Source: Chitinophagaceae bacterium 26-R-25
Lineage (GTDB): Bacteria; Bacteroidota; Bacteroidia; Chitinophagales; Chitinophagaceae
NCBI GenBank assembly: GCA_029906195.1
Contig: JARWSJ010000001.1
Span: 806,001 to 870,000, forward strand
DNA length: 64,000 bases
Direction of reading: 5' to 3'
Part shown: one piece after another, positions 1-64,000 of the stretch
Layout: each line of letters opens with the position of its first letter
How positions within the stretch are numbered: position 1 is the first letter of the stretch
The notes under the pieces: model-generated
What the model saw: the letters and a program-made list of their open reading frames with translations, nothing else
The model's database searches: none
What the model was told of the DNA's origin: nothing
Position numbers and translations under genes: made by a program

Positions 1-125
1 TAACCGGAAGGTCCCCACATAGGTTGGTTGCCGACGTTTATGTTAGCGCTTATAGTTACCTGTGCGTTTGCTTTAAATATGATGGCGGTACTGATTAAAA
101 TGGCTGTAAGTAGAATCTTTTTCAT
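1..125 (-). CDS. Small secreted protein, N-terminal fragment (rest lies beyond the window)
   Basis: Reading leftwards from an ATG at 125, the frame stays open to the window edge for 41 codons. It begins with a clear signal peptide (MKKILLTAILISTAIIFKANAQ, cleavage likely after ANA or AQ) followed by VTISANINVGNQPMWGPSGY. The NxxxGxQPxWGPxGY run resembles a widespread small Bacteroidetes exported protein of unknown function, as I recall it. The missing C-terminal part prevents a firmer call. Inference only: a periplasmic or surface protein. Confidence 0.6.
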   Translation of the reverse strand, partial: MKKILLTAILISTAIIFKANAQVTISANINVGNQPMWGPSG

Positions 126-463
126 AATGGTAAATTTTCTATTAATAAGATTCCATATTGCTTTGCAGGTTTAAAAAACAGGGTAGTGGTAATTGTTAAA
201 CTATAGCCAAAGAGAAATAACTGAATGACTGAGTAACTGAGTAACTGAATAACTGACGGTGCATAATTGACATTCATCATATACTCAATAATTCAATGAT
301 TCAATAATTCAAATATTCAGTTATTCAGATTACTTTGCAGCCTTGGCAGGAATTTGCGAGTGATGGATGAAAATGCGAAAAGACTTTATGTAAGGAATTT
401 TCGAATTTTCCCCGCCTGAATGACCAGTCGGGCAGGATATTTTCAAATTTTCAAATTGAACAA
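126..463. other. Intergenic region with inverted simple repeats
   Basis: No gene is seen here. Positions 220-258 hold CTGAATAA/CTGAGTAA-type units repeated about four times. Positions 282-328 hold the reverse-complement units (ATTCAATAATTC, TTCAGTTATTCAG), so the two halves could fold into a long imperfect hairpin. The right end (about 385-460) is rich in AATTTTC/CAAATTTTC units. A near match to the -7 element (TTACTTTG, 330-337) lies upstream of the phosphatase gene. Confidence 0.6.
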
Positions 464-985
464 ATGAGCTTACTAAACAGGTTTTCGAAGATCACAACAT
501 TTGTGCTGGATGTAGATGGTGTTTTAACGGATGGAAGTATTCTGCTGCTTGAAGACGGGCAAATGGCAAGAAGCATGAACACAAAGGATGGTTATGCCAT
601 GCAACTTGCTATAAAAAAAGGATACAAAATTGTGATCATTTCCGGTGGCGCCTCAGAAGCGGTGACCATCCGCCTGACCAAGCTCGGTATAAAGGATGTT
701 TTTCTTAAAGTGGAAAACAAGATTGAAATTTTGCATGATTACATGAATCGCAACGGTATCAAAAAAGAAGAGATTTTATACATGGGAGATGATATTCCAG
801 ACTATGAGGTAATGAAAGAGTCCGGAATAGCATGTGCTCCTTCAGATGCTGTGGGGGAGATAAAACATATTGCCGCATATATATCGCCGTTAGCGGGCGG
901 TCGCGGTTGTGTTCGTGATGTAATTGAAAAGGTGATGAAATTGCGTGGTGATTGGCATATTGACGTATCATTACAAAGCCGGTAG
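464..985 (+). CDS. kdsC: KdsC-like HAD phosphatase (3-deoxy-D-manno-octulosonate 8-phosphate phosphatase)
   Basis: This 173-residue protein matches the length of the KdsC family, type C0 HAD phosphatases with no cap domain that act as tetramers. Motif I is DVDGVLTDG (Asp16 and Asp18 are the predicted nucleophile and acid/base), motif II is IISGG near residue 60, and motif III/IV is YMGDDIPDYEVM near 106-117. The family removes phosphate from KDO 8-phosphate in LPS inner-core synthesis; some Bacteroidetes members act on related nonulosonate phosphates, so the substrate is inferred. The ATG at 464 gives a normal N-terminus. The stop codon (TAG, 983-985) lies inside the arm of a GTAGGGGCGAAT palindrome. 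The next gene is co-directional after 137 bases. Confidence 0.85.
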   Translation: MSLLNRFSKITTFVLDVDGVLTDGSILLLEDGQMARSMNTKDGYAMQLAIKKGYKIVIISGGASEAVTIRLTKLGIKDVFLKVENKIEILHDYMNRNGIKKEEILYMGDDIPDYEVMKESGIACAPSDAVGEIKHIAAYISPLAGGRGCVRDVIEKVMKLRGDWHIDVSLQSR

Positions 986-1062
986 GGGCGAATCGCGTTC
1001 GCGCCTGCTTCACAAACGGCGAGCCGCCAATTATCGACCAGGGGAATGCAATTCGCCCCTAC
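982..1062. repeat. GTAGGGGCGAAT inverted repeat
   Basis: GTAGGGGCGAAT at 982-993 is perfectly inverted as ATTCGCCCCTAC at 1051-1062, and the left arm continues into its own small palindrome (GCGAATCGCGTTCGC). A related copy lies at 41462-41485. It starts at the stop codon of the phosphatase gene. It is a dispersed palindromic element that could act as a transcript-end hairpin. Confidence 0.75.
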
Positions 1063-1122
1063 GAATCACGAATGCGCGAAATCCAAAAAAGAAATTAAAT
1101 TTACCCTAAACAAATACTATCC

Positions 1123-2085
1123 TTGAAGCTAATTGGAGCCTTTTTTCGACTCATTCGCTGGCCAAACCTGGTTTTTATCGTTATCACTCAAGTGTTGTTT
1201 TATTATTGCATTGTCTTGCCCATATTTAAAAGTCCTGCCGATGTTGATCTTAATAAAATTTCAACATTCCTATTCTGGCTGATTGTTGCATCATCCGTTA
1301 CCATTGCAGCGGCAGGATATATCATTAACGATTATTTCGATCTTAACATAGACCAGGTTAACAAGCCGGACGCCATCGTTATTCAAAAACTTATAAAAAG
1401 ACGATGGGCCATCGTGTGGCATTTACTGTTATCTGCCATCGGTGTCATTATTGCCTTTTATGTCGGGTTTAAAATCGGCAATATTTTATTGGGCTTCGCA
1501 AATCTTGCCTGTGTGTTGTTGTTGCTAACTTATTCTACGACCTTCAAAAAAAAGCTGCTCATAGGCAATGTCATCATATCTGTGCTAACGGCATGGGTAG
1601 TGCTTGTTTTATATTTCGGAGAAGTGAGAGTGATGTACTGGAACTGGTCGCCCGAATTTAAAATATTGTACCAGACAAAAATTACCCGTTTATTTAAGTT
1701 TGCTACCATTTATGCAGGCTTTGCGTTTATCATTTCATTGATAAGAGAAGTGGTGAAGGACATGGAAGACATGGAAGGTGATGAAAAATACGGTTGCAAA
1801 ACCATGCCCATAGTTTGGGGCATTCCTGCATCAAAAGTTTTTGTGGCGGTCTGGCTCATAGTTTTAACTTTTTCTACCGGTATCGTGCAGGTATATGGCT
1901 TGATGAAAGGGTGGTGGCTCGGCGCGGTATATTGTTTTATATTTATAGTATTGCCTTTGCTATACCTGTTCAAGCATTTGTACAGGGCAGTGAATGCAAA
2001 AGATTATCACAAAGTGAGCACTTACATCAAACTGACTATGCTCACCGGTATTTTGTCCATTTTATTTTTTAAACTGTATATGTAA
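1123..2085 (+). CDS. UbiA-family prenyltransferase
   Basis: A 320-residue integral membrane protein with about eight hydrophobic segments. It carries the first UbiA aspartate motif NDYFDLNID (Asn69, Asp70, Asp73, Asp77) and a second Asp-rich motif KDMEDMEGDEKYG near residues 209-221; in the family these bind Mg2+ and prenyl diphosphate. In Bacteroidetes such proteins are often named geranylgeranylglycerol-phosphate geranylgeranyltransferase-like; the acceptor cannot be read here, and menaquinone or heme pathways are alternatives. The start is TTG at 1123: there is no in-frame ATG before the conserved RLIRWPN region and an in-frame TAA lies at 1096-1098. The stop overlaps the next start by one base (TAATG), so it is translationally coupled to maf. 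Confidence 0.8.
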   Translation: MKLIGAFFRLIRWPNLVFIVITQVLFYYCIVLPIFKSPADVDLNKISTFLFWLIVASSVTIAAAGYIINDYFDLNIDQVNKPDAIVIQKLIKRRWAIVWHLLLSAIGVIIAFYVGFKIGNILLGFANLACVLLLLTYSTTFKKKLLIGNVIISVLTAWVVLVLYFGEVRVMYWNWSPEFKILYQTKITRLFKFATIYAGFAFIISLIREVVKDMEDMEGDEKYGCKTMPIVWGIPASKVFVAVWLIVLTFSTGIVQVYGLMKGWWLGAVYCFIFIVLPLLYLFKHLYRAVNAKDYHKVSTYIKLTMLTGILSILFFKLYM

Positions 2086-2648
2086 TGGAAAGAATTGTTT
2101 TGGCCTCACAATCTCCGCGCAGAAAGCAATTGCTCGAATGGGCAGAAATTCCTTTTGACGTGATTGTAAAAGATACCGACGAGTCTTATCCGGATGGTTT
2201 GCACACAGAAGATATACCTGTGTTCATCGCGAGAAATAAAGCATTGGCTGTAAAAAGCGAACTGAGTCACGATCGCGTTATTCTTGCTGCAGATACAGTG
2301 GTGGTGCTTGATGATGAAATTATCGGCAAACCGGAAGACCGTGAAGATGCCATTGAAATTCTCACCCGCCTCGAAGGACGAGTGCACCAGGTTATTACCG
2401 GCGTAGTTATTTTAAAAGACGATAAAGAGATCGTCTTTTCCAACACAACTGAAGTAACATTCAACCCGCTATCCTACGACGATATCAGGTATTACATTGA
2501 TAAATACCAACCTTACGACAAAGCTGGCGCCTATGCCATCCAGGAATGGATCGGCGTGGTGGGGATCGGCTCCATTCAGGGAGATTTTTATAACGTAATG
2601 GGGTTGCCGGTTAGTCGCGTTGTGCAGGAGCTCAGCAAGCTGATGTGA
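2085..2648 (+). CDS. maf: Maf-family nucleoside triphosphate pyrophosphatase
   Basis: A 187-residue protein of standard Maf length. The N-terminal signature ASQSPRRKQLL is present, as are ADTVVVLDDEIIGKPED near 69-85 and the later YDKAGAYAIQEW and GDFYNVMGLPVS motifs near 145-177. Maf proteins hydrolyse dTTP/UTP or modified nucleotides to the monophosphate plus PPi and are thought to sanitise the nucleotide pool in the cytoplasm. The QEWIG form fits the dTTP/UTP (YhdE-type) branch, which is an inference. The ATG overlaps the UbiA stop by one base. A long imperfect hairpin follows the stop. Confidence 0.92.
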   Translation: MERIVLASQSPRRKQLLEWAEIPFDVIVKDTDESYPDGLHTEDIPVFIARNKALAVKSELSHDRVILAADTVVVLDDEIIGKPEDREDAIEILTRLEGRVHQVITGVVILKDDKEIVFSNTTEVTFNPLSYDDIRYYIDKYQPYDKAGAYAIQEWIGVVGIGSIQGDFYNVMGLPVSRVVQELSKLM

Positions 2649-2654
2649 GAGAAG

Positions 2655-2803
2655 GAACGCAGATTTTCATGATTGTCATGATTAATTAAGATTTGGATAA
2701 TATAATTCAAATATGATAATCTTATTTGATCTCATTTGCTTCCGTAAAATATTTCCCAATTAAAAATCATAACAGATCTTGACAATCATGAAGATCTGCG
2801 TTC
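2655..2803. repeat. GAACGCAGATTTTCATGATTG inverted repeat, copy 1
   Basis: The left arm at 2655-2680 (GAACGCAGATTTTCATGATT, then GTCATG) is inverted with few mismatches at 2778-2803, around an AT-rich 97-base spacer. The same arms recur at 26946-27030. Both copies lie just downstream of a stop codon. It is a dispersed intergenic element, possibly a transcription terminator or a non-autonomous repeat. Confidence 0.75.
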
Positions 2804-2857
2804 TTTTTCTATCTTCGAGGTTTACCTCGGCCAAGTACTTCCGCATAAAACAATTAT

Positions 2858-4120
2858 ATGACGGAAAGATTACTTCACTTCATCTGGCAGTTTCAGTATT
2901 TTAATAGAAGTCAGTTGCAATCAGAGCAAGGAGACCCCATCACTGTTATTGCTCCGGGTACTTATAATACAAACCAGGGTGCAGATTTTTTGCAGGCGAA
3001 ACTTAAGATTGGTAATGTGCTTTGGGCGGGCAACATAGAGTTGCATGTCAAAGCTTCTGATTGGAACAAACACGCTCACAATAACGATCCCAACTATAAA
3101 AACGTTATTCTTCATGTCGTTTGGGAAAATGATCTCGAAATTGCTCGCATGCCTGTGTTGGTTTTGCAGCATCGTGTTTCTTCCATCTTGTTAAACAGGT
3201 ATGAGTATCTGATGCAGCAGCAGGACTTTGTTCCATGTGCAAATAATCTTCAGCAGGTAAAAGATATCATTTGGCTTACTTGGAAAGACAGGCTTTTTGT
3301 GGAACGAATGAAACGAAAAACCGATTACATCCTTGGTCTGTTGGAGCAATCAAATAACCACTGGGAAGAAGTCTGCTGGTGGCTCATTGCCCGCAATTTT
3401 GGAATTAAAGTAAATGCAGAAGCTTTTGAAGTCGTCGCAAGGTCGGTTTCCATTAATATTTTGGCGAAGCATAAGAACAGCATTCAACAACTTGAGGCAC
3501 TTTTGTTGGGGCAGGCCGGTTTCCTGGAAAACGATTTTGAAGAAGCTTATCCCCAAATGCTGCAGAAAGAATACCGATATTTAAGTAAAAAATACACCCT
3601 ACAAAGACCACAGGTACAGGTTCACTTCTTGCGTATGAGGCCGCCTTCTTTTCCTACCGTCCGATTGGCACAACTGGCTGCGTTTATTCAAAGTTCAAAT
3701 CATTTGTTCTCCCAATTGCTTGACGCCGAAACAATTGATGATCTTTTACTGTTATTTAATGTAACAGCAAATGACTATTGGCACTATCATTACAAGTTTG
3801 AAGAACCCACCACTTACCACCCGAAAAAGCTCGGCAAAGGCACAATTATTAATGTTATTATTAATACAATAGGGCCCTTATTATTTGCGTATGACAATTT
3901 TCATTCGCTGGAAATACACAAAGAAAGAGTGTTGAATTGGATGCAGCAATTACCTGCTGAAAATAATGCGATTATGGAAAAATTTAAAGAGCACGGCGTG
4001 AAAAATAGTTGTGCATTTGACAGTCAAAGCTTACTCGAGCTAAAAATGCAGTATTGTGAAAGCAGGCGCTGCCTGAGCTGTTCAATTGGGAATGTTTTGT
4101 TAAAATTCACTGAATGTTAA
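2858..4120 (+). CDS. DUF2851 family protein
   Basis: A 420-residue cytoplasmic-looking protein without signal peptide or membrane segments. The N-terminal half has the DUF2851 signatures as I know them: MTERLLHFIWQFQYFN, a GTYNTNQGADFLQAKLKIG stretch (residues about 33-51) and GNIELHVKASDW with an HxxDPxYxNVILHVVW run (58-90). The C-terminus ends with a CexxrCLSCSIG cysteine cluster, which suggests metal binding but is not proven. The arrangement in the first 100 residues looks like a restriction-endonuclease-like core (D-x(n)-ExH), an inference. Function is unknown. It stands alone, followed by the primary sigma factor gene. Confidence 0.8.
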   Translation: MTERLLHFIWQFQYFNRSQLQSEQGDPITVIAPGTYNTNQGADFLQAKLKIGNVLWAGNIELHVKASDWNKHAHNNDPNYKNVILHVVWENDLEIARMPVLVLQHRVSSILLNRYEYLMQQQDFVPCANNLQQVKDIIWLTWKDRLFVERMKRKTDYILGLLEQSNNHWEEVCWWLIARNFGIKVNAEAFEVVARSVSINILAKHKNSIQQLEALLLGQAGFLENDFEEAYPQMLQKEYRYLSKKYTLQRPQVQVHFLRMRPPSFPTVRLAQLAAFIQSSNHLFSQLLDAETIDDLLLLFNVTANDYWHYHYKFEEPTTYHPKKLGKGTIINVIINTIGPLLFAYDNFHSLEIHKERVLNWMQQLPAENNAIMEKFKEHGVKNSCAFDSQSLLELKMQYCESRRCLSCSIGNVLLKFTEC

Positions 4121-4183
4121 CATCTGTACGATTTTAAAATGATCTAAAAGCGTTATTTTCTAGGAACATAAATTTTTGCATCG

Positions 4184-4191
4184 TACCTTTG
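4184..4191 (+). promoter_or_regulatory. -7 element of the sigma factor gene
   Basis: TACCTTTG at 4184-4191 is a perfect match to the Bacteroidetes -7 consensus TAnnTTTG, about 110 bases before the ATG. No strong TTTG -33 element is seen at the usual 19-21 base spacing (nearest TTTT at 4156-4159), so only the -7 element is called. Confidence 0.55.
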
Positions 4192-4301
4192 CAAATAGTG
4201 CCTGATTGTACAGTTAATTTTTAACCTTTCTTAACGCAACTTTTGGCAAACATATGCTGTCATACATATGTTATAACAATATAATAATACAATAGATAGA
4301 T

Positions 4302-5159
4302 ATGAGGCAACTTAAAATTGCTACGCAGATTACAAACCGGGATTCTCAGGCGGTCGAAAAATATCTCCAGGAAATTTCTAAGATTTCAATGATTACTCCC
4401 GAAGAAGAAACTGTGCTGGCGCAGAGAATTAAAATGGGCGATCAGAGGGCTTTGGACAAATTGGTGCAAGCTAACCTTCGTTTCGTAGTTTCTGTGGCTA
4501 AACAATATCAACACCAGGGTCTTTCTCTAAGTGATCTTATCAATGAAGGTAACCTGGGTCTTATTAAGGCTGCTCAGCGTTTTGATGAAACAAAGGGTTT
4601 CAAATTCATTTCTTACGCAGTTTGGTGGATTCGTCAATCTATTTTGCAGGCTTTGGCAGAACAGGGTCGTTTGGTTCGCTTACCACAAAATAAAATTGGT
4701 ACCTATAATAAAGCAAACAAAGCTTATATGGCGTTCGAACAGGAGCATGAGCGTGAGCCTTCTACAGAAGAGCTTGCTGAAATCCTGGAAATGAGCGAAA
4801 CAGAGATCAATAACATTTTCCAAAGCAATACCCGTCACACTTCATTAGACGCTCCGGTTCACGAAGCGGAAGACGTGGCTATGGGCGATTTACTGGAAGG
4901 TAGCGATGATACTGATGATGATGTAATGCAGGATTCATTGAGAAATGAAATCCGCCGTATTTTGAAATCATTGAGCCCACGCGAAGCTGAAATAGTAAAC
5001 GCTTACTTTGGCCTTGATGGCGAAAATGGTGTTACTATCGAGCAAATTGGTCAAAAATATGATCTTACAAAAGAACGTATCCGTCAGATTAAAGAAAGAG
5101 CTATCAAGCGTTTGCAAAAAGCACGCTATAGCAATGCTTTAAAAGCTTATCTGGGATAA
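4302..5159 (+). CDS. rpoD: Primary RNA polymerase sigma factor (RpoD/SigA type)
   Basis: This 285-residue protein is the short primary sigma factor typical of Bacteroidetes, lacking the long region 1.1 of proteobacterial RpoD. Visible in order are region 1.2 (DSQAVEKYLQEISKISMITPEEE), region 2 with NLRFVVSVAKQYQHQGLSLSDL and the -10-binding FISYAVWWIRQSILQAL (residues about 105-121), region 3, and region 4 with the helix-turn-helix VTIEQIGQKYDLTKERIRQI near 245-264. It directs RNA polymerase to housekeeping promoters of the TTTG/TAnnTTTG kind found in this window. The gene is single, with a -7 element upstream and a strong hairpin terminator downstream. Confidence 0.95.
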   Translation: MRQLKIATQITNRDSQAVEKYLQEISKISMITPEEETVLAQRIKMGDQRALDKLVQANLRFVVSVAKQYQHQGLSLSDLINEGNLGLIKAAQRFDETKGFKFISYAVWWIRQSILQALAEQGRLVRLPQNKIGTYNKANKAYMAFEQEHEREPSTEELAEILEMSETEINNIFQSNTRHTSLDAPVHEAEDVAMGDLLEGSDDTDDDVMQDSLRNEIRRILKSLSPREAEIVNAYFGLDGENGVTIEQIGQKYDLTKERIRQIKERAIKRLQKARYSNALKAYLG

Positions 5160-5180
5160 GAAATCTTTTAAAAATAATGA

Positions 5181-5206
5181 ACCCGGCAAGCTTTGCCGGG
5201 TTTTTT
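5181..5206 (+). terminator. Rho-independent terminator after rpoD
   Basis: ACCCGGCAA is followed by a short loop and TTGCCGGGT, then a run of six T. The stem is GC-rich and ends about 20 bases after the rpoD stop. Confidence 0.9.
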
Positions 5207-5256
5207 GTATATTGAAAACTGCGTTTTGCACAGTCTATTCACGTGATTGCAAACTA

Positions 5257-5289
5257 TTTGCGCAAGTTCATCTTTCACTCTTACCTTTG
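5257..5289 (+). promoter_or_regulatory. Promoter of the thioredoxin reductase gene
   Basis: TTTG (5257-5260), a 21-base spacer and TACCTTTG (5282-5289) match the Bacteroidetes vegetative promoter consensus TTTG-N19-21-TAnnTTTG. It lies about 120 bases before the trxB ATG. It is the best full promoter seen in the window. Confidence 0.7.
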
Positions 5290-5408
5290 CCTGCCTAATT
5301 GAAGTAAAAAGTAAAAATTATAAAGTCAAAAAAGGGTTGACTTGAGAAATCTCAGCGATTTTTGAATTTTTACTTTCGAATTTTATTTTTTATAAAACCC
5401 GAAGATTA

Positions 5409-6347
5409 ATGGAAAAAGTACATTGTTTAATTATAGGATCAGGCCCGGCGGGCTATACTGCGGCAATTTACGCATCGAGAGCAAATTTGAAACCTGTTTT
5501 GTACCAGGGAATTCAGCCAGGCGGTCAGTTGACCATTACAACAGAAGTTGAAAACTATCCTGGTTATCCTGAAGGTATTCAGGGGCCTGAAATGATGGTT
5601 GATTTTGAAAAACAGGCAGCCAGAATGGGCGCAGATATCCGCTACGGTTTGGCGACTAAAGTTGATTTTTCAAAGCAGCCTTTTAAAGTTTGGATCGACG
5701 AAGAAAAAGAAATTGAGGCTGATTCAATCATCATCGCAACCGGTGCTTCTGCAAAATGGCTCGGTTTGCCAAGTGAAGAACGCCTGAACGGTTTCGGCGT
5801 AAGCGCTTGTGCAGTTTGCGACGGATTTTTCTTTAGAACTAAAGAAGTAGCGATCGTTGGTGCGGGCGATACAGCTTGTGAAGAAGCGATCTATTTGTCG
5901 AAACTTTGTTCAACAGTTCACATGATCGTTCGTAAGGACGAGAGTGGCATGAAGGCTTCCAAGGTAATGCAGGACAGGGTAAAAGCAACTCCGAATATTA
6001 AGATCTACTGGAACTCTGTAACAGAAGAGATCGTTGGTGAAAATAAAGTAGAGGCAATGCGCATTAAAAACATAGTAACCAATGAGATACAGGAAGTTCC
6101 TGTGCAAGGTTTTTTTGTTGCGATCGGCCACCAGCCAAATTCAGATATTTTCAAAGGTTGGTTAACAATGGATGAAGCAGGTTATATCCAAACGATCCCC
6201 GGCACTTCCAAAACCAACATTGAAGGCGTTTTTGCTGCCGGCGACGTTCAGGATAAAATCTACCGCCAGGCTGTAACTGCTGCGGGCAGTGGTTGTATGG
6301 CTGCGTTGGACGCGGAGAGATATTTGTCGGCGAAAGAACACGTTTAA
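5409..6347 (+). CDS. trxB: Thioredoxin-disulfide reductase
   Basis: A 312-residue low-molecular-weight thioredoxin reductase. The N-terminal FAD motif is GSGPAGYTAAIYASRA (10-25), the redox-active disulfide is CAVC (Cys134, Cys137), the NADPH-binding motif is GAGDTACEEA near 151-160, and the C-terminal FAD motif GVFAAGDVQD follows near 276-285. It passes electrons from NADPH to thioredoxin in the cytoplasm. ATG at 5409 is chosen because the FAD motif begins 10 residues later. It has its own promoter and a hairpin terminator. Confidence 0.95.
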   Translation: MEKVHCLIIGSGPAGYTAAIYASRANLKPVLYQGIQPGGQLTITTEVENYPGYPEGIQGPEMMVDFEKQAARMGADIRYGLATKVDFSKQPFKVWIDEEKEIEADSIIIATGASAKWLGLPSEERLNGFGVSACAVCDGFFFRTKEVAIVGAGDTACEEAIYLSKLCSTVHMIVRKDESGMKASKVMQDRVKATPNIKIYWNSVTEEIVGENKVEAMRIKNIVTNEIQEVPVQGFFVAIGHQPNSDIFKGWLTMDEAGYIQTIPGTSKTNIEGVFAAGDVQDKIYRQAVTAAGSGCMAALDAERYLSAKEHV

Positions 6348-6415
6348 TCGATTAAGAATTAAGAGGTGTTGCATGGCGTGTTTTAGCAACGTCTCTTATA
6401 TTTTAGAATATTGCG

Positions 6416-6439
6416 AACCCGGCGAGTGCCGGGTTTTTT
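6416..6439 (+). terminator. Rho-independent terminator after trxB
   Basis: ACCCGGC, loop GAG, TGCCGGGT, then six T. A second copy with the same GGCGAGTGCCGG core follows at 6566-6588. Confidence 0.85.
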
Positions 6440-6447
6440 GTTTGGAT

Positions 6448-6563
6448 GCTGCTCTCCGAAGCTTCCAGCTTCGGAGGTTTATTCTATCGCCTGCGGCGAT
6501 GAAAATTAAGTTGCCAAAAGCAACAGAATGCAATTCCGAAGCTGGAAGCTTCGGAAAGCAGCA
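6448..6563. repeat. TCCGAAGCTTCCAGCTTCGGA palindromic element
   Basis: CTGCTCTCCGAAGCTTCCAG (from 6449) with CTTCGGA is inverted at about 6534-6563 as TCCGAAGCTGGAAGCTTCGG plus AAAGCAG. Between them lie small hairpins CGCCTGCGGCG and GTTGCCAAAAGCAAC. Each arm is itself palindromic. The right half recurs at 7142-7192. Confidence 0.75.
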
Positions 6564-6565
6564 AC

Positions 6566-6588
6566 CCCGGCGAGTGCCGGTTTTTTTT
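6566..6588 (+). terminator. Second terminator-like hairpin
   Basis: CCGGCGAGTGCCGG followed by eight T. The core is the same as the trxB terminator 150 bases upstream, suggesting duplication around the palindromic element. Confidence 0.7.
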
Positions 6589-6648
6589 ATTGATGGCTCA
6601 GTATTAGATCAACAACTCTCCACTCTCCACTCTCTATTCTCAACTTCT

Positions 6649-6867
6649 TCACTCTTTCTTCTCAAACTCATAATGATCCTTGATGCGCGTGTTTGCAAAT
6701 GTGCCTTTGGATTCGGCTTGCATGAACTCGTTGAAGATGTGTTCGGGAACGTTGAAATAATCATACACTTCACCGGAGATGTATTCAATTTCCAGAATTC
6801 TTTTATCGGCATTATAGCCAATGGAAGAGAGGGCAGATGATTTTACAGGTGAGCGTTTGATAAACAT
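6649..6867 (-). CDS. KTSC domain protein
   Basis: A 72-residue protein that is almost entirely one KTSC domain. It shows the family pattern SSALSSIGYNADKRILEIEY then SGEVYDYFNVPEHIFNEFMQ and SKGTFANTRIKDHYEF, where the KTSC name refers to the conserved Lys-Thr-Ser-Cys-like positions. The domain is found alone or fused to lysyl-tRNA synthetase in other bacteria, and its role is thought to be nucleic-acid related but is unproven. It is divergent from folB and is bracketed by two copies of a palindromic repeat. Confidence 0.8.
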   Translation of the reverse strand: MFIKRSPVKSSALSSIGYNADKRILEIEYISGEVYDYFNVPEHIFNEFMQAESKGTFANTRIKDHYEFEKKE

Positions 6868-7307
6868 TTCCTTTGTTTTTTACGTGCGTTGTTTGGTAAA
6901 TTGAAAGCAGCGGGATGCCAGACGTGACAGGTTTTTAAAACGTGACACGTCTCGGTGCTTCGTCCAAAGTACGATCGAAAACGTTTATCGAGTATGTTCA
7001 ATATATATACCAATGTTGAAGTGTGCGACACCCGTCTGAATGAATTCATTCGGCTGGAACGATGTTCGATCGCAGTAGATCGTGGGTTAATAACTGTGCA
7101 TCCTATAGCAATGTTTACATTTTTATTTAGTAATGTGCTTTGTTGCCGGAGGCAACAGAATAATCCTCCGAAGCTGGAAGCTTCGGAGAGCCGAATTTTG
7201 TTTGGCAACCATACTCAAAACTCGAAACCCACTACCCAGAATTAATCTTCCCGTTCCAACATTAATGGCTAATTTGCGCCCATTCTTTTACGAACTGATT
7301 AGTATTT
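6868..7307. other. Divergent intergenic region, 440 bases
   Basis: Several short open frames cross this stretch on both strands, but none has a recognisable domain or plausible composition, so I call no gene. It contains a repeat copy at 7142-7192 and a GTGACAGG...CGTGACACG half-repeat near 6925-6950. Promoters for the KTSC gene and folB should lie here, but no clean consensus was found. Confidence 0.55.
7142..7192. repeat. Second copy of the GTTGCC / CCGAAGCTGGAAGCTTCGG element
   Basis: GTTGCCGGAGGCAACAGAAT followed by TCCGAAGCTGGAAGCTTCGG matches the segment at 6511-6560 in the same orientation with a few changes. The two copies flank the KTSC gene. Confidence 0.7.
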
Positions 7308-7664
7308 ATGTTGACTGTACATCTAGAAGATTTGGTCTTTCATGCGCATCATGGCGTTTATAGCGGCGAATCTGCCGTGGGCAATAGTTTCCAGGTGAGT
7401 TTAAGTGTTTCCTATGACGAAGAGCATATTAAATTGAACGATCTGCAAAACGTGATCAACTACGAAGAGCTGTATAACATTGTGAAAAAGAGAATGGCGA
7501 TCCCCATGCCATTGCTGGAAGAAGTGGCGGAGAGCATTATCCGTAAAATAAGACACGAATACGCCAAAATCAAAAAGGTTTCCATTACCATTTTAAAACT
7601 CAATGCACCGATTGAAGGCATTCATGGAAAGGTTGGCATCACTCTTACCAAGAAATTTGATTAA
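7308..7664 (+). CDS. folB: Dihydroneopterin aldolase
   Basis: A 118-residue protein of normal FolB length. It begins with the family signature LEDLVFHAHHGVYSGE and contains VINYEELYNIV (about 45-55), LLEEVAESIIRKI (about 68-80) and a final KLNAPIEG, in which the family's active-site Glu and Lys positions fall. It cleaves 7,8-dihydroneopterin to 6-hydroxymethyl-7,8-dihydropterin plus glycolaldehyde in folate synthesis, usually as an octamer in the cytoplasm. No other folate gene is adjacent. Confidence 0.9.
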   Translation: MLTVHLEDLVFHAHHGVYSGESAVGNSFQVSLSVSYDEEHIKLNDLQNVINYEELYNIVKKRMAIPMPLLEEVAESIIRKIRHEYAKIKKVSITILKLNAPIEGIHGKVGITLTKKFD

Positions 7665-7716
7665 TCATTTAGCAGCGAAGAAACTATTCTTATATTTATG
7701 CTAGCAGGTGTAGCTG

Positions 7717-7842
7717 AGAATTAAGAATTAGGAATTAAGAATTAAGAATTCTTTAGGTGTAAAATTCCTTATTGAAATTGAATTTCAATAACGTCTGTCG
7801 CACAGAAACAATTCTTAATTCTTAATTCCTAATTCTTAATTT
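7717..7842. repeat. AATTAAGAATTAGGAATTAAG inverted repeat
   Basis: GAATTAAGAATTAGGAATTA (from 7718) plus two more AAGAATT units is inverted at 7810-7842 (ATTCTTAATTCTTAATTCCT onwards). The arms are about 33 bases. It lies between co-directional folB and the dehydrogenase gene and ends 10 bases before that ATG. Confidence 0.75.
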
Positions 7843-7852
7843 TCTTTAACGT

Positions 7853-9052
7853 ATGATTGCCATTGGATTAATCAAAGAAGGGAAAATTCCTGAAGACAAC
7901 AGAGTGGCGTTGACGCCGGAGCAGTGCAAATGGGTGCAGGATAATTACAAAAATGTAAAGATTGTTGTGCAAAGCAGCAGGACACGCTGTTTTAACGACA
8001 ATGAATATAGGAGAGCTGGTATTGAGGTGGCTGAAAGCGTGAGTAAATGCGACGTTCTGCTTGGTATCAAGGAAGTGCCGGTTAATGACCTGATTGAAAA
8101 CAAGACCTATCTTTTCTTCTCTCACACGCGAAAAAAGCAGCCACATAATCAAAAGTTGTTGCATGCAATTCTCGAAAAAAAAATAACGCTGATTGACTAT
8201 GAATGTCTCGAGCACGAGGACGGGCAGCGCATCATAGGCTTTGGTTTTTTTGCGGGCGTTGTCGGCGCTCACAATGGCATCATGGCTTATGGAAATAAGA
8301 CCGGCTTGTTTAAACTGCAACGCGTTTACAAGCAATCGAATCTTCGCGAACTCATTCATACTTATTTTGGTTTAAAACTGCCGAACATAAAAGTGGCCGT
8401 AACCGGCTCCGGGCGGGTGTCCAGCGGCGTGCTTGAAGTGATGAATCTGCTCGGCATTATTGAAGTGGAGCCTAATGAATTTTTAGAAAAAAAATTTTCC
8501 TATCCGGTATATGTGCATTTGAAAGGACAGGACCTTTACAAACATCACGCGACAGGTTTGTACAACCGTGATCACTTTCATGCTTATCCGCAAGAGTATA
8601 TTTGCAATTTTTTGCCTTATACCAAAACAGCAGATGTATTGCTAAACGGGATTTATTGGGAAGAACATATACCGCGGTTGTTTAGCAAAAGTGACGTGCA
8701 GGCTAATGATTTCTCTATTAAAGTGATTGCTGATATTACTGACGATCAGAATGGTTCCGTTCCTATTAATCTTGGCGATCAAACCATTGAAGATCCTGTG
8801 TATGGTGTCGATAAAACAACGCTTCAAAAGACGACGGCGTACCAACCAAATACTGTCGATATCATGGCTGTTGGCAACTTGCCTAACGAATTACCGAAAG
8901 ATGCTTCACGATATTTTGGAGAGCAACTGATCAAATATGTTTTGGATGATCTGTTAAAAGACGGCTCTGATATTATAACAAGAGCAACGATTGTGCAGGA
9001 TGGAAAATTGACCCGGCATTTTGAGTATTTAGCCGAGTACGCAGCACGATGA
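7853..9052 (+). CDS. Saccharopine/alanine-dehydrogenase-like NAD(P) oxidoreductase
   Basis: This 399-residue protein has the N-terminal AlaDH/PNT-type domain (IGLIKEGKIPEDNRVALTPE, residues 4-23; VDVLLGIKEV-like stretch near 66-75) and a Rossmann dinucleotide motif VAVTGSGRVSSG at 181-192. The overall layout matches lysine-forming saccharopine dehydrogenase-like proteins, which catalyse NAD-linked oxidative deamination of an amino acid conjugate. The GSGRVSSG form resembles the saccharopine branch more than true alanine dehydrogenase. The real substrate is unknown and no lysine-pathway gene is next to it. ATG at 7853 is the first start and gives a complete N-terminus. Confidence 0.75.
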   Translation: MIAIGLIKEGKIPEDNRVALTPEQCKWVQDNYKNVKIVVQSSRTRCFNDNEYRRAGIEVAESVSKCDVLLGIKEVPVNDLIENKTYLFFSHTRKKQPHNQKLLHAILEKKITLIDYECLEHEDGQRIIGFGFFAGVVGAHNGIMAYGNKTGLFKLQRVYKQSNLRELIHTYFGLKLPNIKVAVTGSGRVSSGVLEVMNLLGIIEVEPNEFLEKKFSYPVYVHLKGQDLYKHHATGLYNRDHFHAYPQEYICNFLPYTKTADVLLNGIYWEEHIPRLFSKSDVQANDFSIKVIADITDDQNGSVPINLGDQTIEDPVYGVDKTTLQKTTAYQPNTVDIMAVGNLPNELPKDASRYFGEQLIKYVLDDLLKDGSDIITRATIVQDGKLTRHFEYLAEYAAR

Positions 9053-9063
9053 TACCACGGTAG

Positions 9064-9132
9064 AGACAAGGCATTGCCTTGTCTGCATAGGCAGCGAGAT
9101 TGAATAAGAGAGACAAGGCAGTGCCTTGCCTG
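9064..9132. repeat. AGACAAGGCATTGCCTTGTCT palindromes between convergent genes
   Basis: A perfect palindrome at 9064-9084 and an imperfect second copy at 9111-9132. A third, longer copy is at 28940-28972. All lie between convergent genes, so a bidirectional terminator role is plausible although no T-tract follows. Confidence 0.75.
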
Positions 9133-9139
9133 TACGGTA

Positions 9140-10387
9140 CTATGCGTCTATTAAAGTGATTTCCTGTAATTTCTTCTCGATGAAATTCTTTTCTGCCTCT
9201 GTCTTCGAGAGGTTCAATGCTTTTTTTAGATGCGTTACTGTTTTGCTGTTATTAATGCCGGTATAAAGATTTGCGAGCAGAAGGTGGTACCAGTGATTGT
9301 CTTCAAGACCTAGTTTTTCTGCTTCGATGATCGCTTCTTCTTTACCATTGGCTTTAGAAAGCGCGTAGGTTCTGTTGAGCGCCGCGATAGGCGAATATTC
9401 GATTTGCAATAAGCGATTGTACAATTGCAAAATGCTTTCCCACTTGTCATGCGTATCCGCCTGGTTGGTGTGATAGAAAGCAATGGCAGCTTCGATGTGG
9501 TATTTGCTCACTTTGCTTTTGTCGCAATGTGAAGATTGCTCCAGATAATATTTTCCTTTGTTGATTAACTCTTCACTCCAAAGCGCTGCATCCTGGTCTT
9601 CATACAAGATGATTTCGCCGTTGCTATCCATGCGTGCTTCGAAACGTGAGGCATGAAAACACATGATCGACATCAACGCATTTACAGCGGGTGTATTGGT
9701 AGTTTCGTTTTCGATTAATGAATAGGTGAGTCGCATTGCTTCGAGACAAAGGTCCTTACGCAGTGTGACATTTTGCGAAGCTGAATAATACCCTTCGTTG
9801 AAAAGCAGGTACATTGTTCTTAAAACAACATCGAGCCTGTTATCAATTTCAGTTTGTGATGGCAATTCAAGTGGAACGTTGTTCTCCTTCAGTTTTTCTT
9901 TTGCTCTTGCGAGTCGCTTATAGATTGTTTCTTTGTTTGACAAGAATGCATCTGCAATTTCTTCTGCGCCGAATCCGCACAAAATATTCAAAGCAAGGCC
10001 GATTTGCGCCTCTGCCGAAATGGACGGATGGCAAATGGCGAACATCATTTGCAACTGGCTATCCGTAATGTTTTTCTCAGATAGGTCAATGTATAGTTCT
10101 TCGTTGTCAACTTCTTCTTTTGGAAGTGCCGGTTTTACTTTTTTATCGAAAATATTCTGGCGACGGAGAATGTCCCTGCTTTTATTTTTCGCAACAAAAT
10201 AGAGCCATGCAACCGGATTTTTCGGCAGACCCTTTTGTCCCCACATTTCTACTGCCAGCAGGAATGTATCGCTCACAACATCTTCGGCTATGCTGATGTG
10301 TTCGATACCAAATGCTTTACACAGTACGGCAACCATCTTGCTGTACTCGGTTCGAAATAAGTGTGGTATGAGTTCGTTGTTCTCCAT
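9140..10387 (-). CDS. ECF42-type RNA polymerase sigma factor
   Basis: A 415-residue sigma factor, much longer than ordinary ECFs. The N-terminal 160 residues carry sigma region 2 (SIAEDVVSDTFLLAVEMWGQKG and NPVAWLYFVAKNKSRDILRR) and region 4 (GFGAEEIADAFLSNKETIYKRLARAKEKL). The remaining 240 residues are a helical DUF6596/TPR-like extension (LNEGYYSA..., MSIMCFHASRFEAR). That layout is the ECF42 group, where the C-terminal extension replaces an anti-sigma factor and a DGPF protein is encoded next door. The DGPF gene lies directly upstream on the same strand, as expected. I chose the ATG at 10387 over the one at 10405 because homologues begin close to MENNELIPHLFR. Confidence 0.85.
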   Translation of the reverse strand: MENNELIPHLFRTEYSKMVAVLCKAFGIEHISIAEDVVSDTFLLAVEMWGQKGLPKNPVAWLYFVAKNKSRDILRRQNIFDKKVKPALPKEEVDNEELYIDLSEKNITDSQLQMMFAICHPSISAEAQIGLALNILCGFGAEEIADAFLSNKETIYKRLARAKEKLKENNVPLELPSQTEIDNRLDVVLRTMYLLFNEGYYSASQNVTLRKDLCLEAMRLTYSLIENETTNTPAVNALMSIMCFHASRFEARMDSNGEIILYEDQDAALWSEELINKGKYYLEQSSHCDKSKVSKYHIEAAIAFYHTNQADTHDKWESILQLYNRLLQIEYSPIAALNRTYALSKANGKEEAIIEAEKLGLEDNHWYHLLLANLYTGINNSKTVTHLKKALNLSKTEAEKNFIEKKLQEITLIDA

Positions 10388-10399
10388 AAATGAAAGCCA

Positions 10400-10507
10400 A
10401 ATCAAAAGTCAAAAGTAAAAAATCAAAAGTCAAAAACCTTTAGGTCCAAGAGTTTGATGTGTAATCTTGCAATCAAAGTTTTTGACTTTTGCCTTTTTAC
10501 TTTAAAT
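10400..10507. repeat. TCAAAAGTCAAAA inverted simple repeat
   Basis: AATCAAAAGTCAAAAGTAAA repeats at 10400-10438 are inverted as TTTTTGACTTTTGCCTTTTTAC at 10478-10500. The repeat lies between the DGPF and sigma genes of one probable operon, so it may reduce readthrough. Confidence 0.7.
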
Positions 10508-10513
10508 TTATTG

Positions 10514-10861
10514 CTAGTCCATTCCTACAAGGCCGCGCACTTCTACATTGCCTCCGATATTCAATACCGGGCATCCTTTTGCTAATTCTGCCGCTTCGTC
10601 GAGATCATTTGCTTTAACAACAATATAGCCGCCAATTGCTTCTTTGATTTCAACGTAAGGGCCATCAGTCACTATTTTATCTGATTTTACAACGCGTCCG
10701 TCCGATGCAAGTCTGTTGCCTGAACTAGCTAATTTGTTTTGGGCAGCAAGGCCACCCATCCAGTCCTGCCAGGGCTTCATCATCTTTTGTATTTGTTCAG
10801 GAGAAGGCTGTTCTTCTTTTGTCATGAAATCTCTTCTGAAAATTAAAAGGAACTCTTTCAT
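10514..10861 (-). CDS. YCII/DGPF-domain protein partner of the ECF42 sigma factor
   Basis: A 115-residue single-domain YCII-related protein. It starts MKEFLLIFRRD, has PWQDWMGGL near 31-39 and carries the signature VTDGPYVEIKEAIGGYIVVK (64-83), the Bacteroidetes form of the DGPF motif. DGPF proteins are ferredoxin-like alpha/beta folds whose chemical function is unknown; they are a conserved genomic partner of ECF42 sigma factors. The gene is upstream of and co-directional with the sigma gene, 126 bases away, with a simple-repeat hairpin between. Likely autoregulated by that sigma factor, by analogy. Confidence 0.85.
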   Translation of the reverse strand: MKEFLLIFRRDFMTKEEQPSPEQIQKMMKPWQDWMGGLAAQNKLASSGNRLASDGRVVKSDKIVTDGPYVEIKEAIGGYIVVKANDLDEAAELAKGCPVLNIGGNVEVRGLVGMD

Positions 10862-10923
10862 AAAAATATTTTTTAAGTGTGATTATACTATTGTAACGAA
10901 TGAGTTTTTGAAAATGGACATTT

Positions 10924-10982
10924 AAATTAGAAATTAGGAATTAGAAATTAGGAATTACGAATTACGAATTAGAGATTAGGGA
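10924..10982. repeat. GAATTAGAAATTAG tandem simple repeat
   Basis: About seven degenerate 8-9 base units (AATTAGAA, ATTAGGA, ATTACGA) in direct order. The inverted partner type appears at 11531-11567, beyond the next gene. Confidence 0.6.
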
Positions 10983-11091
10983 TAAGAATTCCGCCATTCA
11001 ATTTCTACCTTTAAAGGTCAATAAAATATTGATAATGATGACATGAAAATAATTTCAGAACAATATTAATTATGGTTTGTATTTTATAGTT

Positions 11092-11466
11092 ATGAAAGAT
11101 GTATCCGTTTTTATACAAAATCTATATCAACTTTTCAACGATAGAAAAATTGAAGAGATCATTGTCCATATGGACGAAGACGTGAAATGGGCGAATGGTA
11201 TGAAGGGAGACTTTGTGTACGGGCCCGAGGGTGTTCGCGAATATTGGACAAGACAGTTTGAGGTGATTTCATCGAACGTTAAGCCTTTGACAATAGAGGT
11301 GGAAAGCGGCGTGGTCAAAGTGCATGTTCACCAGGTGGTGCATGATATGAATGGTGCGTTGCTGGCCGATCAGTTAAGGGACCACTTCTTCAGGCTAAAG
11401 GATGACAAAATAATAGAGTTTGGTATTCGTGAGAGCGACATTGACGATGCTGGTTGGACATTTTAA
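11092..11466 (+). CDS. NTF2-like / SnoaL-like small protein
   Basis: A 124-residue protein with a cone-shaped NTF2-like pattern: an N-terminal helix (VFIQNLYQLFNDRKIEEIIVHM), then WANGMKGDFVYGPEGVREYWTRQF with the GxxGVrxYW motif typical of nuclear-transport-factor-2/SnoaL-like proteins, then beta strands ending DHFFRLKDDKIIEFGIRESD. Members bind small hydrophobic ligands or act as isomerases or hydrolases; nothing fixes the ligand. ATG at 11092 is preferred to a TTG at 11077, which adds only MYFIV. It stands alone between repeats. Confidence 0.7.
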   Translation: MKDVSVFIQNLYQLFNDRKIEEIIVHMDEDVKWANGMKGDFVYGPEGVREYWTRQFEVISSNVKPLTIEVESGVVKVHVHQVVHDMNGALLADQLRDHFFRLKDDKIIEFGIRESDIDDAGWTF

Positions 11467-11530
11467 ATCGTTTCGGTGTGCTTTGGCGGCTTGCGCCAGA
11501 TATTCATGCTGCGAATTGCATGCAGCACTC

Positions 11531-11567
11531 AGACAATTCTTAATTCTTAATTTCTAATTCTTAATTC
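11531..11567. repeat. ATTCTTAATTCTTAATTTC simple repeat
   Basis: Four degenerate units of ATTCTTA(A/T)TT directly after the NTF2-like gene, in opposite sense to the units at 10924-10982. Confidence 0.6.
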
Positions 11568-11680
11568 GAGGTTGAACGTTTTAACAAAGTAGATTGAACT
11601 TTTTAGCAAACTATGAAGGCCTTCTATTGACTGAACTTTGTGTAACAATTTTAAATCATTGTTCACAAAATTAGTTGAAA

Positions 11681-13096
11681 ATGAAAACGATAGATAAAAT
11701 CTACATCAATGGAGCCTTTGTTACTCCCCATGGAACCGAGCTTTTTGACCTGATAAATCCCACCACGAATGAATTGCTTGGCAAAGTAGTACTGGGTGAT
11801 GAAGAAGACACGCGAAAAGCAATTGCGAGTGCGAAAGCCGCCTTCGTACATTTCTCCAAAACAACAAAAGACGAACGCATTGCTTACCTACAAAAAATGT
11901 ATGAGGCTGTTGCCAAAAGAAAAGATGAGTTAACCGCCATCATGGTGCAGGAGTATGGTGGCACGTTGCAATTCTCCAGAGCAAGCACACAGCATGCCTT
12001 GAATGGAATACAAAGCACGATTGAAACACTTACAAACTTTGATTTTGTAAGAAGCGTTGGTAAATCAAAAGTAAGACTGGAGTCTCTCGGCGTTGTGGGA
12101 ATTATTACTCCCTGGAATGCCAGCAACAGTTTTATTTGCAACAAACTCGCAACTGCCATTGCAGCCGGTTGTACGGCTGTCATTAAACCGAGCGAGATGA
12201 GTGCATTGCAGACACAGGTATTGTTGGAATGCCTGCACGAAGCTAGTTTGCCGGCAGGTGTCTTCAATGTAATGAACGGTTTGGGAAACGTAGTGGGAGC
12301 AGAAATTACACGCCATCCTGATATAGCCAAAATATCATTTACCGGTTCTACAGTCGTAGGGAAAACAATTGCACGCGGTGCAGTGGACACCATGAAAAGA
12401 GTGACACTTGAACTTGGTGGTAAATCCCCTAACATAATCCTGGATGATGCTGATCTGCAAAAGGCAATACCAACGGCGGTTGCAGCGGCTTTCATGAATA
12501 GCGGACAGGCTTGTATTGCAGGTACACGTTTGCTGGTACCGGAAAACCGTTTGGATGAAATTAAAACCCTTATAAAGGAAACTGTTGAGAAAGTGAAAGT
12601 TGGTGATCCGAAAAATGAAGACACTGCAGTGGGCCCGATGGTGAGTAAAAAGCAATTTGCACGCGTCCAGCAATACATTGATCTCGGTGTACAGGAAGGT
12701 GCTGAAATCCTTACCGGCGGCTCAGGACAGCCCGATGGACTGGAGGCAGGAAACTTCGTAAAGCCAACGGTTTTCGTTAACGTGAACAACAACATGCGCA
12801 TTGCCAGAGAAGAAATTTTTGGACCTGTTTTGTCGATTATTACTTACAAAAATGAAGAAGACGCTATCAGCATTGCAAATGATACCGACTACGGTTTACA
12901 GGCTTATGTTAGTTCATCGGATTCTGCACGTACAAATCGTGTTGCGGCACGAATTAACGCAGGCCGGGTGTTGATCAATGGTCTGAACCACGATCCTATG
13001 GCGCCTTTCGGGGGCTTCAAACAATCTGGGATTGGCAGGGAGTTTGGTGTGTATGGGTTGGAGGCGTATGTGGAAGCGAAAGCAGTTATTGAGTAA
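11681..13096 (+). CDS. NAD(P)-dependent aldehyde dehydrogenase
   Basis: A 471-residue protein of standard ALDH length. The catalytic Glu is in LELGGKSPNI (Glu244) and the catalytic Cys in NSGQACIAGTR (Cys278), 34 residues apart as usual. The cofactor region GIITPWNASN (near 140-149) and FTGSTVVGK (near 219-227) and the C-terminal PFGGFKQSGIGRE are all intact. It oxidises an aldehyde to the acid; its specific substrate is not readable from the sequence. ATG at 11681 is preferred to TTG at 11675. The TAA stop falls inside an AATTAATAATTAA repeat. An AraC regulator follows 173 bases later and may control it. Confidence 0.88.
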   Translation: MKTIDKIYINGAFVTPHGTELFDLINPTTNELLGKVVLGDEEDTRKAIASAKAAFVHFSKTTKDERIAYLQKMYEAVAKRKDELTAIMVQEYGGTLQFSRASTQHALNGIQSTIETLTNFDFVRSVGKSKVRLESLGVVGIITPWNASNSFICNKLATAIAAGCTAVIKPSEMSALQTQVLLECLHEASLPAGVFNVMNGLGNVVGAEITRHPDIAKISFTGSTVVGKTIARGAVDTMKRVTLELGGKSPNIILDDADLQKAIPTAVAAAFMNSGQACIAGTRLLVPENRLDEIKTLIKETVEKVKVGDPKNEDTAVGPMVSKKQFARVQQYIDLGVQEGAEILTGGSGQPDGLEAGNFVKPTVFVNVNNNMRIAREEIFGPVLSIITYKNEEDAISIANDTDYGLQAYVSSSDSARTNRVAARINAGRVLINGLNHDPMAPFGGFKQSGIGREFGVYGLEAYVEAKAVIE

Positions 13097-13232
13097 TTAA
13101 TAATTAATAATTAAGAATTAATAGGTTTAGCATTGAATATTGATTGCAACCCTCTTGGTTCTTGAAACCGAGGTGAGTTTATTTTTGCTTACGTTGGTAC
13201 ACTTATTAATTGTTAATTATTAATTATTAATT
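13093..13232. repeat. AATTAATAATTAAGAATTAAT inverted repeat
   Basis: The left units at 13093-13122 start in the ALDH stop codon; the inverted units at 13200-13232 (TTATTAATTGTTAATTATTA onwards) end 37 bases before the AraC-family ATG. Confidence 0.7.
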
Positions 13233-13268
13233 GCATTCCCACAACTATATTTGAAACAAGAAAACCAC

Positions 13269-14069
13269 ATGACCACTCAACCACCAAGACCATCCATACA
13301 GTATTCCTGCTACTTTACACGAAGCAGAACGGGAGAGCAGTTTGTGCCGGAGCATGCGATTGGATATATCGTTTCGGGTGCCTTTGAGGTGAATGATGGC
13401 ACTGAAAGCAAAATCTTCAATAAGGGTGAACTTTATTTTTGCAGGAGAAATCAACTTGCGAAATACACAAAGTTTCCTGAAGAAGGCGGAGAGTTCAGGT
13501 CTGTTTCTATTTTCTTTGAACAGGAAATGCTGAGGGATTTTAGCATAGAGTTTGGATATAAATCCGATAAGGTTATTGCAATGTCCGCATTTCTGCAACT
13601 CCCGTCAAACTCAGTGTTGGCGCATTATATGGAATCACTGCGGTCTTATGAAGATGTATTTAAAAACAAAGGAACCAATGAATTGCTTTCTGTAAAACAA
13701 AACGAAGCTTTATTGTTGTTGCTCCAAATACAACCATCATTGAAGAACGTTCTTTTTGATTTTTCTGAGCCCGGCAAAATAGACCTTGAGGGTTTCATGA
13801 ATCGCAATTTCCATTTCAATGTTGATCTGAAAAGATTTGCATACCTCACTGGCAGAAGTCTTTCGACATTTAAACGCGATTTTGAAAAAATATTTCATGT
13901 AACGCCAAGCCGATGGTTATTGCATAGACGTTTGCAGGAAGCACATTACCTGCTCAAAGAGAAAAGAAAGGCGGCTTCTGACATTTATCTCGATCTCGGT
14001 TTTGAAGATCTGTCGCATTTCTCATTCGCATTTAAAAAACAATATGGGATTGCTCCGTCAATGATATAA
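13269..14069 (+). CDS. AraC-family transcriptional regulator
   Basis: A 266-residue protein with an N-terminal sensing domain (about 1-160, cupin-like SGAFEVNDGTESKIFNKGEL) and a C-terminal AraC HTH domain (about 165-266). The two helix-turn-helix units are visible as DLKRFAYLTGRSLSTFKRDF and ASDIYLDLGFEDLSHFSFAF, with the family signature FKKQYGIAPS near the end. ATG at 13269 is chosen over TTG at 13251, giving the start MTTQPPRPSIQYSCYF. It probably senses a small molecule linked to the upstream aldehyde dehydrogenase, an inference from adjacency only. A hairpin terminator follows. Confidence 0.85.
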   Translation: MTTQPPRPSIQYSCYFTRSRTGEQFVPEHAIGYIVSGAFEVNDGTESKIFNKGELYFCRRNQLAKYTKFPEEGGEFRSVSIFFEQEMLRDFSIEFGYKSDKVIAMSAFLQLPSNSVLAHYMESLRSYEDVFKNKGTNELLSVKQNEALLLLLQIQPSLKNVLFDFSEPGKIDLEGFMNRNFHFNVDLKRFAYLTGRSLSTFKRDFEKIFHVTPSRWLLHRRLQEAHYLLKEKRKAASDIYLDLGFEDLSHFSFAFKKQYGIAPSMI

Positions 14070-14088
14070 TGAGCATTTGCTGAATACG

Positions 14089-14121
14089 AAAAGGCTTCGA
14101 TAAATCTATCGAAGCCTTTTT
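14089..14121. terminator. Bidirectional hairpin terminator
   Basis: AAAAGGCTTCGATA, loop AATC, TATCGAAGCCTTTTT. With A-run on the left and T-run on the right, it can end transcription of both the AraC gene and the convergent DUF1508 gene. Confidence 0.9.
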
Positions 14122-14148
14122 ACATCGTTAATATGGCAAATAAGAGCG

Positions 14149-14475
14149 TTACTCTTCTTCAACTGCACCGGAAGGCGCATTGTTTTTTACAGATTCAATA
14201 CCGCTGTCCCTCCCGGAAGAACCCTCATACATTTGGCTTGTTCCGATCACTTGTCCATTGGACGCTTTGAGATTGAAGTAATATTTGCCGTTGGTCGAAG
14301 TAAGTTTTTCATACTTGCTATCGTCTTTTGCGTTGGCTTTTACTGAATCGATACCGTTTTGACAAGCAGCTTTGGTGGTATAAGTTTCGCTGGTTAGAAT
14401 CACCTGTCCGTTATCTGCTTTCAGGTTAAAACGATAACCGGCATTTGCGGTTTGCCCAACAATAAATTTTCCCAT
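14149..14475 (-). CDS. DUF1508 (YegP-like) two-repeat protein
   Basis: A 108-residue protein made of two copies of the DUF1508 repeat. The first is YRFNLKADNGQVILTSETYT with ACQNGIDSVKANA, the second YYFNLKASNGQVIGTSQMYE with GRDSGIESVKNNA. E. coli YegP has the same two-repeat build; function is unknown, though the fold is small alpha/beta and often stress-linked. The tail GAVEEE is acidic. ATG at 14475 (MGKFIVGQTANAGYRF) is preferred to the upstream start at 14520, which would add 15 residues without homology. Confidence 0.85.
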   Translation of the reverse strand: MGKFIVGQTANAGYRFNLKADNGQVILTSETYTTKAACQNGIDSVKANAKDDSKYEKLTSTNGKYYFNLKASNGQVIGTSQMYEGSSGRDSGIESVKNNAPSGAVEEE

Positions 14476-14695
14476 ACGATTGTATTTATTAAATGACTTG
14501 AGTAATGAAGTGTGTAACAACTTTAAAAGGACTTTGTTTTAAAAGATGTTCACAAGTGCGATGTCATTTCAACCAAACGATATGCAAAGGTGTTATAAAA
14601 CGCTGAAGCCTTTCCACGCACACGATGTCAGGGAAAATAGTTCTCACCCTTGAAAGTATTAGCAACACGTTTGCCTAATTCAAAAAACTCTACGG

Positions 14696-17600
14696 ATGAG
14701 AAACTTATTACTACTCGCATTTTTGTCACTGTTATGCAACACTTTATCTGCACAGTATTACGGAATGGATAGCGTTACCTTCGGTAGTTCTAATATTAAA
14801 GCTTTGATTTACCCGGCGGCGGCAAAGAGGGTACCGGGAAGAAAGTATCCATTGATGATTCATTATGAAGGTTCGGACCAGGTAGGAACCGTACTTGCCT
14901 CGATGTTTGGCGCCGGTTTCCCAAGGCAGGTGATGAACAATAGAGTACAGGGCACGGTGGCAGATAGCATCATTCATGTTTGTCCCTTATCGACTTCCGT
15001 AGGCTCTTTAAAATTTCCTTCCATGTTTAACCAGGTGATGGATTATTGCCTAGCCAGTTTGCCTGTAGATACTGCGAAGAACGATCATGGACTGTACAAG
15101 CTTGTATGCGTTGACGGCATAGGGCAGGGCGCGAGCGACGCCTGGGATAACCTCGCCTGGTACACCACAGGCAATGGCGATTTAAAGTATATCGGAAAAA
15201 TAGGACATGCCGCTTTCATGTCCACTCCTAATTTATATCCGGCATCTGCAGCTTTTACCAATTATCAGTACACCAATACGAAATTCTTACATGAACAGAA
15301 TACAAATTCCTGTTGCCAATACGGCCCCGCACAAACCATGAGTGGCACACTTGCTAAAACAACAGGCGCCATCAGTACATTTACGATGTACACAATGCCC
15401 AACAATGGTTTTAACAACTTCACCTGGGATAGCATGTACTCTCCATTTGGCAGAGACACTGTCACAAATATTTACCGTTGGTTGTTGAATAGTGCATCGC
15501 CACCCTCACCAACACATTATTACGGAATGGACAGTGTAACATTTGGCAGCTCCAATATAAAAGCCTTGGTCTATCCCGCGGCGGCAAAGAGAATACCCGG
15601 CAAGTTGTATCCGCTGATGATTCACTATGAAGGCAGCGATCAGGTGGGAACAATGCTTGCGTCTGTGTTTGGCGCAGGTTTTCCAAGGCAGGTGATGAAC
15701 AACAAAATCCAGGGAACCGTTGCAGATAGTATCATTCATATTTGTCCGTTATCAATAAGTGTCGGCTCCTTGAAATATCCTTCCATGTTTAACCAGGTGA
15801 TGGATTATTGCCTTGCTAACCTACCTGTTGACTCAAGCAAGGATGGTCACGGAATGTATAAACTGGTTTCTGTAGACGGAATAGGACAGGGGGCCAGTGA
15901 TGCGTGGGACAATCTTGCATGGTACACAACAAACAACGGGGAGTTAAAGTATATCGGGAAAATAAGTCACGCAGCTTTTATGTCTGCTCCTAATTTGTAT
16001 CCTGCGCCAGAAGCTTTTGCTAATTACCAGTATACCAATACAAAATTTTTACACGAGCAAAACACAAACTCCTGCTGCCAGTATGGGCCCGCACAATCCA
16101 TGAGTAGTACTCTTGCGAAAACGACTGGCGCTATCAGCACGTTTACATTGTACACGATGGCAAACAATGGTTTTAACAATTTTACCTGGGACAGCATGTA
16201 TTCTCCTTTTGGTGGTGACACCGTTACAAATATTTACAGGTGGGTGCTCAATAGTGCTAAGGTTATAACACCACCAACTTTTACTCCTGTAAAACTAAAG
16301 GTCTATGAAAGCAGTTTGTATGATTTGTCTGGTCGCATCAATCATAAGGACAGGCCTTTTAATTTTTTTGATGGTTTTGAAACAATCGATCCCAAAAATG
16401 GGAACGTTGACTTTGAGGCACAAACTGTTTTGGATGAATTGGGAAAACCAAAGCTGGTGCGGGGTGACACGACAAATGCCATTCCAGGATCAGGAAGAGA
16501 CGGGGCTTATTTTTATGGAGCAAGCAATCGCTCTCTTGCTTTCGGTGGATATTATTTTCCAGGCAAAAGGGGAAGATGTATCATTGTTGATCTTGCCAAT
16601 GATCCTTCGATAAAACATGCATTGATAACACACGGCAAGAAATTTAACATCACAGATGTTTATGGATGGGAGAGAAATTTTGAGCAGGGTGATAGCCTGT
16701 ATTTCTACAACTTCGATAAAGTAATTGAAGAAGCCGATGTGCGAAAGATTCCTTACATGATCAGCAGGCCCGATAGCATGCTGAAACCCTTTGCCGTATT
16801 GGTTACGCAAGGTGGTACATCTTCTACGGGCATGTGGCGAAAAGTATCTGATATTGCTGACAGCATGCGATATATTATGATCCGCAACACGCTTCAGCAG
16901 CGAAGTGGTTATACTTCCACCGCTTATTTCAACGAAGTCGTTTTTTACGGATCCCCAAGAGGAGACAGCACTCAGAAGCCTGTTGGTTATTCCGGTCCGC
17001 TGCCGGTGCAGAAAACGTTGTTCGATAAATCCGGCGTCAATACTGGCGTACAGATAGATACGAATGTGATGAGTATCGTGAAGAATATTCGTCAGTATGT
17101 AAATGTAGATTGGTATGATACGGACACTGACCCTGCCACCAAATACAAACAGCTTTTCAATGCAGATTATTTTCCCGGTTACTTAAACTGGAATCTATAT
17201 TGGACACCGCATAATCATAATCATTGGCTCGCAGTTTTTGGAGCATCCAAGAGAGCAGGAAATGAAATGAAGCAAAGTGTAAGAAACAATATTGATACAC
17301 CTTATGCAGAGCCGGGAGACTGGCTGCATTATGTTTCGCACGGCAGGTTATTTTACCAGTTGGCATACAAGTGGGGTAACAACAAATCGCTCGATGGCAC
17401 TAAGTACAGGTGGTTCAACGATGCCACACTTTCCGGTTACGCACAAAACTGGCATCCATTTTTAGAATTAGGGAATGAAGATGATACTTATGAACCTCCA
17501 GCAGTTTCGGCTGCCAAGCTTATCATGGCCGTTAATGGAAACAACAAATACCTGGGTGATACACTGGGTATTCGAAATGCAGATCCGGGAACAAAAATCG

Positions 17601-18553
17601 TTTATGCGGGTCAGACATATCCGGATACTTTTCGTATTCGCACCGTAATGCTTCTTGCCTACACAATGATGAAAGATACCACCACCAAGCTTTTTGACGT
17701 GTTTAGTTATCATGATTACAGCAGACTGATCGATACTGTCTCAGGCATTGTTGGCCCCACTTATGAAGAACAAGTGGGGAACGGGGGCATGATACCTGAA
17801 CGAAATAATTGGTACAATGAGAGCAGTGACATTGCAAAATTCATCTGGAAAATAACAGGCGATACAAGCATCAAAACCTGGAACACTGAATACGGCTTTG
17901 ACAATTTTTCCGTTCGCCCGGGAACAACAGATCAACTCGGTGTAAACTGGACAACAACTGCAGTTCCACGCATTACAGGATATGATTCTGTAGAATCCAA
18001 AAGCATTGTAATGATGCGCATGGAACTTATCATGGGGGCAAGTCAACTTGATGGCTTTACAGAATTTAATGCGCACAATTCGAATCTTGATCCTACCAAC
18101 AACGTAAGCACCAATTTTTATACAACTGGTTGGGGTGGCGGAAATTATGGGTTGTCAACAAAGTTCACTAATTACTATGCAAAGAAGTGGATGTATGGGA
18201 GAATGGGAGACTATGCAGTTGACAGCGTTATAAGCAGCGACGGTACAGGGTTGTGGCTCATTAAGTGGCGCAAGCAATCTGATCGCGACTCCGTGATGTT
18301 TTCTATTTGGAAAGGAAGTGAGAATGCTACGAAATTAGATTATGAGGATGTAAAAATAGAAGGTGTCACTTCAGGAACCACAAAAGAAGTCTATAATTTC
18401 TCAACCAAAACTGCGGATGTAACACCAATCAAGAAGAACGATTCTTACACTTTCAGCGTAAAAGAAATGCCTGCGTTTATCTTCGCCAGAGAAGTTGCCG
18501 GTAATAAAGCACGAATAAGATTTAAGGATAAAAAGGATCATAAAGGAGATTAG
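14696..18553 (+). CDS. Giant secreted protein: two degenerate alpha/beta-hydrolase domains, beta domain and GH-A-like TIM barrel
   Basis: This 1285-residue protein starts with a signal peptide (MRNLLLLAFLSLLCNTLSAQ). Residues 21-267 and 275-521 are two copies of one domain with 254-residue periodicity. Its pattern (YPLMIHYEG, VMDYCLASLPVD, a GIGQG elbow, FNNFTWDSMYSP, NIYRWLLN) is that of the PHB-depolymerase-like esterase fold, but the nucleophile Ser is Gly143 and Gly397, and no His sits at the GHxxW position, so both copies look catalytically dead. A beta-rich region follows (about 533-770, perhaps a carbohydrate-binding sandwich). A TIM-barrel-like domain (about 785-1190) has LELGNEDD (Glu928) and WNTEYG (Glu1065), which fit acid/base and nucleophile of a clan GH-A glycosidase, plus FDVFSYHDY. 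The CAZy family is not recognised. No T9SS tail is seen. A shorter paralogue follows at once. Confidence 0.7.
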   Translation: MRNLLLLAFLSLLCNTLSAQYYGMDSVTFGSSNIKALIYPAAAKRVPGRKYPLMIHYEGSDQVGTVLASMFGAGFPRQVMNNRVQGTVADSIIHVCPLSTSVGSLKFPSMFNQVMDYCLASLPVDTAKNDHGLYKLVCVDGIGQGASDAWDNLAWYTTGNGDLKYIGKIGHAAFMSTPNLYPASAAFTNYQYTNTKFLHEQNTNSCCQYGPAQTMSGTLAKTTGAISTFTMYTMPNNGFNNFTWDSMYSPFGRDTVTNIYRWLLNSASPPSPTHYYGMDSVTFGSSNIKALVYPAAAKRIPGKLYPLMIHYEGSDQVGTMLASVFGAGFPRQVMNNKIQGTVADSIIHICPLSISVGSLKYPSMFNQVMDYCLANLPVDSSKDGHGMYKLVSVDGIGQGASDAWDNLAWYTTNNGELKYIGKISHAAFMSAPNLYPAPEAFANYQYTNTKFLHEQNTNSCCQYGPAQSMSSTLAKTTGAISTFTLYTMANNGFNNFTWDSMYSPFGGDTVTNIYRWVLNSAKVITPPTFTPVKLKVYESSLYDLSGRINHKDRPFNFFDGFETIDPKNGNVDFEAQTVLDELGKPKLVRGDTTNAIPGSGRDGAYFYGASNRSLAFGGYYFPGKRGRCIIVDLANDPSIKHALITHGKKFNITDVYGWERNFEQGDSLYFYNFDKVIEEADVRKIPYMISRPDSMLKPFAVLVTQGGTSSTGMWRKVSDIADSMRYIMIRNTLQQRSGYTSTAYFNEVVFYGSPRGDSTQKPVGYSGPLPVQKTLFDKSGVNTGVQIDTNVMSIVKNIRQYVNVDWYDTDTDPATKYKQLFNADYFPGYLNWNLYWTPHNHNHWLAVFGASKRAGNEMKQSVRNNIDTPYAEPGDWLHYVSHGRLFYQLAYKWGNNKSLDGTKYRWFNDATLSGYAQNWHPFLELGNEDDTYEPPAVSAAKLIMAVNGNNKYLGDTLGIRNADPGTKIVYAGQTYPDTFRIRTVMLLAYTMMKDTTTKLFDVFSYHDYSRLIDTVSGIVGPTYEEQVGNGGMIPERNNWYNESSDIAKFIWKITGDTSIKTWNTEYGFDNFSVRPGTTDQLGVNWTTTAVPRITGYDSVESKSIVMMRMELIMGASQLDGFTEFNAHNSNLDPTNNVSTNFYTTGWGGGNYGLSTKFTNYYAKKWMYGRMGDYAVDSVISSDGTGLWLIKWRKQSDRDSVMFSIWKGSENATKLDYEDVKIEGVTSGTTKEVYNFSTKTADVTPIKKNDSYTFSVKEMPAFIFAREVAGNKARIRFKDKKDHKGD

Positions 18554-18579
18554 AAACAGTGAGACAACAAGAGCATAAA

Positions 18580-18715
18580 GCCTTAGTGAAGCTTAGTGCT
18601 CTTAGTGTCTTAGTGGTAAACATTTCGAACTTCGAATTTTAAACCTTTAGCCTCAAAGTATGCAGACAGTTTTTTCAACACTAAGGCGCTAAGGACACTA
18701 AGTTTCACTAAGAAG
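18580..18715. repeat. CTTAGTG / CACTAAG inverted repeat
   Basis: CCTTAGTGAAGCTTAGTGCT with CTTAGTGTCTTAGTGG (18580-18616) is inverted as CACTAAGGCGCTAAGGACAC with TAAGTTTCACTAAG (18679-18713). A relative without the inverted partner lies at 36274-36312. Confidence 0.75.
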
Positions 18716-18718
18716 AAA

Positions 18719-18756
18719 TCAGTGCAAATCAGTCTAATCCGTGTTATCAGTGTGCT
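18719..18756. repeat. ATCAGTGCAAATCAGTCTAAT dispersed repeat, copy 1
   Basis: ATCAGTGCAAATCAGTCTAA, TCCGTGTTATCAGTGTGCT. Very similar words occur at 32349-32445. Confidence 0.6.
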
Positions 18757-18816
18757 AACTCTTCAAACAAATACTCATCCCTAATGGTTATTTTGTAAAT
18801 TGAAAAAATAGTTTGG

Positions 18817-21800
18817 ATGAGAAGATTATTATTGCTTGGTGTTTTAGTGTTATTCTGCAACACTTTATGGGCTCAGTATTATGGAATGGACAGCGTTACA
18901 ATTGGCGGGGCGCAAATCAAAGCGCTTATCTATCCCGCAGCAGAAAAAAGAATACCCGGAAAAAAGTGTGCGCTAATGATACACTATGGAGGCGCGGATC
19001 AGGTGGGCGACCAGCTCGCTTCATTGTTTGGTGCCGGCTTTCCGCGGCAGGTAATGAACGATCGTATCCAGGGAACGATTGCTGACAGCATCATACATGT
19101 TTGTCCGCTGGCAACATCAACCGGCGCTTTAAAATATCCTTCCATGTTCAACCAGGTGATGGATTATTGCCTCGAAAATTTACCCATCGATGAGGTTAAG
19201 AATGAAGATGGTACTTACAAGTATGTTTGTATAGACGGCATAGGGCAAGGAGCCAGTGATGCATGGGATAACCTTGCATGGTACACAGGTGGGCATGGTG
19301 AATTAAAATACAGAGGTAAGATCAGTCACGCTATTTTTATTTCCATTTCTAATTTGTATCCCGGTCCACAGGCATTTGCCAACTACAAGCACACAAATAC
19401 CAAATTTTTTCACGAACAGCATACCGATAAATGTTGCCAGTATGAACCTGCACAGGCAATGAGCAATAAGCTTGCTGAGGTGGCGGGCAATAGCACTTTT
19501 ATCATGTACAGCATGGCTAACAACGGCTTCAACAATATTACATGGGATAGTGTGTTTTCGCCACTTGGCAGCGATACTGTCACAAATATTTACAGGTGGC
19601 TGCTGAATCGCAATGGAGCAAGGCCGCAATCCGCAGCTCTTTCTGCAAAGATCAAAGTATATGAAAGCAGCTTGTATGATCTTTCGGGTCGCATTAATCA
19701 CAAAGACAGGCCCTTCAATTATTTCGACGGGTTTGAAACCGTTGATCCCAAAAATGGTGACCAGAAATTCAAGGCGCAGAAAGTGTTGGATGAGCTTGGA
19801 AAGCCAAAGATGGTAAGGGGCGATACAACAACCCCTGTTCCTGCATCCGGCAGAGATGCAAGCTATTTTTATGGCGCTGACAATGGAGACCTGGCGTTTG
19901 GCGGATATTATTTTCCGGGAAAAAGAGGACGGTGTATTGTTGTCGATCTTGCGAATGATCCTTTGATAAAACATGCTTTGACAACACACGGAAAGAAATT
20001 CAATATAACAGATGTTTATGGTTTTGAGAAAAATTTCGAACCCGGTGATAGTTTGTATTTCTACAATTTTGATAAAGTAATAGAAGAGTCCGATGTAAGA
20101 AAGATTCCTTACATGATCAGCAGGCCGGATAGTATGTTGCAACCTTTTGCTGTTTTGGTAACGCGGGGTGGTACTTCTGCAAAAGGTGCATGGATAAATG
20201 TTTCAAACATTACAGACAGCATGCGGTATATAATGATTCGCAACACCCTTCAAAAAAGAAACGGCTATATTTCTACAGCCTATATCAATGAGCTTGTTTT
20301 TTATGGAACACCAAGAAATGAAAAAACGAGTGAACCGACAGATTATAAAGGGCCGTTGCCTGCACAAAAAACGTTGTTTGAGAAGGCTGGCATCAATACG
20401 GGCGTTCAAATAGATACAAATGTTTTAGGCATCGTAAAAAATATCCGTCAATATGTAAATGTTGACTGGTACGACACTGACACAAATGCCACTACGAAGA
20501 ACCGTCAGCTTTTTAATGCGGATTACTTTCCCGGTTATTTGAAATGGAACCAATACTGGACGCCACATGGTTACAATCACTGGCTGGCTGTATTTGGCGC
20601 ATCCAAAAGAGCTGGAAAGGAGATGGGCAAAAGCGTAAGAAACAACATCGACAAGCCATACGCAGAGCCCGGCGATTGGTTGAATTATATTTCACATGGC
20701 AGATTATTTTACCAGCTCGCCTATAAGTGGGGTAACAATAAAAAACTAAACGGTTCAAAATACAGATGGTTCAATGATAAAACGCTTTCCGGTTATGCAC
20801 AGAACTGGCATCAATACATAGAACTTGGAAATGAAGATGATACTTACGAACCGCCCGCTGTATCTGCTGCCAAGCTTGTGATGGCAGTGAATGGCAACAA
20901 TAAATATTTGGGCGATACGCTTGGTATTCGCAATGCAGATCCCCGAACGAAGATCATTTATGCAGGACAAACCTATGCCGATACCTTCCGTATACGAACG
21001 GTGATGTTGCTTTCGTACATTATGATGAAAGACACCACTACAAAGCTTTTCGATGTGTTTAGTTATCACGATTATAGCAGGTCACTAGATACCGCGTCAA
21101 ACATACTTGGTCCTACTTACGAAGAGCAAATTGGAAATAGCGGAATGGTTCCTGAGAAAAATAACTGGTACGACAAATGCAGTGCCATCGCAAAATACAT
21201 TTGGAAAATTACGGGTGACACCAGCATCAAAACATGGAACACGGAATATGGATATGACAACTTTTCTGTGCGCTCAAAATCAACCAAACAACTGGCCGGC
21301 GTCTGGACAACAACCGCGGTGCCAGTTATCAAAGGCTATGATTCGGTTCAGTCAAAAAGTATTGCGATCATGCGCATGGATCTGATCATGGGTGCAAGTG
21401 AACTCGATGGCTTTACAGAATATAATGCGCACAATGCCAATCTCGATCAGACGAATAATATAAGTGTTAATTTTTACACCGCGGGTTGGGGCGGAGGCAA
21501 TTATGGTTTGTCAACAAAATTTCCCAACTACTATGCAAAGAAATGGATGTATGGGAGGATGGGTGGTTATGCCGTGGATACCGTCATAAGCAGTGACGGC
21601 ACAGGACTTTGGCTCATCAAATGGAGGAAGCAAAATGATAAGGATTCTGTCATGTACTCCGTTTGGAAAGGCAGCGATGACGGTGGCACATTGCATAAAA
21701 ATCTGAAAATTGACATCCGGCAAAACGCAACAAAAGAAGTGTATAATTTCACGAAACAAACGGCAGACGTAACGCCGCTAACAGAAAGAGAAATGAAAAA

Positions 21801-21888
21801 CTTCACAGTGACGGAAATGCCCGTTTTCATTTTTACAAAAGAAAGTCGGAGAGTGAACCCGGTTGTTAGTTATCGTAAGAAGAATTAA
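18817..21888 (+). CDS. Giant secreted protein, paralogue with one degenerate alpha/beta-hydrolase domain and a GH-A-like TIM barrel
   Basis: A 1023-residue paralogue of the preceding protein, similar along its whole length but lacking one of the two N-terminal domain copies. The signal peptide is MRRLLLLGVLVLFCNTLWAQ. The single hydrolase-like domain (about 21-265) again has GIGQG with Gly143 in place of the nucleophile Ser and FNNITWDS without the His. The beta domain follows from KIKVYESSLYDLSG, and the barrel carries LGNEDD (Glu673) and WNTEYG (Glu810), with the same 137-residue spacing as in the first protein. The predicted place is periplasm or cell surface and the predicted role glycoside hydrolysis; the substrate is unknown. 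Its last codon and stop (AATTAA) sit inside an AATTAAGAATT repeat. Confidence 0.7.
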   Translation: MRRLLLLGVLVLFCNTLWAQYYGMDSVTIGGAQIKALIYPAAEKRIPGKKCALMIHYGGADQVGDQLASLFGAGFPRQVMNDRIQGTIADSIIHVCPLATSTGALKYPSMFNQVMDYCLENLPIDEVKNEDGTYKYVCIDGIGQGASDAWDNLAWYTGGHGELKYRGKISHAIFISISNLYPGPQAFANYKHTNTKFFHEQHTDKCCQYEPAQAMSNKLAEVAGNSTFIMYSMANNGFNNITWDSVFSPLGSDTVTNIYRWLLNRNGARPQSAALSAKIKVYESSLYDLSGRINHKDRPFNYFDGFETVDPKNGDQKFKAQKVLDELGKPKMVRGDTTTPVPASGRDASYFYGADNGDLAFGGYYFPGKRGRCIVVDLANDPLIKHALTTHGKKFNITDVYGFEKNFEPGDSLYFYNFDKVIEESDVRKIPYMISRPDSMLQPFAVLVTRGGTSAKGAWINVSNITDSMRYIMIRNTLQKRNGYISTAYINELVFYGTPRNEKTSEPTDYKGPLPAQKTLFEKAGINTGVQIDTNVLGIVKNIRQYVNVDWYDTDTNATTKNRQLFNADYFPGYLKWNQYWTPHGYNHWLAVFGASKRAGKEMGKSVRNNIDKPYAEPGDWLNYISHGRLFYQLAYKWGNNKKLNGSKYRWFNDKTLSGYAQNWHQYIELGNEDDTYEPPAVSAAKLVMAVNGNNKYLGDTLGIRNADPRTKIIYAGQTYADTFRIRTVMLLSYIMMKDTTTKLFDVFSYHDYSRSLDTASNILGPTYEEQIGNSGMVPEKNNWYDKCSAIAKYIWKITGDTSIKTWNTEYGYDNFSVRSKSTKQLAGVWTTTAVPVIKGYDSVQSKSIAIMRMDLIMGASELDGFTEYNAHNANLDQTNNISVNFYTAGWGGGNYGLSTKFPNYYAKKWMYGRMGGYAVDTVISSDGTGLWLIKWRKQNDKDSVMYSVWKGSDDGGTLHKNLKIDIRQNATKEVYNFTKQTADVTPLTEREMKNFTVTEMPVFIFTKESRRVNPVVSYRKKN

Positions 21889-21984
21889 GAATTAGGAATT
21901 GTTGACCGTACTATCATGGCGTCTGCTATATGTCATCTTGTGACACAGGCAGAATTCTTAATTTTTAATTCCTAATTCTTAATT
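21882..21984. repeat. AATTAAGAATTAGGAATT inverted repeat between convergent genes
   Basis: GAATTAAGAATTAGGAATT at 21882-21900 is inverted at 21952-21984 (GAATTCTTAATTTTTAATTC onwards). The stop codons of both flanking convergent genes lie inside the arms. Confidence 0.75.
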
Positions 21985-22647
21985 GAAGCTAGCGGCTTCC
22001 TTAATATCGCGCACTTCCAGCACACTCTTCCCATATCCTTTCGTTGCGCTAACTATCATTGCCAATGCAAGCTCATGAATGGTGTTGCTGTTGTTTGGAA
22101 ATAAAGTTTTAAATAGAGGAAACAAAGCCGTAATGACTTTGTAATATCCCTTTATGTTTTGCTGGCCGTCTGTTGGTTTCATTAACCCGGGACGGAAATT
22201 GTATACTTTTCTAAATGGCAATTTCATTAAGGCATTCTCAGCCTTGCCCTTTACGCGTGCCCACATGATCTTTCCTTTTTCTGAACTATCGGTATGGCTG
22301 CCGGAAATATGGCAAAAAACCATTGACGGATTTATCCGCACCAGCTCATTGGCGAATACCATCACCGTGTCGAATGTAATGCGTGAATATTGCTGTTCGT
22401 TCATTCCGCGTGAACTAATGCCGGCGCAATAAAAACAAGCATTGTATCCGGCGAGTTGTTCGCGAACATTATGGATGTCAAAAAAATCGTGCAGGATCAA
22501 CTCTTTCACTTTGCCATTACGCACGCCTGTGTAAGGCTTTCTCGAGATAATCAAAACTTCGGAGACATTTGGGTGTGCAAGGCATTCAAGCAATACACCT
22601 TCTCCAACGAGGCCCGTAGCACCGGTTAAAATTACTTTTAGTGACAT
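21979..22647 (-). CDS. NAD(P)-binding epimerase/NmrA-like SDR protein
   Basis: A 222-residue atypical short-chain dehydrogenase. The N-terminal Rossmann motif is GATGLVGEGVLLE (9-21), followed by the LIISRKP cofactor-selecting strand end. There is no YxxxK in the classical place; CHISGSHTDSSEKGKIMWARVKGKAE near 120-145 and FRPGLMKP near 158-165 match HTATIP2/YbjT-like members. These are often annotated NAD-dependent epimerase/dehydratase or oxidoreductase, with substrates unknown. It is monocistronic, facing the giant paralogue, and its C-terminal codons overlap a repeat arm. Confidence 0.75.
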   Translation of the reverse strand: MSLKVILTGATGLVGEGVLLECLAHPNVSEVLIISRKPYTGVRNGKVKELILHDFFDIHNVREQLAGYNACFYCAGISSRGMNEQQYSRITFDTVMVFANELVRINPSMVFCHISGSHTDSSEKGKIMWARVKGKAENALMKLPFRKVYNFRPGLMKPTDGQQNIKGYYKVITALFPLFKTLFPNNSNTIHELALAMIVSATKGYGKSVLEVRDIKEAASFN

Positions 22648-22749
22648 GCCGTTTCAGTATGAGTCGTGAAAATAATATTCAATGTAACTATTATTTTCAA
22701 CAAAAAGAATTGCCGTACCTTTTGTAAATAATTATTAAACGACAATAAG

Positions 22750-23142
22750 ATGTTTACAATCGACCAGATAAAGGAGGCCCACGCAAAAGTAAAAAGCGGC
22801 GCGGATTTCCCTGCGTATGTTCAGGACATAAAATCGATGGGTGTTCGAACCTATGTGCATCATGTAAGCGACGGACATATCGAATACAAAGGTGAAAACA
22901 ATTTTTTAGTAAGTGCAGGCCCAAAGTGGGCGCCAATGGAAATCGATCTTAACGGAAATGCAGAAGCTTTAAAACATGCATTGAAAATCCATCAGCAGGG
23001 ACAAACAGATTACATGACTTTTTGCAGACAATCAGCGGAGGCGGGTGTAAATATTTGGATAGTCGATTTGATAAAAATGGCCTGCATCTACTACGATAAA
23101 GCTGGCAATGAAATGATTGTGGAAGCCATTCCTGTGCCCTGA
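22750..23142 (+). CDS. DUF1398 family protein (YbcV-like)
   Basis: A 130-residue small protein matching DUF1398: start [20 protein letters not shown], central [18 protein letters not shown] (31-48), and the closing [20 protein letters not shown] followed by [14 protein letters not shown]. coli YbcV belongs to the same family and is sometimes called phage envelope protein without functional proof. No signal peptide or membrane segment. A near-consensus -7 element with one extra T (TACCTTTTG, 22716-22724) lies 26 bases before the ATG. It is not linked to phage genes here. Confidence 0.85.
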
Positions 23143-23215
23143 TCGGCGCTTCGAAACAAAGTTTGCACAATAACCTCCAGATAGTTTTACATTCGCATTA
23201 GTAAAAGTAATCCGA

Positions 23216-23785
23216 ATGACCATTACCGAACTATTACGTAACCCTTGGCCATGGTATATTGCCGGGCCATTGATAGGATTAACTGTGCCCGTGCTACTTA
23301 TTCTTGGCAACAAGTCTTTTGGCATCAGTTCTTCTTTGCGGCATATTTGCGCCGCATGTATCCCTGCAAAAATTCCCTTCTTTCATTATGACTGGAAGAA
23401 AGAAAGATGGAACCTTTTCTTTGTCAGCGGCATTTTTGTTGGAGGCATTATCGCTGCATCGCTGTTATCCAATCCATCGCCGGTAGCGGTAAATCCTGTC
23501 CTTGCATCTGACTTGTCACGATATGGTATCAATGATTACCATTCACTTGTACCCGTGCAAATTTTCAACTGGCAATCGTTGTTAACGATAAGAGGATTGA
23601 TCCTTATGGTAGGAGGTGGTTTTCTTGTTGGTTTCGGCACACGCTACGCAGGTGGCTGTACAAGCGGTCATGCTATCATGGGTATTTCCACACTGCAATG
23701 GCCGTCGGTATTAGCAACGGTTTGCTTTATGGCGGGTGGTTTTATTATGGCCAATCTTATTCTTCCTTTCATTCTTGCATTGTAA
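23216..23785 (+). CDS. YeeE/YedE-type sulfur transporter, first half
   Basis: A 189-residue membrane protein with about five hydrophobic segments. The YeeE/YedE signature [16 protein letters not shown] holds Cys148, and another pair, Cys45 and Cys48, is in [10 protein letters not shown]. In thiosulfate transporters of this family (TsuA) a chain of cysteines passes thiosulfate across the membrane. Here the protein is one of two half-size units (PmpA/PmpB-like). The second half begins 11 bases after the stop, so the two probably form one transporter. Which sulfur species it carries is inferred only. No rhodanese or persulfide dioxygenase gene is next to it. Confidence 0.85.
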
Positions 23786-23796
23786 AAAGAAATTTA

Positions 23797-24309
23797 ATGG
23801 AAACAGAAACTATTATAGAAACAGAATTTAATACAGATTTTGAGGTTCGTTCTTTAGATACTATTTGCATCAATGAAAGTCAATTGCAACACAAATGGTA
23901 TCACAATGTCAAATACCTCATAGTGGGGATTTTCTTTGGTATTGTATTCGTAAAAGCAGAGATCATCAGTTGGTTCCGCATACAGGAAATGTTTCGTTTG
24001 CAATCATTTCACATGTACGGCGTAATAGGCAGTGCCGTGGCAGTCGCAATGTTGTCTGTTTGGTTGATAAAGAAATTTAACATCAAAACAATCTACGGCG
24101 AAAAGATAGAATTTCATAAGAAACCATTCAGCAAAGGGCAGATCTACGGAGGTCTCTTATTTGGCTTCGGCTGGGCACTTACGGGCGCGTGTCCGGGGCC
24201 TTTGTTCGCCCAAATAGGAACAGGAGCAACAGTCATCATTGTAACGCTGCTGAGTGCCATTGCGGGAACCTGGGTGTATGGAAAGTTCAGGGATAGATTG
24301 CCCCACTAG
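23797..24309 (+). CDS. YeeE/YedE-type sulfur transporter, second half (DUF6691)
   Basis: A 170-residue membrane protein with about four hydrophobic segments and a polar N-terminal 35 residues (METETIIETEFNTDF...). The signature GFGWALTGACPGPLFAQIG carries Cys132, the partner motif to GGCTSGH in the upstream gene. The open frame extends left to 23698 within the previous gene, but the ATG at 23797 comes just after that gene's stop and starts the homologous region, so I use it. It forms an operon with the first half. A perfect 30-base inverted repeat follows. Confidence 0.85.
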   Translation: METETIIETEFNTDFEVRSLDTICINESQLQHKWYHNVKYLIVGIFFGIVFVKAEIISWFRIQEMFRLQSFHMYGVIGSAVAVAMLSVWLIKKFNIKTIYGEKIEFHKKPFSKGQIYGGLLFGFGWALTGACPGPLFAQIGTGATVIIVTLLSAIAGTWVYGKFRDRLPH

Positions 24310-24359
24310 TGTTCAGAAGTATTTAATCTACGATATTTTCATAACAAGAAATGAAAGAT

Positions 24360-24452
24360 CGCTTGTCATCCCGAGGAACGAGGGATCTGGGTATTACACT
24401 ACCAACAAGACTGTGCACAACTCAGATCCCTCGTTCCTCGGGATGACAAGCG
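24360..24452. repeat. Perfect 30-base inverted repeat (CGCTTGTCATCCCGAGGAAC type)
   Basis: Arm 24360-24389 (CGCTTGTCATCCCGAGGAAC, then GAGGGATCTG) is inverted without a mismatch at 24423-24452, around a 33-base loop. It is in the gap between the sulfur transporter and the rhamnosidase. It looks like a MITE-like or REP-like dispersed element. Confidence 0.85.
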
Positions 24453-24580
24453 AGAGTCTTTTGATTTTCAAAGCAGCCGAATATATAAACAGGGTCAATA
24501 TTGAAAACGGCTGCGATGGTTATAAGCAAAGTTGTCGATTATTCGTATTTTAAGCATCTAATCAACAACCATTGCTGCGC

Positions 24581-26941
24581 ATGAAAAAAACACTCACCTC
24601 AATTATTCTATCTTTTTCTTTATTACTTACACAAGCACAGAATGCAGATTTGACGCATCTTCCCGGTAATTGGAAAGCTTCGTGGATCAGTTGTCCCAAT
24701 ATTGATCAGCGAGGATATGGAGTGTATCATTTCCGTAAAATATTAAAACTCGCAGATAAACCTGCAAACTACATAGTGCATGTAAGCGCAGACAATCGCT
24801 ATCGTTTATTTGTGAATGGAAAATCAGTTTGCGCTGGTCCTGCCCGCGGCGATTTGTATAACTGGAATTTTGAAACGATTGATCTGGCCCCTTATCTGCG
24901 GGCGGGGAACAACATCATTGCTGCATTGGTTTGGAACATGGGCGAATTCGCTGCTGTGGCGCAGGTTTCCAATCAAACAGGATTTCTGTTACAAAGCTCT
25001 AATGACAAAAACGACGATATCAATACCAACAAGTCGTGGAAAGTTTACAAAGATTCTGCGTTTACCCCATGCTCTACAGACAATGGTGAAAGACTCAGAA
25101 CATACATGGTTATTGGCCCCGGCGACAGCGTGAATGCAGCTGCTTATCCGTGGCAATGGGAAACGTTGGACTACAATGATAGCAATTGGTCGAATGCCCG
25201 TGAAGTAACAAATGCGGTAATGGTTGGCTATGGGTCAGACAACTTATGGTCGCTGTCTCCACGCACCATTCCGCTAATGGAAGAAACGCCGCAAAGGATG
25301 CAGGTGATAAGAAGAACAAAAGGCATACAGCCCGATCCTGCATTTCTAAAAGGAGAATCTCCCCTCGAAATTCCTGCACACAGCAAGGTTAGTATTTTGC
25401 TCGATCAGCAATACAATTCCGTATGTTATCCGGAATTGATGGTGAACAATGGTAAGAACGCCCAAATAAAACTAACCTATGCCGAAGCTTTGTTTGATAA
25501 GGAAATGCACAAAGGCAATCGCAATGAAATAGATGGAAAAGAAATAGTCGGGAACTATGATGTGTTTATTGCAGATGGAGGCAAACGCTTATTTCGTCCG
25601 TTGTGGCAACGCACGTACCGGTATTTACAATTGGATATAGAAACAAAAGATGCACCTTTAACGATTGTTGATTTGCGCGGCATGGCCAACGGATATCCAT
25701 TTAAAGAAAACGCGTCATTCGACTGCAGTGATTCTTCACTCAAAAATATTTGGAACGTTGGTTGGCGAACCGCGAGATTGTGTGCCGGCGAAACTTATTT
25801 TGATTGCCCCTACTATGAGCAACTGCAATACGAAGCAGACACTCGCATTCAGGCCTTGATTTCATTGTATGTTTCAGGAGATGATCGTTTGATGCGTAAA
25901 GCCATTCATGACTTTTATATTTCCCGTGTGCCGGAAGGTTTAACGCAAGGACGCTATCCAAGCAGTCGCATACAAGTGATCCCAACATTTTCATTGTACT
26001 GGATATCCATGCTGTATGATTACTGGATGTACAGAAATGACACCACTTTTGTAAAACAATATTTGTCTGCAGTAAGAGGCGTGCTCGATTGGTACGAAGC
26101 TAAAATTGATGAGAAGAAAAATATGCTGGGGCCAATGCGCTGGTGGAACTTTGAAGACTGGAACAATTCATTTCCCGGCGGCGTTCCTGATGGTGCAAAT
26201 GATGGCAACTCATCGTTGGTTACTTTGCACTATGTCTACACTTTGCAACAAGCGGCAGCACTATTTAATTTTTTCGGTAAAACAAATGAAGCTGCACAAT
26301 ACACTGCATTGGCAACACGTCTTTCAAATGCCACGTACAAGTTATGTTTTGACGGCAAAAGAAATGTAATGGCCAATACGCCAGAGATGAAAACATTCAG
26401 TCAGCATGCAAGCATCATGGGAGTATTATCCGGCGCAATACCTTCGTCACAACAAAAAGCAGTGATGCAAAAAGTACTGACTGATGAGAGTCTTAGCCAG
26501 GCAACTTTCTTCTACAGATTTTATTTGAACCAGGCATTGAAGAAAGCCGGCATGGGTGATGCTTACTATTCTCAACTTACACCCTGGCGAAATATGTTGG
26601 CTATGGGATTAACCACTTTCGCCGAAAATCCTGATCCCACAAGATCAGATTGTCATGCGTGGAGTGCAAGCCCCAACTATGATTTTCTTGCAACCATCTG
26701 CGGCATTGAACCTGCAAGCTTTGGTTTTGCAAAAGTGAAAATAGAACCGCATCTTGGCGAACTGCAATGGGCGAATGGCGTGTTGCCGCATCCAAAAGGT
26801 AATCTGTCTGTTTCGTTAAAGAGAAAAGGAGCGAACGGTATTGATGCAGCTATTGATTTGCCAAAAGGCGTAACTGGCGATTTTATCTGGAACGGGAAAA
26901 CTGTAAAACTTAAGGAAGGCAGGAATACTGTTGTGTTATGA
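24581..26941 (+). CDS. Secreted GH78 alpha-L-rhamnosidase
   Basis: A 786-residue protein with a signal peptide (MKKTLTSIILSFSLLLTQAQ). The N-terminal beta-sandwich region has WKASWISCPN and YRLFVNGKSVCAGPARGD as in the Bac_rhamnosid N domain. The six-hairpin (alpha/alpha) barrel begins near residue 380 with WNVGWRTARLCAGETYFDCP, and the following YYEQLQYEADTRIQ (Asp408 onward) is the region of the catalytic carboxylates in GH78. A small C-terminal beta domain ends the protein (GFAKVKIEPHLG). It should release terminal alpha-L-rhamnose from glycans or glycosides in the periplasm or outside. ATG at 24581 is chosen over TTG at 24572. It is not in a SusCD cluster here. Confidence 0.85.
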   Translation: MKKTLTSIILSFSLLLTQAQNADLTHLPGNWKASWISCPNIDQRGYGVYHFRKILKLADKPANYIVHVSADNRYRLFVNGKSVCAGPARGDLYNWNFETIDLAPYLRAGNNIIAALVWNMGEFAAVAQVSNQTGFLLQSSNDKNDDINTNKSWKVYKDSAFTPCSTDNGERLRTYMVIGPGDSVNAAAYPWQWETLDYNDSNWSNAREVTNAVMVGYGSDNLWSLSPRTIPLMEETPQRMQVIRRTKGIQPDPAFLKGESPLEIPAHSKVSILLDQQYNSVCYPELMVNNGKNAQIKLTYAEALFDKEMHKGNRNEIDGKEIVGNYDVFIADGGKRLFRPLWQRTYRYLQLDIETKDAPLTIVDLRGMANGYPFKENASFDCSDSSLKNIWNVGWRTARLCAGETYFDCPYYEQLQYEADTRIQALISLYVSGDDRLMRKAIHDFYISRVPEGLTQGRYPSSRIQVIPTFSLYWISMLYDYWMYRNDTTFVKQYLSAVRGVLDWYEAKIDEKKNMLGPMRWWNFEDWNNSFPGGVPDGANDGNSSLVTLHYVYTLQQAAALFNFFGKTNEAAQYTALATRLSNATYKLCFDGKRNVMANTPEMKTFSQHASIMGVLSGAIPSSQQKAVMQKVLTDESLSQATFFYRFYLNQALKKAGMGDAYYSQLTPWRNMLAMGLTTFAENPDPTRSDCHAWSASPNYDFLATICGIEPASFGFAKVKIEPHLGELQWANGVLPHPKGNLSVSLKRKGANGIDAAIDLPKGVTGDFIWNGKTVKLKEGRNTVVL

Positions 26942-26945
26942 GTGA

Positions 26946-27030
26946 GAACGCAGATTTTCATGATTGCCATGGTTATTATGATCTGTTTTAGAAAATCAAG
27001 AAATAATGACAATCATGAAAATCAGCGTTC
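26946..27030. repeat. GAACGCAGATTTTCATGATTG inverted repeat, copy 2
   Basis: Arms at 26946-26968 and 27005-27030 match the pair at 2655-2803. Here the right arm covers the last codons and stop of the convergent methyltransferase gene. The spacer is shorter than in copy 1. Confidence 0.75.
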
Positions 27031-27639
27031 CTTTCTTTTAAAGCTTGCAAACAAGAAATTCTGCTCCGTATTAAAAGGTGTCCTATGATTTTCAAAGTGG
27101 TGATCAATTGGTGTAAATCCGATGCTGAATGTTTCCGCTAAAGTTTGTGGATCATATTGATGAATCGTTAATCCGCTGCATTTCAAAGGGCCCTGAGTTG
27201 AAAATGTAGCGATCATCATTTTGCCATTTGGCTCGATATATTTTTCAGTGATGGTAACATATTTCGCAATGTCATTTGGATCGGTGAGGAAATGAAATGC
27301 AGCTCTGTCGTGCCATACGTCAAATTTTTCGGTTGGCGTAAAATCAAGGATGTTGGAAACGACAAAATTTATTTTATCAGCGTTGGCTCCCAATCTTTCT
27401 TTTACCCGATCGATAGCAGCAGCTGAAATGTCGAGTACGGTGATGTTTTCATAACCCTCATTCAAAAGAAAATCCGGCAGCATACTATCTCCACCACCTA
27501 CATCGATGATTGCGGCTGATTTTGGAATGTTCCATGATCGTATCGTTTTTAAAGAAGTTTCGGGAATTGGTTGTGTCCAGCTTACTTCGTCGGGTCTTTT
27601 TGTATGATAGACATTTTCCCAATGGGCCTTTAGATCCAT
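27022..27639 (-). CDS. Class I SAM-dependent methyltransferase
   Basis: A 205-residue protein with a Rossmann-type methyltransferase core. Motif I is IIDVGGGDSMLPDFLL (about 44-59), motif II ENITVLDISAAAID (69-82) and motif III/post-I FDVWHDRAAFHFL (about 110-122). The start MDLKAHWENVYHTKRPDEVSW is typical of a group of trans-aconitate/tellurite-like small-molecule methyltransferases. The acceptor is unknown. The stop codon and the last residues (ER) are encoded inside the right arm of an intergenic inverted repeat, so the C-terminus may have been altered by that element. Confidence 0.82.
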   Translation of the reverse strand: MDLKAHWENVYHTKRPDEVSWTQPIPETSLKTIRSWNIPKSAAIIDVGGGDSMLPDFLLNEGYENITVLDISAAAIDRVKERLGANADKINFVVSNILDFTPTEKFDVWHDRAAFHFLTDPNDIAKYVTITEKYIEPNGKMMIATFSTQGPLKCSGLTIHQYDPQTLAETFSIGFTPIDHHFENHRTPFNTEQNFLFASFKRKER

Positions 27640-27727
27640 GCTGTGAATTTTTACAAAAGTAAGATGTTTTGAGTAGTGAGTTATGAGTGAGGTTTTTTAC
27701 CATCGCATCTCGTTCAGAACTCAGAAT

Positions 27728-27802
27728 TCAAAATTAAAAATCAAAAGTCAAAAGGCTAACAGTTCGGAGGCTTTTTTGACTTTTGAATTTTTACTTTTAA
27801 CT
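27728..27802. repeat. AAATCAAAAGTCAAAAGGC inverted simple repeat
   Basis: AAAATTAAAAATCAAAAGTC at 27730-27749 is followed, after a short loop, by TTTTTTGACTTTTGAATTTT from about 27772. The segment lies between divergent genes, 30 bases before the aminotransferase ATG. Confidence 0.7.
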
Positions 27803-27833
27803 TAAAGGATCGTTCTCCCAAACAAATTCAGTT

Positions 27834-28943
27834 ATGTTATACAAACGCATGCCCATCGAAATTGAAGCTCCTGAAGGGTTTGGATATGAAAATATCGATT
27901 GCAATCTTTCCGAGAGCTCCTTTACTGATCAGCGATTAAGCGATTTGGGCATAAAGATAAATGACCTCGTTTTATTGTATGGCGATCACAAAGGGAAACC
28001 GGAATTGAGGGAACTGCTCACAAGCGAAATTGGTTTGTCTGCAGAAGATGTGTTGATCACTTCGGGTGCGGCAATGGCGTTGTTTATCGTAGCTACATCG
28101 TTGTTAAACAAAGGCGATCACCTGGTCGTGGCAAAATCTAACTACGCAACCAATCTTGAAACACCCAGAGCGATAGGTGCTGATATTTCTTTTCTAGAAT
28201 TGAAGTTTGAAAATAATTTTGATTTAGATGTGGAGGAATTGAAACAAAAAGTTACACCTCAAACGAAGTTTGTCAGTCTCACATATCCGCATAACCCAAC
28301 GGGCGTTATGATTGACGAAAATAAACTTCGTGCGATCATCGATATTGTCGAGCAAAAGAACACTTATTTACTGCTCGATGAAACATACAGGGATATGAGT
28401 TTTGTGAAGAAGCTGCCTGTGGCTGCGACTTTGTCGGATAGAGTGATCAGTATTTCATCCATGTCGAAATCTTATGGCTTGCCGGGTATTCGTATCGGCT
28501 GGATGTTTTCAAAGAACAAGCAACTGATGGAAACCTTTCTTGCAGCAAAGGAACAGATTTGCATCACTAATTCTGTTATTGATGAGGAAATTGCTTTTCA
28601 CTATTTACAGAGGAAAGACCAATTGTTTGCGCCAAATATGCAGACCATTAAAAGCAACTTCAGTATTCTGAAGCAATTTATGGAGCAGCAAAATGTTTTG
28701 GAATGGGTGGAACCGAAAGGTGGCTGTGTTTGTTTCCCACGAATAAAAAAAGGGATAAATGTGGATGCTAATAAATTCCATGATATACTGCTTAATAAAT
28801 ACAAAACCTACATTGGCCGTGGGCATTGGTTTGAGGAAGATGCAAGGTATATGCGTATTGGCTACAGTTGGGATAAAACAGAAAAATTAGCAAAGGGGTT
28901 ACAGAATATTTTGAAAGCAATCGAAGAGGCAAGAATCCCGTAG
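27834..28943 (+). CDS. PLP-dependent class I/II aminotransferase
   Basis: A 369-residue fold-type I aminotransferase. The PLP lysine is Lys212 in SISSMSKSYGLPGIRIGW, the phosphate-binding GAAMALF loop is near 78-84, the conserved SLTYPHNPTG Asn is near 154 and LLLDETYRD (180-188) carries the Asp that contacts the pyridine nitrogen. A substrate-binding Arg is expected in YMRIGYSW near the C-terminus (about 342-349). The amino acid substrate cannot be told. It stands alone and is divergent from the methyltransferase. A strong palindrome follows the stop. Confidence 0.85.
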   Translation: MLYKRMPIEIEAPEGFGYENIDCNLSESSFTDQRLSDLGIKINDLVLLYGDHKGKPELRELLTSEIGLSAEDVLITSGAAMALFIVATSLLNKGDHLVVAKSNYATNLETPRAIGADISFLELKFENNFDLDVEELKQKVTPQTKFVSLTYPHNPTGVMIDENKLRAIIDIVEQKNTYLLLDETYRDMSFVKKLPVAATLSDRVISISSMSKSYGLPGIRIGWMFSKNKQLMETFLAAKEQICITNSVIDEEIAFHYLQRKDQLFAPNMQTIKSNFSILKQFMEQQNVLEWVEPKGGCVCFPRIKKGINVDANKFHDILLNKYKTYIGRGHWFEEDARYMRIGYSWDKTEKLAKGLQNILKAIEEARIP

Positions 28944-28990
28944 AGACAAGGCATTGCCTTGTCTTGTCTCTACAGCACTGCCTTGTCTAT
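28940..28990. repeat. GTAGAGACAAGGCATTGCCTT palindrome between convergent genes
   Basis: GTAGAGACAAGGCA at 28940-28953 pairs with TGCCTTGTCTTGTCTCTAC to 28972, followed by another half copy (GCACTGCCTTGTCTAT, 28975-28990). It is related to 9064-9132 and, as there, separates two convergent genes, overlapping the stop of the aminotransferase gene. Confidence 0.75.
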
Positions 28991-29011
28991 ATGCTGCATG
29001 CTGAATTTTAA

Positions 29012-32000
29012 CTACTTAAAATTCCTCGCGTCGGGAAAATTGATTTCTGTATTCTTCTCTTTTATTTGAGCCCTTTTATTATGAGCAATATATGGTGCCG
29101 ACCTTTCATCAGCGCGGGATAGGGTTAATAGGGCGTTGTCCTGAACTTTGACCGATGTTAAATCTCTCAGCATTTTTGAAAGGTCGTAGCAACGTTGTAC
29201 GATCACGTGGACCACTTCGCCTTCACGTTGTAATTTGCCTTCTACCATCAATAATTTGGCGCCAAGAATTTGTTTGCGAAATGCGTCAAATAGATTTTGA
29301 AAAACAACAAGATTGCTATAGCCCGTTTCATCTTCAATGGTAATGAAACATACGCCTTTGGCGGTTCCGGGTCGTTGGCGGACAAGCACCAATCCCGCAA
29401 CTTTTACAAATGCACCATTAGGGATATCGGATAATTCCTGCGTGGATCTAACATTCAGGAGTTGCAATTTTTCCCTGACAAAACTTACAGGATGTGCTTT
29501 TAGTGAAAGCGATACAGCGCTGTAATCCTGCACCACATGTTCTGCCATTGTCATTTCAGGCAAGGCTATTTGTGTTTCATTTTTGCTTTCAATAGTAGTG
29601 TTAATGAAAAGTCCCGCAGGTTGGTCATGAATGGCGGAAGCTTGCCACAGCGCTTGTCTTCTGTCAATGCCCATGGAGCGGAAAGCATCGGCTTCTGCTA
29701 ATTTTTCCAAAGCAGATTGTGGAACACCCGCTACTCGCAATGCATGTATGTTTTGGTAGGTTTCTTTCCTGCTGTTCACGAGCAGTTGCATGTCGTCTTC
29801 CCGTAAGCCCTTGATCTGGCGAAAACCAAGCCGCATTACTTTGAACTTTCCATCCTGTTCTTCCAGCGTGTTGTCCCAGTAAGAATGATTGATGTCGACG
29901 GGTCTTACGACGACTCCATGTTTGCGAGCATCAATCACGATTTGTGCGGGTTGGTAAAATCCCATCGGCATACTGTTAAGCAAGGCACAGGCAAATACAT
30001 CAGGGTAATACCATTTGAGCCATGAGGAAATATAAACCAGCAAAGCAAAACTTGCAGCATGACTTTCCGGAAAGCCATAACTGCCGAAGCCTTCCAGTTG
30101 CCTGAAAACACGCCTTGCATACTCTTCTGTGTAGCCATTGCGCATCATGCCGTCGATGAGTTTTCTTTCAAACTTCGTAACCAGTCCCTGCACTTTAAAC
30201 GTGGCCATGCTGCGTCTTAATTCATCGGCTTCAGAAGGTGTAAAGCCTGCAGCAACGATGGCGATTTTCATTGCCTGCTCCTGGAACAAAGGCACGCCTA
30301 ATGTTTTGCCTAAAATTTCTTTCAATTCTTCCGAAGGATATTCTTCCTTCTCTTCACCATTGCGTCTGCGCAAATAAGGATGCACCATGTCGCCTTGTAT
30401 AGGTCCGGGACGAACGATTGCCACTTCAATTACAAGGTCATAAAATGTTTTAGGCTTAAGTCTGGGAAGCATCGATTGTTGTGCGCGGCTTTCAATCTGG
30501 AACACACCAATTGTATCCGCATGTCCGATCATTTCATACACTGCAGGATCATCCTGTGGGATATTTGCCAATGTAAAATCCTGATCATAATGCAGTTTTG
30601 CCAAATCAAATGCTTTTCGAATACATGTAAGCATACCCAATGCAAGCACATCTATTTTTAAAAAACCAAGTGCATCAATATCATCTTTGTTCCATTCAAT
30701 GTTGGTACGGTCCGCCATGCGGGCATTGAGAATAGGACAGAGATCAGTCAATTTTCCCTGGGTAATAACGAAGCCGCCAGTATGTTGCCCGAGCTGACGC
30801 GGAAATCCCATGAACTGTTGCGTAAGCTCCAAAACCTTTCGCAGATGCGGGTCGTGGGGATCGAAACCTTGTTCTGCTACGCGATTGCCTTCGAACCATT
30901 CTGTTGTAAATTCCCAAACGGAACTGGATAACCTGCTGATCGCATCGACCGATAATCCCATTGCTTTGCCCACATCACGAATGGCACCACGTTGATGTTG
31001 TTGTGTAACAGTGGCAACAATCGCCGCTCTGTCGCGACTATATTTTTTGTACACATATTGAATGACTTCTTCGCGACGTTCATGTTCAAAGTCTACATCA
31101 ATATCCGGTGGTTCATTGCGTGCAGAAGAAATAAACCGTTCAAACAAGAGGTCGAATTTTGTAGGGTCTACTGCGGTGATGCCAAGACAATAACAGATCG
31201 TTGAATTAGCGGCAGAACCACGGCCCTGGCAAAGTATCTTTTGCGATCTGGCGAAACGGACAATATCATACACGGTAAGAAAATAAGAGGCATAATTCAT
31301 CTCTTTGATGAATCTAATTTCATGCAAAATGTTAGCTCTTATCTTGTCCGGAATAATGCCGTCATATCTTTCCTTTGCGCCTTGCCATGCAAGATGTTCC
31401 AGTTCCTGTTGTGGTGTTCGACCTTCAGAAGTGATCTCTTCAGGATAAACATATTTTAGCGTGTCAAGAGAAAAATTGCAAGCCTCAGCGATGTCCTGTG
31501 TGCGTTCAATGGCTTCAGGATAATGACGGAAAAGCCGGAACATTTCTTCTTTATGTTTCAAGTAACGTTCCGCATTTTGGTGCAACTTAAATCCCGCATT
31601 GTAAATCGTGCATTTCTCTTTTATGCAAACCAGAATGTCCTGTAACTCGCGGCGTGCATGGTTATGATAGAACACATCATTCGTTGCGATCATGGGAATA
31701 TCAAAGTGGTCTGACAATTCTTTTATGCGAAATAATTTCTTTGCATCATCTCCCAAATAAGATTTTGTGGCAGCGAGATATAACTCTTTACCCAGCGCCT
31801 CTTTATACGCTTTCAATGATTTGATGAAATCCGGATCAATGTCAAATGAAGGCGTTAATGAAGCAGGCGGAATGGCAATGAACTTCATGCCTTTTGCATA
31901 AGCATATACATCTTCTTTGTTTATATGACAACTTCCTTTTTCTGCACGCAGATTGCCTTTGGTCAACAAAGCAGAAAGATTACCGTATGCATCCTGGTTG

Positions 32001-32239
32001 GTAGGATAGGCGAGCAGGCTTGGGCCATCCAACAAATCAAGCCTGCAACCTGTGATCATGCGGATGTTACGTGTCTTCGCGGCAACATGTGCACGCACAA
32101 TGCCTGCGAGCGTGTTGCGATCTGTCACCGCAATATTTGTATAGCCAAGCTCTGCAGCCTGCAGCATCATTTCTTCAGGATGCGAAGCGCCCTGCAAAAA
32201 ACTAAAATTTGTCGTTACTTGTAATTCTGTATAATCCAT
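29012..32239 (-). CDS. dnaE2: Error-prone DNA polymerase DnaE2 (ImuC)
   Basis: A 1075-residue C-family polymerase of DnaE2 length. The N-terminal PHP domain (1-270) starts YTELQVTTNFSFLQGASHPEE, and the palm has the catalytic aspartate cluster PPDIDVDFEHERRE with Asp381 and Asp383. GRGSAANS (340-347) and the finger motif FGSYGFPESHAASFALLVY are present. A C-terminal OB-fold region has PGTAKGVCFITIEDETG. In the mutasome DnaE2 performs translesion synthesis with ImuA and ImuB. The gene lies downstream of imuA-imuB on the same strand, 204 bases after imuB with simple repeats between. ATG at 32239 starts at the expected N-terminus. Confidence 0.93.
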   Translation of the reverse strand: MDYTELQVTTNFSFLQGASHPEEMMLQAAELGYTNIAVTDRNTLAGIVRAHVAAKTRNIRMITGCRLDLLDGPSLLAYPTNQDAYGNLSALLTKGNLRAEKGSCHINKEDVYAYAKGMKFIAIPPASLTPSFDIDPDFIKSLKAYKEALGKELYLAATKSYLGDDAKKLFRIKELSDHFDIPMIATNDVFYHNHARRELQDILVCIKEKCTIYNAGFKLHQNAERYLKHKEEMFRLFRHYPEAIERTQDIAEACNFSLDTLKYVYPEEITSEGRTPQQELEHLAWQGAKERYDGIIPDKIRANILHEIRFIKEMNYASYFLTVYDIVRFARSQKILCQGRGSAANSTICYCLGITAVDPTKFDLLFERFISSARNEPPDIDVDFEHERREEVIQYVYKKYSRDRAAIVATVTQQHQRGAIRDVGKAMGLSVDAISRLSSSVWEFTTEWFEGNRVAEQGFDPHDPHLRKVLELTQQFMGFPRQLGQHTGGFVITQGKLTDLCPILNARMADRTNIEWNKDDIDALGFLKIDVLALGMLTCIRKAFDLAKLHYDQDFTLANIPQDDPAVYEMIGHADTIGVFQIESRAQQSMLPRLKPKTFYDLVIEVAIVRPGPIQGDMVHPYLRRRNGEEKEEYPSEELKEILGKTLGVPLFQEQAMKIAIVAAGFTPSEADELRRSMATFKVQGLVTKFERKLIDGMMRNGYTEEYARRVFRQLEGFGSYGFPESHAASFALLVYISSWLKWYYPDVFACALLNSMPMGFYQPAQIVIDARKHGVVVRPVDINHSYWDNTLEEQDGKFKVMRLGFRQIKGLREDDMQLLVNSRKETYQNIHALRVAGVPQSALEKLAEADAFRSMGIDRRQALWQASAIHDQPAGLFINTTIESKNETQIALPEMTMAEHVVQDYSAVSLSLKAHPVSFVREKLQLLNVRSTQELSDIPNGAFVKVAGLVLVRQRPGTAKGVCFITIEDETGYSNLVVFQNLFDAFRKQILGAKLLMVEGKLQREGEVVHVIVQRCYDLSKMLRDLTSVKVQDNALLTLSRADERSAPYIAHNKRAQIKEKNTEINFPDARNFK

Positions 32240-32246
32240 AGCGAAG

Positions 32247-32445
32247 GTTGAATAACTGAATAACTGAATAACTGAATAAACTGAATGTTTACATTCGAAG
32301 TCGCTTTGATATTTTATCTGTCAGTTATTTAATTAGTCTATTATTAAACATACATCCGTGTTAATCCGTCTAATCCGAGTCACCCGTGTGCTAAATAAAA
32401 AATCAGTGCAAATCAGTCCAATCAGTGTCATCTGTGTGCTCACTC
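32247..32445. repeat. Two repeat blocks between imuB and dnaE2
   Basis: 32247-32284 has four units of TGAATAAC(T), partly inverted at 32320-32335 (CTGTCAGTTATTTAATTAG). 32349-32445 holds ATCCGTGTTAATCCGTCTAA, TCCGAGTCACCCGTGTGCT, and ATCAGTGCAAATCAGTCCAA words, the second resembling 18719-18756. No gene is seen in this gap. Confidence 0.65.
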
Positions 32446-33940
32446 ACGCAAAAAAACCATGCACATACCATTCTGGTTTCTCCTCTTCATCATAATGTCC
32501 CAGGCGGAACAACCAATAACGTTGCCCCTGTTCGTTTTCCACTACATAGTAATCCCTGTGTAATCCTTTATCGATCCACCATTCGCGCTCTATGCGTTCG
32601 GGTCCATCTGCTTTTGCTACTTTATGCAATTTGCCTTTGTAGTTAAACTGCATCGGCGGATAATCGGGAATAGGCGCCGTTACTGCAATCTTTTCCGGAA
32701 CGGGCAATAATTGTATCGGTCTTGGTTTATCTGTTCTCCATGGAATTAAAGGTGTATCATCAAGCGATGTTGCAGGTTTGATGGAACGTTCCGGCCAATG
32801 ATGTTCTGCAGGCAAATAGCGATGAATATGCCCCGGCCCGATTTTTCCTTCGATGCGATCAATCAACTCTGCAATGCCGGGGTCGAGCAAGCCGCTGGTG
32901 CCGTTCCATAATTTTTCCTGTGGTATTATGATGTCATCTACTTTAGGGGCCTGCAAAATGAACAACTCAATGCCGAGCGCTGGTTCAATGGTGTCGATCT
33001 TTAATTCAAATAGTTTGAAAAGATGTAGTGCATTGTGTGAAGCGCGACTGGTGCCAATTTCAATTTGCTCCACTTTTCCGTCTATGCGATAACATTTGAA
33101 AATAGCTGTGCGCACACCTTTTTGTTGCTTGTAAAGTCTTTCACATAAAGTATCAAGCAATCGCGTTAATGCAATTTCAATGCCCCTTGCAGTGGAAATA
33201 GGTTCAAGGCATGGCAGGCGTTCTTCAAAAACCTCCACCGGTTGAACCGGCTGAATAAATTCCTGTTCCTGTCCCAGCGCCTGGTCCAGTCGTTGTAACA
33301 ATAAATGCCCGAATCTTCGCCGCAATCCGGGACGTGGAATGTTTACCAACTCCCTGATCTGCCGGATGCCTAATTTTTGTAAACGTTCAATGGTGCAGTG
33401 TTCTATGCGAAGTGAAGCAGGTGGCAAAGAAAGCAACATGGTTGTTTCGTCATCGATCACATTTCCTGAAGAAACAAATCGTGCAAAGGCCCATGCCTTA
33501 CCAATCGTATCAGCAATAGCAACATGAACATAATAACCTAAGCGACGAAAGCGGTTGCTAATGTCTTGCAGGTACGCATTTTCTCCGCCCCATAAATGTG
33601 CGCAACCTGTTGCATCAAGTATCAAACCATCGGGCAGGTCTATTGCCACGACAGGGCCATAGCGAATGCACCATTCAGCCAGGTTGTGCAGTAGCACCAT
33701 CTCCAATCCCGGCTTTGCATCTTTGTATTGTAAAGTTGGAAAAACAGCTTTCGCATCAGCCAGTACCATACCTGCATCAATGCTTTCCTTTTGTGCCAGT
33801 GCGTTTGCCGCCACGATCATCATGCGGCCGCGTTCAGGTGCCACCAACACAAACGGCACTTTGTTGAGTTGTGGCGCATGCCGTGCCGAACGATCCGTGA
33901 GCAAATAACGGAACCATATGGAAACATAACGTTTAGGCAT
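32444..33940 (-). CDS. imuB: ImuB, catalytically dead Y-family polymerase homologue
   Basis: A 498-residue ImuB-like protein. The N-terminal segment KRYVSIWFRYLLTDRSARHA replaces the usual Y-family DxD-containing strand, and ILDATGCAHLWGG replaces the SxDE motif, so the metal-binding acids of active Pol IV/V are missing, as in known ImuB. The palm/finger/little-finger order is otherwise recognisable (LGIRQIRELVNIPRPGLRRRFG is the thumb HhH). The C-terminus is WYVHGFFA, with the IEREWWIDKGLHRDYYVVEN motif that ends ImuB proteins. It serves as the hub linking DnaE2 and the beta clamp. The ATG overlaps the end of imuA by 8 bases. Confidence 0.9.
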   Translation of the reverse strand: MPKRYVSIWFRYLLTDRSARHAPQLNKVPFVLVAPERGRMMIVAANALAQKESIDAGMVLADAKAVFPTLQYKDAKPGLEMVLLHNLAEWCIRYGPVVAIDLPDGLILDATGCAHLWGGENAYLQDISNRFRRLGYYVHVAIADTIGKAWAFARFVSSGNVIDDETTMLLSLPPASLRIEHCTIERLQKLGIRQIRELVNIPRPGLRRRFGHLLLQRLDQALGQEQEFIQPVQPVEVFEERLPCLEPISTARGIEIALTRLLDTLCERLYKQQKGVRTAIFKCYRIDGKVEQIEIGTSRASHNALHLFKLFELKIDTIEPALGIELFILQAPKVDDIIIPQEKLWNGTSGLLDPGIAELIDRIEGKIGPGHIHRYLPAEHHWPERSIKPATSLDDTPLIPWRTDKPRPIQLLPVPEKIAVTAPIPDYPPMQFNYKGKLHKVAKADGPERIEREWWIDKGLHRDYYVVENEQGQRYWLFRLGHYDEEEKPEWYVHGFFA

Positions 33941-34709
33941 ATCGTTCCTTTGTTTGGATGGTTGAAAGTGAAACGGTTTGCAATTCTTTTTCTATCATCC
34001 TGAATTGTCCTGCGCTCCATTCAATGGTCCATGCGCCGGGTTTGCCATTGCGCACTTTCAGCAGTTCAACCTGCCATCTTGGGAAACCCACGCCCGGCAT
34101 GTTGTTGGGCAATTCACTGGATAATGATTGAATCTGCCATCTTGTAACGCATGCAGAGGGTGTTATTTTTTTTGCGTCTTTACGAATGATGAATCCGGTC
34201 ACTCTGCTTTTTTCTACCGCTAGTTGTAACCTGCGCGATTGGTTAAAATCCATTTGCTGTATTTCTCCCACCACAGCCGCAACATGTTCGCATTTCAGCG
34301 TTTCTTCCACCACCCATAAAGCATCTTTTTCTTTTTTGAGATCGATGAAAATGATCTTCTCAGGCGCTATGTCAAAATGTTGAAAGGCCAATGGAAAAGC
34401 AGTTCGTGAAGTGCTTACCCAAACCACGATGCCATTGTTATTTATAATGCCGGATGTTAGTCCTGCAATGAAACCACTGGTGGCGGCAAAACTTTCTGCT
34501 CCGGTTGAAACAAATTCATGCACCGCCCCTAAAGGAAACGTGCCATTTGGGAAAGCGTCATTAATGGCTCCCAATCCATTTTCTACAGCATGTGTTTGTA
34601 ATGGGTTCCTGATTCCCTGCAAGGGTAGAATGGCTTTTTGCAATTGTGCAAGCAACGCTTTTTTGTCGCTGTCAATGGACTGGTCTATATGGGAAGTATT
34701 GGCTTGCAT
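33933..34709 (-). CDS. imuA: ImuA, mutasome accessory protein (RecA-like)
   Basis: A 258-residue RecA/SulA-like protein. The region GAINDAFPNGTFPLGAVHEF (47-66) and the AATSGFIAGLTSGI stretch match ImuA proteins, whose Walker A motif is often degraded, as here. The later DLKKEKDALWVVEETLKCEH (124-143) corresponds to the Walker B region. ImuA is the first gene of an SOS-type mutagenesis cassette with imuB and dnaE2; it binds ImuB and RecA. No lexA-like gene precedes it here. Upstream on its own strand are a near-consensus -7 element (TAATCTTG, 34728-34735) and paired AAATGCTAAT words. Confidence 0.85.
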   Translation of the reverse strand: MQANTSHIDQSIDSDKKALLAQLQKAILPLQGIRNPLQTHAVENGLGAINDAFPNGTFPLGAVHEFVSTGAESFAATSGFIAGLTSGIINNNGIVVWVSTSRTAFPLAFQHFDIAPEKIIFIDLKKEKDALWVVEETLKCEHVAAVVGEIQQMDFNQSRRLQLAVEKSRVTGFIIRKDAKKITPSACVTRWQIQSLSSELPNNMPGVGFPRWQVELLKVRNGKPGAWTIEWSAGQFRMIEKELQTVSLSTIQTKERYA

Positions 34710-34747
34710 GCAAGAAGTATTCTACTGCAAGATTACGAAAGTTAGAG

Positions 34748-34790
34748 GTGAAATGCTAATAAATTTAGTAATAAAATGCTAATGGTGTTA
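34748..34790. promoter_or_regulatory. Candidate operator upstream of imuA
   Basis: AAATGCTAAT occurs twice, at 34751-34760 and 34774-34783, and TTAGTAATAAAATGCTAA between them is an imperfect palindrome. It covers the likely -33 area of the imuA promoter. This is a weak call from spacing only; a damage-response repressor site would fit the cassette. Confidence 0.3.
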
Positions 34791-34936
34791 GTTTTTGGTG
34801 TAGTGTGTTTTTAGTCAATTAATTGTGAGAATTTGGCGGTTGTGCAATTGTAAATGCATTTATTGTTTATTTTGGAAAATGATATTTTTTCATAGAATAT
34901 ATTTCAATTAACCCTTTTCTATAACCCTGTTTATCA

Positions 34937-35545
34937 ATGTTCAAATCAATTTATAAAGGCACATTAATTGAGAATAATTTTTTCAAAAGAAGAAAAATAG
35001 TTTTTCTCTTTTTAATCCTTGCATCAAAGTTGTCTGTTGCGCAGGATTTGTATATGTATGAAAGCGGTTCACTCACTTTGCTGGAAGGAAGAAAAAATAT
35101 TTCAAATTTTAATCACTTACTTAATGCAGATAGTTCCAGTGAGTTGCAAATTCTGTATGTTCAACTGGATAATCCAAAATTTGGAAAATTAGAGTGCTAT
35201 TTTTTTAAAATTGATAGCAATGGAACTGTTTACAAGTGTAGATTTAAAGATGCAGTCCCTGATTTTGATTCATGTATGGTTGAGAAAAAATACAATCAGG
35301 TCGAACTTCCATTTGTAAATGGGTTACATAATACTTATTCAGTGGTTGAAGGCAAGGATCGCAGGAGGTATTATTCCGTGTACTTAATAGTAAAAAGAAA
35401 GAATAAGTTTGCGGGCTTTTTGTTTACTGATGTTTCAGTTCAGTCTGCTGTTGATAATTTAACTGAGCTTGTAGAAATCAGGAAAGCATTTGAAATCTTA
35501 CAAACGGAATTTTATATTAGAAGGGACGAGGCTTGGGATGGATGA
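34937..35545 (+). CDS. Hypothetical secreted protein
   Basis: A 202-residue protein with a long signal peptide (KRRKIVFLFLILASKLSVAQ, cleavage near residue 36) and an otherwise soluble body. I recognise no family. Visible features are several aromatic-rich strands (LYMYESGSLTLLEG, LECYFFKIDSNGTVYKCRF) and a lysine-rich patch (VKRKNKFAGFLFTD). Codon use and AT-richness look higher than in the neighbouring imu genes. It is followed by a second secreted unknown of almost equal length, beginning 64 bases after its stop, probably an operon. Possibly an accessory or recently acquired pair. Confidence 0.65.
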   Translation: MFKSIYKGTLIENNFFKRRKIVFLFLILASKLSVAQDLYMYESGSLTLLEGRKNISNFNHLLNADSSSELQILYVQLDNPKFGKLECYFFKIDSNGTVYKCRFKDAVPDFDSCMVEKKYNQVELPFVNGLHNTYSVVEGKDRRRYYSVYLIVKRKNKFAGFLFTDVSVQSAVDNLTELVEIRKAFEILQTEFYIRRDEAWDG

Positions 35546-35609
35546 GAAAATGATATACAATAATGAATGTCCTGAAAGACAGAAACTTAAAAAAGTATGT
35601 AAGTTAAAG

Positions 35610-36221
35610 ATGAAAACTCTATTACTCATAGCATCCCTTTTTTCATTATCCGGAGCTGTCTGCCAGCAGCACAATAAACTCAAATCTGCGGATAAAGAGC
35701 GAGATGGGTCAGACTCTATTTGTAAGATTTTCGAAGGCGATTATTATTCCATTGCTGACAGGTTAGAAAGCAGATTGCAAGCAGTTCATTTGAAGGATTC
35801 TTCATTATTCAACTTAACAGATTCGGCCACCACAAACATTTCATATTTTAAATACAATAGACCAACTGGTTTTTATTTGCTGATAAAGATTTCTGTTGAT
35901 TCCTCTGGTAAATTCAGGTCTTATGAAATTCATCAAAATATGGTAGAGGATAAACAATATGGTAAACGTGCAGTAAAGAAATTGGAAATGTTGCAATCCC
36001 TGGAGTATAGTTCGATACTAAAAAGAAAAGGTTTCCTAAGAACAGGTTGTTATGTAACTGATGGGGAAGATGTTTTTTTAGTGGTTAATAATAAGTCTGG
36101 TGTGTGTAATGGACTGGGTATTGTTCCGTTAGCAAATTATGATCAATTGGGAATTGATTACGAATCTTTATTAAGCTACTGTGATAATGTTATGTATGAA
36201 ATTATGAAACGGTCTAAGTAA
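35610..36221 (+). CDS. Hypothetical secreted protein, partner of the previous gene
   Basis: A 203-residue protein with a typical signal peptide (MKTLLLIASLFSLSGAVCQQ). The mature part is predicted as soluble alpha/beta; I see no known domain. GFYLLIKISVDSSGKFRSYE (residues about 89-108) followed by AVKKLEMLQSLEYSSILKRK resembles the TonB C-terminal-like pattern of Bacteroidetes exported proteins only very loosely. The open frame extends left to 35490 across the end of the previous gene, but ATG at 35610 is chosen because it starts a clean signal peptide. Function is unknown. Confidence 0.65.
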   Translation: MKTLLLIASLFSLSGAVCQQHNKLKSADKERDGSDSICKIFEGDYYSIADRLESRLQAVHLKDSSLFNLTDSATTNISYFKYNRPTGFYLLIKISVDSSGKFRSYEIHQNMVEDKQYGKRAVKKLEMLQSLEYSSILKRKGFLRTGCYVTDGEDVFLVVNNKSGVCNGLGIVPLANYDQLGIDYESLLSYCDNVMYEIMKRSK

Positions 36222-36273
36222 AGAGACGACTTTGTTGTGATGAATTAAAGTGCTATCATGTCAACTACCAGGA

Positions 36274-36456
36274 TTCACCACTAAGACACTAAGAAGCACT
36301 AAGGCTCACTAAGGGCTCGCCCTTTTTTACCACAGAGTGCACAAAGTAGTTGGTGGCGAAATTATTAGTTACTCGCGAAGGCACAGAGGGAAGGAGGGAC
36401 TCTGCAGTTCTCCTTTCCTCTGTGAAAAAAAACTCCTTAACTCTGTGGTTAAAAAA
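36274..36456. repeat. CACTAAGACACTAAG and ACCACAGAG repeat cluster
   Basis: 36274-36312 has four CACTAAG units. 36329-36337 ACCACAGAG is inverted at 36441-36450 (CTCTGTGGTT). Between them CACAGAGGGAAGGAG (36382-36396) pairs with CTCCTTTCCTCTGTG (36410-36424). This stretch is open in the frame of the next gene, but its repeat nature argues against coding. Confidence 0.7.
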
Positions 36457-36555
36457 ACTGTCGCACAACAGCGAGCCCGCAATTGGAATAACCGGTTTGT
36501 TTTGTATCTTAAGAAGTCTGTAATGACAAACCCATTTTACCCAAACAATTGCTAT

Positions 36556-37737
36556 ATGAAAAGATTCCTTCTTCTCTTTGGTCTTTTACTTCTTTTTGCA
36601 GTTGAAATATTGCGAGTGTATTTCATCATGCCATTTCCCGGCAGTCAAAAAAGTGATACGATAGACATTGCTTACTGGCTGCACAACAATATCAAATGGC
36701 TGCGCATCGTAGGTTTATTATTGATCGCATATCCGGTATGGCAAGTGTTTAGGTATTCGAAGATTTGGAAGAAGGTTGTCGTAGCTATTCCATTGCTATT
36801 GTATGCGTTTATTTTTTTCATGTTTAACTACAGGTTCCAGGCAGATAAGATGTTTTACCAACCGGTTACCACTACGTTCGCGCAGCCTGCGGCCAATCAT
36901 GTGAGCAGCGATAAACTTGTAATAGGTGTAGAAATAAATGGTGAAGCTAGAGCATATCCTGTACAGGTCATCGGTTACCATCACCAGGTAAGGGATACTG
37001 TAGGTAATGTTCCGGTAATGATCACCTATTGCACCGTTTGCAGAACAGGAAGAGTATTTAGTCCGATAGTTGATGGCAAAGCCGAAACTTTCCGCCTTGT
37101 AGGCATGGATCATTTCAATGCCATGTTTGAAGATGCTACTACCAAAAGCTGGTGGAGACAAGTAACCGGAGAAGCCATTGCAGGAAAATTGAAGGGAAAA
37201 CGTTTAGCGGAAATTCCCTCGCAGCAATCAACATTATCTACCTGGTTAATATCGCATCCAAACTCTACGATCTTGCAGCCTGACACTATTTTCAATAGGC
37301 AATACTCGGATCTTGCAGCTTATGATAAAGGCACCATTGCAAGTGGTCTTGAAAAAAGAGATTCAGGTTCATGGAAATTTAAATCGTGGGTGGTAGGCGT
37401 GGTGCACAATGATCTGGCGAAAGCATATGATTGGAATGAACTCGTGCAGCAGAAAATGATCCAGGATTCAATGCCGGGATTGCCTTTGCTTATTACACTC
37501 GACGCCGATACGGCATCCTTTCATGTTTTAAACAGAATCCTTAACGGAAATACATTGAAGTTTCAAAAGGGTGGAAGTAATAGTGAAATAACGGACATTG
37601 ATACCCATTCATTATGGAACAGTTCAGGTGCATGTATAAGCGGCCCTTTACAAGGAAAGCAATTGAACGCAGTGCAGGCATACCAGGAGTTTTGGCACTC
37701 GTGGCGCACGTTTCACCCATATACGATGAGGAATTAG
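36556..37737 (+). CDS. DUF3179 domain membrane protein
   Basis: A 393-residue protein. The N-terminal 100 residues hold three hydrophobic segments (RFLLLFGLLLLFAVEILRVY, WLRIVGLLLIAYPVW, VVVAIPLLLYAFIFFMFNY). The rest is a periplasmic-type DUF3179 domain with VIGVEINGEARAYPVQVIGY and the signature ITYCTVCRTGRVF, where the CxxC pair could bind metal or haem-like ligand (not proven). DUF3179 function is unknown. ATG at 36556 is preferred; an in-frame ATG at 36523 adds MTNPFYPNNCY, and starts further left run into dispersed repeats. It faces the VOC gene, 47 bases apart. Confidence 0.8.
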   Translation: MKRFLLLFGLLLLFAVEILRVYFIMPFPGSQKSDTIDIAYWLHNNIKWLRIVGLLLIAYPVWQVFRYSKIWKKVVVAIPLLLYAFIFFMFNYRFQADKMFYQPVTTTFAQPAANHVSSDKLVIGVEINGEARAYPVQVIGYHHQVRDTVGNVPVMITYCTVCRTGRVFSPIVDGKAETFRLVGMDHFNAMFEDATTKSWWRQVTGEAIAGKLKGKRLAEIPSQQSTLSTWLISHPNSTILQPDTIFNRQYSDLAAYDKGTIASGLEKRDSGSWKFKSWVVGVVHNDLAKAYDWNELVQQKMIQDSMPGLPLLITLDADTASFHVLNRILNGNTLKFQKGGSNSEITDIDTHSLWNSSGACISGPLQGKQLNAVQAYQEFWHSWRTFHPYTMRN

Positions 37738-37784
37738 CTTTTTGCGGCTGTGTGGCGTTGTAGTTTAGTTGCGTAAATGATCTG

Positions 37785-38171
37785 CTACATATAGAACACA
37801 TTGAACTTATGGCCATCAGGATCTGCAAATACGAAACCGTAATAATTTTTTCCAAACTCTTCGGGCCTGGAAACTATTATTCCACCGGCTTGCTGTATTT
37901 CTTTTTCCCAATTGTCCACTTCTTCTTTTCTGTCAGCTGAAATCGTGAATATAATTTCATTTGCTTCTCTTGCATCAGCAATTGGCCCTTTCATGGCGGG
38001 TTCAAGTATATCCCTTAAGAAGAAATGGATGATGAAGTTTTCGTCGCCAAAGAAAAAGCTGGTTAATTGCTCCGACGCTCCGTTGTGTTTAAATCCAAGT
38101 TGCTTATAAAATGTGGTGGTTCGTTCCAGGTTTTGAACACTGAAATTGGCCCAGATTTTTTTTGGTTTCAT
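37785..38171 (-). CDS. VOC-superfamily (glyoxalase-like) protein
   Basis: A 128-residue protein with the paired beta-alpha-beta-beta-beta layout of the vicinal oxygen chelate fold. It begins KKIWANFSVQNLERTTTFYKQLGFKHNGAS, has FFFGDENFIIHFF as the central strand pair, and ends FADPDGHKFNVFYM, the VOC end signature with the His/Asp and the metal-ligand area. Members include glyoxalase I, dioxygenases and bleomycin-binding proteins; substrate is not fixed by the sequence. It lies upstream of an AraC-gene gap but on the same strand as it. Confidence 0.85.
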   Translation of the reverse strand: MKPKKIWANFSVQNLERTTTFYKQLGFKHNGASEQLTSFFFGDENFIIHFFLRDILEPAMKGPIADAREANEIIFTISADRKEEVDNWEKEIQQAGGIIVSRPEEFGKNYYGFVFADPDGHKFNVFYM

Positions 38172-38180
38172 AAACTGATT

Positions 38181-38338
38181 TAATTTGAAAATTTGAAGAT
38201 TTGAAAATTTGAAAATGTATTCTGTGCATCATTCGTGCCAATTTTCATTCATTCGTGCGAAACAACCTGTCTCGAATTTATAATGAAAGTCGCACATAAA
38301 GAATTTTCAAATCAGCACATTTTCAAATTTTCAAATTA
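38181..38338. repeat. AATTTGAAAATTTGAAGATTT inverted simple repeat
   Basis: Units at 38181-38218 (AATTTGAAAATTTGAAGATT then TGAAAATTTGAAAATG) are inverted at 38303-38338 (TTTTCAAAT, CATTTTCAAATTTTCAAATT). The right arm contains the stop codon of the AraC gene (38336-38338). Confidence 0.7.
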
Positions 38339-39202
38339 TTCCAACTGCATACTTTTCTTGTATTCATTCGGCGGCAGTCCTTTTGATTTTTTGAACTGAC
38401 GGTTGAATAGCGTGAAACTGTTGAATCCGCTTTCGTAGCAAACTTCTTTAATGCTTTTTCTTCCTTCCGATAATAGCTTGCAGGCATGACCAATACGAAG
38501 TTCCATTACAAATTGCGAATAGCTTTTACGCGTGCAGGATTTGAAATAACGGCAAAATGAATTGGGCGTCATATTGGTTATATCCGCCAGTGTTTTGATA
38601 TTTATCTTTTCTTTGAAATTGCGAAGTGTGTGGTTGTAGACAGCATTGATGCGGTCGGATTGTCCTTCAGATGTGACATTGCTATAATCAGATGCTATGT
38701 ATTGACATTTCTTGAATTCAGCAAGCTCGTATAAAATTTCCAGCAGCAGAATGATTCGCCGGGTTTCGGTGGCCGTGGTCAGGTCTTTCAAAAGGTTTTT
38801 GACAGCTGATGCTTTGGGACCCTTCATCACCATCCCTTTTTGTGCCCTTTCTAAAAGCGAAGCTATTTTTTGATTTTCTGGTAATGTCAGGAAATTTTTC
38901 CCCCAAAAATCATCCCTGAATTGCGTCAGTTCGATATACGATTTTAAAGGCTTTTCGGCAAGCGTATAGAGATCATCGAATTTCCAGTAGTGCGGCAACA
39001 TACTGCCGATTAATACCAAATCTCCGTTTTTGAAATAATGCATTCCATCACCCGCAAATAAAGTGCCTTCGCCCTTTACCACATGAATCAATTCAATCTC
39101 GGGGTGGTAATGCCAGTTATTGTTCTTGTAAGATTTGGCATCAGTCCGAGCATTGAACGATACCGAAGGGCCCGACGTTATTTTTAAAAGAATGGGTTTC
39201 AT
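38336..39202 (-). CDS. AraC-family regulator with cupin sensing domain, likely fucose-locus regulator
   Basis: A 288-residue protein. An N-terminal cupin (about 20-100) has WHYHPEIELIHVVKGEGTLF and GDLVLIGSMLPHYWKF, the fold that binds sugars in AraC-type regulators. The C-terminal HTH domain (about 185-285) shows NIKTLADITNMTPNSFCRYF and SIKEVCYESGFNSFTLFNRQ, with FKKSKGLPPNEYKKS at the end. It is divergent from the SDR/fucose catabolism genes, with a 136-base shared promoter region. I infer that it activates that operon in response to L-fucose or a derivative. The C-terminus overlaps a simple-repeat arm. Confidence 0.85.
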   Translation of the reverse strand: MKPILLKITSGPSVSFNARTDAKSYKNNNWHYHPEIELIHVVKGEGTLFAGDGMHYFKNGDLVLIGSMLPHYWKFDDLYTLAEKPLKSYIELTQFRDDFWGKNFLTLPENQKIASLLERAQKGMVMKGPKASAVKNLLKDLTTATETRRIILLLEILYELAEFKKCQYIASDYSNVTSEGQSDRINAVYNHTLRNFKEKINIKTLADITNMTPNSFCRYFKSCTRKSYSQFVMELRIGHACKLLSEGRKSIKEVCYESGFNSFTLFNRQFKKSKGLPPNEYKKSMQLE

Positions 39203-39338
39203 ATGTCAGCTGTAAGTATTCTTTCTGGATAGTAAAAGTAGATTATTTATGATAAAATAGTGCAGGTTTTGGAAACGAAACGAAATCTTTGCTTGATAAT
39301 TATCATTTTTTTTGTTGCAGAAAATTGCTTGTTGCCAT

Positions 39339-40103
39339 ATGTTATTGGAAAAAAGAGTTATCCTGGTTACCGGCGGTGCCAGCGGAATAGGGTATGCGTG
39401 CGTAAAGGCATACGTGAAAGAAGGCGCTTTGGTCGCGGTGCTGGATATTGACGCCACTGCATTAAATAATCTGATGTTGGAAATAGGCAACGATCATCTG
39501 GGTGTTGTTTGCGATGTTTCAGACGCTGTACAAATAGAAGACGCCATAGAAAAAGTAGTTGCCCGCTACGGTGTACTTAACTGCATTCATAACAATGCCG
39601 GTATCGCAAATCCGGCGAAGGCCCTGCATGAAACGTCCATGATGGAATGGAGAAGATTAATGGACGTAAATCTTTTCAGCATTTATCTCACTACAAAATA
39701 CGGACTTGAATATTTAAAGGACAGCGGTGGCTGCATACTCAATACTGGTAGTATGGTTGGCAGCATGGGGCAGGCCGATCATGCGGCGTATGCTGCTACT
39801 AAAGGAGCAGTCAATGCACTCACAAAATCTATGGCAATTGACTATGCACCGTTTGGTATAAGAGTAAATACAGTAGCACCGGCTGGAGTGTGGACACCTA
39901 TGTTGCGCAAGTGGGCAGACGAACAAAAGAATACTGATGAGATTGAGAATTATTTGAACGACATCCATTTGCTGGGGTATTGTCCGGAGGGTGATGTAAT
40001 AGCAGATGCCTGTGTGTTTTTATGTTCCGATAAAGCCTCGTTCGTAACGGGTTGCATAATGCCGGTGAGCGGTGGCGCGGAGTTGGGATATAGGAGGAGT
40101 TGA
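39339..40103 (+). CDS. SDR oxidoreductase, probable L-fucose dehydrogenase
   Basis: A 254-residue classical short-chain dehydrogenase. The cofactor motif is TGGASGIG (11-18), the strand end VLDID (Asp36) favours NAD+ over NADP+, and the NNAG motif is HNNAG near 84-88. The catalytic set is Ser138 (NTGSM), Tyr151 and Lys155 (YAATK). The C-terminal SGGAELGY resembles the TGGAELGY ending of human HSD17B14, which has been described as an L-fucose dehydrogenase; this and the adjacent fuconate dehydratase suggest oxidation of L-fucose to L-fuconolactone. A 2-keto-3-deoxy-fuconate dehydrogenase is the alternative. ATG at 39339 is preferred to an upstream TTG at 39312. First gene of the fucose catabolic set. 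Confidence 0.75.
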   Translation: MLLEKRVILVTGGASGIGYACVKAYVKEGALVAVLDIDATALNNLMLEIGNDHLGVVCDVSDAVQIEDAIEKVVARYGVLNCIHNNAGIANPAKALHETSMMEWRRLMDVNLFSIYLTTKYGLEYLKDSGGCILNTGSMVGSMGQADHAAYAATKGAVNALTKSMAIDYAPFGIRVNTVAPAGVWTPMLRKWADEQKNTDEIENYLNDIHLLGYCPEGDVIADACVFLCSDKASFVTGCIMPVSGGAELGYRRS

Positions 40104-40175
40104 GAATTGAAAGTTGAAAATTGAAAGTTGAAAATGGTCGAAACTCATTACTCATTACTCACAACTCAAAACTTG
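40102..40175. repeat. GAAAGTTGAAAATTGAAAGTTG simple repeat
   Basis: Three or four units of TTGAAA(G/A)TTG follow the SDR stop, and ACTCATTACTCATTACTCAC with CAACTCAAAAC follows at 40142-40170. It lies between two genes of the fucose operon. Confidence 0.65.
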
Positions 40176-40203
40176 TTAAACAATTAAGCTAAAATAGAAG
40201 ACA

Positions 40204-41424
40204 ATGATCAAACATATAAGAATTGATGACAGGAGATTTCCATTAGCGCAGGGTGCAGGCAGTGATGCCATTCATAAAGATCCGGTGTATTCATATGCCG
40301 TAACAAACCTGGTAGATGATAGCGGACTGACAGGTGTGGGACTGGCATTTACTTTAGGAGAAGGAAACGACCTGGTATGCAAAGCAGCATCATTTTATGC
40401 GCAACAATTGGAAGGAAGGGATATTGAAGAAATAATGTCAGACTTTGGCAAGTTGTCAAAAGCATTATCCAATGAGCAACAGTTCCGTTGGCTCGGGCCA
40501 CATAAAGGTGTTGTGCAGCTGGCGCTGGCATCGGTTACAAATGCATGCTTTGATCTGTGGGCAAAGAAAAGAGGGTTGCCTTTATGGAAATTGCTCACAA
40601 CATTAACACCGGAAGAAGTTGTTGCCACACTTGATTTAAGTTACCTCGATGAAGAGCTTACTGAAGAGCAGGCGAAGGTCATGTTGCGTACACAACAGGA
40701 ACATGCAAATGGAAGAATGTCGATCATTGAAAAAGGATATCCCGGTTATGATACCTCTATTGGTTGGTTCAACTATAGCGACGATAAAGTAAAAGAGAAT
40801 TGCAAAAAAGCGATCGATGCAGGCTTTAATGCCGTGAAGTTGAAAGTGGGTAGCGAAGACTCCCAGCGAGATGTAAGAAGAGCGCATATTGTAAGGGAAG
40901 CGATGGGTGATGATGCGAAGATAATGTTGGATGCCAATCAGCAATGGACATTGAACCAGGCATTGCGCATATGCGAAATGTTGAGACCGATGAACCCTTA
41001 CTGGATTGAAGAGCCTACTCACCCTGACGATGTGTTTGCACATAAAGTACTGGCGGATGCTATTGCTCCCATGAAGTTGGCGTTGGGTGAGCACGTACCG
41101 AACAGGCTGATATTTAAAAATTATTTGCAGGCTAAGTGTGCCGGTTTTATACAGGTTGATGCTGTGAGGGTTGGTGGTGTAAGTGAATTTATTACGGTGA
41201 GTCTTTTGGCAAAAAAATATGGTGTGCCGGTAGTACCGCATGTCGGAGATATGGGACAATTGCACCAACACCTTGTGTTGTTCAATCATATCAGCATGGG
41301 ACACGAAGCATTGTTCCTGGAACATATACCGCATTTGCAAAAACATTTTGTACATCCGGTAAATGTGAGGAACGGTGTGTATGAAACACCGCAGGAGCCG
41401 GGAAGTTCGTGTGATTTGAAGTAG
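40204..41424 (+). CDS. fucD: L-fuconate dehydratase
   Basis: A 406-residue enolase-superfamily protein of the mandelate racemase group. The catalytic lysines are in VKLKVGSED (Lys212 and Lys214). Metal ligands follow in MLDANQQW, WIEEPTHPDD and ALGEHVP, and the general base His346 in VPHVGDMGQLHQH. The N-terminal GSDAIHKDPVYSY motif is diagnostic for fuconate dehydratases, which convert L-fuconate to 2-keto-3-deoxy-L-fuconate. The order of acid positions matches the characterised Xanthomonas enzyme with an offset of about 5. It is a core step of non-phosphorylative L-fucose breakdown. The gene follows the SDR by 100 bases. Confidence 0.9.
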   Translation: MIKHIRIDDRRFPLAQGAGSDAIHKDPVYSYAVTNLVDDSGLTGVGLAFTLGEGNDLVCKAASFYAQQLEGRDIEEIMSDFGKLSKALSNEQQFRWLGPHKGVVQLALASVTNACFDLWAKKRGLPLWKLLTTLTPEEVVATLDLSYLDEELTEEQAKVMLRTQQEHANGRMSIIEKGYPGYDTSIGWFNYSDDKVKENCKKAIDAGFNAVKLKVGSEDSQRDVRRAHIVREAMGDDAKIMLDANQQWTLNQALRICEMLRPMNPYWIEEPTHPDDVFAHKVLADAIAPMKLALGEHVPNRLIFKNYLQAKCAGFIQVDAVRVGGVSEFITVSLLAKKYGVPVVPHVGDMGQLHQHLVLFNHISMGHEALFLEHIPHLQKHFVHPVNVRNGVYETPQEPGSSCDLK

Positions 41425-41575
41425 TTGAAAATTGAAAATTGAAAGTTGAAAATGGGTGGCAGTAGGGGCGAATCGCATTCGCCCTCAGGTTGCGAAGTAG
41501 TGAGCATTGAGAATTGGTAGGTAATTCAAAAGTTAAAAGTCAAAAGTCAAAACCGCAAACTCAGAACTCAAAACT
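41425..41575. repeat. Repeat cluster between fucD and the mutarotase gene
   Basis: Contains TTGAAAATTGAAAATTGAAA (from 41425), the palindrome GTAGGGGCGAATCGCATTCG with CCCTC (41462-41485, related to 982-1062), and AAAGTTAAAAGTCAAAAGTC (41528-41550). No gene seen. Confidence 0.7.
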
Positions 41576-41586
41576 TGCATGCAGCC

Positions 41587-41928
41587 ATGAAGAAATTTTG
41601 CTTAACGCTTGACCTAAAGAACGATGATGAGTTGATAGAAGCATATGAGCGCTATCATCAGTCAGATACAATATGGCCGGAGATTCCCGAAGGTATTAAA
41701 GCTTGTGGCATATTGTCAATGGATATTTATCGCGTATCAACAAGGCTTGTGATGTTGATGGAAACTGTGGATGAGTTTGAGTTGAAAAGCGGCTTTGAAA
41801 AAATGGCTGCTTTGCCGCGACAGAAAGAATGGGCAGCATTGATGAATACGCTGCAGCAACGACCGGCATTTGCGGCACCGAATGAACATTGGGTGGAGAT
41901 GAAACAGATATTTAGATTGAACAATTAA
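41587..41928 (+). CDS. RhaM-type sugar mutarotase (probable L-fucose mutarotase)
   Basis: A 113-residue protein of the L-rhamnose mutarotase family (DUF718 length). YERYHQSDTIWPEIPEGIKA (21-40) has the family's catalytic His near 25 and the WPE motif, and the C-terminal WAALMNTLQ, EHWVEMKQIF match the ferredoxin-like fold. These enzymes interconvert pyranose anomers. The family name says rhamnose, but members sitting in fucose operons are thought to act on L-fucose; the neighbours (fucD, fucP) support that here. ATG at 41587 is preferred to TTG at 41575. The stop lies in an AATTAAGAATT repeat. Confidence 0.8.
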   Translation: MKKFCLTLDLKNDDELIEAYERYHQSDTIWPEIPEGIKACGILSMDIYRVSTRLVMLMETVDEFELKSGFEKMAALPRQKEWAALMNTLQQRPAFAAPNEHWVEMKQIFRLNN

Positions 41929-42075
41929 GAATTAGAAATTAGGAATTAAGAATTAAGAATTGATTGGGTGACATGCATGATGGAAACGATTTCGCAAAAC
42001 TGTTTATAAAATGTAAGACGTACATTCCATTGTGGGTGTTGCTATCTTAATTCCTAATTCCTAATTCTTAATTGA
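41925..42075. repeat. AATTAAGAATTAGAAATTAGG inverted repeat
   Basis: AATTAAGAATTAGAAATTAG with GAATTAAGAATTAAGAATTG (41925-41961) is inverted at about 42049-42075 (TTAATTCCTAATTCCTAATT CTTAATTG). The gap lies between the mutarotase and fucP genes. Confidence 0.72.
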
Positions 42076-42100
42076 ATTAAAATAACGTATTGCTTGCAAA

Positions 42101-43402
42101 ATGATAGAAAATCAATTTCCTCGAAACAAAAAAGAGAAGTACATAGTACCCTTTATCATCGTAATGACGCTGATGCTTTTATGGAACATGTGCAGAAACA
42201 TCAATGATGTTTTAATACCGCATTTGAAAAGAGCATGCAGACTTACAGATGTACAATCAACTTTTATTCAATCAGCTTTTTTCGGCGCCTATTTTTTATT
42301 GGCGCTGCCAGCAGGAATGTATATCCGTCGCAAAGGATATAAAGCCGGTATGATAGCAGGTTTGGTGATCGCATGTGCGGGAGCTGCCTTGTTTTATCCG
42401 GCCGCTCAAACACGATACTATCCGTTGTTTTTGGGTGCGTTGTTTATCATGGCAGCAGGTTTTACATTTTTGGAAACTGCCGCCACTCCTTATGTTGCAA
42501 AGTTGGGCGCACCTGAAGGCGCGTCAAGCCGTTTGAGTTTATCGGCGGCAATTGGTTCGTGTGGTGCAGTATGCGCTCCATATATAGCCTCATTATTATT
42601 GCTGCATGAAAAAGATGTTTCTGCGGCCGAGATCAACGCATACGCACCAGAGCAATTGAATCAGTTCCTCACAAACGAAGCCTCACTTGTAAAACTGCCT
42701 TATGTTGCTTTGGCCGTTTTGTTTCTATTGGCAGCAATGTTTATTCTGTTTACAAAACTTCCCACCATCCAGGAAAATGCAGATGAGCAATATAAGTTCA
42801 AAAATGTTTTTCGATACAAGCATGCGTACCTCGGTGCATTGGCCGTCTTCGCTTATGTAGGAGCAGAAGTAGGCATTGTTAGTTTCTTCATCCGCTATGC
42901 AAAATCGATGAATCTCGAAGGGTTGGGAGAGAGGAAAGCGGCCTTGCTTATTTCGTTGTTCATGCTACTCGTTTTAGCAGGCAGATTGTGCGGTTCGTGG
43001 CTGCTCAACAAGGCTCCGGCTCCGCGCATGTTGCTGATATCCGCAGGCGGTGCGTGTGTATGTGTGGCGCTTGCAATAGTGACGCCGGGTTATTGGTCGT
43101 TGTATCTGCTCGTATTGGTAGGACTGTTTACGTCGGTTATGTATCCTCTGATTTTTACACTAAGCATTAAAGATCTTGGTGCGTACACAAAAGCAGCTTC
43201 TTCATTGTTGATCATGGGAATTGTGGGTGGTGCTATAGTGCCGCCGTTGATGGGGATATTATCGGACAGGGGTGATATTCGCTTATCATACTTGTTTCCG
43301 GTGGCTTGCTATTTGTATGTGATTTACTATGCCAAAAAAGGATCGCGAATAACTTATAGCAAAACACAGACTGTGCATGTCAAAGATCTGGAGCCTGTCT
43401 GA
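42101..43402 (+). CDS. fucP: L-fucose:H+ symporter (MFS)
   Basis: A 433-residue MFS permease with about 12 hydrophobic segments. The N-terminal motif MLLWNMCRNINDVLIPHLKR and the stretch QSAFFGAYFLLALPAGMYIRRKGYKAG match FucP proteins, including the RRKGYK loop between TM2 and TM3. The second half begins FKNVFRYKHAYLGALAVFAYVGAEVG. In E. coli FucP imports L-fucose with a proton. It ends the fucose catabolic operon and completes the import step. A small number of substitutions cannot be judged for substrate range (L-fucose versus D-arabinose or L-galactose). Confidence 0.88.
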   Translation: MIENQFPRNKKEKYIVPFIIVMTLMLLWNMCRNINDVLIPHLKRACRLTDVQSTFIQSAFFGAYFLLALPAGMYIRRKGYKAGMIAGLVIACAGAALFYPAAQTRYYPLFLGALFIMAAGFTFLETAATPYVAKLGAPEGASSRLSLSAAIGSCGAVCAPYIASLLLLHEKDVSAAEINAYAPEQLNQFLTNEASLVKLPYVALAVLFLLAAMFILFTKLPTIQENADEQYKFKNVFRYKHAYLGALAVFAYVGAEVGIVSFFIRYAKSMNLEGLGERKAALLISLFMLLVLAGRLCGSWLLNKAPAPRMLLISAGGACVCVALAIVTPGYWSLYLLVLVGLFTSVMYPLIFTLSIKDLGAYTKAASSLLIMGIVGGAIVPPLMGILSDRGDIRLSYLFPVACYLYVIYYAKKGSRITYSKTQTVHVKDLEPV

Positions 43403-43956
43403 TGTTGTTTGAGCATTGCTTTTTGTACCCGGTGATGCACTACGATATTTGAAGCAAAAGTGTGGCGATAAAGGAAATAATTTAGGCTATATCTCAATCT
43501 GATCATGTGCTTTACATTGGAATTACTAGATATTATAGATTCTTATTATTTATAAAGGAAGGCTGACAGGACCCTTTGATAATTTTCAGAGGCCCTTTTT
43601 TTTTATTTTTTTGTTTAATAGTTTTTTATTTCTTTTACTACAAGATTTGCTTGGAAGAACGATTGCTATTGTCAAGATGTATCTAATAGAAAGATTTCAA
43701 AACAGCCGTTTATGGTGTTGTTGAGTAATATGGTCCGTCAGCTCCTTTGCTGACAAAATAAAGACCGGAAGAAATCTACAGTTAATACTTCAAAACAAAA
43801 TCTACATCTTCAAAGTTTTCCTATAGTCAGAGGTCTCGTGTTTTATTAGTATTTGAAATACTATTGGCAGCGGGCTTCAATTACTAACTTTTTATCCTGA
43901 AAAAACATCACCAAACCGAATATAATTAATTAGAGAGAATGCACAATTAGTGCCGT
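43403..43956. other. Noncoding region, 554 bases, before the ECF sigma gene
   Basis: No gene is seen. An imperfect terminator-like hairpin (GGACCCTTTGA ... TCAGAGGCCC, then nine T; 43569-43604) could end the fucP transcript. The rest is AT-rich and lacks the simple-repeat arms that fill other gaps. It probably holds the start of the sigma/FecR transcription unit; no consensus promoter was found. Confidence 0.5.
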
Positions 43957-44568
43957 ATGGAGAAGAATGTTTTTTCCTTAAACCAATTTTCTGACGAAGC
44001 ATATTTGTTAACCCTGATCGCATCCGGGGATGAAGCCGCTTTCCGTGAGATCTACGACAGATATCGGAATATGGTTTTTGCATATGCATTTAAAATATGT
44101 TCACATCAGGAATCTGCTGAAGATATTCTTCTTTCAGTTTTTTTGAAAATATGGCAGCATCCGGATGCATCTTCCATTACCAATCTAAAAGCATATCTGC
44201 AAACCATCACAAGAAATGCTACTTTCAATGTATTAAGAGATCGCGATATTGAGGCCCGTGCTTACCGGATGATCTCGCAGACGAAGACGGATGAACACAA
44301 TGAAACCGACGAAAGGATTTTAGCGGCCGATATAAAAAAGATTATCGACGATGCTATTAAGCTTTTGCCTCCGCAGCAAAAATTGGTTTATACCTTGTGT
44401 AAAGAGGATGGTTTGCGACATGATGAAATTGCAGAAAAACTTTCTCTATCAGTTTTAACGGTTAAGACTCATTTAAAACTTGCCCTGCGATTTTTAAAAG
44501 AATATTTAAAGGAGCACGACGCTGCGTGTTTCCAGGCCATCATTTTTTATATGCTTCTGTTTTATTAA
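43957..44568 (+). CDS. ECF RNA polymerase sigma factor of the PUL
   Basis: A 203-residue sigma-70 ECF. Region 2 has DEAAFREIYDRYRNMVFAYA and AEDILLSVFLKIWQHPD, and region 4 the HTH IIDDAIKLLPPQQKLVYTLC with LRHDEIAEKLSLSVLTVKTH. A hydrophobic tail, CFQAIIFYMLLFY, closes the protein, as often in Bacteroidetes ECFs next to FecR. It is inferred to drive the SusC/D gene cluster when released from the FecR protein encoded 204 bases downstream. ATG at 43957 gives the complete region 2. Confidence 0.9.
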   Translation: MEKNVFSLNQFSDEAYLLTLIASGDEAAFREIYDRYRNMVFAYAFKICSHQESAEDILLSVFLKIWQHPDASSITNLKAYLQTITRNATFNVLRDRDIEARAYRMISQTKTDEHNETDERILAADIKKIIDDAIKLLPPQQKLVYTLCKEDGLRHDEIAEKLSLSVLTVKTHLKLALRFLKEYLKEHDAACFQAIIFYMLLFY

Positions 44569-44772
44569 GCTTCCCTTGATATGCTTGAACTTCAGATCGG
44601 TTTGCCTTGAATTAATTGAGTACCATATTGTAGTAAAGGATTTCTTTAAATTTAAATTTAGTTATCGTCACGTGGCAGTTAGGGGTAAATTTTCTTTTTT
44701 AATTTTTTTTAAAACCCTTTACCCTGATTGCTTTAGAAGTGTGTCTTATTATAAAGACGATTTGCATAACCT

Positions 44773-45960
44773 ATGGCCCGTAACCGATTATCATATCTGT
44801 ACTACCAGTTTTTGAATGACACTGCCTCCTTAGAAGAGCTTGCAGAATTAAAAGAATATTTCAATAATCCTCGATATCAGGAAGAGATAAAACTCCTTAT
44901 GGATCAGGACTGGAATTTTGTTGGAGACATTTCAAGAGAATTACCTTCCGAACGTAGCGAAATTATTTACGATCAGATAATCAGTAAAAAGAAACGAGTT
45001 CGTTCAATCAAACTTCCGAAAAGGATGGCTGTTGCTGCTGTGCTACTTGTTGCACTTGGAAGCATCAGTTATTATTTCCTATCCGATTATAAAGCTAATT
45101 CGAAACTTGCTGCAGTCGCCCCGAAAGGCAGTCAGGCGCAGGATATTCCTTCCGGCACAAACAAGGCTATTTTGAAACTTGCAAATGGAAAGGTAATTGC
45201 ATTAAACGAGGTTAAACAAGGAGAGCTGCTGGTTGAGCACGGTTCAACCATCCTGAAAAAAGCTGATGGACAACTTGTATATACCAGCGACAATCAGTCA
45301 CTGAGCAACGACAAGGTTTATCTTAATACCATTGAAGTGCCAAGAGGAGGAGAATATAAGCTCACTTTGCCCGATGGTACAACTGTGTATATGAATGCCG
45401 CATCGTCGTTAATTTATCCCACACGTTTTGATGCCAGGGAACGCGCTGTAACTCTTTCTGGCGAGGCGTATTTTGAAGTCGCCGGTAATCCGCGTGTTCC
45501 TTTTAAAGTAAATGTACTTAACAAACAAAGCGTTGATGTGCTTGGTACCAGCTTTAATATTTCTGCATATGCTGATGATGCTGAAATACGAACTACGTTG
45601 GTGGACGGCGCTGTAAAAGTAGTTGCACAAAACAATAGCGTGGTTCTTAAGCCTGGTGAAATGGCTTCAGGCGATATCAATTCTTCGAGGTTTATAATAA
45701 CAAATATTGACACTGCAGAAGTTTTAGGCTGGAAAAATGGATACTTCATTTTTAATAATGAAAGCTTAAAAAGCATCATTACAAAAATTTCCAGGTGGTA
45801 TGATGTTGATGTTACAATAAAAGGGAGTGTCGACGGAATCAATGTTATTGGAAACTATGATCGAAAGAAAACACTGATGAGCCTGCTTAAGGGTATCGAA
45901 TTAAGCAACAACATACAATTCATCGTTAAAAACAAAAAAATAACTGTTATAGGAAAATAA
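44773..45960 (+). CDS. FecR-type anti-sigma factor
   Basis: A 395-residue protein. The cytoplasmic N-terminal part (1-80) binds the sigma factor in this family. One transmembrane segment is near 84-103 (RMAVAAVLLVALGSISYYFL). A FecR domain (about 180-290) begins EVPRGGEYKLTLPDGTTVYM, with LSGEAYFEVAGNPRVPFKV, and a DUF4974-like end (about 325-395) reads VLGWKNGYFIFNNESLKSII. It receives the signal from the STN domain of SusC in the periplasm and releases the ECF sigma factor. Located between the sigma gene and susC. Confidence 0.92.
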   Translation: MARNRLSYLYYQFLNDTASLEELAELKEYFNNPRYQEEIKLLMDQDWNFVGDISRELPSERSEIIYDQIISKKKRVRSIKLPKRMAVAAVLLVALGSISYYFLSDYKANSKLAAVAPKGSQAQDIPSGTNKAILKLANGKVIALNEVKQGELLVEHGSTILKKADGQLVYTSDNQSLSNDKVYLNTIEVPRGGEYKLTLPDGTTVYMNAASSLIYPTRFDARERAVTLSGEAYFEVAGNPRVPFKVNVLNKQSVDVLGTSFNISAYADDAEIRTTLVDGAVKVVAQNNSVVLKPGEMASGDINSSRFIITNIDTAEVLGWKNGYFIFNNESLKSIITKISRWYDVDVTIKGSVDGINVIGNYDRKKTLMSLLKGIELSNNIQFIVKNKKITVIGK

Positions 45961-45983
45961 ACATTTCGGGCAGGCTAATAAAA

Positions 45984-46016
45984 AAAGTCGAAAGTGTCGT
46001 TACCACTCCCGACTTT
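45984..46016. other. Hairpin in the fecR-susC gap
   Basis: AAAGTCGAAAGTG pairs with CACTCCCGACTTT at 2 mismatches, loop TCGTTAC. No T-run follows, so it may be a regulatory leader structure rather than a terminator. Confidence 0.45.
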
Positions 46017-46075
46017 GATTAGCAATGCTAATAAGACTATTCCAGACTTTATAACCAGTAATAATCCTTAATCAA

Positions 46076-49000
46076 ATGTACAGAAAATTAACTGCTTCAG
46101 TGAACAGCAGGCTGCTCATTTTCCGCGCACTGCTGTTTCATTTTCGAAAATTGCTTGCTATTATGAAAATTGCTTTTGTGTTAGTCATCGCCTTCTCGCT
46201 AAGCGCAAGTGCTTCGTCGAGGGCGCAAAATGTTCCGGTCTCAATAAAGGTCAGGAATGCTTCCATCCAGGAGGTGTTTTCAAAATTGACAAAGCAGACG
46301 GGTTATAATTTCCTTTGCGATGCTGCAACAGTAAAGGGAATTTCGGTAACTCTCAATGTGGTAAACATTAATTTAAAAGACGCGCTCAGTCGTTTCCTTG
46401 ATCCGCAACAATTTGAAATTGTATTCGGTGATGATAAAACGGTAATAATTAAGCCAAGGGAACAGGACAGATTATTTGTTCAACAGCCGGATATTATTAT
46501 AACCGGTCGCGTAACGAATAACAAAAACGCGCCGCTGGCTGGAGCCACTGTTGCTGTTAAAGGCACACAGGCGGCTACTTCTACCGATGCAGCAGGAAAT
46601 TTTAAAATTCCTGTTGCCAATAAAGAAGCAATTCTTGTGGTCTCTTTCGTAGGATTTACCAATAAGGAAGTGCCAGTTAAAAACAGCACAGACCTGCATA
46701 TTGTATTGCAGGAGGCCAACCGTGAAATAGAACAGGTAGTTGTTGTTGGTTACGGTTCACAAAGTAAAGCGAAGCTAACAGGTGCTGCGGCCACAGTTAA
46801 AATTGATGAATTGTTGGGTGACAGACCGGTATCAAGCCTTGGCGCAGTACTGCAAGGTGCTACTCCGGGTTTACAGGTATCCATCGGTTCTGGTCAGCCT
46901 GGTGCCAATATCAGCTGGAACATCAGGGGGGGAACTGACTACGGTAAAGATGCCAACAACAATACAGTGATGAATTCCGGAGGGCCTTTAATAATCGTGG
47001 ATAACGTTCCTTACAACGGGCCCACCAACCTTTTGGATCCGAATGATATTGAATCGGTAACTGTTTTGAAGGACCCTGCTTCTGCTTCAATCTATGGTTC
47101 CCGTACAGCTTACGGAGTGGTGGTGATCACTACCAAAAGCGGTAAGAAAAATCAGAAGGTTCAGTTTAATTATTCCAACAATATAGTATTTGCAACGCCT
47201 ACCAATTTGCCGGAGAAAGCCACGCCTATACAACAGGTGCAGGCATGGATTGATGGGGGAATGACTGGTAGCTATAACGGAAATCAAAATTTAACGCAAT
47301 GGATGACACTGCTTAAGGATTATCAGGCTAATCCCGGTAAATACCCCATGGGCGGAGATACGCTGAATGGTGTATACTACCAATTGGCGCCAACGGATGC
47401 TGTTAACACATTGCTGGGAAATCATTCAACACAGATTATGAATAATTTTTCGGTAAGTGGTGGCTCTGACAAAACTACCTACCGCATGTCATTTGGTTCA
47501 ACAAATGAAAACGGAATCTTAGCGTCTTCGGCCAACCAGGATAGCTATAAAAGGTATAATGTCAAATCTTTGGTAACTACAGATGTTAATTCATGGTTGA
47601 ACCTGCAATTGGATGCAGGTTATAATAATTCTACCGGCAAGACACCTTTCTATCCGAACGTATTTGGCGATGCTACCAATACTCCTTCGGCTCTGCCTTT
47701 GGATTCCATACCTACAAAACCAGGACAGGTAATAAGAACAGGAAAAAATGAACTCCTGGCTCGTGCTCCGATAACAACCAATACTGATGAAATCAGAGCT
47801 ACGGGAAGGACCATTATTAAGCCGGTTAAAGGGTTGACTATAACCGGAGAGTATACAATAGACAATACTAATACTGACATTACCCAATATGATAAAAAGG
47901 TAACTGTACCAATGTTAAATCCTTATGGGTATACTCCTGAAGGTTTTGGTAATGATGTATACGATAAATCTCATGGTTGGAATAAAAATACAATCATTAA
48001 CATTTTTGGCAACTATGCATTGTCATTAAATCATCAGCACAATTTTACACTGCTTGCAGGATTCAACCAGGAACAGAGAAATACCGGAACAGACGAAGTT
48101 GCAGTTTCCGGATTGGTTAGTCCGGATCTTCCTTTTCTGGCTGGTACCACAGGTTTAAATGTGCCGACTATTTCTACCAAGAATTATGCAGAGTTTGCTT
48201 CAAGAGGATATTTTGCAAGATTGAATTATGACTTTAGAAGCAAATACCTTTTCCAGATAAGCTATCGCTATGATGGCTCTTCCAAATTTCCTGAAGGACA
48301 TCGTTGGGTAGGCTTGCCGGGAGCTTCTGTTGGTTGGAGAATAACAGAAGAAAAGTTCATGCATTCTTTAAGGCCTTATCTAAATGAACTTAAGTTGAGA
48401 GCTTCTTATGGTAGTGTAGCGAATCAGAATATTGCCGACTATGGATTTTTCCCTGGAATGAACATTGCTACACCTAACTGGTTGAACAATTCAACTAAGG
48501 TAGCCACGCTTCTTCCTCCGCCTTTGACATCAGCTAATTTTACATGGGAAACTGTAAGCAGTGCAGACCTTGGATTGGATTGGGCAATGCTGAAAAACCG
48601 TTTTACAGGTACATTCGACTGGTACCAACGTGACACAAAAGATATATTGACTGATGCGGCAAATGTACCTCCTGCTGTATTGGGAACCGGTTTGCCTTTA
48701 CAAAACTCGGGCTCTCTCAGAACAAAAGGCTTTGAGTTGCAGTTGAACTGGAAAGATCAAATTGGAAAAGTAGGTTATAATGTAGGTGTGAGCTTGTTTA
48801 ATTATACGAGCGTTGTTACGAAATGTTCTAACACTCAGAACATTTATTTTAACAATGCTTACCAGGTTTATGAAGGTAAAAAGATGGGAGAAATCTGGGG
48901 CTATGTAACAGATAGATTCTATGATACCACAGACTTTAAAGCAGGCACTTTAAATTCAAATTTAAGAGGCGGTACATTATTGCCTGGCGTTGCAAAACAA

Positions 49001-49645
49001 AATGGACAATCTCCTAATCCAGGTGACATATTGTATAAAGACCTGAATGGCGACAGCGTTATTACCACCGGTGCTTACACATTGGCTAATCATGGCGATT
49101 TAACTATTATTGGTAACTCAACTCCGCAGTATCAATATGCAATAACAGGCGGAGTCTCTTATGCAAATTTTGATTTTTCATTTATCATGAATGGAGTTGC
49201 TAAACAAGAAGGATTCCTGGCGGGTACATTGGCTTATCCAAACCAGTGGGTAACTTATGGAGCCTTGTATTCTCATCAGTTAAATTACTGGACCCCTGCA
49301 AACAAAGATGCTTATTATGCCCGCATTTATACCGATAACGTCAATGCCGGCCAAACGCTGCAGGGTTATAATCAACAAGCTCAGACACGCTATTTACGCA
49401 ATAAATCTTATCTCAGGCTGAGAAATATCACTCTGCGATATACAGTGCCTTCTGCATCTCTCGTAATGCAAAAGCTTCACATTAATAAGTTCCAGGTGTT
49501 TGCATCTATGGAAAACGTCACTACGTTCAGTCATTTGCCAAAAGGTATTGATCCGGATCTTAGTGTACAGGGATCGGGCGTAGGAGGAGGAATTGGATAT
49601 CCGTTCATGAGAAAAACATCAGTAGGTATTAATGTGTCTTTTTAA
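46076..49645 (+). CDS. SusC/RagA TonB-linked outer membrane transporter with STN domain
   Basis: An 1189-residue outer membrane protein. The signal peptide is long, and a shorter start at 46163 (MKIAFVLVIAFSLSASA) may be used instead. An STN domain follows (about 55-125: VPVSIKVRNASIQEVFSKL and GISVTLNVVNINLKDALSRF), then a CarboxypepD_reg-like domain (140-215: TGRVTNNKNAPLAGATVAVK), the TonB box area and the plug (VVVVGYGSQSKAKLTGAAAT, SVTVLKDPASASIYGSRTAY). The beta-barrel ends in VGINVSF, with a terminal Phe. With SusD it binds and imports glycan oligosaccharides. The STN domain implies signalling through the FecR and ECF proteins just upstream. Confidence 0.95.
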   Translation: MYRKLTASVNSRLLIFRALLFHFRKLLAIMKIAFVLVIAFSLSASASSRAQNVPVSIKVRNASIQEVFSKLTKQTGYNFLCDAATVKGISVTLNVVNINLKDALSRFLDPQQFEIVFGDDKTVIIKPREQDRLFVQQPDIIITGRVTNNKNAPLAGATVAVKGTQAATSTDAAGNFKIPVANKEAILVVSFVGFTNKEVPVKNSTDLHIVLQEANREIEQVVVVGYGSQSKAKLTGAAATVKIDELLGDRPVSSLGAVLQGATPGLQVSIGSGQPGANISWNIRGGTDYGKDANNNTVMNSGGPLIIVDNVPYNGPTNLLDPNDIESVTVLKDPASASIYGSRTAYGVVVITTKSGKKNQKVQFNYSNNIVFATPTNLPEKATPIQQVQAWIDGGMTGSYNGNQNLTQWMTLLKDYQANPGKYPMGGDTLNGVYYQLAPTDAVNTLLGNHSTQIMNNFSVSGGSDKTTYRMSFGSTNENGILASSANQDSYKRYNVKSLVTTDVNSWLNLQLDAGYNNSTGKTPFYPNVFGDATNTPSALPLDSIPTKPGQVIRTGKNELLARAPITTNTDEIRATGRTIIKPVKGLTITGEYTIDNTNTDITQYDKKVTVPMLNPYGYTPEGFGNDVYDKSHGWNKNTIINIFGNYALSLNHQHNFTLLAGFNQEQRNTGTDEVAVSGLVSPDLPFLAGTTGLNVPTISTKNYAEFASRGYFARLNYDFRSKYLFQISYRYDGSSKFPEGHRWVGLPGASVGWRITEEKFMHSLRPYLNELKLRASYGSVANQNIADYGFFPGMNIATPNWLNNSTKVATLLPPPLTSANFTWETVSSADLGLDWAMLKNRFTGTFDWYQRDTKDILTDAANVPPAVLGTGLPLQNSGSLRTKGFELQLNWKDQIGKVGYNVGVSLFNYTSVVTKCSNTQNIYFNNAYQVYEGKKMGEIWGYVTDRFYDTTDFKAGTLNSNLRGGTLLPGVAKQNGQSPNPGDILYKDLNGDSVITTGAYTLANHGDLTIIGNSTPQYQYAITGGVSYANFDFSFIMNGVAKQEGFLAGTLAYPNQWVTYGALYSHQLNYWTPANKDAYYARIYTDNVNAGQTLQGYNQQAQTRYLRNKSYLRLRNITLRYTVPSASLVMQKLHINKFQVFASMENVTTFSHLPKGIDPDLSVQGSGVGGGIGYPFMRKTSVGINVSF

Positions 49646-49664
49646 AAAACAAAACGAATCTTAA

Positions 49665-51590
49665 ATGAAACGATATATTTTATTGCTGTCGGGTGCAGTA
49701 GTTGCGCTCACAGCGTGTAACAAGGATTTTCTGAACAAGGTGCCGGCTACACAGTTTACTACCCAGACAGCTTTTGTAAACTATCAGAATTTTCAAACAT
49801 ACTCATGGGGATTGTATGATTATTTGGCTGGGTATGGTAATGGCGGAGCAACAGAGCCCCCTGCTTTTACACAGCAGGAAAAAAACAATTCTGATAACCT
49901 GAACGCTGGTGGTCAGTCGGGCTATGTTTACCAAACAAAACTTATTCCTGCAACTGCCACCGGCGGTACAACTTCTTTGCAGATGGCAGATTGGAATTTT
50001 AGCTACATAAGAAGAGTGAATGTAATGTTGGACAATATTGATCAATCAACAATGGTTCAGTCAGATAAGGACCACTGGCGCAGCGTTGGTTATTTCTTCA
50101 GAGCATTACGTTATTATGATCTGATCGCTGCCTATGGCGATGTTCCATGGGTTGAGCACGCTCTTTCAGATACTTCAAATTCTGTTTTATACGGAACCAG
50201 AACTTCCCGCGATACAGTGGCCCAGAATATACTGAACAATCTTGTGTGGGCAGAAAGTCACATTAAACCCGCCGGCGACGGAGCCAACACAATTAACCAG
50301 GATTGTGTGGACTTCCTGATCAGCAGGTTTGGTCTTTTTGAAGGTACATGGCGCAAGTACCATGGCCTAAGTAACGCCAATACATACTTGCAGGCTTGTG
50401 TTACTTACTCTCAAAAACTGTTGCCTAAGTATCCCGGCATAATGTCCAGCTATGATGATGTTTTCAACTCAGAAGATCTGAAAGGTAAGGCAGGTATAAT
50501 TTTATTCAAGCAATATGTAAATACTGTTTTTAATAATCCGATGCTTACCCGTTATACAGGAAGTACTTCCTGGAGTGCTGAAGTAACAAGGGATGCTGTT
50601 CAAAGTTTCTTGTGTAAAGACGGCAGGCCTATTGCGACCAGCGCTGTTTATCAGGGCAATGATTCGATGTATGCAGAATTTAAAAACAGGGACAAGCGCT
50701 TGTACTTTAATGTTATGCCTCCCTATAGCGTTAAATTTATTAATACAGGAGTTACGAACCAGGCAGGTAATTCTGATAATTTGTGGGCCTATGATCCTAA
50801 TCCGGACTACGGTTATTTTGTTCACTACATGAATGATTCACTTGCTGGTAATATTGGTAAGAGGTTGCCGGTAATTTCTCAAACCAACGATATGAAGTCA
50901 GGAAACGTTATTCCCAATTTCCCGCATTTCAATACATACAACGTTGCGTTGAGTCATTTACCTGCTAAAGTTGCGATATCTCAAATGGTGGGCACTTTAG
51001 GTTATTATTACTGGAAGTATTACAACAGGCTGCCAATGGATGGTAGTTCTAACTACGGCGGTACTCAGGACTGTCCGCTGTTTAGAATTGAAGAAACAAT
51101 GTTGAACTATGCTGAAGCTATGTTTGAATTGGGCCAGTTTAACCAGGGTGTAGCAGATGTAACCATCAATAAATTGCGTCCTCGCGCAGGAGTGTCCAAT
51201 ATGGTTGTTGCAAATATTGATGGTAGCTTTGATCCGCAGAGAGATCCTTCTGTTGATCCTGTTTTATGGGAAATCAGAAGAGAACGGAGAGTTGAATTAT
51301 TTGGAGACGGATTCAGATTTAATGATTTGAAACGATGGATGAAAGGATCGTACATGAATAAATATCCGTATGGGGTTAAAGTGTATGACAAAAACAGGAT
51401 GTATCCGAACGTTTCAGGATTGAGCAATGCCAATATCAAGCTTGACGGCGGCGGGAACTCAGGTTATGTGATCAATCCAAACGTTTCCACCGTTATTCCC
51501 GGTTGGTTAGATAAGTATTATCTTGAACCGATTCCTGCACAGGAACTGACAGTTAATCCAAACCTGGTACAAACCATTGGTTGGAAATAG
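49665..51590 (+). CDS. SusD/RagB-family surface lipoprotein
   Basis: A 641-residue protein with a lipobox (ALTAC, Cys18) after the MKRYILLLSGAVVALTACN signal, so it is lipid-anchored at the surface. The alpha-helical SusD region (residues about 95-160: YIRRVNVMLDNIDQSTMVQS) and the C-terminal RagB region (INKLRPRAGVSN, WEIRRERRVELFGDGFRF, LKRWMKG) are present. It binds glycan as the lid of SusC. The gene starts 20 bases after susC, so it is part of one operon. Glycan specificity cannot be read. Confidence 0.94.
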   Translation: MKRYILLLSGAVVALTACNKDFLNKVPATQFTTQTAFVNYQNFQTYSWGLYDYLAGYGNGGATEPPAFTQQEKNNSDNLNAGGQSGYVYQTKLIPATATGGTTSLQMADWNFSYIRRVNVMLDNIDQSTMVQSDKDHWRSVGYFFRALRYYDLIAAYGDVPWVEHALSDTSNSVLYGTRTSRDTVAQNILNNLVWAESHIKPAGDGANTINQDCVDFLISRFGLFEGTWRKYHGLSNANTYLQACVTYSQKLLPKYPGIMSSYDDVFNSEDLKGKAGIILFKQYVNTVFNNPMLTRYTGSTSWSAEVTRDAVQSFLCKDGRPIATSAVYQGNDSMYAEFKNRDKRLYFNVMPPYSVKFINTGVTNQAGNSDNLWAYDPNPDYGYFVHYMNDSLAGNIGKRLPVISQTNDMKSGNVIPNFPHFNTYNVALSHLPAKVAISQMVGTLGYYYWKYYNRLPMDGSSNYGGTQDCPLFRIEETMLNYAEAMFELGQFNQGVADVTINKLRPRAGVSNMVVANIDGSFDPQRDPSVDPVLWEIRRERRVELFGDGFRFNDLKRWMKGSYMNKYPYGVKVYDKNRMYPNVSGLSNANIKLDGGGNSGYVINPNVSTVIPGWLDKYYLEPIPAQELTVNPNLVQTIGWK

Positions 51591-51597
51591 AAAAGAG

Positions 51598-51620
51598 CCT
51601 GTCAATTAATAATTAACAGG
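51598..51620 (+). other. Hairpin after susD
   Basis: CCTGTCAATTAATAATTAAC AGG forms an almost perfect stem just after the susD stop. There is no clear T-run. A partial stop of the susCD transcript is possible. Confidence 0.5.
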
Positions 51621-51832
51621 TTGCAGTCATTACAAAATGAATCTCTCTGTTTTTGTTGAAAGGATAGTTGATTGATGGTTGGTGGCTTCGGTGCTAATGC
51701 CAATTTAAAACAAATGAAAGGTTGGTAATAAAAAACATCGAATCATCAATATTGTTATAAAATTTGAATTAAAATATCAGTTATTTGTCACCGGCGAACA
51801 ATCGTGTTCGTCGGTGATATTAATACCGAAAG

Positions 51833-53308
51833 ATGAAACGTACATTTTTGAACTCGCTCCTGGCAATGATGTTGTTGGTAAGTAGCATAAGCTATGGACA
51901 ACGTGCAAAAAGTGAAGCTGCTGGTAAGCGTCCCAACTTCGTCGTCATTCTCATGGACGACATGGGATATGGTGATCCTGAATGCTACAACGGCGGTCCG
52001 TATCACACACCACAAATCAACAAGCTTGCCGCAGAAGGCATGCGCTTTACAAACTTTTATGCGGCGCAGGCTACATGTACCGCTTCAAGGTGCGGTTTGC
52101 TTACAGGTTGCTATCCCAACAGACTCGGCATATCCGGTGCATTCATGCCATGGGAAAACAGGGCGCTTAATCCCAATGAAGAGACCATCGCTTCCATGTT
52201 GAAAAAAGTAGGTTATCGCACCGGCATGGTAGGCAAATGGCATTTAGGTGGTAAAGCACCTTATTGGCCGATTCATTATGGCTTTGACGAATACCTGGGA
52301 TTGCCTTATTCAAATGACATGTGGCCCGTTGGTTACGATGGCAAACCAATGAAAGATTCTACAAAGCCTCAGTTTAAATATCCTCCTTTGCCTTTGCTTG
52401 ACGGAGATACTCCGGTAAAATATATCCAGACATTAGAAGATCAGGGAGAGCTTACAGGCATCTATACAAAACGTGCCTGCAAGTTCATTAAAGAAAATAA
52501 AAACAGGCCATTCTTCTTATACCTTGCTCCTTCCATGGTGCATGTGCCTATTTATGCGTCGCCAGCCTTTCTCGGCAAAAGCGGCAAAGGGCTTTTTGCG
52601 GATGTGATGATGGAGGTGGACTGGGCAATCGGAGAAATCATGCGCACGTTAAAAGAGCAGGGATTAGATCAAAATACTTTAGTAGTGTTTACCAGCGACA
52701 ATGGTCCGTGGTTAACATTCGGTAATCATGCAGGCAATACTGCCGGCCTGAGAGAAGGCAAAGGAACAAGCTGGGACGGTGGACAAAAAGAACCTTGCAT
52801 TATGCACTGGACAGGCAAGATTCCCTCCGGTTCTGTGTGTAATAATCTTTCATCTACTATCGATCTGCTGCCGACCATTGCAAAACTCGCGGGAGCCCCA
52901 TTGCCACAAAATAAAATTGACGGTGTAGATATTCAGTCGCTATTATTCCAACAGCCTGATGCAAACCCGAGAGAAGAGTTTATTTACTACTATGGACGCA
53001 ACAGTTTAGAGGGTGTGCGTAAAGGATATTGGAAACTTGTTTTTCCACACAAAGGACAAACATACAAAACCTATATGCCGGGTAAAGATGGATTTCCCGG
53101 CGGCTATGCAGATATGAATGTGCCTAAAGCACTGTACGACCTTGCTCATGATCCGGGTGAAACACATGATGTGCAAAATGCTCATCCCGAAATAGTGAAA
53201 GAATTGGAAGCGATAGCGGATAAGTATCGTCAGTCTTTAGGGGATGATCTTACAAAAACTACCGGCGCAGAAGTTCGTGAGCCGGCATACATAAATAAAA
53301 CGAAGTAA
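51833..53308 (+). CDS. S1-family sulfatase
   Basis: A 491-residue protein with signal peptide (MKRTFLNSLLAMMLLVSSISYG). The S1 motif is ATCTASRCGLLTG; Cys82 is the residue converted to formylglycine. The metal-site DDMGYGDPECYNGG (near 41-54), MVGKWHLGG (Lys and His) and FTSDNGPW (Asp/Asn) are intact. It hydrolyses a sulfate ester on a glycan in the periplasm. The S1 subfamily is not assigned. A matured Cys needs an anSME or FGE encoded elsewhere. It lies between susD and the fucosidase. Confidence 0.92.
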   Translation: MKRTFLNSLLAMMLLVSSISYGQRAKSEAAGKRPNFVVILMDDMGYGDPECYNGGPYHTPQINKLAAEGMRFTNFYAAQATCTASRCGLLTGCYPNRLGISGAFMPWENRALNPNEETIASMLKKVGYRTGMVGKWHLGGKAPYWPIHYGFDEYLGLPYSNDMWPVGYDGKPMKDSTKPQFKYPPLPLLDGDTPVKYIQTLEDQGELTGIYTKRACKFIKENKNRPFFLYLAPSMVHVPIYASPAFLGKSGKGLFADVMMEVDWAIGEIMRTLKEQGLDQNTLVVFTSDNGPWLTFGNHAGNTAGLREGKGTSWDGGQKEPCIMHWTGKIPSGSVCNNLSSTIDLLPTIAKLAGAPLPQNKIDGVDIQSLLFQQPDANPREEFIYYYGRNSLEGVRKGYWKLVFPHKGQTYKTYMPGKDGFPGGYADMNVPKALYDLAHDPGETHDVQNAHPEIVKELEAIADKYRQSLGDDLTKTTGAEVREPAYINKTK

Positions 53309-53310
53309 CG

Positions 53311-53385
53311 TTTTGAGTTTTGAGTAGGAGGAATGAAGTAGTTCAATCACAACACCCAACTCAATAGTCAAAAGTCAAAACCATC
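53311..53385. repeat. TTTTGAG / CTCAATAGTCAAAAGTC simple repeat
   Basis: TTTTGAGTTTTGAG after the sulfatase stop, and CAACTCAATAGTCAAAAGTC before the fucosidase. Weakly inverted units in an operon gap. Confidence 0.5.
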
Positions 53386-53394
53386 TTAATTAAT

Positions 53395-54723
53395 ATGCGA
53401 AACAATACAAAAAAAATAAGCCTTCTTTGCGGCTTGTTATTATGTCTGACCGGTTTGTCTCATGCACAGGGACCGAACGAACACGCGTTGCCAGCGGTGA
53501 ATAAAAATGCCATGAAAGACTTTATGGACCTTCGTTTCGGCATGTTCATACATTGGGGACCTGTAACACTACGCGGAACAGAAATAGGATGGTCGAGAAA
53601 TCACCAGGTGGCGCAAAACGATTACGATAGCTTGTATAAAGAATTTGATCCCGTTTTATTTGATGCTGATGCATGGGTGAAAACCGCCAAAGATGCAGGT
53701 ATGAAATACATTGTGATCACTGCGAAACATCACGATGGTTTTTGCTTATGGCCCACAGCATATACAAACTACAACATCATGCAAACACCGTTTAAAAAAG
53801 ACGTAGTGGGGGCGTTGGCAAAAGCATGTAAGAAGTACAACATTAAGTTTGGTATTTATTATACGGTGCTGGACTGGTACGAACGTTCATATCCTATACA
53901 CAACGACGGCAAAGGCATGGCCTCTGATGGTGACATGAACAAGTTTGTTCAATATATGAAATCGCAGTTGAAAGAACTGATTGACAACTATCATCCCTTC
54001 TTGCTTTGGTTCGATGGTAATTGGGAAAAACCATGGACAAACGACTATGCAAAAGACATGTATGCATATCTGAAGCAATTGGACCCCGCACTGATCGTAA
54101 ACAACAGGTTGGGAAAGAATGAGCACGAAATACTGAATGCTCAATCTGTTGGCGATTATGCCACGCCGGAGCAAAAGATCGGAAAGTTAAATATGTCGTA
54201 TCCATGGGAGTCCTGTATTACCATTTGCAATCAATGGGCGTGGAAACCAAACGATGTTATGAAGCCTTTGAAACAATGCATCGGTACGCTTGCTCTTACT
54301 GCAGGAGGCAACGGCAACTTGCTATTGAATGTAGGGCCGATGCCCGACGGACGTATGGAAGCAAGGCAGGTAAAACAATTGAAATCAATGGGAGATTGGT
54401 TAAAACAAAATGGCGCATCCATTTACGGAACAATGGGCGGACCATTTACTCCTGATAGTAGTTTTGCATCCACAAGAAAAGGAAATAAAATATACATACA
54501 TCTGTTGAATGCCTCCAATAAACATCTGTCGCTGGCTGCTATTCAAGGCGTTCACATACAGAAAGCATATTCAATTACCGGCGCTCCAATCAGCGTGAAG
54601 GAAAATGCAACGGGCATTGAATTGCAAATTCCCGATACATTGATTACTGATGCTAATGATACGGTGATTGTGTTAGAAGCGGATAAAAGTGTGGAAGATG
54701 TGCCGGTGATGACAAGAAATTAA
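53395..54723 (+). CDS. GH29 alpha-L-fucosidase
   Basis: A 442-residue protein with signal peptide (ISLLCGLLLCLTGLSHAQ). The GH29 barrel starts with MDLRFGMFIHWGPVTLRGTE and has YIVITAKHHDGFCLW near 107-121. The nucleophile is Asp207 in LLWFDGNWEKPW. The later SYPWESCITICNQWAW and LLLNVGPMPDG are typical. It removes alpha-L-fucose, probably from a desulfated terminal, with retention. It has a small C-terminal beta domain. The linked sulfatases and fuconate pathway fit the role. The position of the acid/base Glu cannot be assigned with confidence. Confidence 0.93.
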   Translation: MRNNTKKISLLCGLLLCLTGLSHAQGPNEHALPAVNKNAMKDFMDLRFGMFIHWGPVTLRGTEIGWSRNHQVAQNDYDSLYKEFDPVLFDADAWVKTAKDAGMKYIVITAKHHDGFCLWPTAYTNYNIMQTPFKKDVVGALAKACKKYNIKFGIYYTVLDWYERSYPIHNDGKGMASDGDMNKFVQYMKSQLKELIDNYHPFLLWFDGNWEKPWTNDYAKDMYAYLKQLDPALIVNNRLGKNEHEILNAQSVGDYATPEQKIGKLNMSYPWESCITICNQWAWKPNDVMKPLKQCIGTLALTAGGNGNLLLNVGPMPDGRMEARQVKQLKSMGDWLKQNGASIYGTMGGPFTPDSSFASTRKGNKIYIHLLNASNKHLSLAAIQGVHIQKAYSITGAPISVKENATGIELQIPDTLITDANDTVIVLEADKSVEDVPVMTRN

Positions 54724-54867
54724 GAAGTCAGAATTAAAAAGTCAAAGGTCAAAAAGCTTTAATGCGGTCTTACCGTTAGTTGTTTTGGCCTTTGACTTTT
54801 GACTTTTTAATTTTGGCTTACAAAACGACTCAGAATTTTTACTTTTTACTTTTGAATTTTTACATAA
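54722..54867. repeat. AAAAGTCAAAGGTCAAAAAGC inverted simple repeat
   Basis: ATTAAAAAGTCAAAGGTCAA AAAG (54733-54757) is inverted at about 54786-54814 (GGCCTTTGACTTTTGACTTT TTAATTT). A third set (TTTTTACTTTTTACTTTTGA) precedes the second sulfatase. It sits within the PUL operon. Confidence 0.7.
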
Positions 54868-54868
54868 C

Positions 54869-56392
54869 ATGAAACAACTGGCAGGCAAACTATCGTTACT
54901 GTTTTTCTCTCTTTTGTGTTTGTGCGCGAAAGCACAAAACAAACAGCCTAATATTTTAATCATCATTTCAGACGACCATGCTTACCAGGCCATTGGTGCG
55001 TATGGTAGTAAGATGATGCCTACACCGGGCATCGACAGGTTGGCGAATGAAGGAGCCATATTTAAGAATGCATTTGTGACCAACTCTATTTGCGGTCCCA
55101 GCAGGGCTTGTCTGCTTACCGGAAAATACAGTCATGTAAACGGATTCAAAGACAACCAAAGCAGGTTTGATGCGAGCCAGGATGTATTTGTAAAAAGATT
55201 AAAAGCTGCGGGTTATCAAACTGCGTGGTTGGGTAAATGGCACCTGGAATCAAAACCTCAGGGATTTGACTACTGGGAAATTGTGCCGGGGCAGGGACAT
55301 TATTACAATCCTGATTTTATTCAAATGAATGGAACGACGGTCAGGAAAGAAGGATATGTAACCAATATCATCACTGATATGGCGGAGAAGTGGTTGACAG
55401 ATAGAGATACTTCTAAACCGTTCTGTATCGTAGTGGGCCATAAAGCTACACACAGGGTGTGGATTCCGGATACGCAGGATCTGGGTCGTTTTGACAATAT
55501 CAAATATCCTTTGCCCGCCAACTTCTACGATAACTATGACGGGCGTTATGCGGCTGCTCACCAGGACATGAACATTGCCCACACCATGCGATTGGGTTAT
55601 GACTTGAAAGTATTGCCCGATACTGGATTTGGTAAAGAGAACTACACACGCATGAATGCGGAACAGCGCAAAGCATTTGATGCATATTATAAGCCGATTG
55701 AAAAAGATTTCTTATCAAAAAACTTAACGGGTAATGCGCTTACAGAATGGAAGTACCAAAGATATATCCATGATTATTTGAGCACAGCAGCTTCACTTGA
55801 CAGAAATATCGGTGCGTTACTGGATTACCTCGATAAAAATAATCTTGCACAAAACACGCTCGTTATCTACTTATCTGATCAGGGATTTTATTTGGGAGAA
55901 CACGGATGGTTCGACAAAAGATTTATGTACGAAGAGTCCATGAAAACGCCAATGCTGGCGAGGTTTCCGAATGTTATAAAAGCCGGAACAGTGTATAAGG
56001 ATCTGGTGATGAACATAGACATCGCGCCAACAGCGTTGGACCTGGCAGGCCTTTCAATACCGAAGGAAATACAAGGCAAGTCCATGCTTCCATTGTTTAA
56101 GAATAAAGAATACAAAACAAGAGACGCAGTATATTATCATTATTACGAATGGGGAGAGCATTCAGTAGTGCCGCATTTTGGTGTAAGGACTTCAAGATAT
56201 AAATTGATCCGTTTTTACCAGGTAGCTGATAAATGGGAGCTGTACGATCTTTCCAAAGACCCGCATGAAATGCATAACGTTTATGGTGAAAAGAAATATG
56301 AAAAAGAACAGGCAAAGCTAATGACGAGATTGAATGAATTGGTGCAACAGTATGCGGATGTAGAAGCGGAGAAAGTATTAAGTCAAAAATAA
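54869..56392 (+). CDS. S1-family sulfatase, second
   Basis: A 507-residue protein with signal peptide (LAGKLSLLFFSLLCLCAKAQ). The S1 motif is ICGPSRACLLTG; Cys75 is the formylglycine site. ISDDHAYQAIGAYG (metal Asp pair), AWLGKWHLES and LSDQGFYLGEHGWFDKR are intact. It differs from the upstream sulfatase in the CGPSR versus CTASR core and around the active site, so the two probably act on different sulfate positions. The GEHGWFDKR motif resembles iduronate/fucose-type sulfatases, a loose inference. It is co-directional with the fucosidase. Confidence 0.92.
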   Translation: MKQLAGKLSLLFFSLLCLCAKAQNKQPNILIIISDDHAYQAIGAYGSKMMPTPGIDRLANEGAIFKNAFVTNSICGPSRACLLTGKYSHVNGFKDNQSRFDASQDVFVKRLKAAGYQTAWLGKWHLESKPQGFDYWEIVPGQGHYYNPDFIQMNGTTVRKEGYVTNIITDMAEKWLTDRDTSKPFCIVVGHKATHRVWIPDTQDLGRFDNIKYPLPANFYDNYDGRYAAAHQDMNIAHTMRLGYDLKVLPDTGFGKENYTRMNAEQRKAFDAYYKPIEKDFLSKNLTGNALTEWKYQRYIHDYLSTAASLDRNIGALLDYLDKNNLAQNTLVIYLSDQGFYLGEHGWFDKRFMYEESMKTPMLARFPNVIKAGTVYKDLVMNIDIAPTALDLAGLSIPKEIQGKSMLPLFKNKEYKTRDAVYYHYYEWGEHSVVPHFGVRTSRYKLIRFYQVADKWELYDLSKDPHEMHNVYGEKKYEKEQAKLMTRLNELVQQYADVEAEKVLSQK

Positions 56393-56507
56393 AAAGTCAA
56401 AAGTCAGAAGTCAAAAACTGTTGCGCTTCTTTCGTTGATGAACAAAGAAAAAAGCAGATTAAATGAGCGGACAATTTTTGACTTTTGATTTTTGACTTTT
56501 GAATTAT
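56391..56507. repeat. AAAAGTCAAAAGTCAGAAGTC inverted simple repeat
   Basis: AAAAGTCAAAAGTCAGAAGT CAAAAAC (56391-56418) is inverted at 56472-56504 (AATTTTTGACTTTTGATTTT TGACTTTTG). It lies in the gap before the beta-propeller gene. Confidence 0.72.
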
Positions 56508-56513
56508 TTAGCG

Positions 56514-57665
56514 ATGAAAAAAATAGCAGTATTTATTGTTGCACTCTTTGGCTTGTTGCGGGTATACGCGCAAGATGACCTGGACCTTGCTGCCATGCTG
56601 CAGAAGGCTCCGGACAGCAACCAAATATTTAAATCAGATGATTACTACACATGGTGCAGCAGCGTGATAAAAGGAGAGGACGGCAAGTATCATATGTTCT
56701 ACTCAAGATGGCCGCATGGAAAACGTGCATTGGATGACGATTCAATGAATTACATTTTTGACGGATTCAGCGGGTGGTGCAAGTATAGTGAAATAGCTTA
56801 TGCCACTGCTGATAAATTAGAAGGACCGTACCACTATGTAAAAACCATTTTGAAAGGTACCGGCGATAAAAGTGTTTGGGAACGTTATGCGATGCACAAT
56901 CCGCAGATCAGGAAATTCGGCAAATACTATTATTTGTATTACATCGGCAATTCCTTTGATTCAACTTTTACTTTGCCTGGCAAGCCTCGCGACAAGAAAT
57001 GGATGCATTGGTTGCAATACAACTGCACTCAGAAAGTAGGTGTATTAAAAGCTGCGTCTTTAAAAGATCTCGTCAACGGTAAGTTTGAAAAACCCGCTCA
57101 GCCAATCATGCAGGCCGACAATGTGCACGCCTTTGAGGTGACCACTAATCCTACCGTTACGCAGGGGCCTGATGGTAAGTTTTATATGATGTACAAATCA
57201 CGCAAGCCGAACGTTGGCAATATGACCATGTGGATGGCCGTTTGCGATAAACCGGACGGTGTTTTTACAACCATATCCGAAGTGTTTACCACACCTGAAA
57301 TGGCTTGCGAAGATCCATGTCTGTGGTATGATCACAAAAGAAAAAGATTTTATGCTGCCGTAAAGTATTATTCAAACGCAAAAGTGCTTGCTCCTGACTT
57401 TGGAGATCTTGCTCTCATTACCTCAGTAGATGGTAAGACGTGGACGCCTGCGGCACATTCCTTAATTTCTGCGAAAGTGCTGCAAATGAAGGGGCAAAAG
57501 CAAATCAATCTTGCGCACCTGGAAAGACCGTTTGTTTTTACAGATAAGAACGGTCAGGCCAAAGCCTTATTTGCAGCAGCTTCTGTGGAAGAACCGTCGA
57601 AGGGTGATGTAGCGAAGCCTGCTCCGGCTTTTAATACTTTTAATGTGAGCTTTTTAATAAAATAA
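56514..57665 (+). CDS. Five-bladed beta-propeller glycoside hydrolase (GH43/GH117-like)
   Basis: A 383-residue protein with signal peptide (KKIAVFIVALFGLLRVYAQ). Repeated blade motifs show WCSSVIKGEDGKYHMFYSRW, MHNPQIRKFGKYYYLYYIGN, TNPTVTQGPDGKFYMMYKS and ACEDPCLWYDHKRKRFYAAV, and these four plus a final blade (LAHLERPFVFTD) match a five-bladed propeller. The alternating NPQI / NPTV / EDPC motifs hold the usual acid positions. It should cleave a terminal sugar in the same glycan as the fucosidase, but the family and sugar are not certain. ATG at 56514 is preferred to TTG at 56499, which adds NYLA. It is the last gene of the PUL on this strand. Confidence 0.75.
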   Translation: MKKIAVFIVALFGLLRVYAQDDLDLAAMLQKAPDSNQIFKSDDYYTWCSSVIKGEDGKYHMFYSRWPHGKRALDDDSMNYIFDGFSGWCKYSEIAYATADKLEGPYHYVKTILKGTGDKSVWERYAMHNPQIRKFGKYYYLYYIGNSFDSTFTLPGKPRDKKWMHWLQYNCTQKVGVLKAASLKDLVNGKFEKPAQPIMQADNVHAFEVTTNPTVTQGPDGKFYMMYKSRKPNVGNMTMWMAVCDKPDGVFTTISEVFTTPEMACEDPCLWYDHKRKRFYAAVKYYSNAKVLAPDFGDLALITSVDGKTWTPAAHSLISAKVLQMKGQKQINLAHLERPFVFTDKNGQAKALFAAASVEEPSKGDVAKPAPAFNTFNVSFLIK

Positions 57666-57772
57666 AAAATCAAAATTAAAAATTCAAAAGCTGCATTGCG
57701 TACAGTGGGTGGAAGAAAACAACCTCACCGATCGGACAATTTTTGACTTTTTAATTTTGACTTTTGAATTAA
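57664..57772. repeat. AAATCAAAATTAAAAATTCAA inverted simple repeat between convergent genes
   Basis: AAATCAAAATTAAAAATTCA AAAG (57666-57690) is inverted at 57737-57770 (AATTTTTGACTTTTTAATTT TGACTTTTGAATT). The gap separates the propeller gene from the convergent yeiH-like gene. Confidence 0.72.
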
Positions 57773-57780
57773 TCCCTTGT

Positions 57781-59151
57781 CTATCGTATGTCTGGTGTAG
57801 GAAACAAAATGCCTCCAAACAGTAACCAGGCCCAAAGAAGTGTCCACAAAATATTGAACAGTTGAGCGCCGATGAATGCGAGTGCCGGACGGCCTCCCTC
57901 CATTTTGTATAAATCAGAAAATCTCGCTTCAAGCCCAATGGACACGAATGCCAACGCAAACCATATTGTGCGTAAACTGCTGAAGATGCCTGATACCTGT
58001 TTGCTTGTATCGTCCGGAATTATAAATGAAAAAAGGAGCGAAGCAGCAATAAAACCAATCACGAATTTTGGAAAGCGTTCCCAAACCAATCTCAGAGATG
58101 GTTTCTCTGCGTTCTCATTCACGCCTGCTGTTTTGCGCCAAACCCACCATCCTGCAATGAAAAATGCTGCAACTCCTATCAGTACATTTTGTGAAAATTT
58201 AATGATCACACCGGCTTTGGTTGCAGTGGGGCCAACCAGTTCAGAAGCTGCCGTTACAGAGGCTGTCGTATCAAGCGTACCGCCGAGCCACGCGCCGCCT
58301 ACCACTTCTGATATGCCCAATTCTCTTATAATCCATGGCATGAAAATAAGCATGGGAATAGCGACAAGAAGTACCAGCGTAGTGATATAAGACAACTTTT
58401 TCTTATCGCCATTGATTGCTCCGCAGGCAACGATCGCAGCAGATACGCCGCAAATAGAAACGGCTGAAGCCAATATCACTCCAAACTCATCATCTACTTT
58501 TAATCGGCGGGCTAACCACAACGCGAAAAACCATACAGCAGCAACAACAAAGATTGCTTGTAAGATGCCCGGCAGGCCCGCCTTTACAATGTCTGTAAAA
58601 AGAATACTGGTACCAAGGATCACAAGTCCGGTTTTAATAAAGAATTCAGAACGTGCCGCTTCTTTGATCCAGTCGGGTAACTTAGTTAGATTGCCTAATA
58701 GCAATCCTATTGTCAACCCGAATACCACGTATTCGATACCATAATAACTAATTGTTTTGTTGCCTGAGATGACCAACGATACCAGTGCGAGAATATAGAT
58801 CAACAGAAAACCTGTGACATATCTGCGAACATTGCCGCCGGACAATAAAATAGCAATGGATGACAATGAACAAAATACCGCACCAATAATTGCCAACAGA
58901 AAAAGATTGTTGAACGACAATACTTTTGTTAACAGCTCTGCTGACGTTGCCCACTGGAACACAGGCGTTTTAAAATGAAGGTCAGATGAAAGGAAAGCGC
59001 CCACCAATATGCCGGTTACCAATAGTCCTGCTATTATTACGGCCCATACATCTTCGTGCAGGTCCTTTAGGATATTGCGTTTTGTTGCAACTGGAATGGC
59101 CAGTTCCGGCGATAAAGTGTTACTGTTGATTGTTTCGTTAGACATGTGCAT
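57781..59151 (-). CDS. YeiH-family putative sulfate exporter
   Basis: A 456-residue membrane protein with about 10-11 hydrophobic segments. It matches the UPF0324/YeiH family: YVVFGLTIGLLLGNL, FFIKTGLVILGTSILFTDIV, FGVILASAVSICGVSAAIVA, WLGGTLDTTASVTAASELVG and SIGLEARFSDLYK. These are annotated as putative sulfate exporters, so here it could dispose of sulfate released by the two sulfatases. That is inferred from position at the end of the PUL. It is on the minus strand, convergent with the propeller gene, so it has its own promoter. A start at Met3 (59145) is equally possible. Confidence 0.82.
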   Translation of the reverse strand: MHMSNETINSNTLSPELAIPVATKRNILKDLHEDVWAVIIAGLLVTGILVGAFLSSDLHFKTPVFQWATSAELLTKVLSFNNLFLLAIIGAVFCSLSSIAILLSGGNVRRYVTGFLLIYILALVSLVISGNKTISYYGIEYVVFGLTIGLLLGNLTKLPDWIKEAARSEFFIKTGLVILGTSILFTDIVKAGLPGILQAIFVVAAVWFFALWLARRLKVDDEFGVILASAVSICGVSAAIVACGAINGDKKKLSYITTLVLLVAIPMLIFMPWIIRELGISEVVGGAWLGGTLDTTASVTAASELVGPTATKAGVIIKFSQNVLIGVAAFFIAGWWVWRKTAGVNENAEKPSLRLVWERFPKFVIGFIAASLLFSFIIPDDTSKQVSGIFSSLRTIWFALAFVSIGLEARFSDLYKMEGGRPALAFIGAQLFNILWTLLWAWLLFGGILFPTPDIR

Positions 59152-59315
59152 TGTTGGTTGTTGTATCCTGGAATAATGAACGATTTTAAAATCGTTTTCT
59201 AATCGTTAAGGATGTTTTATAAATAAGTTTTCGACGGTTAAGATGCTGAAACCTGTTTTTTGTGACCGCAAAATAGTTCCTTTGTATAAGTCTACAAAAA
59301 CAATAGACTAGGTTA

Positions 59316-60752
59316 TTAGAACAAATCTTTCAATACTCTGCTTGCAGCATTGTAGCCGCACATTCCATGTACGCCACCTCCCGGCGGTGTAGAAGCTGAG
59401 CATATGTAGATGCCTTTTGTTGATGTTCTGTAAGGGGAATAACGCAATGCCGGTCTCGTGAACAATTGGCCGATATCAGTGGCGCCTCCGATCACATCTC
59501 CTCCGATGTAATTGGCATTGTATTGTTCCAACTGGCTCGTGTTGAATGTGTGCCTGCCAATGATTCTTTCTTTGAAACCGGGTGCAAACCTTTCCACCTG
59601 GTTCTCTATTGCTGCTGTCATATCTTTTGTCGATCCGTTTGGTACATGGCAATACGCCCATGCAACATGTTTGCCTTCTGGAGCCCTCGATGCATCGAAC
59701 AGGCTTTGCTGTGCCAGCAAAACAAATGGCTTGTCTGGGTGAGATCCTTTCCATGTTGCTTTTTCGTTAGCTGCAATCTCTGTTAATGTATTGCCGATGT
59801 GTACCGTTCCTGCTTGCCTGCATTCCGCTGCAGTAAAGGGAATTGCATCATCGAGTGCCCAGTCGACTTTGAACACGCCCATGCCATAACGGTATTTGCC
59901 CAATTGCGATTTGTATATCGACGAAAAATTGTGTCCTGCGATCTGCAACAATTGTTTTGGCGAAACATCAAACAAAACAGCATGTGCTGAAGGCAATTGT
60001 GTCAATGATTTTATCGGAGTGCCGGCTTCTATTTTTCCACCCAATGATAAGAAATACGATGCCATTGCATCGGCAATTACCTGCGATCCTCCTTTTGGTA
60101 TCGGCCATCCTTCAGCATGTGCAGCGATGGTAAGCACCAATCCGATTGCGGAGGTGGTAAGGCGATCAAGCGGCTGTACAGAATGCGCAGTGATCCCCGC
60201 CCATAGCCCTTTTGCTTTTTCCGTTTGAAATCGTTTCGCAAACTGTGTCGCGGGCAACAATGCTTTTGTGCCAAAGTCTGCAAACGAAATGGGTGCTTCA
60301 GGAAAATGAAGCGGTCCCAGTACATCATGCTGGATCGATTTCCACTGTTTCACTAGCTTTCCGAAAACTTTTTGATAGACTTCTCTATCGTCATTTAATA
60401 ACTGCGCTGTGGTTTCTAAGGAACGAGTGAGCACTGCAGCGCTGCCATCATCAAATGGATGTGCTGCAGCATTTGTTGGCTGTATCCATTCCAATCCAAA
60501 ATCATGCAGTGGCAATGTTTTAAAGAACGGCGACATAACAGCCATGGGATGTATGGCAGAACATACATCGTGTTTAAATCCCGGCAATGTGAGTTCTGCA
60601 GTGCGCATGCCCCCGCCAATAGTGTCTTTTGCTTCTATCAGCAACACCGATAGTCCTGCCTGTTGTAAAGTGATCGCTGCTGCAAGGCCATTTGGCCCTG
60701 CGCCTACAACCACCGCATCATAATCCTTTCTTTCGTTCTTCATTATTTCCAT
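59316..60752 (-). CDS. Phytoene-desaturase-like FAD oxidoreductase
   Basis: A 478-residue flavoprotein of the carotenoid/retinoid oxidoreductase group. The FAD motif is VVVGAGPNGLAAAITLQQAG (14-33), followed by LLIEAKDTIGGGMRTAELTL and the dinucleotide-linked HPMAVMSPFF. The C-terminal FAD signature is ICSASTPPGGGVHGMCGYNA, with conserved PGGGVHG. Such proteins are annotated as phytoene desaturase or NAD(P)/FAD-dependent oxidoreductase; no other carotenoid gene is nearby and the true substrate is open. The start ATG at 60752 overlaps the end of the upstream sulfite dehydrogenase gene by 10 bases; ATG at 60743 is an alternative. Confidence 0.82.
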   Translation of the reverse strand: MEIMKNERKDYDAVVVGAGPNGLAAAITLQQAGLSVLLIEAKDTIGGGMRTAELTLPGFKHDVCSAIHPMAVMSPFFKTLPLHDFGLEWIQPTNAAAHPFDDGSAAVLTRSLETTAQLLNDDREVYQKVFGKLVKQWKSIQHDVLGPLHFPEAPISFADFGTKALLPATQFAKRFQTEKAKGLWAGITAHSVQPLDRLTTSAIGLVLTIAAHAEGWPIPKGGSQVIADAMASYFLSLGGKIEAGTPIKSLTQLPSAHAVLFDVSPKQLLQIAGHNFSSIYKSQLGKYRYGMGVFKVDWALDDAIPFTAAECRQAGTVHIGNTLTEIAANEKATWKGSHPDKPFVLLAQQSLFDASRAPEGKHVAWAYCHVPNGSTKDMTAAIENQVERFAPGFKERIIGRHTFNTSQLEQYNANYIGGDVIGGATDIGQLFTRPALRYSPYRTSTKGIYICSASTPPGGGVHGMCGYNAASRVLKDLF

Positions 60753-62008
60753 TTTTCCGGTTTAAACAAAACGCTTCCATCACGTTTTATTATCCATGCA
60801 GTAATAGGGTTCAGGTGATAACCTCCCATGTCGGCTCCACGGGCGTCTGTTAGTTGTTGCAATGTTGGTTGCCTATATCCGGTTTCATCAATGGCCCTGC
60901 TCATAATCTCCGTTTCATGACCGTTCCATTTCCATAGAAAGCGGAAACGTGTGTGAGCTTTGTCCAGCACAGGTTCCTGAAGTGTTGTCGGGTACCATTT
61001 TTTTCCCGCATCAACACTTACTTCAACTTTTAATATTTTTCCCCGTCCGCTCCATGCAAGTCCCTTTATTTCCACCCAACCTTTGTCCAGCTGTACAGGG
61101 TAGGCGGGAAATGTGATGATGGAGCGTGCATCCATGTCAAAACTAAATTGTCTTATTTTCCCATCCTTTATATTTTCAGTATACTTTGATGTTTCTTCTC
61201 TCGTCATGAACGGCTGGTCAGATACTTCGATGCGCCTGATCCATTTCACATTGGTATTGCCTTCCCATCCCGGCAGAAACAAACGTGCCGGATAACCTTG
61301 CTGCGGACGCAGAGCTTCACCATTTTGTCCATAGGCGATCATTGCATCGTTCCAGCCTTTGCCCATCGGTATGCTTCTTGTCATTACGGATGCATCGGAA
61401 CCTTCTGCGAGGAACCATGTGGCTTTGGGGCTTGCGCCTACTTCTCTGAATAGCGTTGAGAGCATCACACCTGTCCATTCGCTCTGACTCGTCAAACCGC
61501 AAATTTCCTGCGGTGTCATTTCTTGTTTACCACTTCTAAAGTTACCGGAGCATTCGAGAAATGCAATGCGTGATACAGAAGGAAATCTTTTCAGGTCGTT
61601 CAATGTAAATGTCATCGGTTTTTTTACCATGCCATGAATGACGAGCTTGTATGTTGTTGGATCAATAACAGGCACACCGCCATGATGTCTTTCAAAATGC
61701 AGGTCAGAAGGAGTGATGATGCCGTAGAGACTTTGCAACGGAGTACGCGAAGAAGTGTCTGAAGTTTTCTTTGCGAGTTGTTCAAACGGAGAACGTGTGC
61801 CCAGAGTGCCAGGTGGTGGTCCCTGTAATTTTGTAGGATCAGCGGGAACAGATACAGGCTTGGGAACAGCGGCCGGTACAAGCTGTCCCGTTGTTGTTTT
61901 AACAAGGGCAATAACAGCACTTGCGGCCACTGATCCCAGCAGCAGTCTCCTGTTTATTTTTTTACTATCGTTAAATGAATATTCCTTTTCTTCTTTTGGT
62001 CTTTCCAT
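60743..62008 (-). CDS. Periplasmic molybdenum sulfite dehydrogenase (SoxC/SorA-like)
   Basis: A 421-residue protein with a twin-arginine signal (KKINRRLLLGSVAASAVIAL) and a proline-rich linker. The molybdopterin domain has SLYGIITPSDLHFERHHGG and the Mo-ligand cysteine in AFLECSGNFRSG (Cys153), with LFLPGWEGNTNVKWIRRIEV later. The C-terminal dimerisation domain (about 290-421) has IKGLAWSGRGKILKVEVSVD. The family oxidises sulfite or sulfane sulfur to sulfate, passing electrons to a c-type cytochrome. A cytochrome gene lies directly upstream in the operon. Its Tat export puts it in the periplasm. Confidence 0.9.
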   Translation of the reverse strand: MERPKEEKEYSFNDSKKINRRLLLGSVAASAVIALVKTTTGQLVPAAVPKPVSVPADPTKLQGPPPGTLGTRSPFEQLAKKTSDTSSRTPLQSLYGIITPSDLHFERHHGGVPVIDPTTYKLVIHGMVKKPMTFTLNDLKRFPSVSRIAFLECSGNFRSGKQEMTPQEICGLTSQSEWTGVMLSTLFREVGASPKATWFLAEGSDASVMTRSIPMGKGWNDAMIAYGQNGEALRPQQGYPARLFLPGWEGNTNVKWIRRIEVSDQPFMTREETSKYTENIKDGKIRQFSFDMDARSIITFPAYPVQLDKGWVEIKGLAWSGRGKILKVEVSVDAGKKWYPTTLQEPVLDKAHTRFRFLWKWNGHETEIMSRAIDETGYRQPTLQQLTDARGADMGGYHLNPITAWIIKRDGSVLFKPEKWK

Positions 62009-62032
62009 GTCAAAGCTGTTTTACATTGCGTC

Positions 62033-62653
62033 TTATCGTACCTCCGGGCCGCCGCGCCGGTCATCATCCACATAGTATTGTCGTGCCGGCATCACTACTT
62101 TGGGCAAGCTCTTTGCATCAATGTTTTTTGTAGAGTCGATGATTTTGTTGCGATACAAAAGATAGGCGGTCAGGCTATACACTTCGTCATCCTTCAATGA
62201 ACCCGGCATGTTGTAAGGCATCGTGCGACGGATATAATCAAACAGGGTAGTGGACCAAGGCCAGTAATTACCGATCGTTTTTGCTTTAACCGTATCGCCC
62301 ATTGCTCCAACAAGTCGGGCGTATGCACCACCTTCACCTTCCTTGCCGTGACATGCCGCGCATTTCTGTGTGAATATTACTTTGCCTTCCGTCGCATTGC
62401 CCGAGCCATACGGCAATCCTTTGCCATCGGCACGTACATCAATATCCCATGCTTTTATTTCTGCGTTCGTTGCTTTTCTGCCAATGCCAAAAGTTGCAGG
62501 CATTTCTGTTATGATCTTCGTTTGCGTTGCACTGTCAGTGTTTAGTTGCGCTTCCGGATTTTTGTTGTAAACAATTACTTCATCTTCCTGCTTGTCTTTG
62601 CATGAAGTAATGCTCAACGCGGCCAGAAATAAAAGCAACATTTTGTATCTCAC
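62033..62653 (-). CDS. c-type cytochrome lipoprotein, partner of the sulfite dehydrogenase
   Basis: A 206-residue protein. The N-terminus has a lipobox (LSITSC, Cys18 from the first Met; Cys14 if Met5 is used), so it is membrane-anchored facing the periplasm. The haem site is KCAACHGKEGEG (Cys98, Cys101, His102) and the likely axial Met lies in RRTMPYNMPGSLKDDEVYSL. This is the SoxD/SorB type of mono-haem cytochrome. The gene is 24 bases upstream of the molybdenum subunit on the same strand, so together they should form a sulfite-oxidising complex. Confidence 0.88.
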   Translation of the reverse strand: MRYKMLLLFLAALSITSCKDKQEDEVIVYNKNPEAQLNTDSATQTKIITEMPATFGIGRKATNAEIKAWDIDVRADGKGLPYGSGNATEGKVIFTQKCAACHGKEGEGGAYARLVGAMGDTVKAKTIGNYWPWSTTLFDYIRRTMPYNMPGSLKDDEVYSLTAYLLYRNKIIDSTKNIDAKSLPKVVMPARQYYVDDDRRGGPEVR

Positions 62654-62660
62654 AGTTTGT

Positions 62661-64000
62661 TCAATATTTTCCAGCCTGCAGGCTGCTTTCTGTTAATGCA
62701 TAATTTCTATTGATTCTGTCCAGTACCACGTAGATGGAATCCTTATTCTCATTAATGCCGCTGAGGAAAATCCTGGAGCCATCCTGCGTATCGTATTTCA
62801 AAACCATGCGGTTCCTGTTTTCATCATTACGCACATTTTTTAATTCTCTCTTCCTGCGGGTGGAAACAGCGTTCTTGTCTATCTTGTAAATTTCATTGCC
62901 GATGTTGGCGAGTGCATCTTTAGGTATCCAGTTATCCTCTTCTTTTTCTATTTTGGTTTTGTCTCTGTTTCTTTTGCCTTTGCCTTTGTCTGCACTTTCA
63001 TTGTTGGATGATGGGTCCTGATCACCCGTATAGTCGCCATCTTCGCCACCTCCGCGTCGCGCCTTGTACTTATCCTGCAGGTAAAGTGTTTTGTTTTGTT
63101 CATCTGCATAGTAGTGGAATACTCTTTGACCACCACCTACACCGGTAAGTTCAAAAGTGCGATACAGATCTCTTTGAGGGCTGCCGCCACCATTCGAAAG
63201 ATCGAGTGGAGTAGGTTTGTTGACTCTGAAAGTAAGTGTGGTCCAGTTTTCGAAGGTTGCTTCGTTCCATCTTACAGTATCTAATGGTGAGTAAGGAATC
63301 ACCTTGTTATTGATGCGGAATTCACTTACCGTATAATTTCCTCTCAATGTCTTAACACCTGCAACAGATGGTTGTTTGTATGGGTCATACCTCCAGTTAA
63401 TGAACTGCAGATAGAAAAGTACACCGAGGAAAATTAGTATCGTTGCACTTTTTAATGTTGCGCGTGTAAGACGCAGCCATTTTGGAAATGCAGGATAAAA
63501 ATTTACGGGAGCAGTGAAACGTTCGAGGATAAAGAGGTTGTATATTTTAGGAAGATCGTTGATCAACAAGAACCCTGCAAGCAATACAAAGTAGCTGCTG
63601 TAGCCGTGTACGCCGCCATCGTATGCAAAGTTCACATACACGATATCTCCTAACGCTCCGAACAACAATATTGCTCCCAGTGTTGTGGTTCTTCTGAAAA
63701 ATAATAATGTACCTGCCGTCAATTCTACAACACCGGCAAATACCTGGTACCAGGGCACTATACCGATCGATAACCAATAAATCTTTTGAGAAGTGAGGTC
63801 TCCGAAATCGGTGTTGAGAACACCGAGTGATGGATAAGGCATTTGAACCGGCAATAGTTTGGTGAAACCAAAACCGATAATGCCGATTGCTGCCCTGTAT
63901 CGCACAATGGCACGAAGCCAGTAATAGGCTGTGTTGTATTCCAGTCTTTCTTTTTTCAATGCCTTTTCCGTAAATGTCCAAACCAAAGCTCCAGCGATGG
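62661..64000 (-). CDS. DoxX-like membrane protein with charged C-terminal extension (N-terminus beyond the window)
   Basis: The frame is open to the window end; the first visible residues read IAGALVWTFTEKALKKERLE. The N-terminal half has about five hydrophobic segments (IGIIGFGFTKLLPVQMPYPS, AGVVELTAGTLLFF, YSSYFVLLAGFLLINDLPKI, ATLKSATILIFLGVLFYLQF) in a DoxX-like order. A soluble domain follows (VKTLRGNYTVSEFRINNKVI), then a strongly charged low-complexity linker (about 315-360 of the visible part) and a short final domain (VLKYDTQDGSRIFLSGINEN). It is next to the cytochrome/sulfite dehydrogenase pair, 7 bases away on the same strand, and may belong to that electron-transfer unit. Function is unknown. 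Confidence 0.65.
   Translation of the reverse strand, partial: IAGALVWTFTEKALKKERLEYNTAYYWLRAIVRYRAAIGIIGFGFTKLLPVQMPYPSLGVLNTDFGDLTSQKIYWLSIGIVPWYQVFAGVVELTAGTLLFFRRTTTLGAILLFGALGDIVYVNFAYDGGVHGYSSYFVLLAGFLLINDLPKIYNLFILERFTAPVNFYPAFPKWLRLTRATLKSATILIFLGVLFYLQFINWRYDPYKQPSVAGVKTLRGNYTVSEFRINNKVIPYSPLDTVRWNEATFENWTTLTFRVNKPTPLDLSNGGGSPQRDLYRTFELTGVGGGQRVFHYYADEQNKTLYLQDKYKARRGGGEDGDYTGDQDPSSNNESADKGKGKRNRDKTKIEKEEDNWIPKDALANIGNEIYKIDKNAVSTRRKRELKNVRNDENRNRMVLKYDTQDGSRIFLSGINENKDSIYVVLDRINRNYALTESSLQAGKY

Follow-up and report, generated by a model that had tools for sequence, protein, structure and literature searches.

Two adjacent genes of the soil bacterium Chitinophagaceae bacterium 26-R-25, located in the window analysed here (the whole stretch of 64,000 nucleotides), belong to a GH-A family that is widespread and unnamed, of which they are the Pinibacter variant. 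Their products carry, ahead of the barrel, esterase-like domains from which the catalytic triad has disappeared. We give slightly better than an even chance to the reading that both proteins are secreted PslG-like glycan hydrolases in which the dead esterase acts as a binding module. A preliminary description had put the pair forward as its best candidate for an undescribed system. That the system is isolated and undescribed could not be upheld: the barrel falls into a widespread family whose nearest known group is GH39, and two phage contigs contain a domain order resembling that of the pair.

The two open reading frames of that description were recovered with the lengths and coordinates listed in Table 1, and the paired glutamates were indeed 137 residues apart in both proteins. 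Its domain order held overall, except that a single esterase-like domain had been assigned to the larger protein, where two were found in tandem. The genes lie on the same strand with a gap of 263 bases. Both N-termini, when read by eye, resemble Sec signal peptides; domain boundaries, signal peptides and most names of neighbouring genes were assigned in this manner. The two proteins are paralogues, with identities of 79% between the barrels and 81% between the middle domains. The tandem esterase-like domains of the 1285-residue protein share 87% identity with each other and 72% each with the one of the second protein, so that, barring conversion, the duplication within the gene postdates that of the gene itself. 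Pfam returned no match for either protein at E values up to 10. In NCBIfam the second protein was unmatched and the first gave two matches far under the cut-offs (E 0.026 and 1.3), and a single-sequence search of the PDB with the second protein gave none. Promoter-like sites were seen 25 times versus 19.1 expected, terminator-like sites 16 times versus 6.5 expected and Bacteroidota-type promoter patterns four times versus 3.0 expected.

Table 1. Features of the tandem gene pair, in window coordinates.
Feature	Position	Strand	Remarks
First gene	14696..18553	+	1285 aa; signal peptide (by eye), two dead esterase-like domains, beta-rich middle domain, GH-A-type barrel
Dead esterase-like domain 1, first gene	14753..15502	+	about residues 20-269; Ser position is Gly143
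Dead esterase-like domain 2, first gene	15521..16285	+	about residues 276-530; Ser position is Gly397
Beta-rich, probably discoidin-like domain, first gene	16304..16990	+	about residues 537-765; by homology to the copy of the second gene
GH-A-type barrel and C-terminal strands, first gene	17033..18490	+	about residues 780-1265
Catalytic-pair candidates, first gene	E928 at 17477-17479, E1065 at 17888-17890	+	
Second gene	18817..21888	+	1023 aa; signal peptide (by eye), one dead esterase-like domain, beta-rich middle domain, GH-A-type barrel
Dead esterase-like domain, second gene	18874..19614	+	about residues 20-266; Ser position is Gly143
Beta-rich, probably discoidin-like domain, second gene	19648..20331	+	about residues 278-505; copy used in the alignment
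GH-A-type barrel and C-terminal strands, second gene	20374..21846	+	about residues 520-1010
Catalytic-pair candidates, second gene	E673 at 20833-20835, E810 at 21244-21246	+	

The closest relatives found were those of Pinibacter aurantiacus (locus L001, second gene 94% identical) and P. soli (L002, 85%). The tandem pair recurs in both species and is therefore not a chance arrangement. P. soli has one extra copy at another locus (L003, 65%). The genome of the window, which is Pinibacter or very close kin, additionally holds two free-standing relatives of the esterase (L007 and L008) and one free-standing barrel (L009, in an open frame of 696 aa). Plasmid records contained no relatives of the second protein, nor did viral contigs when scanned with this protein alone. 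Among the open-access papers searched, none described this architecture, as judged by title and start of the abstract.

The family to which the barrel belongs is widespread in Bacteroidota, and no model of it was found in Pfam or NCBIfam. With the window genome counted in each case, a 12-row barrel profile detected relatives in 53 of 294 Chitinophagaceae genomes, a 32-row one did so in 26 of 395 genomes from the class, and a search with a single protein in 9 of 395 genomes from the phylum. Arg544, E673 and E810 are invariant in all 32 aligned barrels, 29 of which are just 19-26% identical to the barrel of the window, and Asn672, His751 and Tyr753 are conserved in at least 90% of them. Clan GH-A has conserved Arg, His and Tyr residues. 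Profile-profile comparison of the barrel with GH39 (11 Chitinophagaceae sequences, without the mis-trimmed 22-residue row L138) resulted in a Prob of 92.8 and a P of 4e-7 over 281 columns and aligned E673 and E810 with the NE and TE columns of GH39, while one reversed and five shuffled control profiles reached a Prob of 0.5 or less. The GH-A-type barrel of the preliminary description is thus borne out at the level of sequence, with both glutamates on the catalytic positions of GH39. A GH42 profile of three sequences matched the barrel with a Prob of 90 over 89 columns, as expected since GH42 lies within clan GH-A.

Searches of the PDB pointed in the same direction. The 38-row profile matched GH39wh2 (5jvk) at E 7e-6 and PslG at E 1e-4, and the 32-row profile did so at E 8e-6 and 2e-4, whereas the first, 12-row profile had reached both at E 0.07-0.08 only. 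For the best single PslG domain, the i-E-value with the 38- and 32-row profiles was 0.03-0.1. In the alignment with PslG, E810 fell on the Glu within its STEWG motif, a residue that we take to be the nucleophile Glu276. The GH39 model PF01229 matched neither window protein at E values up to 10 and its cut-off was reached by no scanned barrel; among 20 others, L034 alone matched it, with 19.1 versus 26 bits. Single barrel relatives gave sub-threshold Pfam matches to GH42, GH5 and GH39. Of the structure models, the full-length one (7 rows) had a pLDDT of 32 and was set aside, and the barrel-only model (9 rows) reached a pLDDT of 50 with its first strands unformed. When the latter was submitted to Foldseek, all 18 hits at E 0.001 or below were GH51 arabinofuranosidases, GH44 or PslG, with TM-scores of 0.24-0.38, and weaker hits included barrels outside GH-A. 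At the level of sequence, assignment of the barrel to clan GH-A is well supported; a (beta/alpha)8 fold with the glutamates at strands 4 and 7 would be expected.

Both PDB matches are GH39 enzymes according to the available text of two sources (PMC6933502; PMC11912335), and each resembles the window proteins in part. PslG of Pseudomonas aeruginosa is an exopolysaccharide hydrolase, and several bacterial homologues of the barrel adjoin exopolysaccharide genes. In the part of PMC6933502 available, however, PslG is described as a barrel with a beta-sandwich, without an esterase-like or a discoidin-like domain; its glutamates are 111 residues apart (165 and 276 in the available text of PMC11912335) as compared to 137 in the window proteins, and it belongs to GH39, whose Pfam model misses the latter. 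GH39wh2 of Bacteroides cellulosilyticus was the best match in the PDB, but this match is limited to the C-terminal strands and the latter half of the barrel. It has a beta-sandwich on both sides of its barrel, as far as the available portion of PMC6933502 describes it, and lacks an esterase-like domain.

The beta-rich middle domain is common to much of the barrel family (35 rows aligned). Compared with 15 sequences of F5/8 type C domains (discoidin, PF00754), its profile scored a Prob of 78 and a P of 2e-5, with controls at 0.4 or less, yet the same profile found no match in the PDB below E 0.4 and a Pfam match was also absent. The domain is probably discoidin-like, as suggested by this profile resemblance.

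The surroundings of the barrel genes were also compared. Twenty loci were chosen by hand and 18 bacterial ones kept, L086 (a duplicate of L085) and L101 (phage) being dropped. Their 102 neighbours included Glycos_transf_2 (4), Bac_transf (3), Polysacc_synt_3 (3), Glycos_transf_1 (3) and Epimerase (3), besides Response_reg (5) and others, while in a control of 105 proteins from 18 hand-placed regions of the same 17 genomes each sugar-polymer family had at most one member. By eye, seven of the 18 loci lie among exopolysaccharide genes (L085, L089, L090, L091, L095, L096 and L097). The other 11, judged in the same way, lie outside such clusters, as does the window pair, which has no exopolysaccharide-type neighbours close by; this counts against the reading that we favour. 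Upstream of the pair are a DUF1508 gene and an AraC-type regulator.

In the favoured reading, the barrel would be an active enzyme of clan GH-A that is a distant relative of GH39 and resembles PslG most, with E673 and E928 acting as acid/base and E810 and E1065 as nucleophile in a retaining mechanism. Both proteins would be secreted, and the dead esterase domains (one or two) together with the discoidin-like domain would be non-catalytic parts that anchor the enzyme to its polymer. The latter would probably be a bacterial exopolysaccharide or capsule, O-acetylated or otherwise decorated. The main rival is a nutritional role, in which a plant, fungal or other foreign polymer would be degraded and the dead esterase domains would bind that polymer. 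A rhamnosidase-like gene (24572-26941) 2.7 kb downstream of the pair speaks for it, as do GH53 genes, which account for two of the 102 neighbours and were seen by eye beside L085, a barrel of the window genome, and the position of L087, again by eye, among SusD-, GH43- and GH16-like genes. However, no SusC/SusD pair was noticed next to the two genes, and the fact that homologues occur in phages, and also next to flippases and glycosyltransferases, points to a polymer of the bacterial envelope, so that we consider a nutritional role rather unlikely.

The fate of the esterase-like domain was followed in an alignment of 26 domains, comprising 10 fused and four free-standing Pinibacter copies, two phage fusions and 10 other esterases. 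In all 10 fused Pinibacter copies the nucleophilic Ser was replaced (by Gly in nine and Ala in one), the position of the triad His was occupied by an aromatic residue (Phe in nine, Tyr in one) and the column of the triad Asp was a gap, the last being scored within Pinibacter only (the loop aligns unreliably outside it). The domain had been called dead beforehand, and with the Ser-His-Asp triad gone in 10 of 10 fused copies this designation is confirmed. The four free-standing Pinibacter copies, from three genomes, all retained Ser, Asp and His; they were chosen by the letters SQGA and are the sole four such matches in the esterase search of 294 genomes. Ser and His were retained in both phage fusions and His in all 10 other esterases, where Ser is present by construction, these having been chosen by a GxSxG-type motif. 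Identities of 31-38% connect the esterase-like domain of the second window protein to its triad-keeping, free-standing relatives, and the alignment indicates that the domain shares descent with active esterases.

Among the 294 Chitinophagaceae genomes searched, close copies were confined to three Pinibacter genomes. A further 22 gave distant esterase matches only (E 1e-11 or weaker), and four of seven proteins scanned from these matches exceeded the cut-off of Abhydrolase_2 or Esterase. Enzymes of these two families in Chitinophagaceae, some of them with PKD domains, are thus distant kin of the esterase-like domain, but they retain GxSxG and His, both of which are missing from the window domains, for which Pfam has no matching model. 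The esterase profile had no match in the PDB below E 0.6. A precedent for an esterase domain as a glycan-binding module is CtCE2 of CtCel5C-CE2, which, in the available part of PMC2661963, is attached to a glycoside hydrolase and binds cellulose. It belongs to another family and, as described there, has kept its catalytic Ser-His and its activity, whereas the window domains are without Ser, His and Asp.

Between the window and the L001/L002 orthologues, the barrel had a dN/dS of 0.01-0.05, the middle domain one of 0.03-0.06 and the dead domains one of 0.03-0.10, with dS up to 1.7 in the L002 pairs and saturation in the L003 pairs. Triad loss in combination with these low values identifies the dead domain as non-catalytic yet retained, that is, as a pseudoenzyme under purifying selection. 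In every ortholog pair its dN/dS exceeded that of the barrel, and this faster evolution counts against the favoured reading. The domains could instead be a spacer, or a protein-protein or folding module of the GH-A enzyme, without any glycan binding. Such a role would accord with the loss of Ser, His and Asp alike and with the fact that repeated units ahead of an enzyme can serve as spacers, but purifying selection at a dN/dS of 0.03-0.10 is stronger than expected of a mere spacer, and the aromatic residue at the His position of all 10 fused copies could allow stacking on a sugar. We consider this alternative improbable.

When viral contigs were scanned with barrel profiles, two contigs were found. 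One of them, L082 (52.8 kb), encodes a protein of 1015 aa that starts like a signal peptide and continues with an esterase-like domain (GLSQG motif and a His), one PKD domain, the middle domain and the barrel. Its surroundings matched the PHROG endolysin and DNA polymerase exonuclease families, with a weak match to a tail protein (E 0.007); head genes were not noticed. A second fusion, L101, came from the genome search; in its 1362 aa an esterase (motifs GLSQG and GGHSG) is followed by a pair of PKD domains and then by the middle domain and the barrel. It is preceded by terminase, portal, virion-protein, tape-measure and collar-fibre genes and followed by a GH19 gene, an arrangement that places it in the tail module of a phage or prophage. 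Phage tail depolymerase was also considered as an identity for the window pair and rejected, since among the open reading frames read around it no phage genes of the kind seen at its relative L101 were noticed. For the esterase of L101 there is a BLAST match (36%, E 2e-30) as well as an Abhydrolase_2 score of 22.9 versus a cut-off of 23 bits; that of L082 is more weakly supported, by a BLAST match to a relative (25%, E 2e-5) and by its motifs. The esterase profile was built with L082, L101 and Pinibacter rows, whose own matches are therefore by construction; a profile made from Pinibacter only matches the esterase of neither L082 nor L101. Nine of 66 distinct barrel genes carry an esterase-like domain (seven from Pinibacter, L082 and L101), a count that covers matches assigned a locus and in which an upstream esterase could be missed, some long open reading frames ending at the locus edge. 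Further viral barrels, in a 72.7-kb contig (L079) and a 636-kb phage (LR756504.1), have no esterase.

A tree of 62 barrels, with duplicate loci and rows of fewer than 350 profile columns excluded, grouped those of Pinibacter with the esterase-free bacterial protein L100 (support 100/99) and placed L082 and L101 elsewhere, with L010/L037 (95/92). In a quick tree of 24 rows L101 remained with L010/L037 and L082 stood alone; long branches were flagged by the tree program for L082, L101 and others. A single clade of fused barrels was rejected on the 24 rows (AU p 0.006), the tested group having been named after inspection of the first tree. Among the sequences compared, the nearest relatives of the esterases differ as well: for L101 a PKD-linked bacterial esterase (36%), for L082 others (25%) and for the second of the window proteins the free-standing copies of Pinibacter mentioned above. 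The esterase is thus likely to have been joined to the barrel at least twice and probably three times, and a similar enzyme seems to have been built separately in phages, with an intact-looking esterase. That the window pair could be a prophage remnant, a phage depolymerase gene captured by Pinibacter, is very improbable, given that, despite a domain order similar to L101 and L082, its barrels group with bacterial L100, a common clade with the phage fusions is rejected, the Pinibacter esterase profile misses the phage esterases and no phage genes were noticed among the open reading frames read around the pair.

In summary, we tentatively propose, as a possibility held at clearly less than even chance, that an alpha/beta-hydrolase esterase was joined to one unnamed GH-A barrel at least twice and probably three times, giving rise to a depolymerase that would deacetylate and cut the slime of the host in two Bacteroidota phages and, in Pinibacter, to a secreted enzyme whose esterase later turned into a dedicated binding module, duplicated in one of the genes. 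The dead domain is a clean example of an enzyme domain without catalytic residues that is selectively retained, and it can be compared with intact sister copies of the same genome. The barrel family occurs commonly in Bacteroidota and also in phages, and its catalytic residues are clearly predicted. If the proposal is true, this family would constitute a new GH family of envelope-polymer hydrolases common to Bacteroidota and their phages, and the esterase-like domain would be a new, esterase-derived carbohydrate-binding module.

The closest relative of the window barrels without an esterase is encoded in a bacterial locus (L100:6905-10558). Besides the middle domain and the barrel, its protein has four PKD matches and a sorting tail for a secretion system, and its gene adjoins apparent RNA polymerase subunit genes, as read. 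At G033:C1:3937202-3938407, in a searched genome, an F5/8 type C match above the cut-off and a GH39 match below it fell in one 716-aa open frame, which resembles the core of the family of the window barrel; G033 was absent from the matches of both barrel profile searches. Within the window, a rhamnosidase-like protein (Bac_rhamnosid6H, E 6e-30) is encoded 2.7 kb downstream of the pair, at 24572-26941.

In viruses, the barrel was found without other domains (531 aa, L079:2518-4113) on a 72.7-kb viral contig, flanked by one gene resembling a polymerase exonuclease and another resembling thymidylate synthase, and no tail module was seen around it. The middle domain and barrel together form a 628-aa protein (L083:5524-7410) in LR756504.1, an unannotated 636-kb phage record.

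Several successive phage proteins in or near tail modules had N-termini resembling Sec signal peptides, as judged only by eye.

Phage proteins with a start resembling a Sec signal peptide
Locus	Coordinates	Basis
L084 (phage locus)	2288-4915	by eye
L084	4912-5991	by eye
L082 (phage locus)	2186-5233	by eye
L101 (phage locus)	2460-5429	by eye
L101	5439-9524	by eye

Such apparent Sec-type starts would be unusual for virion proteins, and we regard them as an oddity.
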